Shown here one piece after another: positions 1-64,000 of a DNA stretch of 64,000 nt. The number at the start of each line of letters is the position of its first letter. Within the stretch, counting starts at the first letter, position 1. Source of the stretch: Flavihumibacter petaseus NBRC 106054 (GTDB lineage: Bacteria; Bacteroidota; Bacteroidia; Chitinophagales; Chitinophagaceae); the NCBI RefSeq assembly GCF_000974785.1, contig NZ_BBWV01000005.1, forward strand, positions 62,001-126,000, read 5' to 3'. A model generated the notes under the pieces. That model saw only the letters and a list, made by a program, of their open reading frames with translations. It made no database searches and was not told where the DNA came from. A program made the position numbers and the translations under genes.

Positions 1-140
1 ACGCCATTGAAATGATGCGTCTGCGCAGTATTTACTTTTGCGCATTTTGAAGGGTTAATTACGTAATTGCGCAGCAACAGTAAAACCTGCAATAATATCT
101 TAGCGGACCAACATTTTTAAAAAAGCTATTAACAAGTACT

Positions 141-1631
141 ATGCCTTGTAACCAGATACTATCGCAGTTAAAAAAGTGTATAGCGATTTTCGCGACAACT
201 GTTGCATCACTACCGCTCACTGGCAATGCACAAACGGCACCGACACCAGTAGGGCCGGTACCGAATGCCCGGCAGATTGAATGGTACCACCGGGAGATAA
301 TCGCTTTTTTTCACTTTGGCATGAATACATTTACCGGCGATAATGAAGGCGATGGCAAGGCAGACCCGGAGCAGTTTAATCCTGCGGCGCTGGATTGCAA
401 TCAATGGACCAGCGTATTAAAGCGTGCAGGCATTACCAGTGCCATCCTCGTGGCCAAACATGCAGATGGCTTCTGTAACTGGCCAACTGCACATACCAAT
501 TATTCGGTGAAGAATAGTCCCTGGAAAGACGGCAAAGGCGATGTGGTTAAAGAATTTACGGATGCCTGTAAAGCGGCAGGCATCAAGGCCGCCATCTATC
601 TCGGTCCGCATGACCGGCATGATTCGAGGTATGGAACAGATGACTATGCCAATTATTATGCGGATCAATTATCGGAGTTGCTCAGGAACTACGGACCGAT
701 CTGGGAAATATGGTGGGATGGCGCCGGCGCTGACAAGCTGACCACAGCTTACTATACACGCTGGGCGGATAGCGTTCGCGCCCTGCAACCCAATTGTGTG
801 ATATTCGGCACAAAGAATTCGTATGCCTTTGCCGATTGCCGTTGGGTAGGCAATGAATCCGGAATATCCGGCGATCCGTGCTGGTCAACAATCAATCCTT
901 CCTCCATACAGGAAGAAACGGGCCACATCACAGAATTAAATGAAGGTGAAATCAATGGTACGGCGTATATACCAGCCGAGGTGGATGTTTCCATTCGCCC
1001 CAGCTGGTTCTACCATCCGGAAGAAGATGCAAGGGTAAAAACGGTTGATGAACTTTGGGATATTTATTTAAAATCCGTCGGCCGCAATAGTGTGTTACTA
1101 TTAAACTATCCGCCGAATAAGGAAGGATTGGTTTCTTCTATTGATGCGCAACGGACAGACAGCCTCCGCTATTTGATCCACGGCACATTTAAGACCAATC
1201 TCGCCAGTGGCGCCAGGATAAAAACCTTGCATCCGCGCGGGTCCAACTATAAACCCTCGAATATGTTGGACAACAATGAAAGTAGTTACTATGCGACATC
1301 CGACGCTTACACAACCGATACGATAGAAGTGGACCTGGGTTCAAAAAAGACATTTGATGTCCTCATGTTGCAGGAGGTAATCGAATTGGGTCATCGCACC
1401 ACCGGCTGGTCAGTCGACTATTCAGCCAATGGCAAAAGCTGGACACCGATTCCGGAGGCAACCGGTAAGCAGTCTATCGGGTACAAGTGGATCGTAAAGT
1501 GTAAACCGGTAACGGCAACAAAACTGCGCTTACGCATCACATCAGGTAAAGCCGGCGCTGCCATTCATACTTTTGGAATCTATAAACAACAATCTATACG
1601 GCCGGATGGCATAGCTAAAGCAGCTATTTAA
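141..1631 (+). CDS. secreted alpha-L-fucosidase (GH29) with C-terminal discoidin-like domain
   Basis: Glycoside hydrolase family 29 enzyme expected to release terminal L-fucose from glycans outside the cytoplasm. An N-terminal signal peptide of about 30 residues ends near TGNAQ. The catalytic domain (about 35-345) starts with the family-typical WYHREIIAFFHFGMNTFTG and carries KHADGFCNWP and a WWDG motif whose Asp193 is the expected nucleophile. Residues about 355-480 resemble an F5/8 type C (discoidin) carbohydrate-binding domain. At 496 aa the length is normal for GH29 plus one accessory domain. It stands alone, with no SusC/SusD pair in view, so it is not part of a visible polysaccharide utilisation locus. 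Family assignment is firm; the substrate is inferred. Confidence 0.9.
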   Translation: MPCNQILSQLKKCIAIFATTVASLPLTGNAQTAPTPVGPVPNARQIEWYHREIIAFFHFGMNTFTGDNEGDGKADPEQFNPAALDCNQWTSVLKRAGITSAILVAKHADGFCNWPTAHTNYSVKNSPWKDGKGDVVKEFTDACKAAGIKAAIYLGPHDRHDSRYGTDDYANYYADQLSELLRNYGPIWEIWWDGAGADKLTTAYYTRWADSVRALQPNCVIFGTKNSYAFADCRWVGNESGISGDPCWSTINPSSIQEETGHITELNEGEINGTAYIPAEVDVSIRPSWFYHPEEDARVKTVDELWDIYLKSVGRNSVLLLNYPPNKEGLVSSIDAQRTDSLRYLIHGTFKTNLASGARIKTLHPRGSNYKPSNMLDNNESSYYATSDAYTTDTIEVDLGSKKTFDVLMLQEVIELGHRTTGWSVDYSANGKSWTPIPEATGKQSIGYKWIVKCKPVTATKLRLRITSGKAGAAIHTFGIYKQQSIRPDGIAKAAI

Positions 1632-1693
1632 GCAAACCGGCGATACCAAACTGCTTCCCTGCGCCCCTGCGTGAAAAGAACAGTCGTGTATTA

Positions 1694-1719
1694 CCTGCTG
1701 AAGCTTTAGCGTAAGCAGG
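1694..1719. repeat. hairpin repeat, family A copy 1
   Basis: A 6-bp stem CCTGCT/AGCAGG encloses the 14-nt loop GAAGCTTTAGCGTA. The loop is the reverse complement of the loops at 8081 and 8169, so this is an inverted copy of the family that clusters upstream of dnaK. The 371-base gap (1632-2002) holds this element and the 61-bp repeat that follows; I see no gene in it. Confidence 0.65.
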
Positions 1720-1739
1720 CAGCGCATTCCCCTTCGCGC

Positions 1740-1800
1740 CTTTGCTCCTTGGCGTGCTTTGCGCGAAACCGCTGCTAAGCGCAGCGCAGCAGCAAACAAA
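1740..1800 (+). repeat. 61-bp inverted repeat, left copy
   Basis: This segment matches the reverse complement of 4509-4569 at 58 of 61 positions. It contains CTTTGCTCCTTGGCGTGC followed by TTTGCGCGAAAC and a CGCAGCAGCAAACAAA end. The two copies sit on either side of the permease gene in opposite orientation. It resembles CTTTGCGCGAAA-type intergenic repeats, but no transposase or target duplication is visible. Confidence 0.75.
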
Positions 1801-2002
1801 CCCCTTTACCCGAAACAGCTCAACCCCGCATTACGACACTTCGCGTGCAACACTGCCCGAAAAAGCACATCCGCTGTCCGCTTCCGTACACTTTCCTAGA
1901 CAATTTCATCCCCAACAGACTGACCAACAACCTCTTACACGATTGGCACAACTGTAGCAGCAAAGTATTGCCCGCGCCATAACCGGCCGGGCACCAAGCC
2001 GC

Positions 2003-4363
2003 ATGCTGCAAAACTATTTCAAGATCGCCTGGCGCAACCTCACCCGCAACAAGGGATTCGCGCTCACCAACCTCCTTGGTCTCACCATCGGGATCTCCTG
2101 CACCATCTTCATCCTCCTCTGGGTACAGGACGAACTGACCTACGACAAGTTCCACGCGAACTACAACAATACCTATAAGGTCATGGCCAACCGGAACTTC
2201 AATAACCAGATGTTCACGGATCCCAACATGGTCTTCCCCCTCGCAGACGCCCTCGAAAAGGAAATTCCCGAAATCAAACACGCTACCGTCGTCACCTACC
2301 CGCAACCACGCATCTTCGAACACGGCGACACCAAACTCAAAAAGGAAGGCTATACCGTCAACCAGAAATTCTTCAACGTCTTCACCTGGAAATTCCTCGA
2401 AGGCAACGCCGCCACCGCCCTCAATGACCCTTCGTCGATCATCCTCACTGAATCGATGGCCAAAGCCTTCTTCGGTAACACCAGCGCTGTCGGCAAAACC
2501 ATCCGCGTCGACAATGACCGCGACGCCAAAATCACTGCCGTCGTAGCCGATCCGCCAGGCAATTCCACCCTGCGCTTCGACTACCTCAACACCTTCAACT
2601 ACAGCGACGAAGACACCAAAAGAAACTACGCCGAATGGACCAACTCCTCCTGGGCCGTCTACATCACCACCAGCCCGGGCACCAACCTACCCGCACTCGA
2701 TAAAAAGATCACCGCCCTCAAACTCAGCCACGATCCCAACGATAAAGCCATCAGCACCTACTTCACCTTCCCGATGAAGCAATGGCGCCTGTATAACGAT
2801 TTCAAGGACGGCAAAAACACTGGCGGACTCATCGAATACGTACGACTGTTCTCCATCATCGCCGTGATCATCCTCCTGATCGCCTGCGTCAACTTCATGA
2901 ACCTGTCCACCGCCCGCTCCGAACGCCGCGCCAAAGAAGTAGGCATCCGCAAAACCCTGGGCTCCGATAAAAAACAACTGATCTTCCAGTTCTTCATCGA
3001 ATCCGTCATCCTCGCCTTCTCCGCCTTCATCCTCTCGCTGCTCGCCGTCTACCTCCTGATGCCGGCCTTCAATACCCTGGTCGACAAACACCTCCATCTC
3101 GATATCACACAGGCCCGCTTCTGGATCGCCTCCGCAGCCATCATCAGCTTCACCGGCATCATCGCCGGCAGCTACCCGGCCCTGTACCTCTCGTCCTTCA
3201 ACCCGATCGCCGTGTTGAAAGGAAGTTTTTTAGCAGGGAAAAATGCCAGCCTCCCGCGGCACGTACTCGTCGTGGGACAATTCATCATCTCGATTCTCCT
3301 GATCTCCGCCACAATCATCGTGTATCGCCAGATCGAACATATCCGCAACCGCGATATCGGCTACAATCCCAATAACCTGATCATGATCCCCACCTCAGGC
3401 GACATCCAGAAGAACTATGAAGTCATCAAACAGGAACTCCTGAAAACCGGCAACGTCGCTTCCGTCACCCGCACCTTTTCACCCATCACCAATATCTGGT
3501 GGAAATCACCGGCCCCGGATTGGGAAGGCAAACCCGACAACCTGCAGATCCTCTTCGCAGGCATGTCCGCCGATGTGGACTTCACCAAAACCATGGGCAT
3601 CAAAATGCTTGAAGGAAAAGACTTCTCCGGCATGCCCTCCGACAGCGGCGCCATGCTCCTGAACAAAGCCGCCATCGACGCGATGGGCATCAAAGACCCG
3701 ATCGGCAAACAAATGCGTTACGGTCCCCGTACCTACACCGTGATCGGCATTACCGACAACGTCGTGATGGAATCGCCCTTCAACCCGGTCGATCCCATGA
3801 TGGTATACTACAACCCGAACAACATCAATATCATGAGCATCCGGCTCAAACCCGGAAGCTCCGTTCAGCAATCCATTAAAATGATGGAAGGGATTTTCAC
3901 CCGCCACAACCCGACCATACCTTTCGAATACCAGTTCGTGGACCAGGAATTCGGGAAGAAATTCGTGGCAGAAGAACTGATCAGCAAACTCACCAACATC
4001 TTCGCCGGGCTCGCGATCTTCATTTGCTGCCTGGGTCTCGCCGGACTCGCTTCCTTCACCATCGAGAAACGTTTCCGCGAGATCGGCATCCGTAAGGTGC
4101 TCGGCGCCTCCGTCGGCCAGGTGCTGCTCCTGATCTCCCGCGATTTCCTGAAACTGGTACTGATCGCTTTTCTGATCGCGGTTCCCTTCGCGTGGTGGGG
4201 CATGCACAACTGGCTCGAGAAATACACCTTCCACATCAACATCAGCCTCTGGCTGTTCCTCGCGGTGGGCGGCATCGTGCTGCTGCTCACGCTGGTGGTG
4301 GTAAGCCTCAATACGCTGCGCGCCGCGACGAGCAACCCGGTGAGCAGCCTGCGCTCCGAATAA
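2003..4363 (+). CDS. FtsX/MacB-type ABC transporter permease
   Basis: A 786-aa inner-membrane permease of the large Bacteroidota family with two FtsX domains and MacB-like periplasmic regions. It opens with MLQNYFKIAWRNLTRNKGFALTNLLGL, the usual start of this family, with a first membrane helix at about 20-42. A periplasmic MacB_PCD-like region (about 45-270) is followed by three helices (about 285-400), a second periplasmic region (about 430-660) and three final helices. EVGIRKTLG and EIGIRKVLG are the paired FtsX cytoplasmic signatures. No ATP-binding subunit lies beside it, as is common for these genes; it may work in antimicrobial or lipoprotein export. Codons are strongly C-ending, more than in the neighbouring fucosidase, and the gene is flanked by the 61-bp inverted repeat. 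Confidence 0.88.
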   Translation: MLQNYFKIAWRNLTRNKGFALTNLLGLTIGISCTIFILLWVQDELTYDKFHANYNNTYKVMANRNFNNQMFTDPNMVFPLADALEKEIPEIKHATVVTYPQPRIFEHGDTKLKKEGYTVNQKFFNVFTWKFLEGNAATALNDPSSIILTESMAKAFFGNTSAVGKTIRVDNDRDAKITAVVADPPGNSTLRFDYLNTFNYSDEDTKRNYAEWTNSSWAVYITTSPGTNLPALDKKITALKLSHDPNDKAISTYFTFPMKQWRLYNDFKDGKNTGGLIEYVRLFSIIAVIILLIACVNFMNLSTARSERRAKEVGIRKTLGSDKKQLIFQFFIESVILAFSAFILSLLAVYLLMPAFNTLVDKHLHLDITQARFWIASAAIISFTGIIAGSYPALYLSSFNPIAVLKGSFLAGKNASLPRHVLVVGQFIISILLISATIIVYRQIEHIRNRDIGYNPNNLIMIPTSGDIQKNYEVIKQELLKTGNVASVTRTFSPITNIWWKSPAPDWEGKPDNLQILFAGMSADVDFTKTMGIKMLEGKDFSGMPSDSGAMLLNKAAIDAMGIKDPIGKQMRYGPRTYTVIGITDNVVMESPFNPVDPMMVYYNPNNINIMSIRLKPGSSVQQSIKMMEGIFTRHNPTIPFEYQFVDQEFGKKFVAEELISKLTNIFAGLAIFICCLGLAGLASFTIEKRFREIGIRKVLGASVGQVLLLISRDFLKLVLIAFLIAVPFAWWGMHNWLEKYTFHINISLWLFLAVGGIVLLLTLVVVSLNTLRAATSNPVSSLRSE

Positions 4364-4508
4364 GAAAAGCGCGCAAAGGATTTCTCACGGAAGTTGTTTT
4401 GAGCAAGAAGTTATATCGCGCAAAAGAGTTTTTCATGCAGATGTATATGCGCTGGCGTCATTTGGCGCTGGCGCTTTTTTTACATCCTGCTTTTTCTCGC
4501 TGTGGCGT

Positions 4509-4569
4509 TTTGTTTGCTGCTGCGCTTCGCTTGGCAGCAGTTTCGCGCAAAGCACGCCAAGGAGCAAAG
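4509..4569 (-). repeat. 61-bp inverted repeat, right copy
   Basis: Right arm of the pair with 1740-1800. Identity ends where the left copy ends on the CAAACAAA side and decays on the CTTTGC side. It lies in the 663-base gap 4364-5026, which otherwise holds a degraded coding fragment (4864-4986) and no intact gene I can support. Confidence 0.75.
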
Positions 4570-4863
4570 CCGCAAAGAAGAGGAAAGCATTTCGCGCTTT
4601 TTTCTCGCCATGCGCGCAGTGATGCAGTGATGCAGTGGCGCTGTGGCGCAGGGAGGAGAATACGTTTATAGTCGTTCTGCCATTAAGGAAAAAGTTACCG
4701 CTATTACACGGAAGCACGTGTTTATTTTCCTGGAACGCAGTCTGGTCGCGGATTTTCCAGATTTTTATAAATTGTCCGATTTCTAAAAAGCACATCCCAC
4801 TCTTAACAATTACTGGCGTCCAGGCATCGGGGCACCGCAAGAGCCACCCGCAAACGTCAAATG

Positions 4864-4986
4864 TTAAAGCAACTCCTTCGGAATGAATTTAGACAGCATA
4901 GCCTTCTGGCGGGGCTCCACTACCACGAAAGTCCATTGCCCATCAGGCTGTTTGTCGGCAATAGCCCGCTTGTTGGTGCGGATATC
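4864..4986 (-). pseudogene. 40-codon coding remnant downstream of argS
   Basis: On the minus strand an open stretch of 40 codons encodes IRTNKRAIADKQPDGQW, then TFVVVEPRQKAMLSK, ending FIPKELL and a TAA. It has a natural protein-like composition but is preceded in frame by a stop and has no start codon before an internal Met. I read it as the C-terminal end of a gene whose body has been lost, perhaps during the event that placed the inverted repeat nearby. The family is not recognised. Confidence 0.4.
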
Positions 4987-5026
4987 TTAGAACCCGGTCG
5001 ACGCATCATATTGAAAAGTGGATTTC

Positions 5027-6847
5027 TTACATCTTTTCCGGCACCCGGATTCCCAGCAAGGCCATGCCCGCCTTCAGCACACCAGCCGTCATCACGGCAA
5101 TCCGCAGCCGCAATTGCTTCTTCTCTTCCGACTCCGCACGATGAATATTGTGCTGGGTCAAAAAGGAATTGAATGTCTTCGCGAGATTATAACAGTAATT
5201 AGCGAGCAGGGAAGGATTATATTCCAACGCAGCCTGATCAATAATGGAGGGATATTCTTCCAGGTTCACCAGAAGTGTTTTCTCCAATGGCAGCAGTGCA
5301 GTCGGAAATTTATGATGATTGGCTTTTAAGTAGCCATACAATCCTTCACCTGAGACATATTGTTGAAAGACTTCGTCTTTTCTCAGAATAGATTTTGTCC
5401 GCGCATGCGTGTACTGAATGAACGGACCCGTGTAGCCGTGAATATCGATGGATTCCTCGGGATTGAAGATCATCTTCTTTTTGGGATCCACCCGCAGCAG
5501 GTAAAATTTCAACGCGCCGAGACCGATAATGTCATAGAGATCTTTCAGCTCAGCTTCCGTGAAGCCTTCCACCTTGCCGAGCTCCTTCGTGTGGGATTCA
5601 GCGATCGTCACCATCTCCTGCACGAGATCATCTGCGTCAACAACGGTTCCTTCGCGGCTCTTCATTTTGCCGGTAGGCAGTTCTACCATGCCGTAGGATA
5701 AATGATGGATGCCTTCTGCATTGGGCAATCCGAGTTTCTGGGCGATCAATTGCAGCACCTTGAAGTGATAGTTCTGTTCATCACCCACCACGTAGATGCT
5801 CTGATCGATATGGAAATGGTTGTATTTCTCCTGCGCGAGACCGATATCCTGGGTCATGTAGACGGAGGTGCCGTCTTTCCGCTGCACCAGTTTTTCGTCG
5901 AGGCCGTCGCCGGTGAGGTCGATCCAGACAGATCCGTCTTCTTTCTGGTAGAAGACGCCTTTCGCGAGGCCTTCCTGCACCGTCTTTTTACCCAACAAAT
6001 ACGTATTGCTCTCGTAATAAACGATGTCGAAATTGCTGCCGATCCGGGCATAGGTTTCATCGAAGCCCTCGTATACCCAGCCGTTCATGGCTTTCCAGAG
6101 CTCGATCACGTCAGGTTTGCCCGCTTCCCAGTCCACCAGCATCTGCTGGGCTTCCTGCAAAATCGGTGCTTCTTTCTCGGCGACTTCTTTAGTCTTGCCT
6201 GCAGCAACCTGCGCTTCGACCTCGGCCTTCAGGGCATCATTGAACTTCACGTAATAGAGTCCCACGAAATGGTCGCCCTTCATGCCCGTGGAGGCAGGCG
6301 TGGCGCCATTGCCGAAGCGTTGCCAGGCGATCATGCTCTTGCAGATATGGATGCCGCGGTCGTTCACGATGCAGCTTTTCACCACTTCGTTGCCGTTCGC
6401 CTGCAGGATGGAAGCGATGCTCCAGCCCAGGAAATTGTTCCGGAGGTGACCCAGGTGCAGCGGCTTGTTGGTGTTGGGAGAGGAGTACTCCACCATCACT
6501 TTGTGGCCGTTGGAAGGAGCTACCCCGAAAGCGGGATTGCCCGCCTGTTCGTTGAGGAAATGCGTCCAGTATTTGTCCGCCACCACGAGGTTCAGGAACC
6601 CCTTGATGATATTATACCGGTCAATGAGACCGCCGCTGTTGTCCACCAGGTAGTCGCCGAGCGCTTGGCCGATGGCATCGGGACTACTTTTCAGGGCCTT
6701 TACAAAAGGAAAGAGTACGAGGGTATAGTCGCCCTCGAATTCGGGCTTCGTCCGGCTGATCTGGAGGGGAAGTCCCGCGGGGGCATCAGGGTAGCTGGCC
6801 GCGATGGCGGTGGCTGCAAGTGACTGTATTTGAACGGCTATCGACAT
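5027..6847 (-). CDS. argS: arginyl-tRNA synthetase
   Basis: Class I aminoacyl-tRNA synthetase charging tRNA-Arg in the cytoplasm. The N-terminal tRNA-binding domain spans about 1-110. The HIGH-type motif appears as HLGHLRNN after YSSPNTNKPL, typical of ArgS; KMSKS is represented by KMKSREGTVV. A C-terminal anticodon-binding (DALR-type) domain ends in GIRVPEKM. The 606-aa length is normal. An upstream in-frame TTG would add three residues, but the ATG at 6847 gives the expected MSIAVQIQ start and lies just downstream of a TAnnTTTG element at 6872-6865. It is divergent from gtrA with about 54 bases between them. Confidence 0.96.
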   Translation of the reverse strand: MSIAVQIQSLAATAIAASYPDAPAGLPLQISRTKPEFEGDYTLVLFPFVKALKSSPDAIGQALGDYLVDNSGGLIDRYNIIKGFLNLVVADKYWTHFLNEQAGNPAFGVAPSNGHKVMVEYSSPNTNKPLHLGHLRNNFLGWSIASILQANGNEVVKSCIVNDRGIHICKSMIAWQRFGNGATPASTGMKGDHFVGLYYVKFNDALKAEVEAQVAAGKTKEVAEKEAPILQEAQQMLVDWEAGKPDVIELWKAMNGWVYEGFDETYARIGSNFDIVYYESNTYLLGKKTVQEGLAKGVFYQKEDGSVWIDLTGDGLDEKLVQRKDGTSVYMTQDIGLAQEKYNHFHIDQSIYVVGDEQNYHFKVLQLIAQKLGLPNAEGIHHLSYGMVELPTGKMKSREGTVVDADDLVQEMVTIAESHTKELGKVEGFTEAELKDLYDIIGLGALKFYLLRVDPKKKMIFNPEESIDIHGYTGPFIQYTHARTKSILRKDEVFQQYVSGEGLYGYLKANHHKFPTALLPLEKTLLVNLEEYPSIIDQAALEYNPSLLANYCYNLAKTFNSFLTQHNIHRAESEEKKQLRLRIAVMTAGVLKAGMALLGIRVPEKM

Positions 6848-6864
6848 TATTAACAATAAGGGGG

Positions 6865-6872
6865 CAAAAGTA
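6865..6872 (-). promoter_or_regulatory. putative -7 element of the argS promoter
   Basis: On the minus strand this reads TACTTTTG, an exact match to the Bacteroidota TAnnTTTG -7 consensus, 18 bases before the argS ATG. No convincing -33 TTG is seen. Confidence 0.55.
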
Positions 6873-6887
6873 ATAAGAATGGATAAT

Positions 6888-6895
6888 TATCTTTG
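6888..6895 (+). promoter_or_regulatory. putative -7 element of the gtrA-like gene promoter
   Basis: TATCTTTG matches TAnnTTTG exactly and ends 6 bases before the ATG at 6902, so transcription would start at or very near the start codon (leaderless or nearly so). This supports ATG 6902 over the upstream TTG at 6893, which lies inside the element. Confidence 0.55.
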
Positions 6896-6901
6896 CATCC
6901 G

Positions 6902-7438
6902 ATGGTAAAAGGCCTCTCGAATTTCGTAACGTCAGCAGTGGATTTCTTTTATCCGCCATTCCGACGGATTTTGCCTGTCCAGACCTTCCGGTACCTGGCT
7001 TGCGGTGGCGCCAACACGTTGTTCGATATCCTGGTCTTCTTTTTCAGCCTGCATTTTATTGTTCAGAAGTCGATCTGGCATACCGGTCTTTTTGTCGGCG
7101 GCTACGAGATTGCTTTCCAGCCCCACACATTATCCGTTTTCATTGCGTTTCTGGTCAGCTTTCCAACCGGCTTTTTCCTCATGCGGACCGTCGTTTTCCA
7201 TGATTCCGATCTCCGCGGCCGGGTGCAGTTGTTCCGCTACCTGGTACAGGTGCTGGTCTGCCTCGTGCTGAACGTGGTGCTGATCAAGCTCTTCGTCGAA
7301 GTGCTCGGATTCTACCCGACCATCTCGAAGATCCTGACCACGGTGCTCGTGGTGACATTCAGTTACCTGTCCCAACGTTATTTTACATTCCGCAAGAAGC
7401 TGGTGCCTGAAGTTGCTGCTTCCGAAGAAGCCGCCTGA
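6902..7438 (+). CDS. GtrA-like family membrane protein
   Basis: A 178-aa polytopic inner-membrane protein of the GtrA/DPMS1 family. Four hydrophobic helices (roughly 27-55, 75-100, 108-130, 140-160) and the motif RYLACGGANTLFDILVFF match the family, as does the ending YFTFRKK. Family members are thought to flip or help transfer undecaprenyl-linked sugars during surface glycan synthesis; here no glycosyltransferase is adjacent, so the substrate is unknown. ATG 6902 is chosen over the TTG at 6893 because of the overlapping promoter element. Confidence 0.85.
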   Translation: MVKGLSNFVTSAVDFFYPPFRRILPVQTFRYLACGGANTLFDILVFFFSLHFIVQKSIWHTGLFVGGYEIAFQPHTLSVFIAFLVSFPTGFFLMRTVVFHDSDLRGRVQLFRYLVQVLVCLVLNVVLIKLFVEVLGFYPTISKILTTVLVVTFSYLSQRYFTFRKKLVPEVAASEEAA

Positions 7439-7590
7439 TTCCTTCCTACTGGCTGCATCCATCACACGTTGAATCCACGGTTATCTATACTACTTACTGA
7501 TAATCAACCCCGTAAAACTCCAATCAACGACTCTCATTTTCGCTTTTTAGCGTGTGCAGACTACCCACGAATTACCATCCTTCTAATACC

Positions 7591-7681
7591 CATCCTATAG
7601 CCGTCCTACAGCCATCCTATAGCCGTCCCCCAGCAAAAGGGTGGTTTTGCTATAGGATCGCTGTAGGATTGCTGTAGGTCG
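7591..7681. repeat. mirror array of 11-bp repeats (inverted)
   Basis: Three 11-mers of form NNTCCTAYAGC (7591, 7602, 7613) are followed by a 25-base centre and then three reverse-complement 11-mers (7649, 7660, 7671). The two 33-base arms can pair almost completely, forming a long hairpin. There is no coding around it. It is not a CRISPR: units are adjacent without spacers. Confidence 0.75.
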
Positions 7682-7800
7682 GCTAATAGATGACTGCTGG
7701 AAAACCCGACTGTTAGTCAAATGGGCGAGATTGGAGCGGGAAGGGCGGGAGACTGGTGGGTTTTCCGGAATGGGGGTCACTTTTTCAATTTCGTGCCTCG

Positions 7801-7826
7801 CCCACTGTAGCTTTAGCGAAAGTGGG
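7801..7826. repeat. hairpin repeat, family A copy 2
   Basis: Stem CCCACT/AGTGGG around the 14-nt loop GTAGCTTTAGCGAA, in the same orientation as the copy at 1694. Confidence 0.65.
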
Positions 7827-8080
7827 TAATTCATAAAATGCAGTGAAATGAGCCACCAGTCTGCATTTCAGATCCGTATCCGTAAAACGCGTTTTTTTAA
7901 AGGGTTTTCTCCGTGAGAATCTTTCCCGGTAATACCCTTTCACTCCAACGGACTATGTGTCTAATCAACCAAACCGAAGCCGTTCCGCCGATAGCGTCGC
8001 AATTACCAGCCTGGAGACCCTAACACCTTAGCCGTCTTAGATCCGATTAATATCCATTTGATTCACATACGGATATGAAA

Positions 8081-8106
8081 CCCACCTACGCTACAGCTTC
8101 GGTGGG
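8081..8106. repeat. hairpin repeat, family A copy 3
   Basis: Stem CCCACC/GGTGGG around the 14-nt loop TACGCTACAGCTTC. It is followed by CAAAGCCC, so the right stem GGGC can alternatively pair with GCCC across AAA. Confidence 0.65.
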
Positions 8107-8168
8107 CAAAGCCCGCTACCAGAGCGGATTTTCCTCAATTTCATAAATTACCCTATTTCCGAAAAGCA

Positions 8169-8194
8169 CCCTCCTTCGCTAAAGCTTCGGAGGG
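8169..8194. repeat. hairpin repeat, family A copy 4
   Basis: Stem CCCTCC/GGAGGG around the 14-nt loop TTCGCTAAAGCTTC, again followed by CAAAGCCC. Confidence 0.65.
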
Positions 8195-8240
8195 CAAAGC
8201 CCACACCTTCGCTAAAGCTACTGCCTGCGCTGAAGCTACT

Positions 8241-8264
8241 GCCTGCGCTGAAGCTTCGGCAGGC
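8241..8264. repeat. hairpin repeat, family A copy 5
   Basis: Stem GCCTGC/GCAGGC around a 12-nt loop containing GCTGAAGCTTC. Incomplete copies with CTTCGCTAAAGCTACTGC precede it at about 8205-8240 and follow it at about 8356-8395. The whole 7439-8655 gap (1217 bases) is repeats plus the dnaK leader; no gene is supported in it. Confidence 0.6.
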
Positions 8265-8655
8265 TAGTCGGCAGTCAAAGCCCGCCACTACCAGAACTGT
8301 GTCAGGTCAATCGCCCCCTTACCCCACGGATAAACTTCAAACCTCAAACCCAACCCACACCTTCGCTAAAGCTACTGCTTACGCTAATTCTTCAGCAGCC
8401 AAAGTCAGTGGGCAAAGCCAAACCTCAGACCGCAAACCCCAGACCTCAAACCATTCTCTCACAACGCACTTCGTATATAACTAATAGCCACGCAATTCTG
8501 TCACCGTCCACACCCTCAGCGTAAAATTTTGTCATCCTCTAAGTGAACTTTTTCCCTTTTCCCTGCCATCCTGCCATTTTTGCACCTTTTTCCTGCCTTG
8601 GCATATCTCTTGACGATTCATATAGACATTCATTCATAAAAGGAAAATCAATCAT

Positions 8656-10563
8656 ATGGGAAAGATCATCGGAATTGACCTGGGAACTACCAACAGTTGC
8701 GTGGCCGTAATGGAAGGAAATGAGCCTGTCGTTATTGCCAACGACGAAGGCCGTCGCACGACGCCTTCAGTGGTAGCATTCCTTAAAAACGGAGAACGTA
8801 AAGTGGGCGACCCGGCGAAACGCCAGGCCATCACCAACCCACACAATACCATCATGTCTGTCAAGCGCTTCATGGGCCGCAGATTTGATGAAGTGACAGA
8901 AGAAATCAGCCACTGGTCCTACAAAGTAGCCAAGGGCGACAACAATACCGTTCGTATCGACATCGACGGACGTCTCTACACCCCGCAGGAAATATCCGCG
9001 ATGGTGCTGCAGAAAATGAAGAAGACCGCAGAAGATTACCTGGGACAGGAAGTAACTGAAGCGGTGATCACCGTTCCGGCCTACTTCAACGACGCACAAC
9101 GCCAGGCCACCAAAGAAGCTGGTGAAATCGCCGGTCTCAATGTACGCCGGATCGTGAACGAACCCACCGCAGCCGCACTGGCTTACGGTCTCGACAAAAA
9201 GAACAAAGACCAGAAGATCGCCGTATTCGACCTCGGTGGCGGTACTTTCGATATCTCCATCCTCGAACTGGGTGATGGCGTATTCGAAGTGAAATCCACT
9301 AACGGTGATACCCACCTCGGTGGTGACGACTTCGATAAAGTGATCATGGACTGGCTGGCCGACGAATTCAAAAAAGAAGAAAACGTTGACCTGCGCAAAG
9401 ACCCCATGGCCCTCCAGCGCCTGAAAGAAGCTTCAGAAAAAGCGAAAGTGGAACTGTCTTCTTCCAGCGAAACAGAAATCAACCTTCCCTATATCACCGC
9501 GATCGACGGCGTGCCCAAGCACCTCGTGAAAAAACTGACCCGCGCCAAATTCGAGCAGATCGCCGATAAACTGTTCGAGCGCTGCCTGAAGCCCTGTGAA
9601 GTGGCCCTGAAAGACGCCGGAATGAATGTTGGTCAGATCGACGAAGTGATCCTCGTGGGTGGTTCTACCCGGATCCCCAAAGTACAGGAACTGGTAGAGA
9701 AATTCTTCGGCAAGAAACCCAACCGCGGCGTTAACCCCGACGAAGTGGTAGCCGTAGGTGCTGCGATCCAGGGTGCCGTACTGACCGGTGAAGTGAAAGA
9801 CGTCCTTTTGCTGGACGTTACCCCGCTGAGCCTGGGTATCGAAACCATGGGCGGTGTGATGACAAGACTCATCGATTCCAACACGACCATCCCGACCAAG
9901 AAGAGCGAAACCTTCTCCACCGCGAGCGACAACCAGCCCGGTGTGCAGATCCACGTACTGCAGGGCGAAAGGCCGATGGCTTCCCAGAACAAGAGCCTCG
10001 GTGTATTCAACCTGAACGATATCCCGCCCGCGCCCCGCGGCGTTCCGCAGATCGAAGTGATCTTCGATATCGATGCCAACGGCATCCTGCATGTAACGGC
10101 GAAGGACAAAGGAACCGGTAAAGAGCAGAAAATCCGGATCGAAGCCGGCTCTGGTCTCACCAAGGACGAGATCGAAAAAATGAAGGCAGAAGCCAAGGCC
10201 AACGAAGCAACCGATAAGGAAGCCAAAGAAAGGGTGGAGAAGATCAACCAGGCCGACAGCCTCATCTTCCAGACAGAAAAACAACTGAAGGAATTCGGTG
10301 ACAAAGTTCCGGCCGACAAAAAAGCGCCCATCGAAGACGCCCTCACCAAACTCAAAGAAGCACACAAGAGCCAGGACCTGGCCGCTATCGATACCGCGGT
10401 GAACGAAATGAACGCCGCATGGACAGCCGCTTCCGAAGAGATCTACAAGGCACAGCAGGGTGGTGGAGCGCCTAACGATGGTGCACAAGCCCAGGGCGGA
10501 CAAGGACAACAGTCAGGTACGGACGAAAACGTGACTGATGCTGAATTCGAAGAGGTAAAATAA
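8656..10563 (+). CDS. dnaK: molecular chaperone DnaK (Hsp70)
   Basis: ATP-dependent cytoplasmic Hsp70. The ATPase domain (1 to about 385) starts [20 protein letters not shown], with the signatures [10 protein letters not shown]-type [12 protein letters not shown] and [14 protein letters not shown]. The linker [13 protein letters not shown] leads to the substrate-binding domain (about 390-505), a helical lid, and a Gly/Gln-rich tail ending [12 protein letters not shown], the conserved bacterial C-terminus. Length 635 aa is normal. An AGGAAAA Shine-Dalgarno-like stretch precedes the ATG. It stands alone; grpE and dnaJ are not adjacent. A hairpin terminator follows at 10760-10784. Confidence 0.98.
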
Positions 10564-10653
10564 ACGTTTAGGAGTTTAGAAGTATAGGAGTTTAGAAGTT
10601 TGAAAGTTTAGAGGTTTATTAGTTTAGTAGTTAGCTGCGTTGCACAACTACAC

Positions 10654-10724
10654 AGCTACCTTCAGCAAGGGGTAACTACTAAACAGAAAAAAGCTGCCTC
10701 CAGCAAAGGGCAACAACTAAACAA
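10654..10724 (+). repeat. 33-bp imperfect direct repeat within an AT-rich palindromic spacer
   Basis: AGCTACCTTCAGCAAGGGGT plus a TAACTACTAAACAG-type end (10654-10686) recurs with several substitutions at 10692-10724. Before it, 10566-10630 is a run of GTTTAGAAG-like units; after it, CTAAACAACTATACAACC is roughly their reverse complement, so the transcript downstream of dnaK can fold on itself. Confidence 0.5.
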
Positions 10725-10759
10725 CTATACAACCAAACAGTTAAACAAATAGAATAAAG

Positions 10760-10784
10760 GCGGCCCAGCAATGGGCCGCTTTTT
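10760..10784 (+). terminator. intrinsic terminator downstream of dnaK
   Basis: Perfect 8-bp stem GCGGCCCA/TGGGCCGC with a GCAA loop followed by a run of T. It lies about 200 bases after the dnaK stop and ends any transcript reading through the AT-rich repeat. Confidence 0.8.
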
Positions 10785-10825
10785 CATACACCTCATTTTC
10801 CTGCCGCCTTTTTGTTTTTTTCCTT

Positions 10826-10833
10826 TACTTTTG
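10826..10833 (+). promoter_or_regulatory. putative -7 element for the 52-aa peptide gene
   Basis: TACTTTTG matches TAnnTTTG and lies 17 bases before the ATG at 10850. Confidence 0.45.
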
Positions 10834-10849
10834 GCCAAATTTTCTCGGC

Positions 10850-11008
10850 ATGGAAAAAACACAGAAAAAGAATACCGGTATCTGGTGGCTCGGATTTTTC
10901 GTCTCTACTGCTGCACTCATCGCAGCGATCGTACTGCACTGGGAATACCTCACCATGATCATTCCCTTCGTTTGTACGAGCTTCGTAAAAGCCATGGATA
11001 TTATCTGA
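10850..11008 (+). CDS. small single-span membrane protein (52 aa)
   Basis: A short gene with its own TAnnTTTG-like promoter and its own terminator, which argues that it is real. The product begins MEKTQKKNTGIWWLGF and continues through a hydrophobic helix (about 12-42) with Trp and aromatic residues, ending SFVKAMDII. A basic N-terminus before the helix suggests an inner-membrane peptide. I do not recognise a characterised family. Confidence 0.65.
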   Translation: MEKTQKKNTGIWWLGFFVSTAALIAAIVLHWEYLTMIIPFVCTSFVKAMDII

Positions 11009-11031
11009 TCTGGTTTCAAGAATATTGCAAG

Positions 11032-11062
11032 AGCCCTCTGCCATCCGCCGGGGGCTTTTTTT
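11032..11062 (+). terminator. intrinsic terminator
   Basis: AGCCC pairs with GGGCT over a CG-rich internal segment (CTCTGCCATCCGCCGG) and is followed by seven T. It separates the 52-aa peptide gene from the glucanotransferase gene. Confidence 0.65.
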
Positions 11063-11143
11063 ATGGGTGTATAAAGGGTGTGTATCTAATACACAAATCA
11101 TCTTATATTTATTTTAATTTCGCTTGCCAAATCATTGATCACG

Positions 11144-13825
11144 ATGAAGATTCAATTCTATCTCCGTTTCCATACGAAATTCGGCCAGACCCTGCAGTTG
11201 ATCAGTGAGCCTCCCATTACGGGAGATACTGCAGCGCCGCTCCAATTGACCTTTCTCAATAACGACTACTGGACAGCCGCCGTGGAAGTGGACGAAAAAT
11301 CCATTCCGGGCTTTCACTATAAATACCAACTGACCGACACCGATGGCGCCATCCGGCAGGAAGGAGGCGACGACCGCCAGGTCACCTTCAAATCCCTGCC
11401 CAAAGGCGATCTCCAGCTCTTCGATACCTGGAACCACGCCGGCGAATTCGAAAACGCCTTCTATACCGCGCCCTTCCAGGACACCCTGCTGCCCGCGCAC
11501 AAGCACAAAAAAGCCAAGGCTCCCAAACATCCGACCCATATCTTCCGCGTCAAAGCACCCCTCCTGGGCAAACACGAAGTGCTTTGCGTCAGCGGTGCCG
11601 GCAGCGCCCTCGGCGACTGGGACACGGACAAAGTGATCCCCCTGCACCTCGACGGCCACTGGTGGACCGTCAGCCTGGAGATCCCCCGCGAAGAGCTTCC
11701 GCTGCCCTATAAATACGGCATCTACAACACCGACGATAAATCCTTCACGAACTTTGAAGGCGGCGAAAACCGTTACCTCTTTGGCGGCAACGAAGGCAGC
11801 ACCTCGCTGCTGCACGACGGCTTTGCCCAGCTGCCCAACAATACCTGGAAAGGCGCCGGCGTCGCGATCCCCGTCTTCAGTCTCCGCAGCAAGAACAGTC
11901 TCGGTGTAGGCGAATTCAGCGACCTGATGCTGCTGGCCGACTGGGCCAAAGCCACCGACCTCAAACTCATCCAGATCCTGCCCGTAAACGATACCACGGC
12001 CACGCATAGCTGGACCGACTCGTATCCCTATGCCGCGATTTCCGCCTTTGCCCTGCATCCCATTTACATCAACCTCGAAAAGGTTGCGGGCAAGAAACAC
12101 GCAGACCTCGTGAAGCCGCTGGCCAAACAGAAGAAAGCACTTAACGAAAATCCCGTGCTCGATTACGAGCAGGTGATGACCCTGAAATGGTCCGTGCTGC
12201 GCGAACTCTTCCAGGCGATGGCCGGAGAGTGGAGCGAAGAACCGGAATTCCAGGAATTCTATACCAACAACAAACACTGGCTGGTACCTTATGCCGTGTT
12301 CTCTTACCTGCGCGACAAGAACAATACGTCCAATTTTACGCAGTGGAAACAGCATGCCACTTACGATGCTGCCGCGATCCAGAAATTCATCTCCCCGCGG
12401 CTGAAGCATCATGAAGAGATCCGTTTCCATTATTTCGTGCAATACCAGCTGCATAAGCAACTGAAGGAAGCGACCGCCCATGCGCACAAGCAGGGCGTGA
12501 TCGTGAAAGGCGATATTCCCATCGGGATCTACCGTTACAGCTGCGATGCATGGGTGAACCCGGGTCTTTACAACATGGACATGCAGGCCGGTGCACCGCC
12601 GGATGCCTTTGCCGTAAAGGGACAGAACTGGGGCTTCCCGACCTACAACTGGGCGCGCATGCAGGAAGACGGGTACAGCTGGTGGAAGCAGCGCTTCGCG
12701 CAGATGAGCGAATACTTTGACGCTTTCCGGATCGATCATATCCTCGGCTTCTTCCGGATCTGGTCGATACCCACCACTGCCACCGAAGGCATTATGGGCC
12801 GCTTTGTGCCGGCCGTGCCCGTGCAGCGCAGTGAATTCGGCGAAAGGCATATCTGGTTTGATGCCACGCGCTATACCCGTCCCTTTATCACGGAACAGCT
12901 GCTGTCTGAAACCTTTGGCGATGCCGCGGCGCGGGTGAGCAGTCATTTCCTGGACAGCACGGGCTATGGCGAATTCACGTTCAAACCGAATTTCGATACG
13001 CAGCAGAAGATCAGCGAATGGTTCTCGACCATCAAGGCCGACGACCCCATCCTGGAATGGAAACAGGGCCTGCTTGACCTGATGGCGAACGTGATCCTCT
13101 TTGAAGTGGCTGGCTCCGACGGACAACAATTTCATTTCCGTTTCGGGATAGAAGATACCAGCAGTTTCCAGGCACTCGAGCACAATACGCAACAGGCGCT
13201 GAAGGACCTCTACGTCGATTATTTCTTCCGCAGGCAGGACCAGCAATGGCAGAAGGATGCGATGCAGAAACTGCCTGCCCTGAAAGCCTCCACCAACATG
13301 CTGATCTGTGGTGAAGACCTCGGTCTCGTACCGCATTGTGTACCCGAAGTGATGGAACAGACCGGCATCCTGCGCCTGGAGATCCAGCGGATGCCCAAGG
13401 ATCCGTCGCAGACCTTTTTCCATCCCGCCTCGGCACCTTACCTGAGCGTGGTGACACCGAGCACGCACGACATGAGCACGATCCGTGGCTGGTGGGAAGA
13501 AGATCCGCAAAGCATCCAGCAGTTTTACAATACGGAGCTCAGCCAGTGGGGACAAGCCCCGGCTACCTGTGAGCCGTGGCTGAACAAGGCCATTGTGCTG
13601 CAGCATTTGCATTCCCCCGCGATGTGGGCGATCTTCCAGTTGCAGGATCTTTTCGGCAGTGACGGCGACCTGCGGGTAGCGGATCCTGCGACCGAGCGCA
13701 TCAACGTGCCGGCCGTGGCCAAGCATTACTGGCAGTACCGGATGCACCTGACCCTGGAGGCGCTCCTGAAAGAGAAGCATTTTAACCACGATCTGAAAGA
13801 ACATATTAAGGCAGCCGGACGATGA
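11144..13825 (+). CDS. malQ: 4-alpha-glucanotransferase, DPE2-like with N-terminal starch-binding domains
   Basis: Cytosolic GH77 amylomaltase moving maltosyl or glucosyl units between alpha-glucans, so part of glycogen/maltodextrin turnover. At 893 aa it is much longer than classical MalQ (about 500-700 aa) because two CBM20-like domains (about 1-110 and 125-235) precede the catalytic domain, the layout of plant DPE2. The catalytic part shows FDAFRIDHILGFFRIW with the nucleophile Asp, NMLICGEDLG with the acid/base Glu and the late THDMSTIRGWW Asp motif. An upstream TTG would add three residues, but the ATG at 11144 fits the domain start MKIQFYLRF. It overlaps the epimerase gene by 4 bases (ATGA), so they are co-transcribed. 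Confidence 0.93.
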   Translation: MKIQFYLRFHTKFGQTLQLISEPPITGDTAAPLQLTFLNNDYWTAAVEVDEKSIPGFHYKYQLTDTDGAIRQEGGDDRQVTFKSLPKGDLQLFDTWNHAGEFENAFYTAPFQDTLLPAHKHKKAKAPKHPTHIFRVKAPLLGKHEVLCVSGAGSALGDWDTDKVIPLHLDGHWWTVSLEIPREELPLPYKYGIYNTDDKSFTNFEGGENRYLFGGNEGSTSLLHDGFAQLPNNTWKGAGVAIPVFSLRSKNSLGVGEFSDLMLLADWAKATDLKLIQILPVNDTTATHSWTDSYPYAAISAFALHPIYINLEKVAGKKHADLVKPLAKQKKALNENPVLDYEQVMTLKWSVLRELFQAMAGEWSEEPEFQEFYTNNKHWLVPYAVFSYLRDKNNTSNFTQWKQHATYDAAAIQKFISPRLKHHEEIRFHYFVQYQLHKQLKEATAHAHKQGVIVKGDIPIGIYRYSCDAWVNPGLYNMDMQAGAPPDAFAVKGQNWGFPTYNWARMQEDGYSWWKQRFAQMSEYFDAFRIDHILGFFRIWSIPTTATEGIMGRFVPAVPVQRSEFGERHIWFDATRYTRPFITEQLLSETFGDAAARVSSHFLDSTGYGEFTFKPNFDTQQKISEWFSTIKADDPILEWKQGLLDLMANVILFEVAGSDGQQFHFRFGIEDTSSFQALEHNTQQALKDLYVDYFFRRQDQQWQKDAMQKLPALKASTNMLICGEDLGLVPHCVPEVMEQTGILRLEIQRMPKDPSQTFFHPASAPYLSVVTPSTHDMSTIRGWWEEDPQSIQQFYNTELSQWGQAPATCEPWLNKAIVLQHLHSPAMWAIFQLQDLFGSDGDLRVADPATERINVPAVAKHYWQYRMHLTLEALLKEKHFNHDLKEHIKAAGR

Positions 13826-14961
13826 CTGTTTCCCATTTCATAGCGGACCTGCCCTTCGTGTATCCCTTTACGATCTCGAAAGGCACCAAGACGCACCAGC
13901 CGACCTTCGTGGTGGCGCTCGAATTCAATGGCCGCACGGGCTATGGCGAGGCGCCTGCCATATCGTACTACAATATCCCCGTAGAGCAGATGGCCGCCGA
14001 CCTCGCCGCCAAGCGCGTATTCGTGGAGAAATTCGCCTTCACGACACCCGACCGGTACTGGCATTACCTGCACCACCTGTTTCCCACGAACGGCTTCCTC
14101 GTAGCCGCCCTCGACATCGCCTGCTGGGACATGTACGGCAAGCTGCGCCGCAAGCCGCTGTACCAGCTGTTTAACGCCGAGCCAGCCAACCAGGCCAACC
14201 AAACTAATCCCTCCAGCCAGGCTGGTTTAACATTCACCTCAGTAGCCAGTTCAAGTGCTGCTGCTACCGCTACACCGCTCGACACCACGCGCATGCCGCT
14301 GACCGATTACACCATCGGGATCGACAGCATCGAAACAATGGTGGCCAAGATGAACGCTCAACCCTGGCCGATCTATAAGATCAAACTCGGCACCGATCGC
14401 GATATCGAAATCATGAAGGCCCTGCGCGAGCATACCGACAAGCCCTTTCGTATAGACGCCAACGCGGCCTGGACCAAAGAAGAAGCCCTCACCAAGATCG
14501 AAGCCTTCGCAGGCATGGGAGTGGAGTTCATTGAGCAGCCCCTCGCCAAAGACGATTGGGAAGGAATGGAATGGCTATACGCCCGCTCGCCCTTGCCATT
14601 GATCGCCGACGAAAGCTGTGTATTTGAAAAGGATGTACAACGTTGTGCAGGAAAATTCCACGGCATCAACATCAAGCTGACCAAGTGCACCGGTATTACA
14701 CCTGCATTGCGCATGATCACCGAGGCCCGCAGGCTCGGCTTGTCCGTCATGCTGGGTTGCATGAACGAAAGCACCATCGGCTCCGCCGCTCTCGCCCACC
14801 TGGCGCCCCTTGCCGACTATCTCGACGCTGACGGCCCTCTCTTGTTGAAAGACGATCTCGCCACCGGATTGGTATATGACTATGGCCGCATTGCTCTCCC
14901 CGAAGGCCCAGGTTTAGGCATAGAACTGACCACGCCAAAGCCTGGTATTGTCCGTGAATAA
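13822..14961 (+). CDS. dipeptide epimerase (enolase superfamily, L-Ala-D/L-Glu epimerase type)
   Basis: Muconate-lactonizing-enzyme subgroup of the enolase superfamily, likely epimerising dipeptides such as L-Ala-D-Glu from recycled murein. The KxK motif appears as YKIKLG; metal ligands are in FRIDANAAW, EQPL and ADES, and the second catalytic Lys in INIKLTKCTG. A late GCMNEST binds the dipeptide carboxylate region. Length 379 aa is slightly above the usual 340-370 because of an Asn/Gln/Ser/Ala-rich insertion (about residues 117-155) before the TIGID strand. It is translationally coupled to malQ. Substrate specificity is inferred. Confidence 0.85.
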   Translation: MTVSHFIADLPFVYPFTISKGTKTHQPTFVVALEFNGRTGYGEAPAISYYNIPVEQMAADLAAKRVFVEKFAFTTPDRYWHYLHHLFPTNGFLVAALDIACWDMYGKLRRKPLYQLFNAEPANQANQTNPSSQAGLTFTSVASSSAAATATPLDTTRMPLTDYTIGIDSIETMVAKMNAQPWPIYKIKLGTDRDIEIMKALREHTDKPFRIDANAAWTKEEALTKIEAFAGMGVEFIEQPLAKDDWEGMEWLYARSPLPLIADESCVFEKDVQRCAGKFHGINIKLTKCTGITPALRMITEARRLGLSVMLGCMNESTIGSAALAHLAPLADYLDADGPLLLKDDLATGLVYDYGRIALPEGPGLGIELTTPKPGIVRE

Positions 14962-15021
14962 ACGAACTCACAACCGACTTCGACCTACTCTATAGCGTAC
15001 CGTATTTTTCCGAAATTTTTA

Positions 15022-15029
15022 TATATTTG
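15022..15029 (+). promoter_or_regulatory. putative -7 element of the tRNA-Pro promoter
   Basis: TATATTTG matches TAnnTTTG exactly and ends 16 bases before the tRNA. Confidence 0.6.
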
Positions 15030-15045
15030 ATCCCCTTCCATCCAT

Positions 15046-15119
15046 CGGGATGTAGCGCAGCCCGGTAGCGCGCTTCGTTCGGGACGAAGAGGCCGCTGGT
15101 TCGAATCCAGTCATCCCGA
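15046..15119 (+). tRNA. tRNA-Pro (anticodon CGG)
   Basis: 74-nt cloverleaf: acceptor stem CGGGATG/CATCCCG, anticodon arm CTTCG-TTCGGGA-CGAAG with CGG at loop positions 34-36, T arm with GGTTCGAATCC, discriminator A. CCA is not encoded. A terminator follows directly, and AT-rich accessory genes begin 65 bases downstream, so its 3' end is a plausible integration site, although I found no second copy of it in the window. Confidence 0.95.
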
Positions 15120-15128
15120 CAAAATTTA

Positions 15129-15158
15129 AAAATCCGCTTTACAGCGGATTTTTTGTTT
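15129..15158 (+). terminator. intrinsic terminator of tRNA-Pro
   Basis: AATCCGCT/AGCGGATT 8-bp stem with a TTAC loop, preceded by A and followed by a T-rich tract. Confidence 0.85.
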
Positions 15159-15186
15159 TTATCAATCAATAATTTGATAGTTGAAA

Positions 15187-16017
15187 ATGGACCTTAAAGA
15201 ACGTCTTATCCAAGTTACATGTACGTTTCTCTCGTGTAGATTTTCTATCTCTGAGATCAATAATATAGGTCGTGCGGCAATGGATGCCAAACTTAGAGAA
15301 ACAGCAACTGGCTATACATTTTGGAACTACTCTTATAGTTTGCAATATGTTTTTGTTATGGATTTCTGCAAATTAACTGAGGACTACCAACCAATGAAAC
15401 CTCATGAGAATATAGCTTCATTAAGAGCATTGTCAAAAGAATTTTTTAAAGCATATCCTAACCATCCCAAACTCAACCAAATTAATGGGATGATAAAAAC
15501 TTTACAAACTACAAGTTTTTCAAAGCAGATAAGAACACTTAGAAAAAAAAGATATGGTCATATGGATGGACTATCCGGATATACCGCTTCAAAAATGGTG
15601 ACATTTAATTTTGACGAAATTGATAAAGCTATAGAACATCTTAGAATGATAGGGCTGATCATTGAGGAAATTCATCTTCAGGTGATTGGTGGTTCATTGG
15701 CAGACATCGATGTCCCCTCGGATGAAGATCGAACCTTTAACTTTATAAAATATCATACTGAGTATCAAGAAGAACATATGCGGAATCTATTTCCACCAAA
15801 ATTTAGCAAAGCTGAATTGATTGACTTTTTAAAATCAGCAGGGATTTTCAATTTTCGAGAAATCGAAAAAGGTGCAAAAATAAAAGCAGGCGAATTGACA
15901 GATGCGATTGCTAATAATGTAACGATGACGAACGAAGCCACCGCAAAGGTTATTTCCTTCTTGACTAAAAAACAGATTGTCAAATCTAAAAATACGCAAT
16001 TGACTAACACAACTTAA
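15187..16017 (+). CDS. AbiU2-like HEPN protein
   Basis: A 276-aa alpha-helical protein. Residues about 20-200 resemble the AbiU2-type HEPN domain, with IRTLRKKRYGHMDG giving the R-x5-H pattern (Arg119, His125) of HEPN ribonucleases. HEPN proteins of this kind occur in abortive infection and toxin systems, so RNA cleavage upon infection is possible but unproven. The C-terminal 60 residues are helical and basic (TKKQIVKSKN). ATG 15187 is preferred to the TTG at 15181. The gene is AT-rich compared with the core genes upstream and sits 36 bases before a second HEPN-motif gene, suggesting one unit. Confidence 0.6.
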   Translation: MDLKERLIQVTCTFLSCRFSISEINNIGRAAMDAKLRETATGYTFWNYSYSLQYVFVMDFCKLTEDYQPMKPHENIASLRALSKEFFKAYPNHPKLNQINGMIKTLQTTSFSKQIRTLRKKRYGHMDGLSGYTASKMVTFNFDEIDKAIEHLRMIGLIIEEIHLQVIGGSLADIDVPSDEDRTFNFIKYHTEYQEEHMRNLFPPKFSKAELIDFLKSAGIFNFREIEKGAKIKAGELTDAIANNVTMTNEATAKVISFLTKKQIVKSKNTQLTNTT

Positions 16018-16053
16018 TCGTGTACAGTACTAGCGGAAATACTTTGGTTTGTT

Positions 16054-17820
16054 ATGCACAATATTGGAGGAATTACAAATCCAGATAAGTTAGTTGAAAA
16101 GAAAGTTAACTATTTCCTGGACAAACTCGTGGAGTTTACGTTGTATGCCGGCACACAGAAACTACTTGAAATTGAAAGCCCACCCTCGTTGGTCGGTAAG
16201 ATCATTTTTCAGATTGAATGCAACACGGCACACAAAATCGGCTATTTGGACTACTATTTTTCTAACATATTCTTCTTAAAAAAGGATTACTGGACCAAAT
16301 ACGAAGCATTCAATGAGGTGATCAAATCAGTTGAAGCATACAGGTTGTTGGGAAAAGGGAAAAAGGATGAAAAATGCGTCATAGTTGAGAATAGAGAATT
16401 TATTATCCAATTGAAAGAATTAGAAGCGAAATTGAAAGCAAACATGGTCGACGATCTGATATTCGCAGTTTGCAATAATTCACTTTGTGACCATGAATTA
16501 TATGATCCTATACCTGATGGAATTGGAAATCATGCAGAAAGCTTTGCTGCGGCAGCTACAATGCTCGGATCGGAGTTTTTGTTTCGCGGTTATGGTCTTT
16601 CTGAAATTGATGATATAATAGGAAATGTTTTTAGTAGAGATATTAATAAATTTCCATTTTCTCCTGACATTGAAACAGAATCAGACAAGCGTACATTTAT
16701 GAAAACCCGCAGTTTAAGGCAACAGTTGATGGGATTCGCAAATGTATTTAAAGTAGAGCCATCTACCGGTATTGCATTTATCAGGGTTTACGGCGGTATT
16801 TTCCCGGACGACTTTGTTTTCAAATATAACAAAGTGAGATTTCTTGGAAAATCTCATCCAGACATTCTGGAGTTAGCAAAGAAAGATAAGGATTCAGATT
16901 GGTATAATTTTTTCAGCGATGACAACTTTATTTTGGCTGAAACTTCAGTTACATGGGTCTCAAAACAATCACTGTTTAGGACTATGTTGCATATAATTCA
17001 AAATGAATTGGGGTTTTTATCTGCCAAACTTGGAAGAATTCTGGTCGCCGACAACTCTAACAACATTTTAGTATTGAATAATGACCGAAGTTTTCTAGGT
17101 AAACACTGGGCATTACAAGACTATGGTTCAAAATTTGAATGGCGATTAATAGAAGATCTTAAAGACAATGCATTCGAAGCGCTTAGGAACTGCGATGGGG
17201 CGGCAAAAACTTGGTTTCTCGGATTTGAACACTTATTTGTAGAAGCTCATAAAGACAGATCAGTTGCTGACTATTGGATCTATTTGGAAATATTGTTATC
17301 GGGTAATGAGAGAAATGGGAAACGCGTTAGAGAGATTTTTTCATCACTCCTTATTCTGACCGAACGAAAGACCAGTAAAAAAAGGGTTCTGATTCGTCTT
17401 ATGAACTTTTTAAATTCAAATGAGACTTTAACATTAGTTTCAACTGAGCGAAGGAGAGAAGTTCAAAAAGAACTACTAAACGGAATAATCCCTTTAGAGT
17501 TCATCAATGTGGATTATCCATATATTAAAGAGTTAATGACCGAGTTCAACAGCGAATTGACAGTAAAGGACTATGTCAAAGCGCGAGAGTATTATAACGG
17601 AATTGCCCTAGAAACTTATGAATATAGAAATTTTGCAATGCACAGCGGCGTTTCGCATAGAGCGGCGAACATTAAGCTTATTAATACTCTTTCATCTTTG
17701 GTTGTGCGTTTTAGGCAATCCATTTTTGAAGCCATCCATAAAAAGGGAAGTGAAATTAGCTTTCAGGAACTGATCGAAGAGTTGGTGAAGAAAGGGGAAG
17801 CAATGACCAAGCAGGAGTAA
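16054..17820 (+). CDS. 588-aa protein with C-terminal HEPN-like motif
   Basis: Unrecognised large soluble protein without signal peptide. The C-terminal part contains YEYRNFAMHSGVSHRA, with Arg525 and His530 forming the R-x4-H motif seen in ApeA-like and other HEPN domains; the helix after it (LINTLSSLVVRFRQSIF) also fits. The long N-terminal part (about 1-380) shows mixed alpha/beta character and no motif I know; it could be a sensor. The layout, large N-terminal domain plus terminal HEPN, is that of many phage-defence effectors. It follows the AbiU2-like gene in the same direction and with the same AT-rich composition. Confidence 0.55.
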   Translation: MHNIGGITNPDKLVEKKVNYFLDKLVEFTLYAGTQKLLEIESPPSLVGKIIFQIECNTAHKIGYLDYYFSNIFFLKKDYWTKYEAFNEVIKSVEAYRLLGKGKKDEKCVIVENREFIIQLKELEAKLKANMVDDLIFAVCNNSLCDHELYDPIPDGIGNHAESFAAAATMLGSEFLFRGYGLSEIDDIIGNVFSRDINKFPFSPDIETESDKRTFMKTRSLRQQLMGFANVFKVEPSTGIAFIRVYGGIFPDDFVFKYNKVRFLGKSHPDILELAKKDKDSDWYNFFSDDNFILAETSVTWVSKQSLFRTMLHIIQNELGFLSAKLGRILVADNSNNILVLNNDRSFLGKHWALQDYGSKFEWRLIEDLKDNAFEALRNCDGAAKTWFLGFEHLFVEAHKDRSVADYWIYLEILLSGNERNGKRVREIFSSLLILTERKTSKKRVLIRLMNFLNSNETLTLVSTERRREVQKELLNGIIPLEFINVDYPYIKELMTEFNSELTVKDYVKAREYYNGIALETYEYRNFAMHSGVSHRAANIKLINTLSSLVVRFRQSIFEAIHKKGSEISFQELIEELVKKGEAMTKQE

Positions 17821-17839
17821 ATGATTATTAGTGATCGAA

Positions 17840-17992
17840 ATGCAGGAAGATCAATCCGACAACCGCAACAACCTAAACCAGGTAGGTAAGTGTGCGCCGA
17901 AACTGCCGCAAAAGAAACTTCTGGATGAGTCAAAATCATCAAGACAATTTTAACCGGGGTGGGTCAACATACAGTAATGGTGGGTAAACATG
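17840..17992 (+). mobile_element. possible IS21-like remnant end
   Basis: A 37-codon open stretch (17840-17953; begins MQEDQSDNRNNLNQVGK, ends SKSSRQF) is followed at once by GGTGGGTCAACAT and, 22 bases later, GGTGGGTAAACAT. Short GGTGGGT-type direct repeats just after a reading frame recall the ends of IS21-family elements in Bacteroidota. No transposase domain is present. The 17821-18093 gap holds nothing else I can support. Confidence 0.25.
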
Positions 17993-18093
17993 GTCGCGAA
18001 CTAGACAACTCGCTGATCTCAAAAAAGAGCGACCACCATCAAGGACCTTCCGTAGTCAAGGAACCCAGGACTCATTATAACGTGTGTTTATGA

Positions 18094-18633
18094 TTAGAGT
18101 GCATCTTTTATATAGAAAACCCAGTCCCGAATCCAGTTCTGTATGCGAAAAAGGACTCCCATACTACTGTTTGGCACTATTCGCAAAACCAGGTTCTCTT
18201 TTAGCGCAAAGATCATTACCCTCCATTTTTCATTGCCAAACCACAATTGATACCTGTTTCCATCAATTTTAGAGATGACGGCACCTGTCTCTTTGAACAG
18301 AAATACGATTTCAGAAATTAAGGATGGGCCTGCATCGGAAGATTTGATTTCCTCCAAGGGCTTAAGGAGTGTTGAATAGCTATCCGCGAAAAGGGGGTTT
18401 ATTAACAGGTATACCTCTTCGATTTCGGTAACCCCAATAACGATATCTATGATAGAAAACTTTCTATATCCGGTTGAGAATTTGGCTTTGTAAAATGCCA
18501 AACCAGTAAACTTTTGAAGTTCCGGACAGTCCAGTTTCACTATTTCAAACTTCTTTTGGAATGCAAGTTGTCCTTCAATCCGTTCCCCGGTCCATGGAAA
18601 TTTCTCAGATAATATGGAGGCTAATCCAGTCAT
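18094..18633 (-). CDS. hypothetical protein, paralogue of 20040-20564
   Basis: 179 aa, no signal peptide, mixed alpha/beta. It is clearly related to the product at 20040-20564: both share LxEKFPxxxxxxxGQL near the start, CPELQKxTxLxxxKAKFxTGxR in the middle, and NPLFxDxY and ISEIxxLxxETGxxxxKI later. The two copies flank a DUF5131 gene and a lipoprotein gene. Function unknown; two-gene spacing and size resemble immunity-type proteins, which is only a guess. Confidence 0.6.
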   Translation of the reverse strand: MTGLASILSEKFPWTGERIEGQLAFQKKFEIVKLDCPELQKFTGLAFYKAKFSTGYRKFSIIDIVIGVTEIEEVYLLINPLFADSYSTLLKPLEEIKSSDAGPSLISEIVFLFKETGAVISKIDGNRYQLWFGNEKWRVMIFALKENLVLRIVPNSSMGVLFRIQNWIRDWVFYIKDAL

Positions 18634-18650
18634 AAATAACTTAATACCAG

Positions 18651-19358
18651 TTACACAGCAAGCGGCATTTCACCATATGTCCTGCCATTCAGCTCCCGGC
18701 CGGCTGACTTCTTCCTTTTACCACCCCATTGTTTGAAAAAGAATGGTGTATTGGTAAGTTCACATTGCTCCTGGATATCAAGTACCCACTCCGGCTTCAT
18801 TGGACGGGCTTTAGGGCCACTTTCGCCGCCTACTATGACCCAGTCAATATTAGTTAAGTCCAGGCTGGGGAGGGGTCCGATCAGCGGTTCAAGCGAAAGA
18901 AACTTCACCCGGGCATTGGTCTGCGTAAGACAATCAATCCGGCTGATTACCTTTTCGTTTTCTACAGAAACACCCATCCAGATATTATGTGTCCACTTCA
19001 GTTCAGTATGAAGTTCCAATAACCGGTCGGCTCTTTTTGTCAACACCTGGAAAACATGCTGGAGGTTATCATTCATCACCCGAAAAACCTTTTGAACAAA
19101 TTCCAGCGGGATTTCCCTGTGGAAGAGGTCACTCATGGAATTGACAAAAACGGTTTTTGCTTGCTTCCAGGTATAGGGGACTCCTAACGCATCTTCATGA
19201 GTTCTCACCTCAAAATTGTCCTTATACTTCTCAACTCCCATTGCCTGCAGTCGCCTGGACATGATTTCAGCATAACAATATTTGCATCCCGCAGAAATCT
19301 TGTCACAACCGGTTGTCGGATTCCAGGTCATTTCGGTCCATTCTTTTGATTGGGCCAT
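18651..19358 (-). CDS. DUF5131 (phage Gp37/Gp68-type) protein
   Basis: 235 aa. It starts MAQSKEWTEMTWNPTTGC and has C18-x6-C25-x2-C28 in GCDKISAGCKYCYAE, followed by VFVNSMSDLFH, VLTKRADRL, WMGVSVEN, FLSLEPLIGP and VIVGGESGPKARP, the hallmarks of the Gp37/Gp68 (DUF5131) family, which looks like a radical SAM fold with a modified cluster motif. Homologues occur in phages and often beside a three-Cys partner (TcmP); no intact partner is seen here. The reaction is unknown. Its start overlaps the end of the upstream small reading frame by 31 bases. Confidence 0.85.
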   Translation of the reverse strand: MAQSKEWTEMTWNPTTGCDKISAGCKYCYAEIMSRRLQAMGVEKYKDNFEVRTHEDALGVPYTWKQAKTVFVNSMSDLFHREIPLEFVQKVFRVMNDNLQHVFQVLTKRADRLLELHTELKWTHNIWMGVSVENEKVISRIDCLTQTNARVKFLSLEPLIGPLPSLDLTNIDWVIVGGESGPKARPMKPEWVLDIQEQCELTNTPFFFKQWGGKRKKSAGRELNGRTYGEMPLAV

Positions 19359-19543
19359 CTATTATTGTTGATTACGCTTATTAATGTTTTTGCAGATTTT
19401 TCTATCGCTTGATCCTTTTTGTAAGTTATTGGTTCCTCTCCAAACAAGGTGTTTATAATCGTTTCTCCACAGAAGTATTTTAAAGTTTCGTCTTTTCTCA
19501 TTCCCAGGAATAGCTCCAATTCTATTACCCACGCTTCGGACAT
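19328..19543 (-). CDS. small hypothetical protein upstream of DUF5131 gene
   Basis: 71 aa from the ATG at 19543 (83 aa if the ATG at 19579 is used). It begins MSEAWVIELELFLGMRKDE and ends NNNRWPNQKNGPK. Composition is protein-like and it overlaps the DUF5131 start by 31 bases in another frame, so translational coupling is possible. It could also be the 3' remnant of a lost partner gene. Not recognised. Confidence 0.4.
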   Translation of the reverse strand: MSEAWVIELELFLGMRKDETLKYFCGETIINTLFGEEPITYKKDQAIEKSAKTLISVINNNRWPNQKNGPK

Positions 19544-19696
19544 CCCGGAGCCCTTAATGTACAGCCGTATTATACGCATTCAGGCAGACACCAGGATTAG
19601 GGCATCCACGGGATGTTTATGTAATAAAATGGCGGTATTCACTTGCAGGATCTTCCCTTTTACTCCGAACAACTTTAAACATCGTGCTTAATCAGA

Positions 19697-20008
19697 CTAT
19701 CGGAGTTTTCCAATTTCCATATCCAGTGAATCATATACCCAGTCAAGGTCCCGAAAAATCCGGTCCAGGGAAGTAGCCCTCGATCTAGCAGAATCCAGCC
19801 GTAATTGGGACTGAGGATCCCGAATATTTTTAATCGAATCTTTCACGAGGCTATCCAGCCTGCTTTTTGCAGCATCCAAACGTGATTCGACCTGTAGTCT
19901 CAGTTCCTTGACATCTTGCAGATCATCGCTAAGCTCATCAATTTGGTCCTGGTTTGAACTGCAAGCTGAAATAATCATTAGAATCAGGAATAGTGGCAGG
20001 AGACGCAT
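19697..20008 (-). CDS. small coiled-coil lipoprotein
   Basis: 103 aa. The N-terminus MRLLPLFLILMIISAC is a type II signal peptide with lipobox ISAC, so lipidation is expected at Cys16. The remainder (about 25-100) is charged, rich in Leu, Asp, Arg and Ser, and predicted to form a long coiled coil (DELSDDLQDVKELRLQ). It may be anchored in the outer or inner membrane with a rod into the periplasm. Function unknown. Confidence 0.7.
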   Translation of the reverse strand: MRLLPLFLILMIISACSSNQDQIDELSDDLQDVKELRLQVESRLDAAKSRLDSLVKDSIKNIRDPQSQLRLDSARSRATSLDRIFRDLDWVYDSLDMEIGKLR

Positions 20009-20039
20009 TGCGAATTAATTAGATTACTGGTAATAGTCC

Positions 20040-20564
20040 TCACGACAGCATTTCTGCTATTCTTCCCCGCCGTTTTTCCATAACTCCTGATAAGCCATGG
20101 AACGATCGGGTGTAGATTTTAAGCGTGCCGTTGATTTCAAAGTCTAACACGCCCCACTGGATTTCGCCAACACCCACATGATATTTTGTCCTGCTGATTT
20201 TCCACATGGCTGTACCGGTCTCCCGGATCAGGTAGAGGATCTCTGAAAGAACGGCATCGTCTACACCGGCAGCGTCAATTTTTGCAAACTCCCCAATGAG
20301 GGTACAATACCAATCGGAAAAAAGCGGGTTTGTCAATATAAATACCTGGCTGTCTTCGCTAACCCCAACTATAGCGGGAATGAAAGGCGCATTCCTAAAG
20401 CCGGTAAAAAATTTGGCTTTTAAGTATGAAAGTTGGGTCAGTTTCTGAAGTTCCGGACACTCGTCACTAATATCATCATAACTACCTAGGAAAACAAGTT
20501 GCCCTTTTACCGGTACTTCCGGCTCCGGGAATTTTTCTGTCAGAAGAATTTCAAAATCTTTCAT
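20040..20564 (-). CDS. hypothetical protein, paralogue of 18094-18633
   Basis: 174 aa from the ATG at 20564. This start is chosen over the one at 20633 because MKDFEILLTEKFP aligns with the MTGLASILSEKFP start of the paralogue. Shared blocks are listed under that gene. Divergence is high enough that the duplication is old or the copies were acquired separately. Function unknown. Confidence 0.6.
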   Translation of the reverse strand: MKDFEILLTEKFPEPEVPVKGQLVFLGSYDDISDECPELQKLTQLSYLKAKFFTGFRNAPFIPAIVGVSEDSQVFILTNPLFSDWYCTLIGEFAKIDAAGVDDAVLSEILYLIRETGTAMWKISRTKYHVGVGEIQWGVLDFEINGTLKIYTRSFHGLSGVMEKRRGRIAEMLS

Positions 20565-20663
20565 AACGTAGTTAAGGTGACAATAGGGTTGATTGATGTC
20601 CATTGGAAAAATATGCATTTTTGCTTTTTCCACCTACTGTTTTCGTACGCTTCCGGCAGAAGG

Positions 20664-20700
20664 TATTTCTACCGATTGCCGTATCCGTATATATACGGAT
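20664..20700 (+). promoter_or_regulatory. composite element: TTTCTACCGA plus 18-bp palindrome (copy 1)
   Basis: TATTTCTACCGA (20664-20675), a 7-base gap, then the perfect palindrome ATCCGTATATATACGGAT (20683-20700). The same arrangement with the same gap occurs at 22453-22489. This copy ends 120 bases before the ATG at 20820. Confidence 0.6.
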
Positions 20701-20819
20701 TGGAAACGGTCCAGGCGACTGACGGCCGAAATGTCACCAACGTTTTCTACATTGTAGTAACAAACCCCGAACAGAACCTATAACCATGCGGCCTTCCAGG
20801 GCATTTCAACTATCCAAAA

Positions 20820-21305
20820 ATGCAAGAACAAGAATTTAAGGCCCTGCTGGCTTTGGCGACAGACGAATCCAGGCGATTTGCGACTGAATACATAAAAAAC
20901 GACCTGCCGGCAAGAAACGTTTATTGTATCATATTGAGCCTTTCAAATGATAATCCTTCGTTGACCCAGTTTGACCTGTATCTCGAGGATGCCGGGAAAA
21001 TAGTAAAATATGCCAATGCGGACACTGTCGTTAAAACCCTGCTTCGCAAAGGAAAAGTTCCGGTATGGATCGACATTTCTGTTTCAGCTGTACGAAACCG
21101 AAAGACAGTTATCAGTTTGTTGTGTTCCGGCAGATGCTCTGACGACCCAAAAGAATTTTATTATCAGCAGGGAGGCACCGGTCCTTTCGGCATCAAAAGC
21201 CCCGCCTTTCCATTGGATTACAAGGAAGGCCAAAAATTCTGGCTACCGGAAAAGGACCGTTTTTTGACTCTAAATTGGGCTAAAATTTTCGGGAAAATCA
21301 ATTGA
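20820..21305 (+). CDS. hypothetical protein (161 aa), possibly immunity-type
   Basis: No signal peptide or membrane segment. Starts MQEQEFKALLALATDESRRF and contains VPVWIDISVSAVRNRKTVISLLCSGRCSDDP followed by a Gly-rich GGTGPFGIKSPAFPLD stretch. Not recognised. It is 10 bases upstream of the SUKH-domain gene in the same direction, which suggests a bicistronic unit, and is preceded by the composite palindromic element. Size and partner suggest an immunity protein of a contact-dependent or secreted toxin, by context only. Confidence 0.55.
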   Translation: MQEQEFKALLALATDESRRFATEYIKNDLPARNVYCIILSLSNDNPSLTQFDLYLEDAGKIVKYANADTVVKTLLRKGKVPVWIDISVSAVRNRKTVISLLCSGRCSDDPKEFYYQQGGTGPFGIKSPAFPLDYKEGQKFWLPEKDRFLTLNWAKIFGKIN

Positions 21306-21315
21306 TCAAGCCGAA

Positions 21316-21783
21316 ATGCAAATAACAATTATTGAAATATTGCCGCAGATTGGCAAAAAGGGAAAGCCGCTGTCGGACGGAGAACTCGTGTCTTTTGAAA
21401 AAAGTAGCGGAGTTTGTATTCCGGAAGATTTGAAGGAGTATTTCAATTATCTGGGCCAAAGCCAGATGACTTATAACGACGAATTGTATCAATTCAGAAC
21501 ATTAAAGAATTTTGAAACCGTCAATAAAAACCTGGTGAATTTTAGAGGTTTGCCGGACTTTGGGAACTTGTTCTATACGCTGCCATCGTATAAAAATTGC
21601 TTTGTGATAGCGGATTACATGTTCCACATGTTTGCCTATCTGATTCGTTTATATCCGGAGCCAACGGATCACAACGAAATCTATATAGTTTGCGGAGACA
21701 GGCATCAAATAATTGCTAACTCCTTTACAGAGTTCTTGAGATTATACGATATCAATTCAGTTACGATGATGTTTAGCGAATAG
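21316..21783 (+). CDS. SMI1/KNR4 (SUKH) family protein
   Basis: 155 aa. The pattern LSDGELVSFEKSSGVCIPEDLKEYFNYLGQ is the start of a SUKH domain (helix, IPEDLKxYF), followed by a beta-rich middle and NSFTEFLRLY near the end. SUKH proteins often act as immunity proteins neutralising polymorphic nuclease toxins, but orphan copies are frequent; no toxin is visible here. It forms a unit with the 161-aa gene just upstream. Confidence 0.7.
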   Translation: MQITIIEILPQIGKKGKPLSDGELVSFEKSSGVCIPEDLKEYFNYLGQSQMTYNDELYQFRTLKNFETVNKNLVNFRGLPDFGNLFYTLPSYKNCFVIADYMFHMFAYLIRLYPEPTDHNEIYIVCGDRHQIIANSFTEFLRLYDINSVTMMFSE

Positions 21784-21829
21784 CCAACGCTGTAATCTGT
21801 AGTCGAAGATTGTACTATTGTTGTAAATT

Positions 21830-22267
21830 TTACCACAAATTAGACCTGTAAAATCTGTTCCGTTCAGCTTCATAGTTGGGCTTAATATCTTCAGGAATCA
21901 ATTCCCAGATGTGATCGGGGATACCTTGCCTGCCTTTCTCTGACAGTTTTTGTTCTTTGCTCCAGGTGGTGATGTAATCCCAATAAACCAAGAAGAAGCC
22001 GCCCTCATGCACAAACTTCATCCAACCTTCACCTACCAGGCTGTCGTTTTCATCAAACACAGCGATACCAGAAAAGTTCTCTACTGTTGACTGCAGGAAT
22101 TTGGTGTCATGACCTTCAATACAACTTTCTGACCAGTCAAACTTCAGGTTAAGCTTATCTACATAGAACTTCAAATCCGCAGACAGATGTCGCTCAACCA
22201 GCTTCCTCAACTCTGGGCTCATACAACTGGATAGTCCGAAGCCATTGTAATTGGGTGGCTGTAACAT
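21830..22267 (-). CDS. hypothetical protein (145 aa)
   Basis: Soluble, Trp- and Glu-rich, without signal peptide. Contains GIAVFDENDSLVGEGWMKFVHEGG, then FFLVYWDYITTW and a helical C-terminus DHIWELIPEDIKPNYEAERNR. A later Met (22222, MSPELRK) could be the true start. Not recognised; composition and neighbours again suggest an immunity-type protein. It is convergent with the SUKH gene. Confidence 0.5.
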   Translation of the reverse strand: MLQPPNYNGFGLSSCMSPELRKLVERHLSADLKFYVDKLNLKFDWSESCIEGHDTKFLQSTVENFSGIAVFDENDSLVGEGWMKFVHEGGFFLVYWDYITTWSKEQKLSEKGRQGIPDHIWELIPEDIKPNYEAERNRFYRSNLW

Positions 22268-22333
22268 ATTTAAAAGGCTGAAATTCTAAGTTACGCGTTT
22301 GACCTTTTGAAAATCACAAACTTTTTTTGTATT

Positions 22334-22420
22334 CTAATTCACCTTCATCAGAACTCCCAAAATGATAGCAATGCCATAGGCTAACAGAAATGCAATAACG
22401 CTAACTCCCGACAAAACCAT
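22334..22420 (-). CDS. tiny membrane peptide (28 aa)
   Basis: MVLSGVSVIAFLLAYGIAIILGVLMKVN is a single hydrophobic helix with a Lys near the end, in size like KdpF- or CydX-type peptides, although no partner is nearby. GAGG lies 4 bases before the ATG. Only size, helix and ribosome-binding site support it. Confidence 0.35.
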   Translation of the reverse strand: MVLSGVSVIAFLLAYGIAIILGVLMKVN

Positions 22421-22452
22421 TTTTCCTCAACGGGAGCTCGGAAGGAAAGGGG

Positions 22453-22489
22453 AATTTCTACCGACCCCCCATTCCGTATTTATACGGAA
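22453..22489 (+). promoter_or_regulatory. composite element: TTTCTACCGA plus 18-bp palindrome (copy 2)
   Basis: AATTTCTACCGA (22453-22464), a 7-base gap, then the perfect palindrome TTCCGTATTTATACGGAA (22472-22489), 116 bases before the AraC-type gene. Downstream, 22521-22540 reads AAACCGGCAGAAACGGGAAC, a degenerate form of the 21-bp repeat found at 26549 and 27503. Confidence 0.6.
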
Positions 22490-22604
22490 CGGATAGCTAT
22501 ATACGAATCGTTTTTCAAACAAACCGGCAGAAACGGGAACATTTTCCTTTTGGCAAAATTTAGGTGAAAACACTTGCCGGACTGCCTTTTGCTTTTTAGT
22601 TTAA

Positions 22605-23543
22605 ATGCGTTCTAACGTGTTTATACAGATTTCGCATACACGCATTGGCAAGCTGGATCTACATGCTGTTTATGAAAAAGATCAGCCAGAAGGGCCGCTC
22701 ACGCTGCTCGGCTATTACCTTGCACGCCAGTTTCACGGCAGCATCAGGGCCGCTGTATTTGATGCCCGGGATACGCCACTATTCCTGTTTGATTTTAACC
22801 TGAAACCAGAAGTTGAACTGGCCGTCGCCCATGGGGAAGGGGTGAAAAAATTACTCCTGGTGACACATGGTTCCCTGCTCCTGGTGCCCAGGGAGGGGGA
22901 AAAGCTTTTCCTCCAGAAGAATACAATGGCTGTTTTCTGTGGTAGCGACTATAGCGTCGAACTTGCTGAATCCACAAGGGTTCAATATTGCGTTTTAGAT
23001 ATCGCGCCGTTCGAACAACGGCTGGCAATCAGCGACCTCACGGGTGGTCGCTATGTGGCCAGTCTTCCCGTACAAGTGCAACTGGGAGAGATCATGAATC
23101 CCCCTGCTCTAGTCGATCAGCCGGAGCGCTGGCTCTCCAACCGGATCTCCCAGTTGTTACTGGCTTTGGATGAAAGCATTGCGGTCGACAGGACGCAGGC
23201 CGGTCAGAAAAGCAACAAGCGCGATTATGCAGTTGCGGCTGCGTTGCTGATCCGTACCAACCCTGATAAAAAGTTTTCTACAGTTCAATTGGCCAAAGCG
23301 GTTAATCTTAATGAATGCGCCCTGAAAAAGGCCTTCAAAAAGGAACACAATACCAGTATCGCCTCCATCCAACGGAAACAGCGGGTAGAAATGACGAAGG
23401 ACATGATGTTGCAAACGGACAAAACGCTCCTGGCCATCGCCATGGAATGTGGCTTTGGCTCGGAAAGGACCTTCCGCGATAACTTTTTTCAATTCACCGG
23501 TTATTCCCCCAAATTCTGGAGGAAAAAAAATAAAGTAGTATGA
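22605..23543 (+). CDS. AraC-family transcriptional regulator
   Basis: 312 aa. The C-terminal half (about 205-308) is an AraC double helix-turn-helix: FSTVQLAKAVNLNECALKKAFKKEHNTSI and LLAIAMECGFGSERTFRDNFFQFTGYSPKFWRKK. The N-terminal 200 residues are beta-rich and match no ligand domain I can name; VPREGEKLFLQKNTMAVFCG may be cupin-like. It overlaps the FecR-like gene by 4 bases (ATGA), so both are translated together. The composite palindrome upstream may be its own operator. Confidence 0.85.
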   Translation: MRSNVFIQISHTRIGKLDLHAVYEKDQPEGPLTLLGYYLARQFHGSIRAAVFDARDTPLFLFDFNLKPEVELAVAHGEGVKKLLLVTHGSLLLVPREGEKLFLQKNTMAVFCGSDYSVELAESTRVQYCVLDIAPFEQRLAISDLTGGRYVASLPVQVQLGEIMNPPALVDQPERWLSNRISQLLLALDESIAVDRTQAGQKSNKRDYAVAAALLIRTNPDKKFSTVQLAKAVNLNECALKKAFKKEHNTSIASIQRKQRVEMTKDMMLQTDKTLLAIAMECGFGSERTFRDNFFQFTGYSPKFWRKKNKVV

Positions 23544-24211
23544 ATACGCTAAAAGCACAGATTGAAGCCGTAGCCGTGTTTGCGGATCTTCATCCCAGGG
23601 CGGCACTTCTGCTGCAGAATTTTTTCCTGGAGCTGACCACGGAAGCAGAAGAGGAGGAATTGTCCGCCTGGACACATGAGAATGTTGCCAATGAGAAACT
23701 ATTTGACCTGTTTGTGGAGCTCAACGCAGAAGGGCCGGGCGCTATAACGCCGCATTTGCTGGCGAAACTGAAAAAGAAAGCACCGCTGCCAAAGAAGCGG
23801 CGGCGCATCCGCAAGATCATCCTCTGGACATTAGGATCGATGCTCGCATTGCTTATTGCCGATTTCTTTATTCCTATTCATCCTTTGACCTGGCTGGTAA
23901 GAGGGAAGAAACCGCCGGAAGGGAACGACCAGACAGCAGTAGTATGGGCAGAAAAGGAAACAAAGATCTTCTGGCTATCCGACAGCACCCGGGTGGAACT
24001 GTATCCGAATTCAACGCTGACCTATCGGGATCCATTTTTCTGGAAACGTACGGTAGTGCTGAAAGGAAGCGCGAGATTCCACATCAGGTATGATGTCATG
24101 GGGAACCTGTTTGTAGATGCCGGGCTGGTGAAGACAGAAAGCGGCCCGGGTAACCTGCTGGTCATCACGGACAGCACAGGCAAAGTGAGTGTGTCAAAAC
24201 CTGGAAATTAA
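23540..24211 (+). CDS. FecR-like membrane protein (anti-sigma-like) without a sigma partner
   Basis: 223 aa. The N-terminal part (about 1-60) has the FecR/anti-sigma style helical domain (NFFLELTTEAEEEELSAWTHEN). A basic stretch KKRRRIRK precedes one membrane helix (about 94-112). The periplasmic part has the FecR core: IFWLSDSTRVELYPNSTLTYRDP, then RTVVLKGSARFHI. It lacks the C-terminal secretin/TonB-dependent receptor-facing domain of full FecR (about 320 aa). Normally FecR is coupled to an ECF sigma factor; here the coupled gene is AraC-type, which is unusual. Confidence 0.75.
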   Translation: MNTLKAQIEAVAVFADLHPRAALLLQNFFLELTTEAEEEELSAWTHENVANEKLFDLFVELNAEGPGAITPHLLAKLKKKAPLPKKRRRIRKIILWTLGSMLALLIADFFIPIHPLTWLVRGKKPPEGNDQTAVVWAEKETKIFWLSDSTRVELYPNSTLTYRDPFFWKRTVVLKGSARFHIRYDVMGNLFVDAGLVKTESGPGNLLVITDSTGKVSVSKPGN

Positions 24212-24239
24212 CGCATCATCCTTATTAAACCTTAGCAAT

Positions 24240-24590
24240 ATGGACAATCTTAACCTGTTGTTGCCCGGCCCCACTGGCCATGACTTCGTACCGGTATCGG
24301 CTGTACAATACATTCAGTCAAACAAAAAACAATGCCTGGTCGTCACCACTTCCGGCGAATATACCGTCTACAAAAGTATGCGCCTGATTGCAAGCCAGTT
24401 GCCGGAAGATCAGTTCGTTCGCATTCATAAGCGGTATATCGTTTCCCTCCGGCATGTCATTACCTTGGGAAAGGCTGGTTTGTTTATTTGCGGCAAAAAC
24501 CTGCCTTTATCAAGGTGGGGCCGAAGCGAGCTGAAGCGCCTTTCTATCACTTTTAGAAAGTCCCGGGATATTGTAAGTCCTGGTCAATAA
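24240..24590 (+). CDS. single-domain LytTR DNA-binding protein 1
   Basis: 117 aa consisting only of a LytTR domain, with no receiver or membrane part. The hallmark QFVRIHKRYIVSLRHV is at about 65-80, and the final strand is LFICGKNLPLSRWGRSELKRL. The ATG at 24240 is chosen because the upstream part overlaps the FecR-like gene and lacks domain similarity. LytTR domains bind pairs of short direct repeats with about 21-bp period. It is the first of four such genes within 4 kb. Confidence 0.85.
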   Translation: MDNLNLLLPGPTGHDFVPVSAVQYIQSNKKQCLVVTTSGEYTVYKSMRLIASQLPEDQFVRIHKRYIVSLRHVITLGKAGLFICGKNLPLSRWGRSELKRLSITFRKSRDIVSPGQ

Positions 24591-24598
24591 ACGAAAAG

Positions 24599-25264
24599 AT
24601 GTACAATGTAACCGTGATCTGTACAAGGCATCAACCTATCGGGTATGTTAGTGCCTTTGGCTTGTGCAAGATTCTGAATATGATCGGTCCGGAGGTAATC
24701 TTTGAAGAAAAACCTCCTTCATATTATGACGCCTATTATATCGACAAATCGTCCACGAATCTTGAGTCGGAGGCAATCCTATTATTTAAGAAAGATCACC
24801 AGGTGGAACAGGTATTGGTTGAACCGGAAGGAGTGCCGCCAAAATGGTTCTTCGACGAGATCGTAAATCTCAATAAACGTATTGAGGCTATTCCTGGCGA
24901 AATTGGAGAACGCTTTAAAGAGGTCCTTGATGCAATGAAAGATTATGCGGTATGTGGGGGATTCAAATATCTGAATAGCGATAACGCTGAATATGTTTAT
25001 GACTTGCAGGAGAAATTGATTGATGCAGGCTTGAAAGAATTGAAAGAACCGACTTATTCTGAATTATTCCAGCTTTGGAAAGACATTCATAAAAGAAGGG
25101 AAAATGAGATGTTAAAGAATATTTACGAGTATAGTAGGACACATCAGTACACCAATGCCGTTTTCCTGGTTGGTGCGGCTCACCGTAAAGCAATCAGGGA
25201 AAAGGTCTTGTGCCTTGCTGAAACTGAAACCCCTGCATTGAATTGGACGTTTTATAGCGAGTAA
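24599..25264 (+). CDS. TraB/Tiki-superfamily-like protein
   Basis: 221 aa, no signal peptide. VICTRHQPIGYVSAFGLCKILNMIGPEVIFEE resembles the N-terminal His and Glu motifs of the Tiki/TraB/EreA/ChaN superfamily, and RRENEMLKNIYEY plus NAVFLVGAAHRKAI match its later Arg/Glu and His motifs. Members are thought to be metal-dependent hydrolases, some proteolytic. It begins 8 bases after the LytTR gene, so it belongs to the AraC-FecR-LytTR unit. The assignment rests on pattern only. Confidence 0.5.
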   Translation: MYNVTVICTRHQPIGYVSAFGLCKILNMIGPEVIFEEKPPSYYDAYYIDKSSTNLESEAILLFKKDHQVEQVLVEPEGVPPKWFFDEIVNLNKRIEAIPGEIGERFKEVLDAMKDYAVCGGFKYLNSDNAEYVYDLQEKLIDAGLKELKEPTYSELFQLWKDIHKRRENEMLKNIYEYSRTHQYTNAVFLVGAAHRKAIREKVLCLAETETPALNWTFYSE

Positions 25265-25299
25265 GCTCAACCTATTGCAATAATAATAGAGATGTAGTA

Positions 25300-25336
25300 A
25301 AAAGGCTGCACCCTTGCGGGCGCAGCCTTTACTTTT
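25300..25336. terminator. bidirectional intrinsic terminator
   Basis: AAAGGCTGC pairs with GCAGCCTTT across ACCCTTGCGGGC, with A and T tracts on both sides. It lies between the converging genes ending at 25264 and 25342 and can serve both. Confidence 0.85.
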
Positions 25337-25341
25337 TGGCA

Positions 25342-25902
25342 TTAGAGGATAATCTCCAATGTCGTTTCGTTGCCGGGTACATCAGTGGCGGTGGCCCTGA
25401 TGGTAGTGCCGGGAACTGCAGCGTTGGGCAGGGTGGCGGTGTAGGTCCAGTTGATGCCATTCGGCTGTACTACGGCAAACCCGTTTTCCAGCAGGTTGCC
25501 GCCGGCAGCAAGGATCTCCACGAAAACTTTGTCCACACGGAAATCGTCTTCAGCCCTCACGACAATCTTGTCACCGGCAGCGCCGGTATACTCACGGGCC
25601 GTGATGGTTTTCACCACGGGCGGATTGACGAAATCCTGCAGCGCCCTGCTGTAGAGGTTCTGTCTGGGTTTACGCGCCTTCCTGTAGGCTTCCGCCATAA
25701 GCGGATCCTGCAGGATGTTTTTGGCATAGGTGGCGCCGGTGGTGAAGTTTTCCATGATCACTTCCTGGGCGGCTGTTGCAGGGGTGCTCCGCTGGCCGGG
25801 CGCTTTTGCAACGATTACTTTTTCTTCCCAGTCGCGGAATACCAGTTCTTTACCGATCATTCCGGAAATGGTGCCTGTTATCAGGCCTTTTGATTTTGCC
25901 AT
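25342..25902 (-). CDS. Ig-like domain protein with DUF6266-like start, paralogue of 28149-28637
   Basis: 186 aa from the ATG at 25902; the upstream extension lacks domain character. The N-terminus MAKSKGLITGTISGMIGKELVFRDWEEK recalls the DUF6266 type (G-x-sG-x-iG-x-vvf). The C-terminal 80 residues look like a small Ig-like sandwich: AGDKIVVRAEDDFRVDKV, INWTYTATLP and ATDVPGNET. The same C-terminal pattern occurs in the product at 28149. No signal peptide. Possibly a structural protein from a phage-like element; function unknown. Confidence 0.6.
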   Translation of the reverse strand: MAKSKGLITGTISGMIGKELVFRDWEEKVIVAKAPGQRSTPATAAQEVIMENFTTGATYAKNILQDPLMAEAYRKARKPRQNLYSRALQDFVNPPVVKTITAREYTGAAGDKIVVRAEDDFRVDKVFVEILAAGGNLLENGFAVVQPNGINWTYTATLPNAAVPGTTIRATATDVPGNETTLEIIL

Positions 25903-26068
25903 AAGGCATTGGATTAAAATGATAAAATGATGATGCCGTTTGGATTCTTCCCACCGGAAACAAACGGGGTCATGTTCCCGTTTGCATACATGACACCAGC
26001 CGGTCAAATCCAGACTCAAAACTAGATTTCACTTTCATTCCTTTTCCAAAAATGTAGCGAATGCTATT

Positions 26069-26104
26069 GTTATGCCATTTACACCCATCGTTATGCCGTT
26101 TACA
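26069..26104. promoter_or_regulatory. direct repeat with 21-bp period in divergent spacer
   Basis: GTTATGCCATTTACA (26069-26083) and GTTATGCCGTTTACA (26090-26104), 14 of 15 identical and exactly 21 bp apart. It lies between the divergent genes starting at 25902 and 26195, as expected for a LytTR- or AraC-type site. Confidence 0.55.
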
Positions 26105-26116
26105 GCAGCTTTCTTC

Positions 26117-26192
26117 GGGTTGCCTTCGGCTCTGGTATGGCTTTTCAAAGGGATGCTTCGTTAAATTAACGAACGAAACCCGAAGGCAACCC
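26117..26192. promoter_or_regulatory. nested inverted repeats at the start of LytTR gene 2
   Basis: GGGTTGCCTTCGG (26117-26129) is complementary to CCGAAGGCAACCC (26180-26192), whose last base is 3 bases before the ATG at 26195. Between them is the perfect 17-bp palindrome TTCGTTAAATTAACGAA (26157-26173). In RNA this would place the ribosome-binding region in a stem. Confidence 0.5.
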
Positions 26193-26194
26193 TT

Positions 26195-26545
26195 ATGAAT
26201 CACGAACGAAAAATGTATTTTGGAAAGATGAAGTATATTTTTATCTGGCAGGGAAAAACCCTTGTTCGCCTAGACCTTGAAGAGATCACTTTTGTCAGTG
26301 CTTCAGACAGCTATTCAAAAATCTTTCTCACAGGCGACCGGTATTGCCTGGTGCGTTCTACACTGACGGCTGTATTGGCAAAATTACCTACAGAGGCTTT
26401 TGTGCGTACGCATCGGACCTATGCCGTGGCGATCAATCACATCAAGACACTCGAACAGGAAGGCCTGCACATCGGCAAGAATTTTATCCCGATTTCAAAG
26501 CAGTATTACAACGCCGTTATTGCCAGACTACCCATAGTCGATTGA
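26195..26545 (+). CDS. single-domain LytTR DNA-binding protein 2
   Basis: 116 aa (or 105 aa from the ATG at 26228). LytTR domain with LDLEEITFVSASDSYSKIFL, AFVRTHRTYAVAINHI and LHIGKNFIPISKQYYNAV. No other domain. The start is uncertain: ATGs at 26195, 26213 and 26228 are in frame, and the inverted repeat ends 3 bases before the first. It is divergent from the Ig-like gene and is followed within 3 bases by the first 21-bp tandem repeat. Confidence 0.85.
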   Translation: MNHERKMYFGKMKYIFIWQGKTLVRLDLEEITFVSASDSYSKIFLTGDRYCLVRSTLTAVLAKLPTEAFVRTHRTYAVAINHIKTLEQEGLHIGKNFIPISKQYYNAVIARLPIVD

Positions 26546-26548
26546 TAC

Positions 26549-26590
26549 AAACCGGCAGTTTTGGGAGCGAAACCGGCAGTTTTGGGAGCG
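26549..26590 (+). repeat. tandem 2 x 21-bp repeat (copy pair 1)
   Basis: Two identical, adjacent 21-bp units AAACCGGCAGTTTTGGGAGC+G at 26549-26569 and 26570-26590. The core GCAGTTTTG partly fits the LytTR box pattern WMMGTTNRK, and the 21-bp period is that of LytTR direct repeats. It lies immediately downstream of LytTR gene 2 and 168 bases upstream of LytTR gene 3. Confidence 0.7.
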
Positions 26591-26657
26591 TTTTCCCTGC
26601 TATTTGCCCAGGTTTATTTTAGATGAACGGTTTTTGCCGGGGTTACCCTTGTCGAAT

Positions 26658-26743
26658 GTACCATCAGATTGTCGGATTATTCCGGACTTCAGTCACCTGG
26701 TGACATGGAGTTGCATGAATAGAATCCGTTTGCTATAGTTTGG
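26658..26743 (+). promoter_or_regulatory. conserved promoter blocks of LytTR gene 3
   Basis: GTACCA-N5-TTGTCGGATTAT (26658-26680) and TTTGCTATAGTTTGG (26729-26743) recur upstream of LytTR gene 4 at 27633-27655 and 27683-27697. The second block ends 14 bases before the ATG at 26758, exactly as at the other gene. TA-N3-TTTG resembles a -7 element with one extra spacer base. Perfect palindrome GTCACCTGGTGAC lies between the blocks. Confidence 0.55.
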
Positions 26744-26757
26744 AAAATGAAACAATT

Positions 26758-27123
26758 ATGCAAATCGATCAGATCTGGGTAAGGAAAAGAGGAAGCCTGA
26801 TACCGGTACCCGTCATGGCTATCCAGTACATCAGCGTGGTAAATCAGCACTGTATGATACATGCCGGTGAGTTTACCCTTCAAGTCCGGTACAACCTGGG
26901 AACGCTGCAGGAATGGCTTCCCAATGATGTCTTCTTTCGCGTTCACCGGAAGTACGTTGTCAACGCAAAGTTTGTCACCACCCTCCGCCGGAACAGCGTA
27001 AACATTGGTGAAATGCAGTTTCCGCTTTCCCGGGCCAATCGCCGGCGCTTGTTTGAAGTGTTGTCCCAAAACAGGATCGGCCGCAGACGAAGAAAGGCTT
27101 CAAAGCCCGGTTTGGGGGCCTGA
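26758..27123 (+). CDS. single-domain LytTR DNA-binding protein 3
   Basis: 121 aa from ATG 26758 (MQIDQIWVRKRG). The upstream ATG at 26740 is rejected because it lies inside the conserved promoter block. LytTR motifs: FFRVHRKYVVNAKFV and VNIGEMQFPLSRANRRRLFEVL. The C-terminal tail is very basic (RIGRRRRKASK), unlike the other three copies, and could strengthen DNA binding. Alone, with its own promoter. Confidence 0.85.
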   Translation: MQIDQIWVRKRGSLIPVPVMAIQYISVVNQHCMIHAGEFTLQVRYNLGTLQEWLPNDVFFRVHRKYVVNAKFVTTLRRNSVNIGEMQFPLSRANRRRLFEVLSQNRIGRRRRKASKPGLGA

Positions 27124-27128
27124 CCGCT

Positions 27129-27242
27129 TTCCGTAGAAATACGGTACCAGGTTTCAGAACTGTTGACTATTTTGGATTTCTGGATTTATTCGTTCTCTTG
27201 CAGCAAGTCAAGGTGCGCAGCGATGCGCGCCTTGATTTATTT
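27129..27242 (+). promoter_or_regulatory. palindrome and attenuator-like hairpin before the 80-aa gene
   Basis: TTCCGTAGAAATACGGTA (27129-27146) is a shorter relative of the palindromes at 20683 and 22472. Then CAAGGTGCGC/GCGCGCCTTG with loop AGCGAT (27209-27234) is a 10-bp stem with one G-T pair followed by ATTTATTT, terminator-like. It may end the LytTR 3 transcript or attenuate the 80-aa gene that starts at 27257. Confidence 0.45.
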
Positions 27243-27256
27243 AAACACGAAGCACC

Positions 27257-27499
27257 ATGCAAATTACTGCGAAAACCATCCTGGAGAAGGCGGCAGAAAT
27301 TCAGCTGGCTGATGAGATTTCAGCAATTATGCAAAGGTTTTTTAAGGAAGTGTCCACCCGTGTGGAGCAACGTCGGTTAGACGAATGGGTTGAAGAGGAT
27401 TCCGCCCATGAAGAATTCTTTCTATTGGTGGCTGCCTTCGCAAGGCATCAATCCTTTGAGGAAGCCGTAGAGGTGCTGGCGCAAACTGCCAGGCGGTAA
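27257..27499 (+). CDS. stand-alone FecR-like N-terminal (anti-sigma-type) domain
   Basis: 80 aa. IMQRFFKEVSTRVEQRRLDEWVEEDSAHEEFFLL lines up with LLQNFFLELTTEAEEEELSAWTHENVANEKLFDL of the FecR-like protein at 23540, covering only its cytoplasmic N-terminal domain. There is no membrane helix. It may be a soluble partner-binding domain or a 3'-truncated gene, but a normal stop follows and the coding is intact. It is placed between LytTR genes 3 and 4 and ends 3 bases before the second 21-bp tandem repeat. Confidence 0.6.
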   Translation: MQITAKTILEKAAEIQLADEISAIMQRFFKEVSTRVEQRRLDEWVEEDSAHEEFFLLVAAFARHQSFEEAVEVLAQTARR

Positions 27500-27502
27500 A
27501 TC

Positions 27503-27544
27503 AAACCGGCAGTTTTGGGAGCGAAACCGGCAGTTTCGGGAGCG
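27503..27544 (+). repeat. tandem 2 x 21-bp repeat (copy pair 2)
   Basis: Two adjacent 21-bp units (27503-27523 and 27524-27544), identical to those at 26549 apart from one base in the second (GTTTCGGG for GTTTTGGG). It again lies immediately after a gene and upstream of the next LytTR gene. Confidence 0.7.
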
Positions 27545-27632
27545 TTTTTCCATGATTCTCCTTTCTAAAAACAACCGTGCACTGCAAATCGGTAGTGGGT
27601 GAATGTCATTCGTTCCGTCGCAATGTCAGTTT

Positions 27633-27697
27633 GTACCACATCCTTGTCGGATGATGACTTTCGCTTGTTTGAACCAAAACGTTTTGCTACTCTTTGG
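27633..27697 (+). promoter_or_regulatory. conserved promoter blocks of LytTR gene 4
   Basis: GTACCA-N5-TTGTCGGATGAT (27633-27655) and TTTGCTACTCTTTGG (27683-27697), matching the blocks before LytTR gene 3, with the same distance from the second block to the ATG. Confidence 0.55.
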
Positions 27698-27711
27698 GAA
27701 ATCAAACAATC

Positions 27712-28056
27712 ATGAAAAGCACACACATTTGGATCAGGGGGAAAGACGAAATATTCCGTGTTCCACACAGCAGCATCCGATACATTGTTGTAGATGGCAA
27801 GTATTGCGACGTCTACGCAGAAAATGAGGCTTACCAGGTTGCCGTTAATATGCGGCAGATGATAGCAGCACTTGATGATAGCAATTTCATTCAGCTCCAC
27901 CGCAGCTATTACATCAACGTCCGGTATATTTCCGGGTTCAGCAGGGATGGCGTCATTATAGGCGACAGGTGCCTTCCCGTGGAGTATCACCTCTACCGTA
28001 AGGTGATCAAAACTACTTCGATGATCAAACTCAGGCAGATCCGTAACAATGCCTGA
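27712..28056 (+). CDS. single-domain LytTR DNA-binding protein 4
   Basis: 114 aa from ATG 27712 (MKSTHIWIRGKDEIF); an upstream GTG/TTG-type start at 27694 is inside the conserved promoter block. LytTR motifs: FIQLHRSYYINVRYISGF and VIIGDRCLPVEYHLYRKVI. It is closest in start and leader to LytTR 3 (MQIDQIWVRKRG against MKSTHIWIRGKD). A CTCCCG/CGGGAG hairpin follows in the 92-base gap before the next gene. Confidence 0.85.
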   Translation: MKSTHIWIRGKDEIFRVPHSSIRYIVVDGKYCDVYAENEAYQVAVNMRQMIAALDDSNFIQLHRSYYINVRYISGFSRDGVIIGDRCLPVEYHLYRKVIKTTSMIKLRQIRNNA

Positions 28057-28148
28057 TCCCACACCGGACAGTCTCCCGGCCATGCGGGAGGGGTACCCTG
28101 CATGGCCTTCCGGTTCCTTCACAACATTCAGGTATCAATCATTTATTT

Positions 28149-28637
28149 ATGGCTAATAAGACTATTGTGAGTGCCGCTCCCCGTTCGTGGAAAAGAACGA
28201 TACTGACACCCAAAGAGCTTGCTGTCCGCGTGGCTTTTATGAAAGCAATCCGGTATGTACGCCGGGTAAAGGCTGATCCGGAAATGAGAGCCTGGTACAT
28301 CCAGGCCAATGGAGGAAACAGAAGTGTTACAAGAACTGCTTTTAACGATATGATGTTTGGACCGGAATTGTCGGACCTCCGGATGGAAGGGTATGATGGC
28401 GGTGGCGGGCAAAATCTGGTAGTTAAGGCAGAAGATAATTTTCGGGTATGGCGGGTGGTGTTTGCGTTGTACGCGGCCGATGGTTCCTTACTGGAAACCG
28501 GTGAGGCAGTCTGCAGGTACGTGTTCCATTGGGTATACACGACGCAAAAGACCAACCCATTGTTGCAGGGGATGAAGATCAGGGTGATCGCCTGGGACTT
28601 GCCCGGCAATGAAGCCGTACTCAAAAGGGTGTTATGA
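28149..28637 (+). CDS. Ig-like domain protein, paralogue of 25342-25902
   Basis: 162 aa. The C-terminal part NLVVKAEDNFRVWRVVFALYAADGSLLETGEAV, then FHWVYTT and AWDLPGNEAVLKRVL matches the C-terminal part of the protein at 25342. The N-terminus MANKTIVSAAPRSWKRT differs and lacks the DUF6266-like start. No signal peptide. It opens a three-gene run with the holin-like and DUF5675 genes (21- and 2-base gaps), so it is probably part of the same phage-derived cassette. Confidence 0.6.
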   Translation: MANKTIVSAAPRSWKRTILTPKELAVRVAFMKAIRYVRRVKADPEMRAWYIQANGGNRSVTRTAFNDMMFGPELSDLRMEGYDGGGGQNLVVKAEDNFRVWRVVFALYAADGSLLETGEAVCRYVFHWVYTTQKTNPLLQGMKIRVIAWDLPGNEAVLKRVL

Positions 28638-28658
28638 CCCGTTTTTATACCAGTACCG

Positions 28659-28922
28659 ATGAAAAACCAATTTTTAATCACAAAACCTATGGACATGAAA
28701 CAGATGGAAATTGACCGGCTTAGCCTGGTCGAAAGGGCAGTAGCAGAAACGCCGCCCTTCTTCGTGAAGCTGCGCAATATCGGGATGGCGCTGGCCGCCA
28801 TCAGTGCCGCGTTGCTGGCTTCCCCGGTAGCCTTGCCGGCCATTATTACCACCATTGCCAGTTACCTGGGCGTGGCAGCTACGGTTGCCAGTGCGGTGAG
28901 CCAGGTGGCGGTAAAAGGGTAA
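28659..28922 (+). CDS. holin-like small membrane protein
   Basis: 87 aa (or shorter from the ATG at 28689). After a polar N-terminus, VKLRNIGMALAAISAALLAS and the following PVALPAIITTIASYLGVAA form two hydrophobic helices separated by a Pro-containing turn, in the style of short phage holins found with DUF5675 genes in Bacteroidota. Pore formation is inferred from layout and neighbours only. The stop is 2 bases before the next start. Confidence 0.55.
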   Translation: MKNQFLITKPMDMKQMEIDRLSLVERAVAETPPFFVKLRNIGMALAAISAALLASPVALPAIITTIASYLGVAATVASAVSQVAVKG

Positions 28923-28924
28923 TC

Positions 28925-29323
28925 GTGGAACTGCTGCTCGAAAGAGAATATGACTCGTCAGGTACGAGTGGAATTCTCAGCTGCGAAGAACGGTTCGTGT
29001 GCTTTACGATCGAACTGCCCTGGCGCGACAACAAACGGATGATATCCTGCATACCCGAAGGACGCTATCCATTAGCGTTACGTTACAGCGAACGACATCG
29101 CTGGCACTTGCAGGTTCAGAACGTTCCGGGCCGCAGCCTGATCCTGCTGCACAAGGCCAACAATGCGGCCAAAGAGCTCAAAGGCTGCATCGCGCCGGTG
29201 AGTGAGTTGGTCCGACCGGGCGTTGGGAAAAGATCCAACGACGCTTTTTGTAAGCTGATGCAGCTGGTCAAAGGAGGATTGGAGCGGAGGGAAGAAGCCT
29301 GGTTGCGGCTGACCAAACTTTAG
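28925..29323 (+). CDS. DUF5675 family protein (phage-associated)
   Basis: 132 aa. Starts at GTG 28925 (MELLLEREYDSSGTSG), the family-typical start, and has FTIELPWRDNKRMISCIPEGRYPL, WHLQVQNVPGRSLILLHKANNA and LKGCIAPVSE. The conserved Glu, His and Cys residues suggest a small enzyme, perhaps a lysis or peptidoglycan-related one, but the activity is unknown. Coupled to the holin-like gene; a terminator follows at 29373. Confidence 0.8.
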   Translation: MELLLEREYDSSGTSGILSCEERFVCFTIELPWRDNKRMISCIPEGRYPLALRYSERHRWHLQVQNVPGRSLILLHKANNAAKELKGCIAPVSELVRPGVGKRSNDAFCKLMQLVKGGLERREEAWLRLTKL

Positions 29324-29372
29324 GAGTAGTAGGATACGGAAGAACGATTGTTTTTCGGCATATGATGTCAAT

Positions 29373-29403
29373 ACCCCGGGCCATTCCTGGCCTGGGGTTC
29401 TTT
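29373..29403 (+). terminator. intrinsic terminator after the DUF5675 cassette
   Basis: ACCCCGGGCC/GGCCTGGGGT (9 of 10 pairs) with an ATTCCT loop and TTCTTT tail. Confidence 0.75.
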
Positions 29404-29509
29404 AAGAAAAATAAACCACCCAGTCAATAGGTGAAAACACGGTATTTCTTTTCCGGATTTTTCATTTTCTTGCAAATCATCCATCAATTACCTAAACCTT
29501 ACACCAGCC

Positions 29510-30289
29510 ATGAATCTTCTAACCAAAGCCTCGATTTCCTTCTTATTTTTTCTGTTCTGCGTTGCTTTCCATCTTTTTAGCGACCATCTGATATTCTTTA
29601 CCATTCCCGGGAGTATACCCATAATAGTCAGGTCGTTCATTATACTGAGCCTCCTCATTGGGGGCACTATTCTCTCTTTCGAAGTTCTTAGGGAAGTCCT
29701 GGACGAAAATGGCTACACCCGGAGCTTTCGCGCCAATATCTGCATACTGCTCAGTTCGCCAATTGTCCTGTGGTGGGTTTTTCTCATCGTCTGGTCGGTA
29801 TACTTTACCGCCACACACCAGGAGGCCACAAGGCCAAAGGTGCAAATGGCACATCTGGAAAGCAATGAAACCGATGCCACGTTTGTGCAGCTATCGCAGG
29901 ATTTTGTAAAGGCCATTTGTACAAAAGACACGGTTGCCTTTTTCAAACTGGTAAATAGGGACTCGCTGACTACTTTAATGAACGATTATAACGACAGTGA
30001 CAAGAAGCTTCCTACAGAAGACATTTATTTTCCATTCTTCTTTGTCTATAGCCCACCTAAGGTCACCAGGGAGAATTTGCTTGAAATAAGAAGCAAACCT
30101 GACTTCTATTCTGATTTCAGGATCGTGGGCAAAGAAATATTTCATGATGGAAGCGTGCTGTTGCTCGTAACCTGGAAATTGAACGAAAAAAACGCCGAAG
30201 AAGACGGAATAGAATTATTGCTAGTGAACATTAACAATGAGTGGAAAATAATCCGTGGCCACTGGGATCCAGAGAGAAGCCCAGCGTAA
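29510..30289 (+). CDS. membrane protein with C-terminal soluble domain
   Basis: 259 aa. Three membrane helices (about 7-25, 35-60, 75-100) are followed by a soluble domain (about 110-255), probably periplasmic or cytoplasmic, with VQLSQDFVKAICTKDTVAFFKLVNRDSLTTLM and VLLLVTWKLNEKN; the pattern resembles NTF2-like/DUF4878-type domains. Family not firmly recognised. Stands alone between the DUF5675 terminator and the HigBA module. Confidence 0.5.
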   Translation: MNLLTKASISFLFFLFCVAFHLFSDHLIFFTIPGSIPIIVRSFIILSLLIGGTILSFEVLREVLDENGYTRSFRANICILLSSPIVLWWVFLIVWSVYFTATHQEATRPKVQMAHLESNETDATFVQLSQDFVKAICTKDTVAFFKLVNRDSLTTLMNDYNDSDKKLPTEDIYFPFFFVYSPPKVTRENLLEIRSKPDFYSDFRIVGKEIFHDGSVLLLVTWKLNEKNAEEDGIELLLVNINNEWKIIRGHWDPERSPA

Positions 30290-30420
30290 CTTGACCGCGA
30301 CCACACTGACATACGGTTGAATATCAATACAATACGCCATTTCATTTTTAACAATCAGCGGTAAGGTATAGCTAAAAGCGATTTTATTTTAACTTACACA
30401 TACTGTTATTTAAAAACTAT

Positions 30421-30428
30421 TACCTTTG
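30421..30428 (+). promoter_or_regulatory. TAnnTTTG element directly before higB
   Basis: TACCTTTG ends 2 bases before the GTG start of the toxin gene. If used, transcription would begin inside the first codons, so either the mRNA starts at a downstream codon or the element is fortuitous. Confidence 0.35.
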
Positions 30429-30430
30429 CG

Positions 30431-30763
30431 GTGGAAATAACTTTTGCAAATAGACTTCTGGAGAAACTTTCGGCAGATTTTAGCAAGTGCCGTCAGAAAA
30501 TGGGAGATAGAAGGGCAAAGCTATTCGTATCTCGGCTCAACGCCTTACGGGACGCTGTTATCCTGGAGGAAGTAAGAAACCTGCCAGGCAGATTCCATGA
30601 GTTAACCGGTGAAAGGAAAGGGCAATGGAGTTGTGACCTGGATCAACCATACCGGTTAATTTTTACTCCCCATGAAAATCCAATTCCTACCGACAGCCAC
30701 GGCCGGTACATCTGGCTGGAGATTACAGGAATAGAAATTGTAGAGATTGTTGACTATCATTAA
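30431..30763 (+). CDS. higB: HigB/RelE-type toxin
   Basis: 110 aa, starts with GTG. EITFANRLLEKLSADFSKCRQ, LPGRFHELTGERKGQWSCDLDQPYRLIF and WLEITGIEIVEIVDYH are the signatures of the HigB/RelE-like ribosome-dependent mRNA interferases paired with HigA. Length is normal. The antitoxin follows after 10 bases, the reversed toxin-first order typical for HigBA. GTG is chosen because homologues begin at this residue and no in-frame ATG lies near. Confidence 0.9.
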   Translation: MEITFANRLLEKLSADFSKCRQKMGDRRAKLFVSRLNALRDAVILEEVRNLPGRFHELTGERKGQWSCDLDQPYRLIFTPHENPIPTDSHGRYIWLEITGIEIVEIVDYH

Positions 30764-30773
30764 TCGTTGAAAA

Positions 30774-31862
30774 ATGGCTAAGCAAAATCAATATATTCCA
30801 TCAGTAGTATTTCATCCAGGAGAAACATTAGCGGAAAAACTGGCGGAAATGGAAATGGGTCCGAAGGAATTTGCGCTTCGCACCGGAAAGCCTGAAAAAA
30901 CCATCATTGCTATTCTAAGTGGGAAAAGCGCCATTACACCGGATATGGCTGTGCAGTTCGAGACAGTAACGAAGATTCCGGCTAATTTCTGGATGAACCA
31001 CCAAAGAAGCTATGACGAATTCATCGCCAGGGAAAAACACAAAACGGTCATTGACGACGCGATTGCATGGGCAAAGCAGTTTCCCTTGAACGATATGATA
31101 AAAAAAGGCTGGCTGCCCCCGGTAGGTTCCATCCGGGAAAAAACAATGGCGATACTTACTTTTTTCGGATTTTCCAATCACACCGGCTGGGAAGAGTATT
31201 ACTTCAACCAGACACTCAAACTAAATTTTCGCATTTCACTGGCAGAAACCAACGAACCCTATGCTATTTCAGCCTGGCTTCGCAAAGGAGAATTACAGGC
31301 TGCTGAATTAAAAGCGAACGACTATTCAGAAAAGAGTTTTAAGGAAGCATTACCCGGTTTGAAATCTTTAATGGCAACCCATCCTGACGATTTCTTCATT
31401 CAATTACAATCCATTTGCCTCCGGGCAGGGGTCAAGGTTGTCCACACGCCTTGTATAAACAAAGCGCCAATCAGCGGTTCCACCCGCTGGCTTAATGACA
31501 CACCGCTTATTCAATTGACCGGGCGATATAAACGGAACGACAGCTTTTGGTTCACCTTCTTTCATGAAGCGGGGCATATTATCCTGCATGGAAAAAAGGA
31601 CGTTTTCCTGGAGAAAGTGGACTATTCCGATAAAGACAACCAGAAGGAAGCTGAAGCCGATGAATTTGCCGTAAAATGGACACTTACAGAAGAAGAAGAA
31701 GCTGAAATAATTGACGCTGCTCCACTTAGCGAGGAAGACATAAGGGCCTTTGCAAAACAGTTCAATACACATCCGGGTATTATCATCGGTCGTTTGCAGC
31801 ACAAGAAAATAATACCATACTCACTGGGCCAGGAGTATCTGGAGCCGGTAATATTTGAATAG
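30774..31862 (+). CDS. higA: HigA-type antitoxin with ImmA/IrrE metallopeptidase domain
   Basis: 362 aa. The N-terminal Xre-type helix-turn-helix (about 10-75: HPGETLAEKLAEMEMGPKEFALRTG) is the HigA antitoxin and autorepressor domain. The C-terminal half is an ImmA/IrrE (M78) peptidase domain with FTFFHEAGHIILHGKK (zinc motif HEAGH) and a downstream EAEADEFA. This fusion is much longer than simple HigA (about 100 aa) and could inactivate itself by proteolysis on a stress signal. Forms an operon with higB. Confidence 0.88.
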   Translation: MAKQNQYIPSVVFHPGETLAEKLAEMEMGPKEFALRTGKPEKTIIAILSGKSAITPDMAVQFETVTKIPANFWMNHQRSYDEFIAREKHKTVIDDAIAWAKQFPLNDMIKKGWLPPVGSIREKTMAILTFFGFSNHTGWEEYYFNQTLKLNFRISLAETNEPYAISAWLRKGELQAAELKANDYSEKSFKEALPGLKSLMATHPDDFFIQLQSICLRAGVKVVHTPCINKAPISGSTRWLNDTPLIQLTGRYKRNDSFWFTFFHEAGHIILHGKKDVFLEKVDYSDKDNQKEAEADEFAVKWTLTEEEEAEIIDAAPLSEEDIRAFAKQFNTHPGIIIGRLQHKKIIPYSLGQEYLEPVIFE

Positions 31863-31907
31863 ACTTCCGGCCGGTATTCAGTCCGATTCTATTATTAAAA
31901 ACAATCC

Positions 31908-32129
31908 ATGAACGAAAAGATGACACTGATTTTGAAGCACCTTGTGCAGCTGATCAGGAATCGGGCAGACGAACTAGCACCCATGTCAAAAGCATCTAAT
32001 GACTTTGAAGCAGGTAAGGCTATGGCATACTATGAGGTTACCGGATACATAGTCGAGTGCTGTCGGATTTTTGATATTGCAATAAGCGACCTTTCCAATG
32101 AAGACCTTGACCCGGACAAACTTCTATAA
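31908..32129 (+). CDS. small hypothetical protein (73 aa)
   Basis: Helical and acidic: RNRADELAPMSKASNDFEAGKAMAYYEVTGYIVE. A partial second copy of this segment occurs at 34031-34172. Not recognised. It lies 45 bases after the HigA gene. Confidence 0.45.
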   Translation: MNEKMTLILKHLVQLIRNRADELAPMSKASNDFEAGKAMAYYEVTGYIVECCRIFDIAISDLSNEDLDPDKLL

Positions 32130-32216
32130 TATAAAAGAAGGTATCGAAAAATTATTCTTCCCACCCAATTTTAACCTACAGTCAATGAGTTGAGTTGGTA
32201 ATTAGCAATACAAAAA

Positions 32217-33038
32217 ATGGAAGTTTTCAATACGATAAACAACAACATCAAGACCTATTATGACCTAATAGTAGAAGACCTGAGATCAAATGCTATCGTA
32301 AGGGATTTAATAAATAAGGTATATTTTTCTACGCAAAATAACATTGTTACAGTTTTAGAGAACTGTGTGGTATTTGGCTTTACAGAATATAGCCATAAAC
32401 AAGGTAACAAGCTTCTGATGTGTTCCCCTCGCGATCTTGATTCTGTCAAACCATTGGAGCCTCCAAACAGGAGACTTGGGTTGTATGAGATATTTGATCT
32501 TAGACGATTTGCTACTTTTGAGGAAGCAATAGTGAAGGTGCCTGCCACAAGCTTTTGGGTACGGTCAGATTTCAATGACCTTATTGATAGATTCCTTTTC
32601 GAGAATTTGACAGATTTTGAGAAAATTGATGAAACCAGCTATCAAAAGCAACTAAACGATAACTTGTCAATTATTTTAGATTGTAGTGTTGGAAGAGAAC
32701 AGAAGAACTTTTTGTATGAGTACAAATTTCCAACTATCGCTTTGAAGTACAAGGACCAAATTCCTATCTATCATCCTGGTGATCCTAAGTTTTTCCTTTT
32801 CCTGGGGGATTTATCATTTCTTTCTTTCCTAATCTGGAAGATGGATTTAGAAAAGGCAAATATTGAAAATGGGATTGCTTATAAAGCTGAGATTAATTCT
32901 GAACAAAGTGGAAATGGATACGTGGTTGCCAATAATCCGATCGATGTAAGAAGTTTTAATAGCTATATCGAATTCTGTACTGGCATTTTTCTAAAATATT
33001 TTAGAATATATGAAAAGTATTTACTGGCTATATTCTGA
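32217..33038 (+). CDS. hypothetical protein (273 aa)
   Basis: Soluble, no signal peptide, AT-rich gene. Contains WVRSDFNDLIDRFLFENLTDFEKI and IPIYHPGDPKFFLFLGDLSFLSFLIWKM. No family is recognised. The neighbourhood is a decayed accessory stretch, so it may be an orphan immunity or toxin-related gene. Confidence 0.45.
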   Translation: MEVFNTINNNIKTYYDLIVEDLRSNAIVRDLINKVYFSTQNNIVTVLENCVVFGFTEYSHKQGNKLLMCSPRDLDSVKPLEPPNRRLGLYEIFDLRRFATFEEAIVKVPATSFWVRSDFNDLIDRFLFENLTDFEKIDETSYQKQLNDNLSIILDCSVGREQKNFLYEYKFPTIALKYKDQIPIYHPGDPKFFLFLGDLSFLSFLIWKMDLEKANIENGIAYKAEINSEQSGNGYVVANNPIDVRSFNSYIEFCTGIFLKYFRIYEKYLLAIF

Positions 33039-33634
33039 AGAATTTATAAGGTGCCAGTTTCGCTAGAAGTATTCAATTATTGGAATTTAGTTTTCCCGCA
33101 AAGAGGTTCCAGGTTTCAAAGAGGCAAATGACCAGGAGGGGAAATTGGCTAAACAAAACCGGGCTGCTTTTTATGGATGCCAGAAAGCTGATAATTTTTG
33201 TAGGATTACTGATTTCTTACTATCGGTGGTGGAGCACCCGACTTATAGAAGAGGCTATTTTAACGGTAATATGTGCAGCCACCAACCAGGGCGGCTTCTG
33301 TTAATCCAGCTAGCAGAATATATCGGCTTCTTTTAATCCTGCGGACATGTGCACGGCTGATCATGATATGGCCTCGCAGTATCTCCGTCAGATGTACCTG
33401 AAAGAAAAAAGAACGCATATTTTAGGGGCTGGATTACCTATACCGTGCAGGAGTGGGGGCTGGCGAGTTTAGAAAAAAGCTTGCCGACGCGGGTCTGGAC
33501 TCGAAGAATATTCAGATACAATTAGGTGATCTTCATTTAAGTTGGACAGTTGTTTATAAAATTACTACTATAAAATAATGAGTCAAACTTGCAGTAACTG
33601 CATATTTTTACTTTTAAGAAACCGATAGCGAGGA
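33039..33634 (+). pseudogene. decayed coding stretch, several broken fragments
   Basis: 596 bases without an intact gene. Protein-like fragments appear in different frames: AKQNRAAFYGCQKADNFCRI (about 33145-33336), HDMASQYLRQMYLKEKRT (about 33360-33420), and EFRKKLADAGLDSKNIQIQL ending ITTIK and a TAA near 33578. They look like pieces of one or more frameshifted genes; none is recognised. Confidence 0.35.
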
Positions 33635-34045
33635 ATGAACCTTACTTATCAATTATTAAAAAGCAGTTGGGGGATTGTAATTTACCTGAACATCGAAGAA
33701 ATATTAAATCCTGACATTCTGGATACTGACACAGTTATTACTGAATCAATATATCTAAGAATTGCCAACGGAATCAATTTTGAGCGGAGCACTTTATTAA
33801 AGTACATGATCCCTGCTGTATCCGAGTTTTCAGATGAGATTGGTGCCAGGATAGGAAATCAGAATGTCTGCTATTACTTAAAAGTATTTGATTTTTCAAT
33901 TTGCGATTTTCAGGAAGAGGGCATTTTCTGTGCGACACAAGAATGGCTGAGTAAATACTACCAATTTGACTACAAAGAACAGGAAGTCATATTTGATAGA
34001 ATTCGTAACCGTTATGATTTTAGGTTCCTTATCAAGCAGGGCTGA
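33635..34045 (+). CDS. hypothetical protein (136 aa)
   Basis: AT-rich gene, beta-rich soluble product starting MNLTYQLLKSSWGIVIYLN and ending IRNRYDFRFLIKQG, with a GAGG-like stretch before the ATG. Size and composition suggest an immunity-type protein. Its 3' end overlaps the fragment copied from the 73-aa gene. Confidence 0.45.
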   Translation: MNLTYQLLKSSWGIVIYLNIEEILNPDILDTDTVITESIYLRIANGINFERSTLLKYMIPAVSEFSDEIGARIGNQNVCYYLKVFDFSICDFQEEGIFCATQEWLSKYYQFDYKEQEVIFDRIRNRYDFRFLIKQG

Positions 34046-34172
34046 CGAACCAACACCCTTGTCAAAAAGCAACTATGGCTTCCAGGCAGGAAAGGCAATG
34101 GCATACCAAATTTACAGTCTAACCGAAAAATTGTATAAGACAAAAATGGCCAGGAGGAGGAAGAGAGTTTAG
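34031..34172 (+). pseudogene. partial copy of the 73-aa gene at 31908
   Basis: SSRADEPTPLSKSNYGFQAGKAMAYQI aligns with NRADELAPMSKASNDFEAGKAMAYYEV of the 73-aa protein, then diverges to TEKLYKTKMARRRKRV and a stop. No start codon precedes it in frame outside the previous gene, so it is a 5'-truncated duplicate. Confidence 0.45.
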
Positions 34173-34181
34173 CATGCCATA

Positions 34182-34883
34182 TCAACAGATCAGCAATAGC
34201 CGGGGCTGGCCGGGTATTTCCCTTGGAGCACGGTGAATACAGGGCGGAACCACGCTTTCAGGATGGTCAACCGCCAACCGCCACATATGACCTGTACCCA
34301 GCGATACCGGACTCGCATCCTGTTCGGCCAGGTAGTGCAGATCAAAGAAATACTCACTTAAAAATGATTCAAACCCTTCGGCATCACCCTGGTATAGTCT
34401 TTTTAGTTCGTACCGTATTTCCGGAATAAGAACTTTCTTTTTGCCTTGTGAATTGGGCAACAACTCACTTGACGCGCCAAAGTAGGTGCATAGAAAAGTA
34501 TCCGTTGGTACGGAGGCGCGATCAACATGAAAAGAATAGACATCGGTCGGAAAAAACGGGTAGTGATCGTCCTGGTAATAACTCCTGATCACATTAAGCA
34601 TTGGCGATGCGCCGTGAGCTTCCAGGCAACTCAGGTCATTTAAAATAATGTCACGGGCAATTTGCCCCTTCTCGCTTAACTGAAAATCTTCAAGTTCGGC
34701 GGGTTCAATTTCCCGCATATTTCCAGTCAATTTTGCTTTTTCAACGATCTCGGAAAAATCACCGGCCAATTGACGCGTCCAGCAAATGGCATTCACCTCG
34801 CCGGCAAAGGGGGTAGCGACCAGGTCCTGAAAATTCGTGACATAGTGAATCTGATGGGCGGTATGCGGAAAATTGGCATTCAT
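34182..34883 (-). CDS. DUF1826-like protein
   Basis: 233 aa, soluble. YSFHVDRASVPTDTFLCTYFGASSELL followed later by HRAPREIPGQPRLLLIC fits the DUF1826 pattern, which looks like a cupin/dioxygenase-type fold with His and Asp metal ligands (FHVDR) and a second His. The N-terminal half is helical (LEDFQLSEKGQIARDIILND). Function unknown; members often sit near metal-homeostasis genes, but no such neighbours are seen here. Confidence 0.6.
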   Translation of the reverse strand: MNANFPHTAHQIHYVTNFQDLVATPFAGEVNAICWTRQLAGDFSEIVEKAKLTGNMREIEPAELEDFQLSEKGQIARDIILNDLSCLEAHGASPMLNVIRSYYQDDHYPFFPTDVYSFHVDRASVPTDTFLCTYFGASSELLPNSQGKKKVLIPEIRYELKRLYQGDAEGFESFLSEYFFDLHYLAEQDASPVSLGTGHMWRLAVDHPESVVPPCIHRAPREIPGQPRLLLIC

Positions 34884-35082
34884 GGCAGGTGCAAAAATAC
34901 ACCACTGCCATATGCGAAAGAAAAAAGCCGCCCCCGACCACCGGGACGAACCTGCAACTCCTGAACCTGTTCAGCTATTGATCCGGTTTCAGTTTCCAGA
35001 ATATTAAAAAAATAATACCATCCATTAGCTTCAATAATCTTCTATGGCCCTCAATAGCATGCATCCAGTTCAGGGGGCGATA

Positions 35083-35098
35083 CGGGAAAAATACCCTT
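35083..35098 (+). promoter_or_regulatory. CGGG-N6-ACCCT motif, copy 1
   Basis: CGGGAAAAATACCCTT, identical over 16 bases to 36137-36152 and 13 of 15 to a minus-strand copy at 45191-45177. It lies 160 bases before the lipoprotein gene. The 34884-35257 gap holds this motif and nothing else I can support. Confidence 0.5.
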
Positions 35099-35257
35099 TA
35101 CACCACCTGAAAAAAGGGGCTACTTTTAAAGTGCCTTTTCTCCACCCTTTCCACCCGTCAAAACTATTGTGCGTTTTGGATCAGGCTTCAGTCTGGCTGA
35201 ATCCCTATGACTCTTATATAAGTGTTTTTTATCCACAATTATCATAAAGCCATAGAC

Positions 35258-36115
35258 ATGAAACCCTCAATTGTCCCTCCAAAAATTGTATACTATCCCT
35301 GGATCCTGCTATTCAGCTTCTGTACAATACAATGCAATGATAAAATGGTCGTTGCCGGTGGTAATGAATTGTCATCCATTGACATCGTTGCCTTTCCGAA
35401 CAGTGGCCGTATTGAACAACAAACCATGAACGGGGCTGGTATTGTGAACGTGGATATGGGATCGGAACTTATGTTCTCAGGTATAGCGTCTAATCCGGGA
35501 GGAGTAAAGACATTTTCAGTTGAAGTGTCTCAAAACGGATCGTCCCTTTATTCAGCAAAGACTGAAAACATCCCGAATGCCAGTAACAAAGTAAATAACC
35601 CAACCAGGATCCTGGGTACCAATGGATCAGGCGGCGCCGGTAGCCAGCCGATGACAGTAACCAACCTCAGTGCTCCTGTTGAGGTTTCCACTACCGCTGC
35701 AGGTTTTGGCACCAACACCAACAGCTTCAAGGTTACCTATGTACCGGTGGATCCGAATCAACGGGGAAAAGATCAACAAATCAAAGTCACCCTGCACCGA
35801 CAAATCACCTCCAACCTCTACACTGCTGAATTTCCGGAAACACCATTCAGCGGCAAAATCACAGGCATTTCGAATCCCGGATCTGCGGAACTGATCTTTC
35901 TGAAAAAGGGTCAATCTCCTGCTAATTGCAATGCCATCAATAACCCCGCAGCGTTGGTAATACTTGCCGTCGGCAGCCAGGTTTTCCCTGCTGACATCGA
36001 CGCACTCTTTGGACCGTCACACACATTGCCAGTCACCTTTATGGCATGTACCAACCCGGCAGCCGGAAGCTCACCACTAACTGTTGATGTATTGGTCACC
36101 TTTCACGTGAATTGA
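35258..36115 (+). CDS. secreted lipoprotein-like protein of unknown function
   Basis: 285 aa from the ATG at 35258. The N-terminus KIVYYPWILLFSFCTIQCND ends in a lipobox-like TIQC. The mature part is beta-rich and low in charge, with repeated Ser/Thr/Asn/Gly segments (GTNGSGGAGSQPMTV and TTAAGFGTNTNSFKVTYV), ending LTVDVLVTFHVN. Likely exposed in the periplasm or on the surface. Not recognised. It precedes the radical SAM gene by about 150 bases and shares its upstream motif. Confidence 0.55.
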   Translation: MKPSIVPPKIVYYPWILLFSFCTIQCNDKMVVAGGNELSSIDIVAFPNSGRIEQQTMNGAGIVNVDMGSELMFSGIASNPGGVKTFSVEVSQNGSSLYSAKTENIPNASNKVNNPTRILGTNGSGGAGSQPMTVTNLSAPVEVSTTAAGFGTNTNSFKVTYVPVDPNQRGKDQQIKVTLHRQITSNLYTAEFPETPFSGKITGISNPGSAELIFLKKGQSPANCNAINNPAALVILAVGSQVFPADIDALFGPSHTLPVTFMACTNPAAGSSPLTVDVLVTFHVN

Positions 36116-36136
36116 CCAGGAGACCTACAGCTTAAC

Positions 36137-36172
36137 CGGGAAAAATACCCTTCAGCTGGCGGGAAATTCCCG
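36137..36172 (+). promoter_or_regulatory. CGGG-N6-ACCCT motif copy 2 plus palindrome
   Basis: CGGGAAAAATACCCTT (36137-36152), a 7-base gap, then the perfect palindrome CGGGAAATTCCCG (36160-36172), 94 bases before the radical SAM gene. The half CGGGAAATT recurs on the minus strand at 45213-45205 upstream of the metalloprotease gene. Confidence 0.5.
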
Positions 36173-36266
36173 TTGATTGACCCTGGTTGGATGCGATAAA
36201 TTTATAGTCCTCGCATATATCCACTCCCTTCCAAACTTTCGTGCCGTCATACTCAAATCTTCAGTT

Positions 36267-37400
36267 ATGTTTTTTACCAATGTGATCAAACCGACACACC
36301 TGTGTAACCTGGCATGCAAGTATTGTTACAATGACGATGTCCGGGATCCGGTCATGAAGGAGTACACCCTCCGCCGAACCATTGAACAGACGTTTAACTA
36401 TGTCCGGAAGTTTGAAGGGCAACGACTGGTGTCTTTCATCTGGCACGGTGGGGAACCGATGATTGCGGGACTGAAATATTTTCAGCAGGCAATTGAGTTT
36501 CAGGGTGAATTTGGGCATGACGTAAAGTTTGAGAACATTATACAGACCAATGGCACTTTCATTGACGAGAAATGGATCAATTTTTTCAAAATTGCCAATT
36601 TCAGCATCAGTATCAGTATTGATGGCCCCGCTTCGATGCACGATGCGTTCAGGGTGGACAGGAGAGGGCGGGGGTCCTACGAAAAAGTTATGAGTGCCAT
36701 CAAAATGGTAAAGGATGCAGGGTTACCATTCGGCGTATGTGTGGTTATTTCTAAAGCCAATATCGACAGGGTAGAGGAATTGTACGATTTCCTGTCGCAG
36801 GAGCGCCTGCCCTTTAATGTGATACCGCTGAATAAATCTGGAAGCGCACGCGACCATTTCCAGGATGTGGGATTGGATGCTGAGGAATATGCCGACGCCT
36901 GGATAAAAATGTATGATAAGTGGTATGATTCCGATCGCGACTATGTGTATTGCTCTGATTTTATTTATAAAACCCGGGCAATCATGATGGGCAGACCGAT
37001 GGACTGTGTCGGGTTGGCACAGTGTGCCGGATCTAATATTTCAGTTGATCCCGTCGGTGATGTGTATCCGTGTGCTTCGCTTTCCGGCCATGCCGATACC
37101 AAATATGGCAATCTTACCGAGTACGACCTGGACGTCCTGCTAAACAGTTCAACTGCCATGGATTACCGGAACAGGAAAATGGATGAACAATGTGCCTCCT
37201 GTAAATGGCAGCATGTATGCCACGGCGGCTGCCAGGCCAGGGCCTATAAGTTTTTTGGGGACCATAACCGGCGCGACTATTATTGTCCCAGCCTGTTCAA
37301 AATGTATGAACACGTCGGCCACCGTATCGAGCAAAGTGCTATCGCCTTAACAGCGGACCACTCCATTAAATCTCTGATCACCAGCAATTGTTCACAATAA
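36267..37400 (+). CDS. radical SAM/SPASM peptide maturase
   Basis: 377 aa from ATG 36267. The radical SAM cluster motif is CNLACKYC; W-HGGEP, IIQTNGTF and FSISISIDGP are the usual SAM-fold strands. The C-terminal SPASM region has its Cys ligands in CAGSNISVDPVGDVYPCAS, CASCKWQHVCHGGC and YYCPS, which bind auxiliary clusters. Such enzymes install cross-links or thioethers on ribosomal peptides, or act as sulfatase-maturing enzymes. No sulfatase is adjacent, so a peptide role is favoured. The next gene follows by 12 bases. Confidence 0.85.
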   Translation: MFFTNVIKPTHLCNLACKYCYNDDVRDPVMKEYTLRRTIEQTFNYVRKFEGQRLVSFIWHGGEPMIAGLKYFQQAIEFQGEFGHDVKFENIIQTNGTFIDEKWINFFKIANFSISISIDGPASMHDAFRVDRRGRGSYEKVMSAIKMVKDAGLPFGVCVVISKANIDRVEELYDFLSQERLPFNVIPLNKSGSARDHFQDVGLDAEEYADAWIKMYDKWYDSDRDYVYCSDFIYKTRAIMMGRPMDCVGLAQCAGSNISVDPVGDVYPCASLSGHADTKYGNLTEYDLDVLLNSSTAMDYRNRKMDEQCASCKWQHVCHGGCQARAYKFFGDHNRRDYYCPSLFKMYEHVGHRIEQSAIALTADHSIKSLITSNCSQ

Positions 37401-37412
37401 AACCATTATTGT

Positions 37413-37817
37413 ATGGATACTTCGAATTTGAAACCAGGAGATGCCGTGCAACCCTGCACTGAGGCACCGACATTACGGGTAAGGCAGGCTTCGGAATCTG
37501 CACATCCGGATTTTAAAACTGCCGAGGGCTACACTACCCGAGGCTACATTAAACACTTTTTGCCCGACCGGGAAGTAAACCTGTCTAAACTGAATCAGGC
37601 CCTTGCAGACGTATTTGGAGAGCCTGCATTAAGAATTGTTAACCTGCAGTTGCAGATTGATGAAGATTACTGGAAACAGATGTGCGGTGATCCCTGGAGT
37701 GGCAATATCTACCGGTACAATTTCCGGTCTCCGGAGATCAAAATCAATGAACTCGAGGACATACGCAATGCGATTAAATTGATCCGGCAGGAACTGGATC
37801 AGGTGAAAAAAGGCTGA
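37413..37817 (+). CDS. radical SAM partner protein (134 aa), unrecognised
   Basis: Soluble, no signal peptide. An unstructured N-terminus (LKPGDAVQPCTEAPTLRVRQ) is followed by YTTRGYIKHFLPDREVNLSKLNQALADVF and a C-terminal coiled helix DIRNAIKLIRQELDQVKKG. It could be a substrate, leader-binding or chaperone protein for the maturase, to which it is transcriptionally coupled. It is convergent with the six-gene operon, 50 bases apart. Confidence 0.55.
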   Translation: MDTSNLKPGDAVQPCTEAPTLRVRQASESAHPDFKTAEGYTTRGYIKHFLPDREVNLSKLNQALADVFGEPALRIVNLQLQIDEDYWKQMCGDPWSGNIYRYNFRSPEIKINELEDIRNAIKLIRQELDQVKKG

Positions 37818-37867
37818 ATACCTGGGATGCTGCGGCTACCAGCGCCAATAACTGGAATGCTTCCCTG

Positions 37868-38881
37868 TCAACAATAATGCAATGCCTGCAAAATACTCAT
37901 ACTTGTAAACAGGCGATGCTGATCGGCAAGTATGACACCGGTGCCTAATTCATTCTCACGCCATTCAGTAATGGCTTCCGGCTCAGTTATCATAGGAACC
38001 GGAATCCTTAGCATGGGAGTTGATGGCCAGCTTCCATCACGCATCTGAACAGCAGCCAGCCACTTTGTCCCTTTAAGAATTGTACCCGCATACCGGCTAT
38101 CCGTTGTTAAGGCAAGTGACCTGCAATAAAAAGCAGTATTGAATGCATCAGGGTGGCCACAATTATCACGCCAAAACCCTTCCTTATCCTGGTGATCAGC
38201 GATCGCTTCAAGCGTTTGCCGCAATTTTTGTCCGCCTAACCGATGCATCAGCAACAGCGCTTTAAGGGCATGGTACGTTGCATACCCCCTGCCTTTCCAC
38301 CAATACGATTCCCAGAGCCGGTCTTCACCTCTCCCGCGCAGAAGATAATCGCAGCCCTTTGCCAAAACATCCGCCTCTTCCATATGCCCATAATATAAAA
38401 TGGCCTGCAATGCCACACCAGTAACGCATGGATGTGGTTGCAACCAACCTTCCACCTGCTCAGGCCGGGCCCCGATATACCGATCGATTTGATCGGCTGA
38501 AATATAAGTGCTGAAGCCTCCGGTTTCCTGGTCTGCATGGCGTAATAGATACCGTAGACCTTTTGACAACGCAGAAGGTCGCCAGCACGGCAATGTTGCG
38601 TAACAAAGAAGTACCCATGCGGTACTATCAGCGTCTGGCGGAACATAATGATTATACCCCCAGCCTCCGGATTTTCGCTGGCAACTCAATAATCTCTTAT
38701 GGGATTCATTTATGCTGACCTGGTATTCTGATATTGCTGCCAGCCCACTAAGTGTATAGGCAGAGACCCATTCGGTAGCCGGTCCGGCCAGTGTCTCGAA
38801 ATCTGACCATAATTCATCTGCCCCTTTTTGAGCCAGGATATAATGTAGTCCCTTGCGGATAATATCTTTTCCAACAGGCAT
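37868..38881 (-). CDS. prenyltransferase/squalene-cyclase-repeat protein with DxDS motif
   Basis: 337 aa of alpha-alpha barrel repeats, half the size of a full squalene-hopene cyclase (about 630 aa). QW-like motifs occur as QRKSGGWGYN, QETGGFSTY, QDKEGFWRD and QMRDGSWPS. The class II acid motif DxDD appears as DADSTAW: the central Asp that donates the proton is present, the following Asp is Ser. It could be a class II terpene cyclase, a protein prenyltransferase-like binder or a non-catalytic scaffold. Last gene of the operon, 4 bases after the class I-like gene. Confidence 0.65.
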   Translation of the reverse strand: MPVGKDIIRKGLHYILAQKGADELWSDFETLAGPATEWVSAYTLSGLAAISEYQVSINESHKRLLSCQRKSGGWGYNHYVPPDADSTAWVLLCYATLPCWRPSALSKGLRYLLRHADQETGGFSTYISADQIDRYIGARPEQVEGWLQPHPCVTGVALQAILYYGHMEEADVLAKGCDYLLRGRGEDRLWESYWWKGRGYATYHALKALLLMHRLGGQKLRQTLEAIADHQDKEGFWRDNCGHPDAFNTAFYCRSLALTTDSRYAGTILKGTKWLAAVQMRDGSWPSTPMLRIPVPMITEPEAITEWRENELGTGVILADQHRLFTSMSILQALHYC

Positions 38882-38885
38882 ACTA

Positions 38886-39959
38886 TTAGTTGAACCAATC
38901 TTTTACATAAAATAATAACCCCTGGCGAAACCGGAAATTTTCCGCTGAATCTTTGTTTTGGGCATACAGGTCGGTAATAAAGCTATCAACACCCTTCAAT
39001 ACTTTGCGCGATTCCCTCGTAATCAGGGGCGATTCTAACAGACGCTGCAAATGAAGTCCGGGATCTGTTTTAACCCTGGCATCCACTCCTCCAAACAGGA
39101 ATAAATTGGGTTGTTCCGACTGAAAGTCTGAAATGATGTCGGCCAGGTCATCAGTACGCCAGAATATTTCACCCAGCCGCGCGGCGAAGTGTAGTTCTCT
39201 GTCGTTTGTATCGGCTTGTTCATTAACAGGAATCTGCGCAATGCTACCCATAATGAGAAAAGGCAGGACCGATTTATTGCGGATGATCACCTTCATTTTA
39301 CGATCGCTCAGACCACCAGTAACAGTTGATAATATTTCTGCCTGGTATGCCCTGTTCAATAACAGCATTATCTGCCCTGGCGAATGTTTACAGGATTCTA
39401 ATAATTCAAAGAGCAGCCGATAAAACGCTGCTATTATTTTTAACAAAACCCTGTGTTCCGGGGAAGAGATTTTACGCAGCGATGAAGCATGTTCCTGCTT
39501 TTGTAATCCGGATAACAACTCTTTGGTGATCAGCTTGCTGAAAGTTGCTTTATTGCCTGACTGATCGAGGAGGAAATCAAATAATGATATTCCCAGGTTG
39601 AATAAAGCACATAAATTTGTTACCTGTTTTTTGTAATGGCAGGCGGCGTTATAAACATCATACAAGCCATTACCAATGGTATCGCCAAATGCAAGGGCAA
39701 ATGGCAGTTTCCTTTTGAACTGTTGATTGTATTTGCCAAACAATAATTCACCGGACAAAAGTTGATAATCCTTCTTACCTAATATGGAGGGCAGCAACTC
39801 GGTTTTCAACTGGTTTCCATTTTCCAGCTGGATGCGCCGCTGATCTTTATAATCCTCAGGGCCAAGCCAAAGACCTTTGTTCTCAAAAGAAACTACCATT
39901 GCCCGCCTTGCAGACAACCAGATTTCATCAAGCATCAGGGATGTGGGCCATTCGCTCAT
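38886..39959 (-). CDS. class I terpene-synthase/polyprenyl-synthase-like protein
   Basis: 357 aa, all-helical, no signal peptide. The segment LGISLFDFLLDQSG occupies the place of the first Asp-rich motif but reads DFLLD in place of DDxxD, while RLGEIFWRTDDLADIISD keeps the second DDxxD after GExF-like context as in trans-prenyltransferases. I infer an isoprenoid diphosphate-binding fold. Its start overlaps the stop of the upstream gene by one base (TGATG) and it is 4 bases from the cyclase-repeat gene, so class I-like and class II-like proteins are made together. Confidence 0.55.
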   Translation of the reverse strand: MSEWPTSLMLDEIWLSARRAMVVSFENKGLWLGPEDYKDQRRIQLENGNQLKTELLPSILGKKDYQLLSGELLFGKYNQQFKRKLPFALAFGDTIGNGLYDVYNAACHYKKQVTNLCALFNLGISLFDFLLDQSGNKATFSKLITKELLSGLQKQEHASSLRKISSPEHRVLLKIIAAFYRLLFELLESCKHSPGQIMLLLNRAYQAEILSTVTGGLSDRKMKVIIRNKSVLPFLIMGSIAQIPVNEQADTNDRELHFAARLGEIFWRTDDLADIISDFQSEQPNLFLFGGVDARVKTDPGLHLQRLLESPLITRESRKVLKGVDSFITDLYAQNKDSAENFRFRQGLLFYVKDWFN

Positions 39960-40549
39960 CAGTCTTTTACAATAAGTGGTTTATTAATCATGGTATAGAT
40001 GATCTTATGTTCAAAATCTGTCTGAGATTTAAAAGGAAACATCCTTTCAGGAATGCGGCCTATCATCATTTTTGCATCAACTGCCCTTCCCTGGAACTTA
40101 TATTGCCCTTTATCCTGCAGCTGAGCATATAATTCGTCGGCTGATTTGATCGGGAATTTCAAATTGCCGGTTTGATGACGCAGATTCATTAATTCTGCCG
40201 GTATGTCTACTTTTTTTCGATTTGCCCTGATCAGTTCTACCAGTTTCTCAATAAGATTTTCAGCAGAAGCTACCGGGAAATAGTAGGCCGGCATATATTT
40301 TATCATTCTTACAGGATCTACCGTTACTTCAGCTATAGTATACAGTTTCCCTGACCCTCCTAATTTTTCAATCAGTTCGGCTCCGGAGTTAATGGGATAT
40401 TCCATTTCAGGAATACTTTTGAACACCTTTTCCAACTCAAGGAGGTCGGCTTCATGAACGAGGGGTATGTATTTTACTTTCGCCAGCCTGTTTACGATTT
40501 CTTCCACTTTTTTGTTTCTGCGTGGATCCAGCTTTGATTGTGTTTTCAT
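39959..40549 (-). CDS. internally repeated protein of unknown function
   Basis: 196 aa from ATG 40549 (MKTQSKLDPRRNKKVEE); the longer frame overlaps the 70-aa gene. A unit of about 50-70 residues recurs three times: an aromatic-Pro pair, then a Ser/Ala-x-x-x-L-x-x-x-L helix, then Y-x-x, VD and MI--P. Examples are MEYPINSGAELIEKL, YYFPVASAENLIEKL and LKFPIKSADELYAQL. No signal peptide. Function unknown. It begins 25 bases after the 70-aa peptide gene. Confidence 0.6.
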   Translation of the reverse strand: MKTQSKLDPRRNKKVEEIVNRLAKVKYIPLVHEADLLELEKVFKSIPEMEYPINSGAELIEKLGGSGKLYTIAEVTVDPVRMIKYMPAYYFPVASAENLIEKLVELIRANRKKVDIPAELMNLRHQTGNLKFPIKSADELYAQLQDKGQYKFQGRAVDAKMMIGRIPERMFPFKSQTDFEHKIIYTMINKPLIVKD

Positions 40550-40574
40550 TGATTGTTTTTTGAATGAAGAATAA

Positions 40575-40787
40575 TTACCAACCTCCGCCACCTTGTGGCT
40601 GCCGGTGGTCTACATACCCGGTGAGGTAACCACCATCATTTACACTGTAGCAGGGTTCATCTGAATCCACGCACCAACTTTCGATTACATATTCACACCC
40701 ATATGCATCGCACACCCATTCACCAAAAGTTTCATAATAGCAGGAAAAATTCCTGTCGTCCTGGCAATTGCCGGAGATCCATGACAT
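40575..40787 (-). CDS. 70-aa Cys-rich, Gly-tailed peptide, candidate modified-peptide precursor
   Basis: Starts MSWISGNCQDDRNFSCYYE, has six Cys and many aromatic residues (EWVCDAYGCEYVIESWC), and ends in a Gly-rich tail HRQPQGGGGW. There is no signal peptide. Size, acidic N-terminal part and short distinct C-terminus fit a ribosomal peptide precursor or a small secreted disulfide protein. It is inside the operon between the HEAT gene and the repeat-protein gene, 3.2 kb from the radical SAM gene. Whether it is a maturase substrate is inference. Confidence 0.5.
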   Translation of the reverse strand: MSWISGNCQDDRNFSCYYETFGEWVCDAYGCEYVIESWCVDSDEPCYSVNDGGYLTGYVDHRQPQGGGGW

Positions 40788-40834
40788 AACTGTAGATTTT
40801 ATGGTTAAGAAATACTATCCTGAAAAAGCCCAGG

Positions 40835-41329
40835 TCAGTGTTGCATTTTGTTGAGCAGCTCCTGCACAAGTGCATTGCGGCGGTGTGGTAATGTTTCGGG
40901 ACTTTGCCCTGCATATTGAGTGAGTACGGCTCTTGCTTTAACGGAACCGTTATTGATTAAAGACTGAACGGCCTCTGCAGCAAGCAGCGGCGAGGTTTCG
41001 CTTTTTGACAATAGTGCCTGCAGCTGATCGGTAGTGCCGTCATTTTTCTGCCGGCCTGAACTACGCATCGCACGAATAGCAATATCTTCATTCGAATCAT
41101 TGATGAGCATCCTGACCGTTTCCATTGCCTGCGGATGTGTCATCCACCCCAATAAGGCAACGGCATTTGTGCGGATTTTCTGGCGAAGTCCCGGATAGGT
41201 TCCGAGTGCAGCTTCACACAAAACAGTTACTGCTTCATTTCCCCATCCCTCAATGGTCAGCGCGAGGGTTGGAGGTACTTCAATGGCCGATAAGGCCTTG
41301 ATTACTTTGATTTCTATTTCAGTAGGCAT
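40835..41329 (-). CDS. HEAT-repeat protein
   Basis: 164 aa of repeating helix pairs of about 30 residues: RTNAVALLGWMTHPQAMETV, AIRAMRSSGRQKNDGTTDQL, LAAEAVQSLINNGSVKARAV. No catalytic motif and no signal peptide. HEAT proteins bind partners, here probably products of the same operon. Starts 5 bases after the 1237-aa gene. Confidence 0.7.
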   Translation of the reverse strand: MPTEIEIKVIKALSAIEVPPTLALTIEGWGNEAVTVLCEAALGTYPGLRQKIRTNAVALLGWMTHPQAMETVRMLINDSNEDIAIRAMRSSGRQKNDGTTDQLQALLSKSETSPLLAAEAVQSLINNGSVKARAVLTQYAGQSPETLPHRRNALVQELLNKMQH

Positions 41330-41334
41330 GGCTT

Positions 41335-44300
41335 CTAATTTTGGGTATCAGCAGTGAGACATTGAGGCGCGGTGTTCATCCCCTGGAATAATGACGTTGC
41401 CGGCAATGATGCGGTTTTCCCGTCTTCAAAATGAGTTGCACCCAGTCTGGCGGGATCCACCTGTCCGGGATCGATGGCCATCCCGTTGGAAGTGTCCCAA
41501 TAGGGATACATCAGGAAGGCATCATCACCATCATCGCATAACCGGTTAAAGAATGTACCTGGTCCTTCGCTACCACCATCGCAGATATGGCGCAGGCAGA
41601 GTGAATGGCCCACTTCATGGGCGACAACCTGTTGAAAGTCGACTGGACTCAAAGGTCCGCCTTCATCACCAATAAAGAGGGGTCCGCCACCGAAATAGGC
41701 ATAGGCAGTGGCAATTTCCACGTCGCGGACGAAGAAGAAATTGAGCGCACCGTTAACACCCGGCGCAGTAGATAATATCCCGGTATCAGTTGGATTATCC
41801 AGCAGCGGCCAGATATTAGCGTTGGTATCGGATACATTGATCGTGGTCACAGCCTGAACCAGCCTGAATGAGATCCTTGCCTGTGACCAGGGAATCGTAA
41901 TGGAGAAGGCAGGCCCCTCCGCAAAGAGGTTAGTAATTTCTGCCACGGTGCGTGTGGTACCAATACCAGGTGATGTGCCCTTTACAATAAAGGCTGCACA
42001 ACGAACTACAATGGTATCACTGATACGCGCAACTTTTTCACCACGACTAACACCGCCATCAGGGTTTCTGACTACAATGCGTCGCACGCCGCGCAGTGAT
42101 CCAAGGAAACCACCAGGAACCTGGAGATTAATCGCCGTGCGGGTTACACCCGTCACCGGAAGCGAATAGCTGGCCGCCGGGCTAACCGACCGGTCTTCTG
42201 CCAACACTTGCAATCCGGGTTTAAAGGCCAGCCCGTTAAGGGTTACTGCCTGGTTTTCCACCCATCGGGTTCCGGCAGCAATGTCATCCAGTTTGGGAAG
42301 TACCCGCAGCATAACACGGTTACTCCTTCTGTCTGATAGCCCGGGTTCCCGAACGATAATAGGATGGTAACCACCATCGGCATCCAGCGGTACTGTAAAT
42401 GATGCTGCGGTTGCTGATGTAACCGGACCAACATTTACGCCATCAAAATATACCCGATCAATTGCCGGATCAAAGTTTTGGCCGGTGATCTGAACTGTTT
42501 CCCCAGGTTCGGCTTCAGCCACCTGGATGCTGAGAATATGGGGTTTATTGAATTCCTGGTTCCATTGTTCTTCAGTGATCGGTAAAACCTGGAAGGCATC
42601 TTCCACGGGCATTGGCCCGTTATCACCTGGTAAACCTTGCAATGCAGGTGCGCCGGTTGCGCCGTCGCTTCCTCTTCTTTCAGGATGGTCATCGCACCAG
42701 GTTTCGCAGTCCGCAGTTCCTGCAGGGCCACCAGTTCCACCTTCACCGGGATCGCCTGCAGGGCCGCCATCACCACCATTACCACCGTTTATGTCGATAG
42801 TGGGTGGTACAGCCGCTAAAATGGCTATGCTTGCCGGACTGGTGAGAAGCGTAATCAGGCCGCCTCTGCCACCATTTCCGCCTTTGCCACCCCTACCGGC
42901 ATCACCACCCTGGCCGCCATTTCCGCCGGTTCCAACACCACGGCAGCAGCCACCAAAGAATGTGCCATCGGCTCTTAATCCTTCTGCACCATTGCCCCCA
43001 CGGCCGCCGTTCTGTCCACGGCCCCCGGTTCCTCCCTGCTGACCTTTGAGATCAATCGGGGGAAGATTATTGGTAGCATCAAGAATATACATGGTTATCG
43101 TTGGAGCGGGCGTAACCGCATCAGCACCGCCATTGTAGGATGGGTGTGGATTTGGATCACCATCTGCACCATCTTGTCCGGGAACCCCTGCACCATTGCC
43201 GTTACTACCTGCGGGTGCAGGGTTTGGCCAGTAACTATTGGCGGAAGGCAATACAGGCATTTCCCAGGTAATCCGTGAAGCGGAGTCGTGTAGAACAGAT
43301 CGCGCAATTACGACCAGCTCACGAACTTCTTTGGCGATCACCACCGATTGGCCACGGATATCCCATTCACCCGCCAGGACAACCGCGGTTTCATGCAGCA
43401 AATCATTGGGCTGGTAATACAAGATTGAATTGGAAATCAATTCCCTGAATGCATAATGCAGAAGCGGTGGCACATAGGCAGGCGGTTGCACTACCGGTGC
43501 TGCATATACGCCTGTTTTGAATTTCTGCAATGGGTTCATCCGGAAGCGGCCGAGATCATTAATACTACAAACACCGGCTTCGCGCATAAAAGTTTGGGCC
43601 CTGTCCAACCACATCTGGATATTTTCCGGTTCCATGATAGCATCAGGCACCGTATAACCAAGGCCGGGATTTTGTTCAGCAACACCACGACAGATGCTTT
43701 CAATCATTTCTTTAGTAGTAAGCAGTTTCGGAACAAATCCTGGCACCAGCCTGTTTTTTGGCATTTTTGTGAAGACCTTTGCCACAGACGATTTACCTGA
43801 AATGTTTTTCAGAGAGATCCGAAATGCTTTGCCGGCAGCGATATCTTCTGAATCAGCCTGCCAGTGAACAATTGTGGAGCCTGTAAAACTTCTTTGTTCG
43901 ATTCCCTGTGGCGTTTCAATAATGACTTCCCCTTTTTGTCCGTGGCCCAGATCAATATGTGTTTCACCTTCGCCTGCAGTCCGCGGGATCCAGCTTTTTC
44001 TTGTTTCCGAACCATCTTTCATGCGAAACTGAGTCTGTTGGTCTGCGCTGGAAGTATGGGCGCCCAGCAGGTTTTTTGCTTCGCGGATAGCGATGCCGAA
44101 TATCTTGCTGTTGGTGGGAGTGAGGTTTTTATCAGAGAGTTTCTGGGATCGGTGCATCAGGTCTTCAGGTTCTACAGAAGCCAGTTCAGCAAGAGAGTGA
44201 ATGCCTAATTCAGGCAATATCCGGGTAAAGCCTTCAAGTTCAAGCGGCAATCCGTGGAATCGTGGGTCGGGCGGGTTGGGAATTGGGCTTTTTACTACCT

Positions 44301-45048
44301 GCCAATCTATCCTATGGGGATTGAGGTGGATATTCAAGCCACCTTCATCACTATCATAACAATTGTAATTATCATCAATGCCAAAATCCCAGTGAAATCT
44401 TCCTGGCAGAAAATCTTTTATTTCAACGAGTTCATCCTTAACAGGAACAGTCTTGTCAAAGACAAGTTTGCCATTGATACGATCTTTTGCTCTAAGGCGG
44501 ATTTCATTCCCGCTAAAACCTTTAAGCTGGAACCGTACAGTAGTAGGCATCTGGGGTTTGATCCCGTCGAGTACAAGCGTATTCCTGCTAACATTGCCGG
44601 CACGTACTGTTATTTGTTTATTGCCCGATCCGTTTATTGAATCAGTTGCTTTCAGCAAATAGTCACCCGGTGATATGCCACCGGCCCTGAACCGACGGCT
44701 TACAGGATCCAGTGCGATTTGAATATTTCCTCCGGTAGACTCCAGCAATACCGTGCCGTTCTTGACCTGCTCACCTTCATTGTTTTCAAGTTTAACATCA
44801 ATAGCGCCGAGGTTTTTATCTGAAAACAGACCAGGAAGGTCTTTCAGGGTTTTTTTCAGTTCTTTGATTTTTTCTGCACTGGCTTCCCTGGAAGGGAGAA
44901 TGATGTTCATTGGTGTGCTTCCGGGGTTTGCAATAGTGATTTCACTCCAGTGTTCAGATGCACGATGAATACTTGTGCGGATTGCAGATGCGGGGATCTC
45001 TAACGGTCTGATTGACTTGTTACCCCGAAGCGTAGGTTTTTTTGCCAT
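41335..45048 (-). CDS. 1237-aa protein with Gly-rich region, IPT/TIG domains and a zincin metallopeptidase domain
   Basis: Large multidomain protein, first gene of the operon, without a recognisable signal peptide. Order: beta-rich N-terminus (1-270); helical segment with LPELGIHSLAELASVEPEDL, helix-hairpin-helix-like (about 275-335); mixed region (340-615); collagen-like Gly-rich stretch (about 615-810: GGTGGRGQNGGRGGNGAEG and similar); one or two IPT/TIG Ig-like domains (about 840-1020); C-terminal zinc peptidase domain with HEVGHSLCLRH (HExxHxxxxxH) and a later MYPY that may be the Met-turn. Comparable to M12/M43-type zincins. Substrate unknown; it may cleave a product of this locus. Confidence 0.7.
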   Translation of the reverse strand: MAKKPTLRGNKSIRPLEIPASAIRTSIHRASEHWSEITIANPGSTPMNIILPSREASAEKIKELKKTLKDLPGLFSDKNLGAIDVKLENNEGEQVKNGTVLLESTGGNIQIALDPVSRRFRAGGISPGDYLLKATDSINGSGNKQITVRAGNVSRNTLVLDGIKPQMPTTVRFQLKGFSGNEIRLRAKDRINGKLVFDKTVPVKDELVEIKDFLPGRFHWDFGIDDNYNCYDSDEGGLNIHLNPHRIDWQVVKSPIPNPPDPRFHGLPLELEGFTRILPELGIHSLAELASVEPEDLMHRSQKLSDKNLTPTNSKIFGIAIREAKNLLGAHTSSADQQTQFRMKDGSETRKSWIPRTAGEGETHIDLGHGQKGEVIIETPQGIEQRSFTGSTIVHWQADSEDIAAGKAFRISLKNISGKSSVAKVFTKMPKNRLVPGFVPKLLTTKEMIESICRGVAEQNPGLGYTVPDAIMEPENIQMWLDRAQTFMREAGVCSINDLGRFRMNPLQKFKTGVYAAPVVQPPAYVPPLLHYAFRELISNSILYYQPNDLLHETAVVLAGEWDIRGQSVVIAKEVRELVVIARSVLHDSASRITWEMPVLPSANSYWPNPAPAGSNGNGAGVPGQDGADGDPNPHPSYNGGADAVTPAPTITMYILDATNNLPPIDLKGQQGGTGGRGQNGGRGGNGAEGLRADGTFFGGCCRGVGTGGNGGQGGDAGRGGKGGNGGRGGLITLLTSPASIAILAAVPPTIDINGGNGGDGGPAGDPGEGGTGGPAGTADCETWCDDHPERRGSDGATGAPALQGLPGDNGPMPVEDAFQVLPITEEQWNQEFNKPHILSIQVAEAEPGETVQITGQNFDPAIDRVYFDGVNVGPVTSATAASFTVPLDADGGYHPIIVREPGLSDRRSNRVMLRVLPKLDDIAAGTRWVENQAVTLNGLAFKPGLQVLAEDRSVSPAASYSLPVTGVTRTAINLQVPGGFLGSLRGVRRIVVRNPDGGVSRGEKVARISDTIVVRCAAFIVKGTSPGIGTTRTVAEITNLFAEGPAFSITIPWSQARISFRLVQAVTTINVSDTNANIWPLLDNPTDTGILSTAPGVNGALNFFFVRDVEIATAYAYFGGGPLFIGDEGGPLSPVDFQQVVAHEVGHSLCLRHICDGGSEGPGTFFNRLCDDGDDAFLMYPYWDTSNGMAIDPGQVDPARLGATHFEDGKTASLPATSLFQGMNTAPQCLTADTQN

Positions 45049-45176
45049 AGCGCGTAGGTTCTTTTAACATGAAAAAATCAGAAACGAATTATTTAAAGGC
45101 GGGCGCGGTAAGCAGGTGCGGAGAAGATTTTGAGGAAATGAAATCGAAAGGTATTTTAATTTAGGCTGCCTTTTAG

Positions 45177-45213
45177 AGGGTCTTTTCCCCGGGGTCCTGG
45201 CGTTAATTTCCCG
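45177..45213 (-). promoter_or_regulatory. CGGG-N6-ACCCT motif copy 3 upstream of the 1237-aa gene
   Basis: On the minus strand CGGGAAATT (45213-45205) is followed after 13 bases by CGGGGAAAAGACCCT (45191-45177), 13 of 15 matching the copies at 35083 and 36137. It is 128 bases before the ATG at 45048. The 45049-45400 gap otherwise contains GC-rich inverted segments (GCCGGCAGCGCCGG near 45232-45250) but no gene. Confidence 0.4.
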
Positions 45214-45400
45214 TTTTTTATATGGGAAAATCGCCGGCAGCGCCGGTGAAGGAACGGTGAAGAAAAGGGTGGCGCGTTTATGGGCCTGTTTGCCTGGAGC
45301 GGATCTACTTTGACGAAATAGGAACGGGGGAGTAAATCAAATACCCCAATATTATTATCGCAAGGGCCCGGAAGTAACCTACCCCCGACGTGGCACCAGG

Positions 45401-46327
45401 TTAATTGCCCGAAAAAGACTTCCTGAACTCCAGCGGTGAAAAATTAGTCCTTGCCTTGAATAATTTACTGAAGGACTGCGGGTGCTCAAATCCCAGTTCA
45501 TAGGCGATTTCAGCAACGGATAAGCTGGTGGTGGACAATTTCTCTTTTGCCTTGCCGATCAGCCGGTCATGAATATGTTGCTGCGCACTCTGCCCGGTTA
45601 ATGTACGCAACATATCGCTGAGGTAATTGGGCGACAGGTTCAATTGTTCTGCCAGCCAGGCTACGGTAGGGATTCCCTTATTGAGGGAAATGTCGTCGTT
45701 AAAGTATGCATCCAGCGTTTCCTCCAGTTGTTGCAATATACCGGTGCTGGCCGCTTTGCGGGTCAGAAATTGCCGCCGGTGGAAACGGGTGGCATAACTG
45801 AGTAGCAGATCAATCTGCGAGATCATGACGTCCTGGCTAAACTCATCGATACGACCATTCAGCTCTGTCTCCAGGAAACTGAAGATGGCGAGGATCGTAT
45901 TCTTTTCTTCCTCGGAAAGATGCAGTGTTTCATGGGTACTGTACGAGAAGAACCCATACTGTTTGATTTTCTTCGCCAGCGGATATCCCAGGAAAAGATC
46001 CGGATGGATCAGCAACGTGTACTGCGAACAGACTGTACCGTCCTGGCCATTTCCCCCGATGATCTGTCCCGGCGCCGCAAACAATAACCCGCCCTCGTCA
46101 AAATCATAATAGCCCTGTCCGTATTTGAGCCTGCCCGCCAGTTTGGGCTTGTAGGAGATCTTATAATAAGCCAACACATGCTGCCCGGGCAGTTTTTGCT
46201 CCGGAATCGGTGTATGCGCGCCATTGATCACACTGATCAGGGGATGCCGGGGTTGCGGCAGTCCAAACAGCCGGTGGGCATATGATAATGAGTCCAGTCT
46301 CAGGAGTTGGTCTTCCTCTTTTTTCAT
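45401..46327 (-). CDS. AraC-family transcriptional regulator
   Basis: 308 aa from ATG 46327; the upstream extension overlaps the SDR gene and lacks domain character. N-terminal cupin-like domain (about 20-160) of the type HPLISVINGAHTPIPEQKL, YDFDEGGLLFAAPGQ, and C-terminal double helix-turn-helix: TVAWLAEQLNLSPNYLSDMLRTLTG and SVAEIAYELGFEHPQSFSKLFKARTNFSPLEFRK. It is 67 bases downstream of the SDR gene in the same direction and probably controls it. Confidence 0.9.
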   Translation of the reverse strand: MKKEEDQLLRLDSLSYAHRLFGLPQPRHPLISVINGAHTPIPEQKLPGQHVLAYYKISYKPKLAGRLKYGQGYYDFDEGGLLFAAPGQIIGGNGQDGTVCSQYTLLIHPDLFLGYPLAKKIKQYGFFSYSTHETLHLSEEEKNTILAIFSFLETELNGRIDEFSQDVMISQIDLLLSYATRFHRRQFLTRKAASTGILQQLEETLDAYFNDDISLNKGIPTVAWLAEQLNLSPNYLSDMLRTLTGQSAQQHIHDRLIGKAKEKLSTTSLSVAEIAYELGFEHPQSFSKLFKARTNFSPLEFRKSFSGN

Positions 46328-46394
46328 ACAAATTAAATGGATGTAAGCGGCCGTTGATTTCCCGTGCCGCTTACAAAATGAATCAATTTCAATT

Positions 46395-47222
46395 TCACTG
46401 CGCCGACCGGGATAATGCATCCCACGCTTCCCAGGTGGCGATACGGTCGGCATAAGCTGCTTTCAGACCAGGCAGGTTATGGCTGCCCAGGTTGAAACGC
46501 AGCGGCGGGTTTTCTGCGTCAACAACGGCAAAGAGCGCCTGAGGCGTAGCAGCCGGGTTGCCTCTTTCCATACCTTTCATGCCTTCTAAAAATTTCACTT
46601 TATAGTCTTTATAAACGTCCAGCCCCGTCAGAAACTCCGACAACTCCCCGCTGCCAAATTCGGTAGCGTAGGCGCCCGGTTCAATGATGGTCACTCTAAG
46701 GTTAAACTGTGCAATTTCGGCAGCCAGGCTTTCGTAAATAGCCTCGAAAGCCCATTTGGAGGAACAGTAATAACCGAGAAACGGCAGTGTCAGATGCCCC
46801 AGGTTACTGGACGTACCCATGATATGACCGTAACCCTGCCTGCGCAACAGCGGCAGCACCGCCTGGATAACAGTAACCGGTCCCAATATGTTCGTTTCAT
46901 ACAAGGCCCGTACCGCATCCGGATCAGCTTCTTCAATGGTGCCAATCACCGGAACGCCGGCATTGTTGAGTACAATATCCAACCGGCCAAAATGCGCATG
47001 CGCTTCCATTACTGCCTTCTTTACCTGTCCAAGGTCTGTAACATCCAGTTGCAGGGTCAATACCTGGTCTCCGTACGCATCCTTCAGCGGGGTAATGCTC
47101 GAAAGCGTGCGGGCAGTTGCAGCAACTTTATCGCCGCGTTCCAGTGCCGCTTCCGTCCAGATCCTTCCTAAACCGCGCGATGCGCCCGTAATAAACCATA
47201 CTTTGCTTGATTGCTTTGCCAT
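46395..47222 (-). CDS. short-chain dehydrogenase/reductase (SDR)
   Basis: 275 aa from ATG 47222. Classical SDR: cofactor motif TGASRGLG (TGxxxGxG), LDVTD, NNAG, catalytic Ser in GTSSNLGH, and YxxxK as YYCSSK (Tyr-Cys-Ser-Ser-Lys). Likely NADP(H)-dependent oxidoreductase with unknown substrate. A direct repeat with 21-bp period lies about 50 bases upstream. Pairs of SDR and AraC genes of this kind are common. Confidence 0.9.
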   Translation of the reverse strand: MAKQSSKVWFITGASRGLGRIWTEAALERGDKVAATARTLSSITPLKDAYGDQVLTLQLDVTDLGQVKKAVMEAHAHFGRLDIVLNNAGVPVIGTIEEADPDAVRALYETNILGPVTVIQAVLPLLRRQGYGHIMGTSSNLGHLTLPFLGYYCSSKWAFEAIYESLAAEIAQFNLRVTIIEPGAYATEFGSGELSEFLTGLDVYKDYKVKFLEGMKGMERGNPAATPQALFAVVDAENPPLRFNLGSHNLPGLKAAYADRIATWEAWDALSRSAQ

Positions 47223-47270
47223 AATTTTAATTGTTGAAGGCAAAGCTCAGCAAACGAGCTTCGGGATCTG

Positions 47271-47303
47271 TAGCCTGATTACGGGTATTTGTAGCCGAAT
47301 TAC
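47271..47303 (-). promoter_or_regulatory. 21-bp-period direct repeat upstream of SDR-AraC pair
   Basis: TAGCCTGATTAC (47271-47282) and TAGCCGAATTAC (47292-47303), 10 of 12 identical and exactly 21 bp apart, between the SDR start and the next gene. AraC-type regulators often bind two direct half-sites two helical turns apart. Confidence 0.5.
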
Positions 47304-47391
47304 AGGTGGGTGGATATTGAGTGTCACCAATTTTTCTGTATTCGATATGGAAGGCGCCTCACCCCCCCCTGTGATAAACCGGGGGCACTGT

Positions 47392-48276
47392 CTAATGGCT
47401 GATTTCCTCCACTGCATCCACTTCCTTTTGCAGAAATTGCAGTATTTCTCTGCCGATCTCCTCAAAATGGGTTTCCAGGGCAAAATGACCCGTGTCGAAA
47501 AACTTAATCGTTGCATTGGGAAGATCCTTCTTGTACGCCTCGGCACCAACGGGCAGGAAATACGGATCTCTGTTTCCCCACACGGCAAGGAACGGCGGCT
47601 GATACTCCTTCAGATAACGATGAAACGAAGGATACAACAACACATTGCTGATATAGTCCTTCAACAGGTCTAGTTGAATCTCAATATTACCAGGCCGGTC
47701 GAGGAAATGCTGATCCAGCTCAATTCCATCCGGCGCAATTAATGTCTGATCAGCTACACCTTCACGGTATTGATATGCTGTGAATTCCGCAGTCATGAAC
47801 TTCCGGAGCTCATTCCTGTTCGCCGGGTTGGGATCTCTCCAGTACTTCTGGATGGGATTCCATCCATTGCTCAGGCCTTCTTCATAAGCATTTCCGTTTT
47901 GGGAAATTATCCCGCCAATTCTATCCGGATTCGCCATCGCCAGCCTCAGTCCGATCGGAGCGCCATAATCAAACAGGTACACAGAAAACCGATCCAGCTG
48001 AAGTAAATCGATAAACTTCTGTAAGACTGCTGTAAGGTTTTCAAAAGTGTATGCAAACTCTCCCGAATCAGGCACAGCCGAAAACCCAAACCCTGGCAGG
48101 TCAGGGGCAATTACATGATAGTCTTCCCCAAGAACCGGCATAAGATTTCTGAACATAAAAGACGAACTGGGGTAACCGTGTAGCAATAAGATGTGCGGAT
48201 TGAGCCTGTCGCCTGATTCACGGTAAAACACACTAACCCCATTGACATCAATTGTGCGATAATGTATAGTATTCAT
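47392..48276 (-). CDS. alpha/beta hydrolase (haloalkane dehalogenase/epoxide hydrolase-like)
   Basis: 294 aa. HGYPSSSFMFRNLMP carries the oxyanion-hole HGYP motif, LFDYGAPIG holds an Asp nucleophile in the position of HDWGG-type enzymes, and DTGHFALETH provides the catalytic His. This indicates a dehalogenase/epoxide hydrolase-type enzyme rather than a Ser esterase. No signal peptide. Substrate unknown. Follows the esterase gene by 23 bases, same direction. Confidence 0.85.
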   Translation of the reverse strand: MNTIHYRTIDVNGVSVFYRESGDRLNPHILLLHGYPSSSFMFRNLMPVLGEDYHVIAPDLPGFGFSAVPDSGEFAYTFENLTAVLQKFIDLLQLDRFSVYLFDYGAPIGLRLAMANPDRIGGIISQNGNAYEEGLSNGWNPIQKYWRDPNPANRNELRKFMTAEFTAYQYREGVADQTLIAPDGIELDQHFLDRPGNIEIQLDLLKDYISNVLLYPSFHRYLKEYQPPFLAVWGNRDPYFLPVGAEAYKKDLPNATIKFFDTGHFALETHFEEIGREILQFLQKEVDAVEEISH

Positions 48277-48299
48277 AACTGTTTATTTGGATGACATAA

Positions 48300-49340
48300 C
48301 TAACGCAGGTATTTTTTCAATTCTGCAGCGGCGTGCAGGATCAGCGAATGCGTCTGTGGAAGGTCAGCCATCCCATTCAGCATGCCGAAATCGTGGATCA
48401 CGCCATTGTAACGAACTGTCGATACAGTAACGCCGGCTTCATCCAGTTTACGCCCATAGGCTTCACCTTCATCGCGCAGGATATCGTTTTCTGCCACCTG
48501 GATCAATGCCGGGGGAAGGCCCCTAAGTTGCTCTATGCTCGCCTGCAATGGCGAAGCGTAGACCTCTTTCCTCTCTTTTGGATCGGTGGTATATAAGTCA
48601 TACATCCACTTCATAAGCGACGTTGTTAAAAACCGCTGTTCACCGTACAATTTGTAAGAAGTTGTATTGAACTGCGCATCAACAATGGGCCACATCATGA
48701 TTTGAAGTTTTATCTCCGGTCCGCCATGGGCTTTTGCCATCATGGCGGTAACTGCGGTCATATTTCCCCCAACGCTATTACCCACTACCGCCAGCCTGCT
48801 TCCATCCACCCCGATTTCGTCACCATGCTGCGATACCCATTTAGTTGCGGCGTAGATCTCGTGGATTGCACGCGGATACCGCGCATCTGGTGTTCTGGTA
48901 TAATTCACAAAAACTGCTGCAAAACCGGATGCAGTTACAAGATCACGCACCAGACGCCTATGCGTGGGAAAATCCCCCAATACCCAACCGCCACCATGGA
49001 TAAACATAAAAACTGGCAACATTTCTTTCGACCCTGAAGGCTTTACAATGTCAAGTACAATGCGATATCCTTCGGTTTCTATCGTCCTCCCAGTGAAATC
49101 TACGCCGGACAAGTCCACGTTCACAGATGCCTGGGCGTTCTCAAGAACTTTCCTGGCATCCGGTACCGGTAGGCTTTCCACGGGCGGACCACCAGTGTTT
49201 AACAGCTTTAAAAACTGTTTGGTACCAACGCTTAAATGGGGATCTGTCAAATAGTTCATTTTTTGCGCATTTAATTGAAGAACTGTGCTCACAAACAGCA
49301 CCAGGAAGAGCTTCCCGGCAACAAGACTTGATGTGGTCAT
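48300..49340 (-). CDS. secreted alpha/beta hydrolase of the HSL esterase family
   Basis: 346 aa. N-terminal signal peptide (LFLVLFVSTVLQLNAQ). FIHGGGWVLGD is the HGGG oxyanion motif of hormone-sensitive-lipase-like esterases, the nucleophile Ser is in VVGNSVGGNM (GNSVGG), and NGVIHDFGML gives the late His. Likely a periplasmic carboxylesterase. It is followed by the dehalogenase-like gene and preceded by the DUF1348 gene (15-base gap), forming one unit. Confidence 0.88.
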   Translation of the reverse strand: MTTSSLVAGKLFLVLFVSTVLQLNAQKMNYLTDPHLSVGTKQFLKLLNTGGPPVESLPVPDARKVLENAQASVNVDLSGVDFTGRTIETEGYRIVLDIVKPSGSKEMLPVFMFIHGGGWVLGDFPTHRRLVRDLVTASGFAAVFVNYTRTPDARYPRAIHEIYAATKWVSQHGDEIGVDGSRLAVVGNSVGGNMTAVTAMMAKAHGGPEIKLQIMMWPIVDAQFNTTSYKLYGEQRFLTTSLMKWMYDLYTTDPKERKEVYASPLQASIEQLRGLPPALIQVAENDILRDEGEAYGRKLDEAGVTVSTVRYNGVIHDFGMLNGMADLPQTHSLILHAAAELKKYLR

Positions 49341-49355
49341 AACTGCTATTTTTGG

Positions 49356-49769
49356 TTACTTAAACTTTCTGTCTTTCTCATTGATAGGAATGTCATTGAT
49401 TGAAGCATACCTTTTTTTCATCAGCCCATTAGGCTCGAATTCCCAGTTTTCATTGCCATAAGACCGGAACCAATTGCCATTTACATCGTGCCATTCATAT
49501 TCAAACCTTACCGCGATCCGGTTGTCTGTGAATGCCCACAATTCCTTTTTCAGTTTGTAATCGAGTTCCTTTTTCCATTTACCCTCCAGGAATTTAGCCG
49601 CTTCCGCGCGCCCGTTCAGGAATATATCGCGATTACGCCATTCAGTGTCTTCTGTATAGGCCATTGACACTTTCTGGGGGTCCCTGGTGTTCCATGCATC
49701 TTCTGCAAGCTGAACTTTTTGCATTGCTGTTTCCTTCGTGAACGGAGGAAAAGGAGGTCTTTGTTCCAT
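49356..49769 (-). CDS. DUF1348 (NTF2-like) protein
   Basis: 137 aa. [32 protein letters not shown] and [24 protein letters not shown] are the DUF1348 signatures. Single NTF2-like cone domain; role unknown. Upstream of the two hydrolase genes. Confidence 0.88.
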
Positions 49770-49810
49770 GTTTCTGTTTTTATATGTTTAAGAATGATTT
49801 TTTATCCTGA

Positions 49811-50107
49811 TCAACCTACCCACAATTTCTCTAGCATCGAATCTGTAAGGCTTTCCATTTTGTGCTTACCACTGGTGATTAACAGTCCCCTGATACCGGA
49901 GTAGCTTTCAATCAGGTATATATTTATTCGTATCAGGACACCAATGTAGCATTGCAGCGGACGTACTTCCAGTATGATAAAATCTGAAACATGAACCTTT
50001 TCGCTGACCGATAGGATATAATCACCCGCCATCCTGAAATTCTGGTGAAATCCCATTGCCCGCAAAGCAGAGAAAATGGCAGATGCTTCCTGGTTGAGGC
50101 GATTCAT
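49811..50107 (-). CDS. hypothetical protein (98 aa)
   Basis: Starts MNRLNQEASAIFSALRAMGF and contains VSDFIILEVRPLQCYIGVLIRINIYLIES. Not recognised. It is the first gene after two CACGG-type palindromes at 50232-50283, and probably heads the unit leading to DUF1348 and the hydrolases. Confidence 0.45.
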   Translation of the reverse strand: MNRLNQEASAIFSALRAMGFHQNFRMAGDYILSVSEKVHVSDFIILEVRPLQCYIGVLIRINIYLIESYSGIRGLLITSGKHKMESLTDSMLEKLWVG

Positions 50108-50231
50108 AGAAGTTTCATTTCCTGATTTTCAAATTTGATTACGCAGAAGTAATTCCAAAAGCTATTCCGGAATCTGCAACAAACTGAATGTCAATGTATA
50201 CGGGATGAACTTATTGAAGGAGTAAGAAGGA

Positions 50232-50283
50232 TTTCACGGTTATTCGTGAAACCAGTCGGCTTGCCTCACGGGTATCCGTGAAA
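50232..50283. promoter_or_regulatory. two related palindromes 32 bp apart
   Basis: TTTCACGGTTATTCGTGAAA (50232-50251; perfect 7-bp arms) and CCTCACGGGTATCCGTGAAA (50264-50283; 6-bp arms TCACGG/CCGTGA). They match at 16 of 20 positions. They lie between the stop of the NtrC-type gene and the 98-aa gene, a good place for regulator sites. Confidence 0.6.
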
Positions 50284-50288
50284 AGCTG

Positions 50289-52196
50289 TCAGGAAATTTT
50301 TCCTTTGATCCCAAGCTTTTTCATTTTGTATTCCAAAGTCGTAGCTGGTATTCCCATGACTTTTGCAGCACCTCTTTCACCACTGATCCGCCCGGAACAA
50401 CGCTTAAGAACAGAAATAATATAATCCCTTTCCTGTTCTTCCCAGGTTTTAAGCGGTGGTTGTTGATTATCGTAATAACTGTCAGACGAAGGCAGGAGGA
50501 AACTTTGTATTTCAGCATCCCGGCACAGGATAACACTTCGCTCAATAACGTGCTGCAATTCCCTGATATTTCCCGGCCAGTGATAGCGCAACAATTCATC
50601 AAAAGCAGCCGCATGTATTGACGGAATCGCCTTATTCTGTTTGGCACAGGTCTGTTGCAGAAAGAATCTGGCCAACAAAACTATATCTTCCTGGCGGTGA
50701 CGAAGAGGAGGGAGGTCGATCGGAAATACGTTAAGCCGGTAATAGAGGTCGAGCCGGAATCTTGCCGCAGCAATCTCTTTTTCAAGGTCCTTATTGGTAG
50801 CCGCAACTATTCTGACATTTACTTTGATCGTATGAAGGCTTCCAATCCTTTCAATTTCGTTTTCCTGAAGCACACGCAGTAATTTTACCTGTAGTTCCAG
50901 CGGCATATCGCCAATTTCATCAAGAAATATAGTGCCACCGTCTGCCTGTTCGAACTTACCGATCCTTCGCGCCAATGCACCCGTAAATGCACCTTTTTCA
51001 TGCCCGAACAACTCGGACTCTACCAGGTTAGCAGGTATAGCCGCGCAATTAATTTTTACAAATGGTTGCCGGCTTCGTGCTGAGTGTTGGTGCAGGTAGT
51101 TAGCGAATTTTTCTTTGCCGGTGCCGCTCTCACCATAAAGCAGTACAGACGCGTCACAGGGGGCAACAAGCGATAGCTTATCCAACGCTTTCATTAAGGC
51201 ATCACTCCGACCAATGATCAGATCGGGGTTTTCCGCCGGGATAGGTCTGGAAGCAATACCTCCTGATCTTTGAACCTTAGTGACCTCTCCGGTAATTGTT
51301 TTCAATATTTTGTGCAGTTTTTGTTCAATCCTGCCCAGCAAATCGGTATGCTCCTTTTGAAATGCATTTTCTTTCCTGCTGAAACAATAAAGGATCAAAA
51401 GTTGGCTGTTTGTGGCATTAAATGGGTATACCAGGCAAGAGCGGAATGAAAATGAATCTGCCAGTACCCGGAACAACGGTTGATTTGCCAATAGGGTTTC
51501 CATGTCGCCCGAGAAGACTTCGGCATTTTTTAACCGCTGCGGCTGAAGTTTGATAGTATCGACCACTGGCAATGCCTGCCGCGAAATGTTACTCAATTCC
51601 TGTGGCCCAATCTCCTGGTATTCTCTGAATCCAACCCTAAGCAATCCTTTGCGTATGGACGACTGTTCATTTGACGGCCAATCTATCGAAAAGTAGTCAA
51701 AGGGAATATGTGACTGTAATACCGCCGCTATGGCAGTTAAAATTTGACTTATGGTTTCGCCTTCTTTCCTGATGCTTTCCAATTCATTGGACAGTATCTT
51801 CTCCCGAAACAGCTGCGACTCAAAACTGTTTTCGTGGAGGTATTGTGCGATATTCAATGCTACTAAAACATCTTTTTCCCGGAAAGGCTTTACCAAAAAA
51901 CCATAAGGATGGGTTTTTTTGGCTGCTTCGAGCACATCGGCGTTGGTATTGGCGGACAAATAAATAAAGGGAATATGATTTTCCATAAGATTCCTGCCGA
52001 GGTCTACTCCCGTTCCCGGACCCTTTAAAAAGATATCAACTATTACAAACCGGGGATGGTGCTTTTTGATTGCCTGTAAAGCTTCCGGTACCGACTGTAC
52101 CGGTTCACAGACCGGGAAGCCGGCATTCTCCAGAATTACCTTCAGGTTAAGCGCTTCAATAAACTGGTCCTCAACGATCAGAATTTTCCCCTGCAT
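50289..52196 (-). CDS. NtrC-type sigma-54-dependent response regulator
   Basis: 635 aa. Receiver domain (1-120: ILIVED, phospho-acceptor Asp54 in [14 protein letters not shown]); a GAF-like middle region (about 140-310); AAA+ domain (about 330-565) with Walker [15 protein letters not shown] for sigma-54 contact and [11 protein letters not shown]; Fis-type HTH at the end ([21 protein letters not shown]). Activates sigma-54 promoters when phosphorylated. Its start overlaps the kinase gene by 26 bases, so the two are a translationally linked two-component pair. Confidence 0.93.
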
Positions 52197-54414
52197 ATTC
52201 TTCTATATTAGTTAACTCAGCGCCTGGTACAAAATGAATCGCAACCGATGTGCCTTGTCCAGCGTCCGTTACTACTTCGAGCGCTGTCCCGATCTCTTTT
52301 GCCAGACCTTTCATCAATTGAAATCCAAGTGTATTATCTTGCAACGTTTCATTTTGAAAGCATATGCCACAACCATTGTCTGCTATGGATAAACTGCAGG
52401 TTTCATTATTGTTCATAAAATAAATCCTGATAGTGCCGGGTCTGTTGCCCGGAAAAGCATACTTGATCGCATTAGTGACAGATTCATTGATAATCAGACC
52501 CACTGGAACAGCTAAGGCTACATTGAGATAAACTTTGTCAATCCTTAGATCAAAGCTGATCTTACCTTTTACACCATATATGTCCCGCAGATGTTCAACC
52601 AGTTCATAAATGTATGATGGCATGTAGGTTTCAGTACTGTTTCCGGCCTGATACAACTTCTGATGAATAAGTGCCATCGCCGTAATCCTGTTCTGGCTGC
52701 TCCTTAGTACATCCTTCATGTCGTTGTACTTCAAATGGGCAATCTGTACGTTTAGTAAACCTATGACGGTTTGAAGGTTATTTTTGACCCGATGATGGAT
52801 TTCCTTCATTAACCACTCCTTCTCGCCAACAAGTTTTTCCAACGTTTTATTTTTCCGGTTAATTTCCTGTTGTTGTCGTTCCAGCAGGATATTGCTGCGC
52901 TTTTTAAACCGGTAACGATTGTATGCGATGATAAGCAATAGCAGAAGCGCAAAGGAGATAAAAACAATCATATTCCTGATGAGACGTTCCTGCCTGATGA
53001 GTTTCTGCTGGGAATGGCTCTGTTGAACCAGCAACTGGATGTTTTCCTGGCGGGACTGCAACTCCATATCTTTCTTACCGGTTTCATATTCAACTTTAAG
53101 TTGTTCAACCAGGTTGTTTTTTGTTGAATTGAACAGGGAGTCGGAGATGTTTTTGTAATGTTGGTAGTGCCGGACAGCAGATGCAAACTTTCCGCTCATT
53201 GAATCTGCCTGGAAGGACCATAAATGGTATTGCCTGTCGGCAATTGCTGAAGGGGAAGACTTCCGCATTTCGTAATAGCTGCTGAGATGCTGATAAGCCA
53301 GGTCTATTTGTTTGGTGGCAATCAGGTATTTGATAATTGGCCCCTCCAGGGCACGGCGCGTTGGATCGGTGGCCGACAGTTCACTTAACGCTTTACTGAG
53401 GTATTGATAATATTTTTTTGCGGAATCCGGCTGATTCACCAGGATATATCCGCTCATGTACAACCGGTTGATCATCTGGTTTGGCGGACGTGGATATTTT
53501 CTGGTAATGCTATTCATAAGGTTCAGAGTCTCTCTTCCCTTATTCATAAGAACATAGTTAATACCGATGTTGGTAGCCAGGATATAAATTGACGTCGTAT
53601 CGCGGTGACTGATAGCAATCGCCAGTGATTTTTGAAAATAGTCATCCGCATTCTCAAACTGGTCCAGTTCGAGGTAAGTTGTACCAAGCCGGTTATAAAG
53701 AGTACTCAACTGGCTGGAATCCCGCTGAAGTTCTGCCGTTTTAACGGCAAGCAAACCATATCGGATGCCTTCCAGCAGGTTACCGTTGGTAGTGTAATGG
53801 TCTCCCAGCAAATCATATGTCCCCTGGAGGTCGAATCCCCTGAGCGGTTTTCCCAGTTCAAGTGCTTTGCTGAGCATGGAAATCGCAGTGGCGATATCGT
53901 GCTTCATACCATATAGCTCCCCAATAACCTTGTAGGTATTTGCAGCATTTAGTGTATCACGGGACAACAAAAAATATTCCCGGGCATTTTCATAATAGAC
54001 TATTTTCTGAGCAAGTTCGTTGGGGTTAAACGCGTTGTAGTATTGAGCAAGCTCAATATAGGAATGCCCCGTTTGATTGACCGAACGCGTCCTGGCAAAG
54101 ATCGCAATTGCGGAGTCTGCAAATACCTTTCCGGATTGCGGTTGTTTTAGTTCACGGAATGCCTGTGAGCGAAGCAGGTAAGTTACCCCAAGCTGCTTTT
54201 CATCTCCAACGAGTTTTGCCTGAGTTTCAACTTTTGTCAGGAGCCTGATGCTGCTGTCAAGGTCCGTTGGATCTTCGCCTTTCTTGAAAATAAGCGTTTT
54301 GGCGATTTGCAATGTTTTGTCTATGTCTGCAGTATTGTAGGTGCTTCCTTGTTGTGCACACAATCCGGTTGCAGAGAGGGCAAGCAATAACTGTATGGTA
54401 ATGGCAGTCCGCAT
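52171..54414 (-). CDS. TPR-containing sensor histidine kinase (HisKA_2 type)
   Basis: 747 aa. Signal peptide (LLLALSATGLCAQ), then TPR-like helical repeats in the periplasm (about 40-420: RLGTTYLELDQFENADDYFQKSL and others), a membrane helix (about 480-500), coiled coil (about 505-540), phospho-acceptor His in WLMKEIHHRVKNNLQTVIGLL, and a HATPase domain with NESVTNAIKYAF and DNGCGI. The HisKA_2 type normally pairs with other outputs, here with an NtrC-type regulator. The 54415-54751 gap upstream shows no gene. Confidence 0.92.
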   Translation of the reverse strand: MRTAITIQLLLALSATGLCAQQGSTYNTADIDKTLQIAKTLIFKKGEDPTDLDSSIRLLTKVETQAKLVGDEKQLGVTYLLRSQAFRELKQPQSGKVFADSAIAIFARTRSVNQTGHSYIELAQYYNAFNPNELAQKIVYYENAREYFLLSRDTLNAANTYKVIGELYGMKHDIATAISMLSKALELGKPLRGFDLQGTYDLLGDHYTTNGNLLEGIRYGLLAVKTAELQRDSSQLSTLYNRLGTTYLELDQFENADDYFQKSLAIAISHRDTTSIYILATNIGINYVLMNKGRETLNLMNSITRKYPRPPNQMINRLYMSGYILVNQPDSAKKYYQYLSKALSELSATDPTRRALEGPIIKYLIATKQIDLAYQHLSSYYEMRKSSPSAIADRQYHLWSFQADSMSGKFASAVRHYQHYKNISDSLFNSTKNNLVEQLKVEYETGKKDMELQSRQENIQLLVQQSHSQQKLIRQERLIRNMIVFISFALLLLLIIAYNRYRFKKRSNILLERQQQEINRKNKTLEKLVGEKEWLMKEIHHRVKNNLQTVIGLLNVQIAHLKYNDMKDVLRSSQNRITAMALIHQKLYQAGNSTETYMPSYIYELVEHLRDIYGVKGKISFDLRIDKVYLNVALAVPVGLIINESVTNAIKYAFPGNRPGTIRIYFMNNNETCSLSIADNGCGICFQNETLQDNTLGFQLMKGLAKEIGTALEVVTDAGQGTSVAIHFVPGAELTNIEEYAGENSDR

Positions 54415-54751
54415 ACCTTGTTTTGGAATCAGTCAGCCTACCTACAATTTAGGCACTTTTTGCCAAAGAATGGGACCCTGGGAAGCACGCACTAGCGTTA
54501 ACCGGGTCCAAAAAATATTGGAAAGTTAGCGGGTCAATTAGAAATATTATGTGGAGAAAGGAATTGAGTATAAATGTCGGAAACTCTGATTTTTTCTCTT
54601 TTACCTGCTGCGGTCGGATTATAGTCAATCTTATAGCACTTTTCAAAATGTGGTTTTGACGTCTTCCCTGCAAGCATTGATATTTCCTGTTAGCTTGTAT
54701 TCGCGCGCCCGGTTCATAAACTGAATAGCCGCTCTACTAAAGATTCTCCTA

Positions 54752-56152
54752 CTAATCACTAACCGTATACTCCATAAAGAAATTCTTTGTATCGAAAACC
54801 GGCTTATGGGCCAGGTCTTTCCATTTCGAGGTGGCCTTGTTTTTTACCGGGTCGCACTCATCGGCAAATCCCATATCCATGCGCAACACGCGGAATTTGG
54901 TTTGCTTTTTTAAGGCGGCATACAGGTTTTTAGCAGGCATCTTCCAGCCCTTCTCCCGGTCAATATTGGGATCCTTGGCATCGACAGGGATCATGGCAAC
55001 CAGCTCGTCGTGCTGCATCGCCAGCAGACTGTCTTTCAGCGTAGCATTATGGCTGGCATGGTGCCCAACCTTGTACAGCACGGTATTTTCCAGCAACGAT
55101 TTTGTGGTAAATCCCGGCTTTGCATTCTTCCAGGAAATTTCATTCCACGACAACCAGTTGCCCGTCTGCGCATCTGCAGCGAACAGGAGCACTTTCTTTG
55201 ACTTGACCAGCTCAAAAGCCAGCACAAGACTACTGTTGTTGGTGAAAGAGTCAAGATACAAAGCAAGCCCTTCGGCCTGTTCCAGCCATTCCAGGTCGAT
55301 CTGACGCCATTGGTCGTCGGGGTCGTTGTAGTCCTTCATAAATTGGCGGTCCAGCTGACGGGCCGTTTTCTTAAAGCTTTTGTTGAAAGGAAACTGGTCT
55401 TCTTCACGGCGGTCTGCGCCTTTGCTCCTTGCAGCCAGGGCTGAAAGGATCCGGCTGGCGGAGATATTGGCAAATGCCAGTTTGGGATCAAAGGACTCAT
55501 TTTTTTTAGGGTCCTTATCAAACAACAGTTCCCTTTTCCGGGGCGGACCCATGACATACACTTTTACCTGGTTCTCTGAAAAGCGGGGCAGCTCCGGCTG
55601 ATCTCCAGGGGAAAGATATTTGACGGGATTTGCACCGATCTTTTTCAGAATCCCGATTCCTTTTGCAGGAATTTCCGGATCGTCCCCTTTGGCGGCCGTG
55701 ATGGAATAAAAACCCAGCAGGTCTTTTACAGCAGTGAGATGGTCACCGGCAAGCTGCAATTTTTCGGCATGACCATAAATTTGCTGCAACTGGCTGACCA
55801 GGTTTTTCTGCTCCTGCTTGATGCGTTTCGCCAGGGTTTCCGTGGGGTCATCCAGCCACGACAGCCAAACCTGGTCCACCAGGTTATTGAACGTTGCCTC
55901 CGCATGCACAAATCCTGATACGTGATCGTTGTGCTGGTGAGTGCCTACCACGATATCCAGCTTCTTGCCATTCAGGTCTTTTTTGATATGAGCAGCTATT
56001 TTCTGCATCCGGGTGATAGACGCAGCGCCGTTGCGAAACGAGCCGCAGTCGATGAGCACGTTGGTTTCCGTCTGACCATTTTTGAAACGGATCAGGAAAC
56101 AGTCCCCCAGTTCGCCAACCTGGTACATACGTGTCGTTACGGTGATGGACAT
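54752..56152 (-). CDS. MBL-fold metallohydrolase (ComEC/Rec2-like)
   Basis: 466 aa, no signal peptide. The metal motif HxHxDH is present as GTHQHNDHVSG (His72, His74, Asp76, His77), and DAQTGNWLSW plus GHHASHNAT give later ligands typical of ComEC/Rec2-like MBL proteins that stand alone. Probably a hydrolase or nuclease acting in the cytoplasm. Last gene of a four-gene operon, 19 bases after the peptidase gene. Confidence 0.85.
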   Translation of the reverse strand: MSITVTTRMYQVGELGDCFLIRFKNGQTETNVLIDCGSFRNGAASITRMQKIAAHIKKDLNGKKLDIVVGTHQHNDHVSGFVHAEATFNNLVDQVWLSWLDDPTETLAKRIKQEQKNLVSQLQQIYGHAEKLQLAGDHLTAVKDLLGFYSITAAKGDDPEIPAKGIGILKKIGANPVKYLSPGDQPELPRFSENQVKVYVMGPPRKRELLFDKDPKKNESFDPKLAFANISASRILSALAARSKGADRREEDQFPFNKSFKKTARQLDRQFMKDYNDPDDQWRQIDLEWLEQAEGLALYLDSFTNNSSLVLAFELVKSKKVLLFAADAQTGNWLSWNEISWKNAKPGFTTKSLLENTVLYKVGHHASHNATLKDSLLAMQHDELVAMIPVDAKDPNIDREKGWKMPAKNLYAALKKQTKFRVLRMDMGFADECDPVKNKATSKWKDLAHKPVFDTKNFFMEYTVSD

Positions 56153-56171
56153 ATGAATAGTTTAGGCTTTT

Positions 56172-58115
56172 TTAAGAATGTAATTGTGCAATATTGATAT
56201 CCTTAAACCCATTCCCGTCTTCATACAGCGATTCTGAAAAAGAGGGATTGCCGGCTGCACGCCCCAGCTGAAAATCCATTTGTGCGGTAAAGCGATGCTG
56301 GCTATGGATATTTTTATAGATAATGTACTCGACATCGTAGTTGCCGGACATGTTCAGGATCAGTGTACACCCGCCCCTAAATTTGGCACCTTCGAGTGGA
56401 CCGGATCGGAACCGGATGGTCTGGGACAGCGTGATCAGGATCTGCTCTACAATTTTATTCTCACGGCCAACCCGGTAAACCGGCCGGACCTTATGTACTT
56501 CCAGTCCCGGTGCCTCTGCTTTTCCATAAAAGCCTCCGTCGTATTCGAATTCTACGGCTTCGTTGGTCAGTCCCAGCTTGGATAAAAAGTTTTTCCAGAT
56601 CGTTTCCGTCACATTGAAGCTGTCAGAATTTTCCAATAAGATCAGCCGAAGTTTTTGTTGTGCCTTCCAGCTTTCGTTGAAGATTTCCTCGCGGTGATCA
56701 CCGGGCGAGAGACTCAGGTCGATGATATGCCGGATATCGTCTTTCAGCCGGTTGGCAATGGAAGCCCAGATGTCTTTTTCCTGCTGCGTGAGATTGGTCG
56801 GTTTTGCCCATTGTAAGGATTCCACTGAAAGCGTATTGACCCGGTCCGGAAATATTCCCCAGCTCCTGAAGGAGTCGATCAGTGCGATCCGGTAACCATT
56901 GGTGTCGCGGGGGGAAGTATCCACATCGGCTGTAATCAGGGCCCGCAGGAAGTCACCGAAATTGATGTCCAGCGGGGGACAATAATCCAATGCGCGGATC
57001 GAAATATGAAGCAGGTGCTGCGCAATGGTACAGGCCTGATCGGCCAGGCGTTTCACCAGGTCAGGATGAATGGCGCCGGGTTGCAGGATCCCTGTGCCGT
57101 TGGAAGCGATGCGCAGCAGGTCCTGTGTTTTATCATTGTATAAACGTAAAAAGGCGTCAAAGAAAGTGGCGACCAGTATGGCACCGCGATCATGACATTC
57201 AAACTGCTTTTCGTAGAGAGAAGGATCAGGTGTAAAGCGTTCCCATACACCTTTGGCATTAACCGCGCCAATGGCACCGCGCAACGCGCCACGGTTGTTT
57301 TGCAAGGCGTTTCCGAACTGGGTGGCCAGTTCTCCCAATACACTGTATTCGCCCAGGTTTCCCCTGGTGCGCGCGATCTGGTGTTCTACGAGTGGAGTAA
57401 TGGTGAACCGCTGGAGCAGGGCCACAATGTCTGCAAACGCCTCGTGAAAGGCAGCAACATCTTTGTTGGTATTCTCCAGGAACCGCGGATGAATACTGTC
57501 CAGCAGCGCATGGGTGGTTTCATGCGCAATAATATCCGGGGACAGGCAGGTGAAGATCACGCCACCGGGAAGGTTACTTCCCTGGATTTGTGAAGCCGCC
57601 TCGAAATACCCAAACAGGATGGCTTTCTTTTCGGAAGTATAATAGGCGTTGGCATCCCGGAAGGCATGTGGGTACAGCCTGAGCCTTGCATTGTAGGTAC
57701 CGGCCGGGGGGCCTTCATCTTTTTCTTTTTTCTTTCGGGCCAGTTCCGCTTTGGAATCGAATTTCAGGTTGGTCGCCCAGATGATTTTTCTGCCCAGGGA
57801 GTTTTCAAAGTGCTCCAGGGTTTTCATGGCAATCGTATAGACAAATTGCTGGTGAAATTTGGGGTTTCCTTCACTGGGCGCCTCGCCGTCCTGGGCGAGT
57901 GTATAAGTGTCGTTTAAATCCACCGGTTCATACCAGCAGTTGCTGGCCGGATCATAGTCATACACTTCAAAGTATTGCCCTTTGGGTCCGGGTGAAAGCT
58001 CATCTTCCCAGGGGACGGCATATACGATTTCATTAACACCTGCGGTATCCAGTTTGGTAGAGAAACCGGGATCAAGCGAATAGCCACGGAGTTGACGGCT
58101 GGTTGGGCGGTTCAT
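56172..58115 (-). CDS. M4-like gluzincin metallopeptidase
   Basis: 647 aa without signal peptide. IIAHETTHALLDSIHP carries the zinc motif HETTH (His198, His202) and AFHEAFADIVALLQRF provides the third ligand Glu225, the arrangement of thermolysin-type gluzincins. The C-terminal third is beta-rich and has no named match. Lack of a signal peptide is unusual for M4-like enzymes. Between the patatin and MBL genes of the same operon. Confidence 0.8.
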   Translation of the reverse strand: MNRPTSRQLRGYSLDPGFSTKLDTAGVNEIVYAVPWEDELSPGPKGQYFEVYDYDPASNCWYEPVDLNDTYTLAQDGEAPSEGNPKFHQQFVYTIAMKTLEHFENSLGRKIIWATNLKFDSKAELARKKKEKDEGPPAGTYNARLRLYPHAFRDANAYYTSEKKAILFGYFEAASQIQGSNLPGGVIFTCLSPDIIAHETTHALLDSIHPRFLENTNKDVAAFHEAFADIVALLQRFTITPLVEHQIARTRGNLGEYSVLGELATQFGNALQNNRGALRGAIGAVNAKGVWERFTPDPSLYEKQFECHDRGAILVATFFDAFLRLYNDKTQDLLRIASNGTGILQPGAIHPDLVKRLADQACTIAQHLLHISIRALDYCPPLDINFGDFLRALITADVDTSPRDTNGYRIALIDSFRSWGIFPDRVNTLSVESLQWAKPTNLTQQEKDIWASIANRLKDDIRHIIDLSLSPGDHREEIFNESWKAQQKLRLILLENSDSFNVTETIWKNFLSKLGLTNEAVEFEYDGGFYGKAEAPGLEVHKVRPVYRVGRENKIVEQILITLSQTIRFRSGPLEGAKFRGGCTLILNMSGNYDVEYIIYKNIHSQHRFTAQMDFQLGRAAGNPSFSESLYEDGNGFKDINIAQLHS

Positions 58116-58152
58116 GATAGTAGTATTTATTAATACGGTATTGTTTATATTA

Positions 58153-59460
58153 TTATTTATTGACTGGGTGAAACTGTTGAATCAGGACAGGGCAATACAG
58201 CTTCACCTGGATCTCCGTAAGCGCTTCCGCCTGGGCGATGAGGCCATCTACCTGTTTTTTGCTTAAAGCGGTAAGGTTAGTGCTCACCGACCGGGCTGTT
58301 TTCAGGGCTGCAGCATCGGGGAGGCGAACATGATCGTAGTCGATACGGTGCTTCAGGTAAAGCGTGATCGCTTCAGTAAACGCTTTGGGATTTTCCTGCC
58401 ATTCTACAGGCAGTTCGTGCGCCTCCACAACGGATTTCGGGATCTGCTTTTTTTCGAGGTTCCTGATAAACCCCTCGATGCAATTTTCTGCATCCCAGCC
58501 CAGGGAAAAATAGGCCACCTGCCGGTTTGCGGTACTCGCGTTATCATACACGTTGCGCACCATCTGCGCGTTCTTAATCCGCGACATAAAGACATTGACG
58601 GTTTCCATCAACAGGGAAAGGGTATTCACGAAATGTAATTCACCGGATGACCCGCTCCCGGCATCGCTGGTAATAACCGTATCGCAGGCGTAGGAACCTT
58701 TCTGCATCACTTTGTGGATACCCTGGTTGTCGTAGACGCCGCCATCCACCAGTATCGGATGTACCGTGTCTGCATCAGCCGGGTTTAAAAAAAATTGCCG
58801 GTCAATGGTAACGGGAGTGAAGGCGAAGGGCACACAGCTGGAGGCCATGACGGCCCTCGCAACTGGAAAAGCCGCTGCTTTAAATTTGACGGGTTCGTCG
58901 AGGAACTGGTAAGTACTGTCCTGCATCCAGTTTTTGGAAAAGGTAAAGGGCCTGGCGGTCTGCAGGTTGGTGGCGCCAATGACCAGCGTTGGATTGGTTT
59001 CGAGTTCGCCGAGTTGTTTTCCCTGGTAGAAAAATTCATCGTAGATCTCTTCGATACGTTTACTGATGGGAAACAGGTTAAACTGGTATTTCAGCACCAG
59101 GAACAGGATCAGGGCCAGGGCCACAGGAAAGAGCCAGGCCTGGGGGGTGAACAGAAAATAAAAGGATCCGGCAAGTGCCAGGAACAATAACAGGAACCTT
59201 AGCCCCATCCAGGAGAACAGAATTTTCCTGATCACATTTTTGGTTTGCAAACCCAGGTAAAGGTCCTGGTAAAAACTGTCGAAGCTGCCTTTGTGGCAAC
59301 AGTAACAGGCACCCGTGATGGACCCGCCGGAAATGGTAGACAGCACATCGACAAGCGGCAGGATCTTCATGTCGTGCAGTTTTTTGAGTGTGCCGAGGTG
59401 AAAGGCCGAGGCCCGGTAACCGCCGCCGGATAAAGACAGTCCCAGTTTATGTTCTTTCAT
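58153..59460 (-). CDS. patatin-like phospholipase with two membrane helices
   Basis: 435 aa. GLSLSGGGYRASAFHLG is the oxyanion loop, STISGGSITGA holds the nucleophile Ser47, and VDGGVYDNQG the catalytic Asp (DGG) of the patatin/lysophospholipase type. Two hydrophobic helices (about 86-130, LLLFLALAGSFYFLFTP and following) are inserted within the fold, so it should be held at the membrane. Acts on phospholipid acyl chains by family. 6 bases after the envelope-protein gene. Confidence 0.85.
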   Translation of the reverse strand: MKEHKLGLSLSGGGYRASAFHLGTLKKLHDMKILPLVDVLSTISGGSITGACYCCHKGSFDSFYQDLYLGLQTKNVIRKILFSWMGLRFLLLFLALAGSFYFLFTPQAWLFPVALALILFLVLKYQFNLFPISKRIEEIYDEFFYQGKQLGELETNPTLVIGATNLQTARPFTFSKNWMQDSTYQFLDEPVKFKAAAFPVARAVMASSCVPFAFTPVTIDRQFFLNPADADTVHPILVDGGVYDNQGIHKVMQKGSYACDTVITSDAGSGSSGELHFVNTLSLLMETVNVFMSRIKNAQMVRNVYDNASTANRQVAYFSLGWDAENCIEGFIRNLEKKQIPKSVVEAHELPVEWQENPKAFTEAITLYLKHRIDYDHVRLPDAAALKTARSVSTNLTALSKKQVDGLIAQAEALTEIQVKLYCPVLIQQFHPVNK

Positions 59461-59466
59461 ATGCTT

Positions 59467-61368
59467 TTACTTCTTGTCGTCGTTGGATGGCCCGACGAAC
59501 AGGTTGAGGGAATAACCCAGCTGGATTTGCGTGAAATTGTCGTTCCGGTTGTGGTGCTCATGTGTCCACCGGAAGCGGAAGAACAATTTGGAATAGTCAC
59601 CGGTTTTCAGATGACCGTCGAACCCATATTGGAAAAGACCGTTCTTGTTGGTCAGGGAATAGGCGTCATTCAGGATCTTTTCCCTGATGTATTCAGCGCT
59701 AAGGGAAGCGCCCCAGCGGTGGTCGGGCTGGAAATTGACCTGGGCGCCCCAGGAAAAGTACTGGCTGTTCAGGGGGATGGAATTTTGGGTGAGGGAGTCG
59801 GAAGGTGAACCGACCCGGGTACGGAACCAGTAATAGCCGATGTTCAGCGGGCTGACGTTAAATTTTAGCTGCGGGAAATTGAACCGGATGATGTTTACCT
59901 GGGCGCCGAAAGAGGCGAGCTGGTAGCGGTATAGCTGAATCGGGGTGATTTGATTGGACACAAGTTTACCGGAATCGATTACCCGGTTATGTTGTTCCAG
60001 TTTGGAGAACAACAATTTTGGTTCGATGTAGGGGAAAAGTGTAAAGTAGGGAGAGTGGAATTTTCTGTTTTTAACCACTACAGTTTGCCACCCGAATGAG
60101 TCTATTTTTTTCAAGGTTGATTCGTCACCTTCCCCGACGATCAATTTATCCTTTTCTGCTTTGGTCAGCGGGAGGTATTTCGTGTTGCTGCCTCTTAGTT
60201 TAAGGCCATACAGCACTTTCTTCTTCTTTCTTTCCAGGATGACTGTTTTTTCAATTTTTCCGAACTGGACATTCTCTGACAACTCATCCTTGCTGGCGTT
60301 GATCAACAGGTTGGATTTGGAATTGATGTTGATCTTCCGGCGGGCTTCGATCTGGATCAGGCCATTTGGTTCTTCCTGGTCCAGCCCGATAAAATCGGTG
60401 AAGGCCGCAATTTCCAGGATCCTTGACCTTTTTTCCTTTTTCAGTTCGGCAATGGGGTTGGCCGGGCTCAGGGCAACGGTCCGGTCGGAAGGACTATAAT
60501 CTTCTTTTTCACTTTCCAGCACGATGTTCAGCGTCAGCAGGTCACCCATTTTGATGTATCGGGTCAGGCCACGGATGCCGGCGGCGTTGTATGCATACAG
60601 TTTAATGTTGGCGAATTTTTCCGGGTCAAATTTTCCGGAGATACTGATCGGGAATTGATTTTTGAATTCGATATAGTCGCGGGGCGACTGGATGCTCCTG
60701 GCGGCCAGGCTGGTATCGACCACCTGTACCGTGATGTTTTTGATGGCGCCACCTTCAGTTTCCACGCTGACATGGTTGATGAAATGGTTAAAATAGAGCA
60801 GGCCATAGACGCCGCGGTAATAAGTAGAGCTGTTGTTTTTCAGAAAACTGTTGATCCGGTCCTTTTTCAGGATCAGGTAGGCAGTGACCGGCTCATCATC
60901 TACAAACTGCAGGCGGGCTTTAATACTGAAAAACACTTCACGGGCTACGTTACCCAGGGTGTCATTGTCTGTGGCCCCCTGGATCTCCGTCATGATTTCT
61001 GTAAACAGGGTGACGAAACCATCCACATCAAAACCGGAGAGGGGGAGGGCACCGGCGTTGGTTGTATCACTGCCATTTTTGCCTGTTTTATCCGGCTGAT
61101 CTGATATCTCTTCTTCGTTTGTTTCTTCTTCCATTGCTGTTTGATCCGTTGTTTTGCTCAGGTCTTTGATGGTAGTGTCGGAATGGGTGGAGCGGGTGAA
61201 GGCGCGGCTGATGTTAAAAGAGTACCGGTCTGCTGCCAGCATGGAAAAGTCGTAGTTGTATACCTTTTTCTGGTACACGAAAGTACCCAGGATACGGGTT
61301 GGTTTGACTTGCGCTACTACCAGGAGTGGCAGGGCAATGAGCGAGATTGCTGTAATAAATAATTTCAT
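59467..61368 (-). CDS. secreted envelope protein, unrecognised (633 aa)
   Basis: Start at ATG 61368 (MKLFITAISLIALPLLVVAQ), a clear signal peptide; the longer frame adds 12 residues before it. The mature protein is beta-rich with many alternating aromatic/polar strands toward the C-terminus (FNVSPLNIGYYWFRTRV, YFSWGAQVNFQPDHRWG, LGYSLNLFVG), which suggests a C-terminal outer-membrane barrel. N-terminal part has an acidic linker (EEETNEEEISDQPDKTG). First gene of the operon with patatin, peptidase and MBL genes. Confidence 0.6.
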   Translation of the reverse strand: MKLFITAISLIALPLLVVAQVKPTRILGTFVYQKKVYNYDFSMLAADRYSFNISRAFTRSTHSDTTIKDLSKTTDQTAMEEETNEEEISDQPDKTGKNGSDTTNAGALPLSGFDVDGFVTLFTEIMTEIQGATDNDTLGNVAREVFFSIKARLQFVDDEPVTAYLILKKDRINSFLKNNSSTYYRGVYGLLYFNHFINHVSVETEGGAIKNITVQVVDTSLAARSIQSPRDYIEFKNQFPISISGKFDPEKFANIKLYAYNAAGIRGLTRYIKMGDLLTLNIVLESEKEDYSPSDRTVALSPANPIAELKKEKRSRILEIAAFTDFIGLDQEEPNGLIQIEARRKININSKSNLLINASKDELSENVQFGKIEKTVILERKKKKVLYGLKLRGSNTKYLPLTKAEKDKLIVGEGDESTLKKIDSFGWQTVVVKNRKFHSPYFTLFPYIEPKLLFSKLEQHNRVIDSGKLVSNQITPIQLYRYQLASFGAQVNIIRFNFPQLKFNVSPLNIGYYWFRTRVGSPSDSLTQNSIPLNSQYFSWGAQVNFQPDHRWGASLSAEYIREKILNDAYSLTNKNGLFQYGFDGHLKTGDYSKLFFRFRWTHEHHNRNDNFTQIQLGYSLNLFVGPSNDDKK

Positions 61369-61764
61369 ATGGAATAACCTACAAACTATTTCCGACAGGC
61401 ACAATCGGGAAAATCCACCTCCTTTTACCGCATTTTTCCCCTTTCTTCACCCGTTTACACAGGTATTCTTCCTCTTCCGCACTTTCCGCACCCGCTCCCT
61501 GTCTGAAACAGCCTGTTCACCTGCTCAACACCTAAAAACCTGCATATAGGAAAGAACAAATCACAAAAAAACCGAACACTAATGGCCGCCGGGATGCCGA
61601 AAATGAAGACGTCTTTCGCCTGAAGCGCAAAACACCAGACAGGTATAGTGACGGATCCAACCACGAAAAGGAGATCAAAGCATATTTTGAAAACAGGCGA
61701 ATGCGGATGAAGATTGTCTATTTCTGGCTCGACGGACCAGGTTCGTGAATCTGAGTGGGTTTTC

Positions 61765-62832
61765 CTAGTTGGCTGTGAACTGATTGTTCGCCACATCCTT
61801 CAAAAATTTGATCAGTCCGCCGAAATAGTTTTCCGGATCATCATATTGCGCGCAATGCCCGGCGTTTACCGTTAGATTTCTCCCGTGCTGCACCTGTTTC
61901 GACATCCATTCCATATACTTCGGATCCATCGTATCATATTTTCCGCCGATCATCAAAGTAGGAACGGAGATCTCTTTTAAACGACCCGATACGTCCCAGT
62001 GCTTCAGGGTGGCATTTCCTGTTACGCCAAATTCGCTATACCCCTGCATATACACATAGATTTTCGGGTTGAGGTGTGAAAAAGCCCTGTTGATAAATTC
62101 CGGCCATTCTTCCAATGGCTTTCTCACCACATGCTCTGTGTAATAATTTTTCATCAGCAACTCCGAGTATCGCGGGTTCTGAAAATCTCCCTTTGCTTCC
62201 AGGGCAGCAATTTCCTTCCAGACTTCCGGCGGAAGTTGCGGCGCCAGTACTTCTCTGGCATATTTCTCATATTCCGGTATACTGGCCATCATATTGGAAA
62301 TGATCAGGCCTTTCAGGTTCTGCTGATACTTCAGCGCATATTCCATCGCCAGGAGTCCGCCCCAGGATTGTCCCAGTAAATAGAAATTATCTTTATCGAG
62401 TTTCAATGCTTTCCGCACCTGTTCCACCTCTTCCACGAAATGCTGGGTAGTCCACAGCGTGGAATCGTTCGGTTTGTCGCTGTAATACGAATCCAGCTGG
62501 TCGTAATAGATATATTCTATGCCTTCATTGGGAAGATAGCCGTCAAAATTCTCGAAGAATTCATGCGTCCCGCCGGGACCACCGTGAAGCAGCAGCACTT
62601 TTATGGTCGGATTGTTTCCCACGCGTTTTGTCCAGACCTTAAAAGTCCCTTTTGGTGTGGAAATGGGGATCATTTTTATCCCGCCCGTCACATGGTCATC
62701 GCTTCCGGAATAATCAAAATAGGCGGGTTTTTTGATGCTGGTATCTGCAGGTGATTTGTCAGCTGTTGTAGATGCTTGTTTGCAGGAGAACAAGCAAGCG
62801 GCAATCAGCATTGTACTTAATATTAATTTCAT
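61765..62832 (-). CDS. proline iminopeptidase-like lipoprotein (alpha/beta hydrolase)
   Basis: 355 aa. Type II signal peptide LILSTMLIAACLFSC gives lipidation at Cys17. LLLHGGPGGTHEFF is the HGGPG motif of proline iminopeptidases, the nucleophile Ser is in LLGQSWGGLL, and NAGHCAQYDDP supplies the His. It probably trims N-terminal Pro from peptides in the periplasm. It is 7 bases after the 168-aa gene. Confidence 0.88.
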   Translation of the reverse strand: MKLILSTMLIAACLFSCKQASTTADKSPADTSIKKPAYFDYSGSDDHVTGGIKMIPISTPKGTFKVWTKRVGNNPTIKVLLLHGGPGGTHEFFENFDGYLPNEGIEYIYYDQLDSYYSDKPNDSTLWTTQHFVEEVEQVRKALKLDKDNFYLLGQSWGGLLAMEYALKYQQNLKGLIISNMMASIPEYEKYAREVLAPQLPPEVWKEIAALEAKGDFQNPRYSELLMKNYYTEHVVRKPLEEWPEFINRAFSHLNPKIYVYMQGYSEFGVTGNATLKHWDVSGRLKEISVPTLMIGGKYDTMDPKYMEWMSKQVQHGRNLTVNAGHCAQYDDPENYFGGLIKFLKDVANNQFTAN

Positions 62833-62839
62833 CAGAACA

Positions 62840-63346
62840 TTATTTGTAATGTTTGCTGCGCGATAACTGTGGTATCCGGATCAGCTTGTTACTTTGAGGA
62901 TCTACATAAAACTCTTTAAACTCGGGATTTTGTTTAATCCTGGTATAATGAACCTGATCAATTTTTCCTTCGGTCCAGATAAACTGTTGGGTACGCTTAT
63001 TCCATGGGCGGCCGTCGATCATCTCTACCTGGTCGGCAACAAACCAGAAGACCATCTCTTTGTAGGCAAGCAATTTGGTGGGTATGCGGCTGATGATCTC
63101 TGAGTATACGGCGTCCCAGTCATTGCCGGTTTGTCCGCGGAGAAAGCGGACCAGCAACCCGTAATTGATCTTCCCATTGTAAAACTTTGTAGTGGCCTTA
63201 ATCGGCTCGTGGAAAGGGAGGTCCTCCAGTGACTGGAATTTCTGCAGGTGACGTTCATCGGCATACCGGCCGTTATGCAAGTGGTCACGCCTGCTTCCCG
63301 CAGTCTTCATCATTGAAATTAACCACCGCTTGTTGTGTTCTCTCAT
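62840..63346 (-). CDS. hypothetical protein (168 aa)
   Basis: Soluble, no signal peptide, rich in Lys, Arg and aromatic residues: KINYGLLVRFLRGQTGNDWDAVY and FWFVADQVEMIDGRPWNKRTQQF. Not recognised. Immediately upstream of the iminopeptidase gene; coupling suggests a unit, but no function can be given. An ATG at 63313 or 63310 could be the true start. Confidence 0.5.
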   Translation of the reverse strand: MREHNKRWLISMMKTAGSRRDHLHNGRYADERHLQKFQSLEDLPFHEPIKATTKFYNGKINYGLLVRFLRGQTGNDWDAVYSEIISRIPTKLLAYKEMVFWFVADQVEMIDGRPWNKRTQQFIWTEGKIDQVHYTRIKQNPEFKEFYVDPQSNKLIRIPQLSRSKHYK

Positions 63347-63462
63347 AAATCATTCGAATAAAGCCTCCGTTAAAATAGCAAATCTTTCCATGATCTTACG
63401 CAATCGTTAGCCTGCAGGAAAAAAGTTGCACGTTCATTACCTTATCAGACTAAATCTTTTAC

Positions 63463-64000
63463 GTGATACGATTCTTTTTCCGGCTGGTTATTGGCCTGGG
63501 CTCCCTGGTGGGTGATGCCAATGCACAGGAACAACCGTTTCAATGGCACAACCCGGCTAATTCCGATGTTCAGGGGATCGCAGGCCGTGGCTGGGCATCC
63601 GGGTTTGCTTCTCCCTTTAACAGGTTTCCGGGCAGCGCAAAAGAGCAACTACGGAATGACGTGTGGCAACTGTCGCGGAACAGTGCCGGCCTGTATATCT
63701 CCTTTACCACCACGGCACCGGAAATAGTGGTGCGGTATACTGTTGAAGGGGGGATGGCAATGCCGCATATGCCGGCGACCGGCGTCAGGGGGGTGGATCT
63801 TTACGCCCGCGATGAAAAGGACTACTGGCATTGGGTAAACGGGAAGTACAATTTTGGCGATACCGTTGAATACAAATTCTCCCATATCCACGCCGCGATT
63901 CCCCTGAAAGAGTACCGGCTTTACTTACCCCTGTACAATGCGGTAAACTGGCTGGAGATCGGCGCTGCGGAAGGCAGCAGCTTTGCTTTCCTGCCGGTGC
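63463..64000 (+). CDS. secreted SGNH/GDSL hydrolase, N-terminal part (cut by window end)
   Basis: Begins at GTG 63463, since an in-frame TAA lies 3 codons upstream. Signal peptide FFFRLVIGLGSLVGDANAQ is followed by a jelly-roll-type SGNH-hydrolase N-terminal domain: RFPGSAKEQLRNDVWQLSRN, SAGLYISFTTTAPEIVVRYTV, AMPHMPATGVRGVDLYARD and KYNFGDTVEYKF. The catalytic SGNH domain would lie beyond base 64000. Likely a carbohydrate or lipid esterase. Incomplete at the 3' end. Confidence 0.8.
   Translation, partial: MIRFFFRLVIGLGSLVGDANAQEQPFQWHNPANSDVQGIAGRGWASGFASPFNRFPGSAKEQLRNDVWQLSRNSAGLYISFTTTAPEIVVRYTVEGGMAMPHMPATGVRGVDLYARDEKDYWHWVNGKYNFGDTVEYKFSHIHAAIPLKEYRLYLPLYNAVNWLEIGAAEGSSFAFLPV

Follow-up and report, generated by a model that had tools for sequence, protein, structure and literature searches.

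Which genes of a short bacterial gene run that joins two predicted terpene enzymes to a small Cys-rich peptide belong together, and what would they make? The run lies on the minus strand of a 64,000-nucleotide stretch of the Flavihumibacter petaseus NBRC 106054 genome (contig NZ_BBWV01000005.1, positions 62,001 to 126,000), which is called the window here.

Gene layout and the recurring unit

The minus strand carries six ORFs, designated A to F in the order of transcription from 45048 to 37868 (Table 1), and separated by gaps of 5, 47, 25, −1, and 4 bases. The layout and the gaps agree with those given in an earlier note on this DNA. Gene D can start at GTG 40591 or ATG 40549 and ends at 39959; the ATG is best read as the start, as it yields the 196-residue product and the 25-base gap. 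We infer co-transcription of the six genes from their spacing only, and the count of promoter- and terminator-like sites across them is no higher than in shuffled sequence. The giant protein A matches Pfam TIG (4e-5), with metzincin matches below the cut-off. Its zinc motif HEVGHSLCLRH has the form HExxHxxxxxH and aligns weakly (E-value 0.07) to HEVGHWLDLRH of mirolysin. Protein B matches Pfam HEAT_2 (PF13646, 7.5e-14). None of the six proteins matched PADLOC at an E-value of 0.01 or lower, and a defence system was rejected on this ground.

Table 1. Genes of the minus-strand run, in window coordinates.
Gene	Position	Strand	Length	Features	Proposed role or status
A	41335..45048	-	1237 aa	Gly-rich, IPT/TIG, metzincin-like	neighbour; membership of recurring unit without support
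B	40835..41329	-	164 aa	HEAT-repeat protein	neighbour; membership of recurring unit without support
C	40575..40787	-	70 aa	Cys/Trp-rich, GGGGW at C-terminus	putative substrate peptide for E/F
D	39959..40549	-	196 aa from ATG	MTH865-like repeats	proposed peptide-binding helper
E	38886..39959	-	357 aa	predicted class I isoprenoid-fold protein; D128xxxD132 and D270DxxD274xxxD278	proposed prenyltransferase
F	37868..38881	-	337 aa	predicted monodomain class II terpene cyclase, MstE-like; motif D83-A-D85-S-T	proposed cyclase

The search for protein E returned its own genome only among 59 relatives, and its own genome plus one weak match (genome G263) among 395 genomes of the phylum. A pattern scan of 84,980 species genomes, built on the alignment of E from the window and from G263, added six further loci; the scan used two short peptide patterns and under-counts relatives. 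There are thus eight E loci, including the window, and F was matched beside E in seven of them. The exception is G263 (L002, L003), where the E-like gene (25%, E-value 2e-4) adjoins a 300-residue gene that has neither a Pfam match nor an F match at an E-value of 0.01, and the locus was counted as E without F.

The order C-D-E-F is identical in the window and in Pontibacter sp. 172403-2 (L004), the one locus among the seven others that has all four genes. Five loci (L005–L009), from Acidobacteria gp4, Muriicola, Ferruginibacter, a Chitinophagales MAG, and Lutibacter, have the order F-E, with no match to C or D at an E-value of 0.01 among ORFs of at least 50 residues in about 20 kb per locus. 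By alignment, D was found in one of the 395 genomes (its own) and in one of 150 genomes of the Pontibacter family (that of Pontibacter itself), and is as rare as E. Neither the viral contigs (alignment) nor the plasmids (protein search) contained D, and no E was found in plasmids. Eight plasmid records contain F matches of 23–27% identity, and no annotated product in the two of them that were examined is E-like.

A and B have no match in L003–L009 at an E-value of 0.01. A is present in one of 79 relatives, namely its own genome, and was absent from the plasmid records and viral contigs searched; a whole-genome search without a positive control found it in none of the six other genomes with E and F, including Pontibacter. 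The recurring unit is C, D, E, and F, with A and B as neighbours outside it. Of the six-gene operon proposed in the earlier note, the part that stands is C-D-E-F, recurring in order in Pontibacter, and A and B, without a match there, fall away; the genome mining that it had proposed found four of the genes in a second genome and the whole six in none of the other E loci. We also rejected, from the distribution of A, a six-gene pathway with this protease as the maturation enzyme. A could still process C in the window strain only.

The surroundings of the E loci differ. In Pontibacter, two genes without Pfam matches (L004:12221-13297; 226 and 125 residues) follow F on the same strand, and the window has nothing comparable downstream of F. 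In L006–L009, a gene for a protein of about 120 residues and a TPR nucleotide-cyclase gene lie on the minus strand before F, divergent from the F-E pair. They occur in four of the five F-E loci (not in Acidobacteria), and their Pfam check covers L008. Four Trp residues of the 120-residue protein are kept in all four sequences. As the E/F pair also occurs beside other neighbours, in members of the Flavobacteriaceae and the Chitinophagales and in a single MAG of the Acidobacteria, its acceptors could vary.

Predicted terpene enzymes E and F

Protein F matches Pfam SQHop_cyclase_C (5e-11) and is predicted to form a single α-barrel domain. The model aligns over its full length with the structures of MstE (6sbb-6sbg) at TMq 0.85–0.87, with 26% sequence identity, in line with the cyclase-repeat protein recognized in the earlier note. 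D85 of the D-A-D-S-T motif aligns with MstE D109, the central Asp of its DxD motif (the numbering shift was fixed on the Y157F chain), and Y135 occupies the position of MstE Tyr157. The pattern DxDS[TS] is present in 12 of 12 rows; F has it, and so have two complete fused cyclase domains and a partial one. MstE R337, which we take to have a role with the benzoate head group, falls within an insertion relative to the F profile. F has no residue corresponding to it, and this argues against benzoate as the acceptor. We call F MstE-like in its predicted fold and putative acid, not in its acceptor; the likeness comprises the whole fold, the catalytic Asp, and the Tyr157 position, whereas the low identity, R337, and the partner genes set the two proteins apart. 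An assignment of F to eukaryote-type protein prenyltransferases was rejected, as such chains appear from rank 33 onwards with TMq 0.53–0.59, as opposed to 0.85–0.87 for MstE.

Protein E has no Pfam match. Its predicted structure, a model of middling confidence, is all-helical and has the class I isoprenoid fold, as the earlier note had supposed. Residues D128, D132, D270, D271, D274, and D278 are invariant in seven of seven sequences, with DxxxD rather than DDxxD as the first motif. The same DxxxD and DDxxDxxxD pattern is invariant in the prenyltransferase domains (n = 3) that are fused to MstE-like cyclases in other genomes of the phylum. These fusions came from the F profile, which matched 10 of the 395 phylum genomes (E-value ≤ 1e-10). 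Four genomes besides that of the window were examined in detail, and the five others have partial matches in frames of 645–744 residues. In three of the four (L026, L027, L028), a class I-like and an MstE-like domain are fused, with a stop interrupting the fusion in one case, and the fourth has a lone cyclase (L025). For the second match in genome G112 (L029), the examination was by HMM. The architecture of L026–L028 suggests that they are relatives of ChrPC, a known fusion of a prenyltransferase and an MstE-like cyclase.

The review PMC13290415 describes a common Gln just before the second motif of trans-IDS-like Trp prenyltransferases. Three residues before the first Asp of this motif, E has Trp in seven of seven sequences (W267 in the window), whereas the three fused domains have Gln in two cases and Cys in one; in our own reading, this is the Gln site meant in the review. 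The Trp in place of Gln argues against E as a Trp prenyltransferase. A comparison of the E profile with the fused prenyltransferase domains by hhalign gave a non-significant match (probability 1.6%, E-value 0.032) with the second motif in register, and the E HMM matched no ORF in L025–L029 at an E-value of 1 or lower; both results count against the pathway proposed below. We say that E may work like the trans-IDS-like Trp prenyltransferases (ComQ, PalQ, the ChrPC prenyltransferase domain), without filing it as a member of the family.

Two of the fusion loci (L027:6982-11460 and L028:4108-10410) contain ORFs of 47 and 55 residues with a common VEELExRLEMA stretch. Each locus also has a gene that matches M50 below the threshold; the one in L027 further matches the daptide and LiaK protease models, again below the cut-off. 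L028 further contains a radical SAM gene and, by sequence impression, a P450-like gene. The lone MstE-like cyclase gene (L025:4089-8532) adjoins what look like ABC/ECF-type transporter genes, and no E match was found in the fetched stretch of this locus.

Peptide C and protein D

Peptide C has a 58-residue homologue in Pontibacter, with the first 18 residues identical and GGW at the C-terminus of both. The alignment contains 40 identical residues among 57, and codon changes fall on the third position 32 times, versus 15 and 13 at the other two. Since 22 of the 40 identical residues are encoded by different codons, C reads as a real, conserved gene under selection, and the Cys-rich small gene singled out in the earlier note holds up. 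The two copies diverge in the middle of the peptide, where the alignment has a gap of 12 residues and the window copy has two more Cys (six in all, versus four in Pontibacter). A short gene beside modifying enzymes, with kept ends and a variable middle (n = 2), has features of a RiPP precursor; C is known from these two sequences only. It has no Pfam match and, by sequence impression, no evident signal peptide. Trp-ended ORFs make up 49 of 2093 ORFs of 18–130 residues in L003–L009, and none of those surveyed near the E/F pairs of L005–L009 recurs. No leader motif recurs with C, and neither a protease nor an exporter was recognized beside it in the Pontibacter locus (sequence impression, with Pfam for two genes), which counts against the pathway proposed below.

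Protein D matches Pfam MTH865 (PF07747, 8e-9), with two stretches passing the threshold. A PF07747 search of 395 genomes gave no matches but missed D of the window itself, and is uninformative for Bacteroidota-like genomes; three of 14 control genomes were positive, all of them archaea. The structure of an archaeal MTH865 protein is known, and the paper on it calls its function unknown. D shares this domain, and differs in having it repeated within one protein that is tied to a terpene cassette. Identity between the window and Pontibacter is 64% for D, 57% for C, 43% for F, and 35% for E. The set keeps C and D better than E and F, which supports the pathway proposed below, and the conservation of D suggests that it may be in direct contact with C. 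Should D have a part in that pathway, this archaeal domain would gain a testable role.

Proposed pathway and its alternatives

We hypothesize, at roughly even odds (about 0.5), that E prenylates C and F cyclizes the attached chain, with the last Trp as the favourite site and D presenting the peptide. C would be a ribosomal precursor peptide, and E, as a class I-fold prenyltransferase, would put a polyprenyl chain on one of its Trp residues, most likely that of the shared GGW end. F would then protonate the far end of the chain, with D85 as the acid, and fold it into rings, while D would bind or present C. In this scheme, we infer C as the substrate, the Trp site, the chain length, the order of the steps, and the role of D.

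Similar chemistry is known. As set out in passages of the review PMC13290415, NctPC and ChrPC (the latter from the work of Hubrich 2024, as described there) are prenyltransferases fused to MstE-like cyclases, which prenylate Trp of a ribosomal peptide and cyclize the chain, with C20 donors for NctPC and C10–C20 donors for ChrPC; these are the two examples of enzymatically cyclized terpenes on peptides named there. PalQ prenylates a terminal Trp and favours GW or GGW ends (PMC13290415), and the PalQ/PalX system of Paenibacillus is described in PMC10853753 as a three-gene cluster without a cyclase. The earlier note knew of no described pathway that combines such proteins, which is too strong, as ChrPC joins a class I-fold prenyltransferase to an MstE-like cyclase in a fusion acting on a ribosomal Trp peptide; the prenylated or cyclized peptide that it suggested gains a precedent in ChrPC and NctPC. 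A split prenyltransferase/cyclase set, peptide C, or an MTH865 protein with a terpene set did not appear in the literature search listings.

The resemblance to ChrPC comprises a class I-fold partner, an MstE-like cyclase, and a peptide gene nearby, and the aspartate spacing of E and F is that of the ChrPC-like fusions. However, E and F are not fused: in the window 4 bases lie between the two ORFs, and they are separate in Pontibacter as well. No RiPP-type protease lies beside C, which also lacks the VEELE-type stretch of L027 and L028, and protein D is extra. The comparison of E was made with the putative relatives of ChrPC. The PalQ/PalX system has in common with the window the class I isoprenoid superfamily and a conserved C-terminal Trp in the peptide, which for C is the proposed substrate, and its GW/GGW preference would fit the end of C, but PalX has an NHLP leader, whereas C matched no such family. 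The chemistry appears to be of a known kind, as Trp-peptide prenylation and MstE-like cyclization, and the gene set a rare version of it that lends itself to experiment; what appears new is the split genes, the unfamiliar peptide, and the putative MTH865 helper.

The GGW end of C in both genomes, together with the preference of PalQ, speaks for Trp prenylation, and the full-length match of F to MstE with its DxDS[TS] motif speaks for cyclization. The five E/F loci without C or D matches argue against C as the substrate, and would suit a small terpenoid or meroterpenoid made by E and F, perhaps with free Trp or a different aromatic compound as the acceptor, and with C and D serving to bind it, store it, or respond to it. 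For MstE, the nearest solved relative of F, the structure entry titles give a small aromatic acid with a prenyl chain as the substrate, and in four of the five loci the 120-residue protein and TPR-cyclase genes stand beside E/F instead. However, the lack of an R337 counterpart in F, the kept GGW end, and the conservation of C and D, which are easier to explain if the enzymes handle them directly, weigh against this chief alternative, which is possible but rather unlikely.

It is also conceivable, though improbable, that E and F do not make a secreted product but attach a terpene to a folded protein as an anchor: C in loci of the window type, and perhaps the 120-residue protein in L006–L009. 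The kept Trp residues of the latter, the lack of an evident signal peptide in C, and the lack of a recurring exporter or protease would fit an anchor, but any action of E/F on the 120-residue protein would be conjectural, and its gene is transcribed away from the pair together with the nucleotide-cyclase gene. A chance array of six same-strand genes with no pathway in common is very improbable: A and B do not recur and each gene is sporadic, but the order of four genes is kept in Pontibacter, and F accompanies E in all loci except G263.

If E and F do modify C, the locus might represent a new class of ribosomal terpenopeptides in which a GGW peptide with four to six Cys carries a cyclized polyprenyl on its last Trp, made by a split E/F pair from an unrecognized prenyltransferase branch with an MTH865-repeat carrier; we regard this extended proposal as doubtful. 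Were the terpenopeptide reading true, the MTH865 domain would gain its first function. The split version would allow prenylation and cyclization to be tested apart and recombined, with the GGW end as a convenient substrate.

A separate neighbour lies at 36177-37817 (+), where a radical SAM/SPASM gene, whose NCBIfam DynA score of 616 bits exceeds the cut-off of 450, is followed by a 134-residue ORF with WSGNIYRYNF, which we take to resemble the dynobactin core. The ORF reached only an E-value of 0.05 to NF041295, below the cut-off, and a search of 58 other relatives gave no match to it; the region possibly encodes a dynobactin-type peptide in an unusual host. A link of C-F to the DynA-like gene, which is convergent to them, was rejected, as no such gene is among the ORFs around C-F in Pontibacter. 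A tRNA-Pro attachment site for an island was likewise rejected, as no repeat of at least 12 bases of the tRNA stretch occurs elsewhere in the window. At 24189-28056 (+), four small ORFs (116–133 residues) look, by sequence impression, like lone LytTR DNA-binding domains and are interleaved with small genes.
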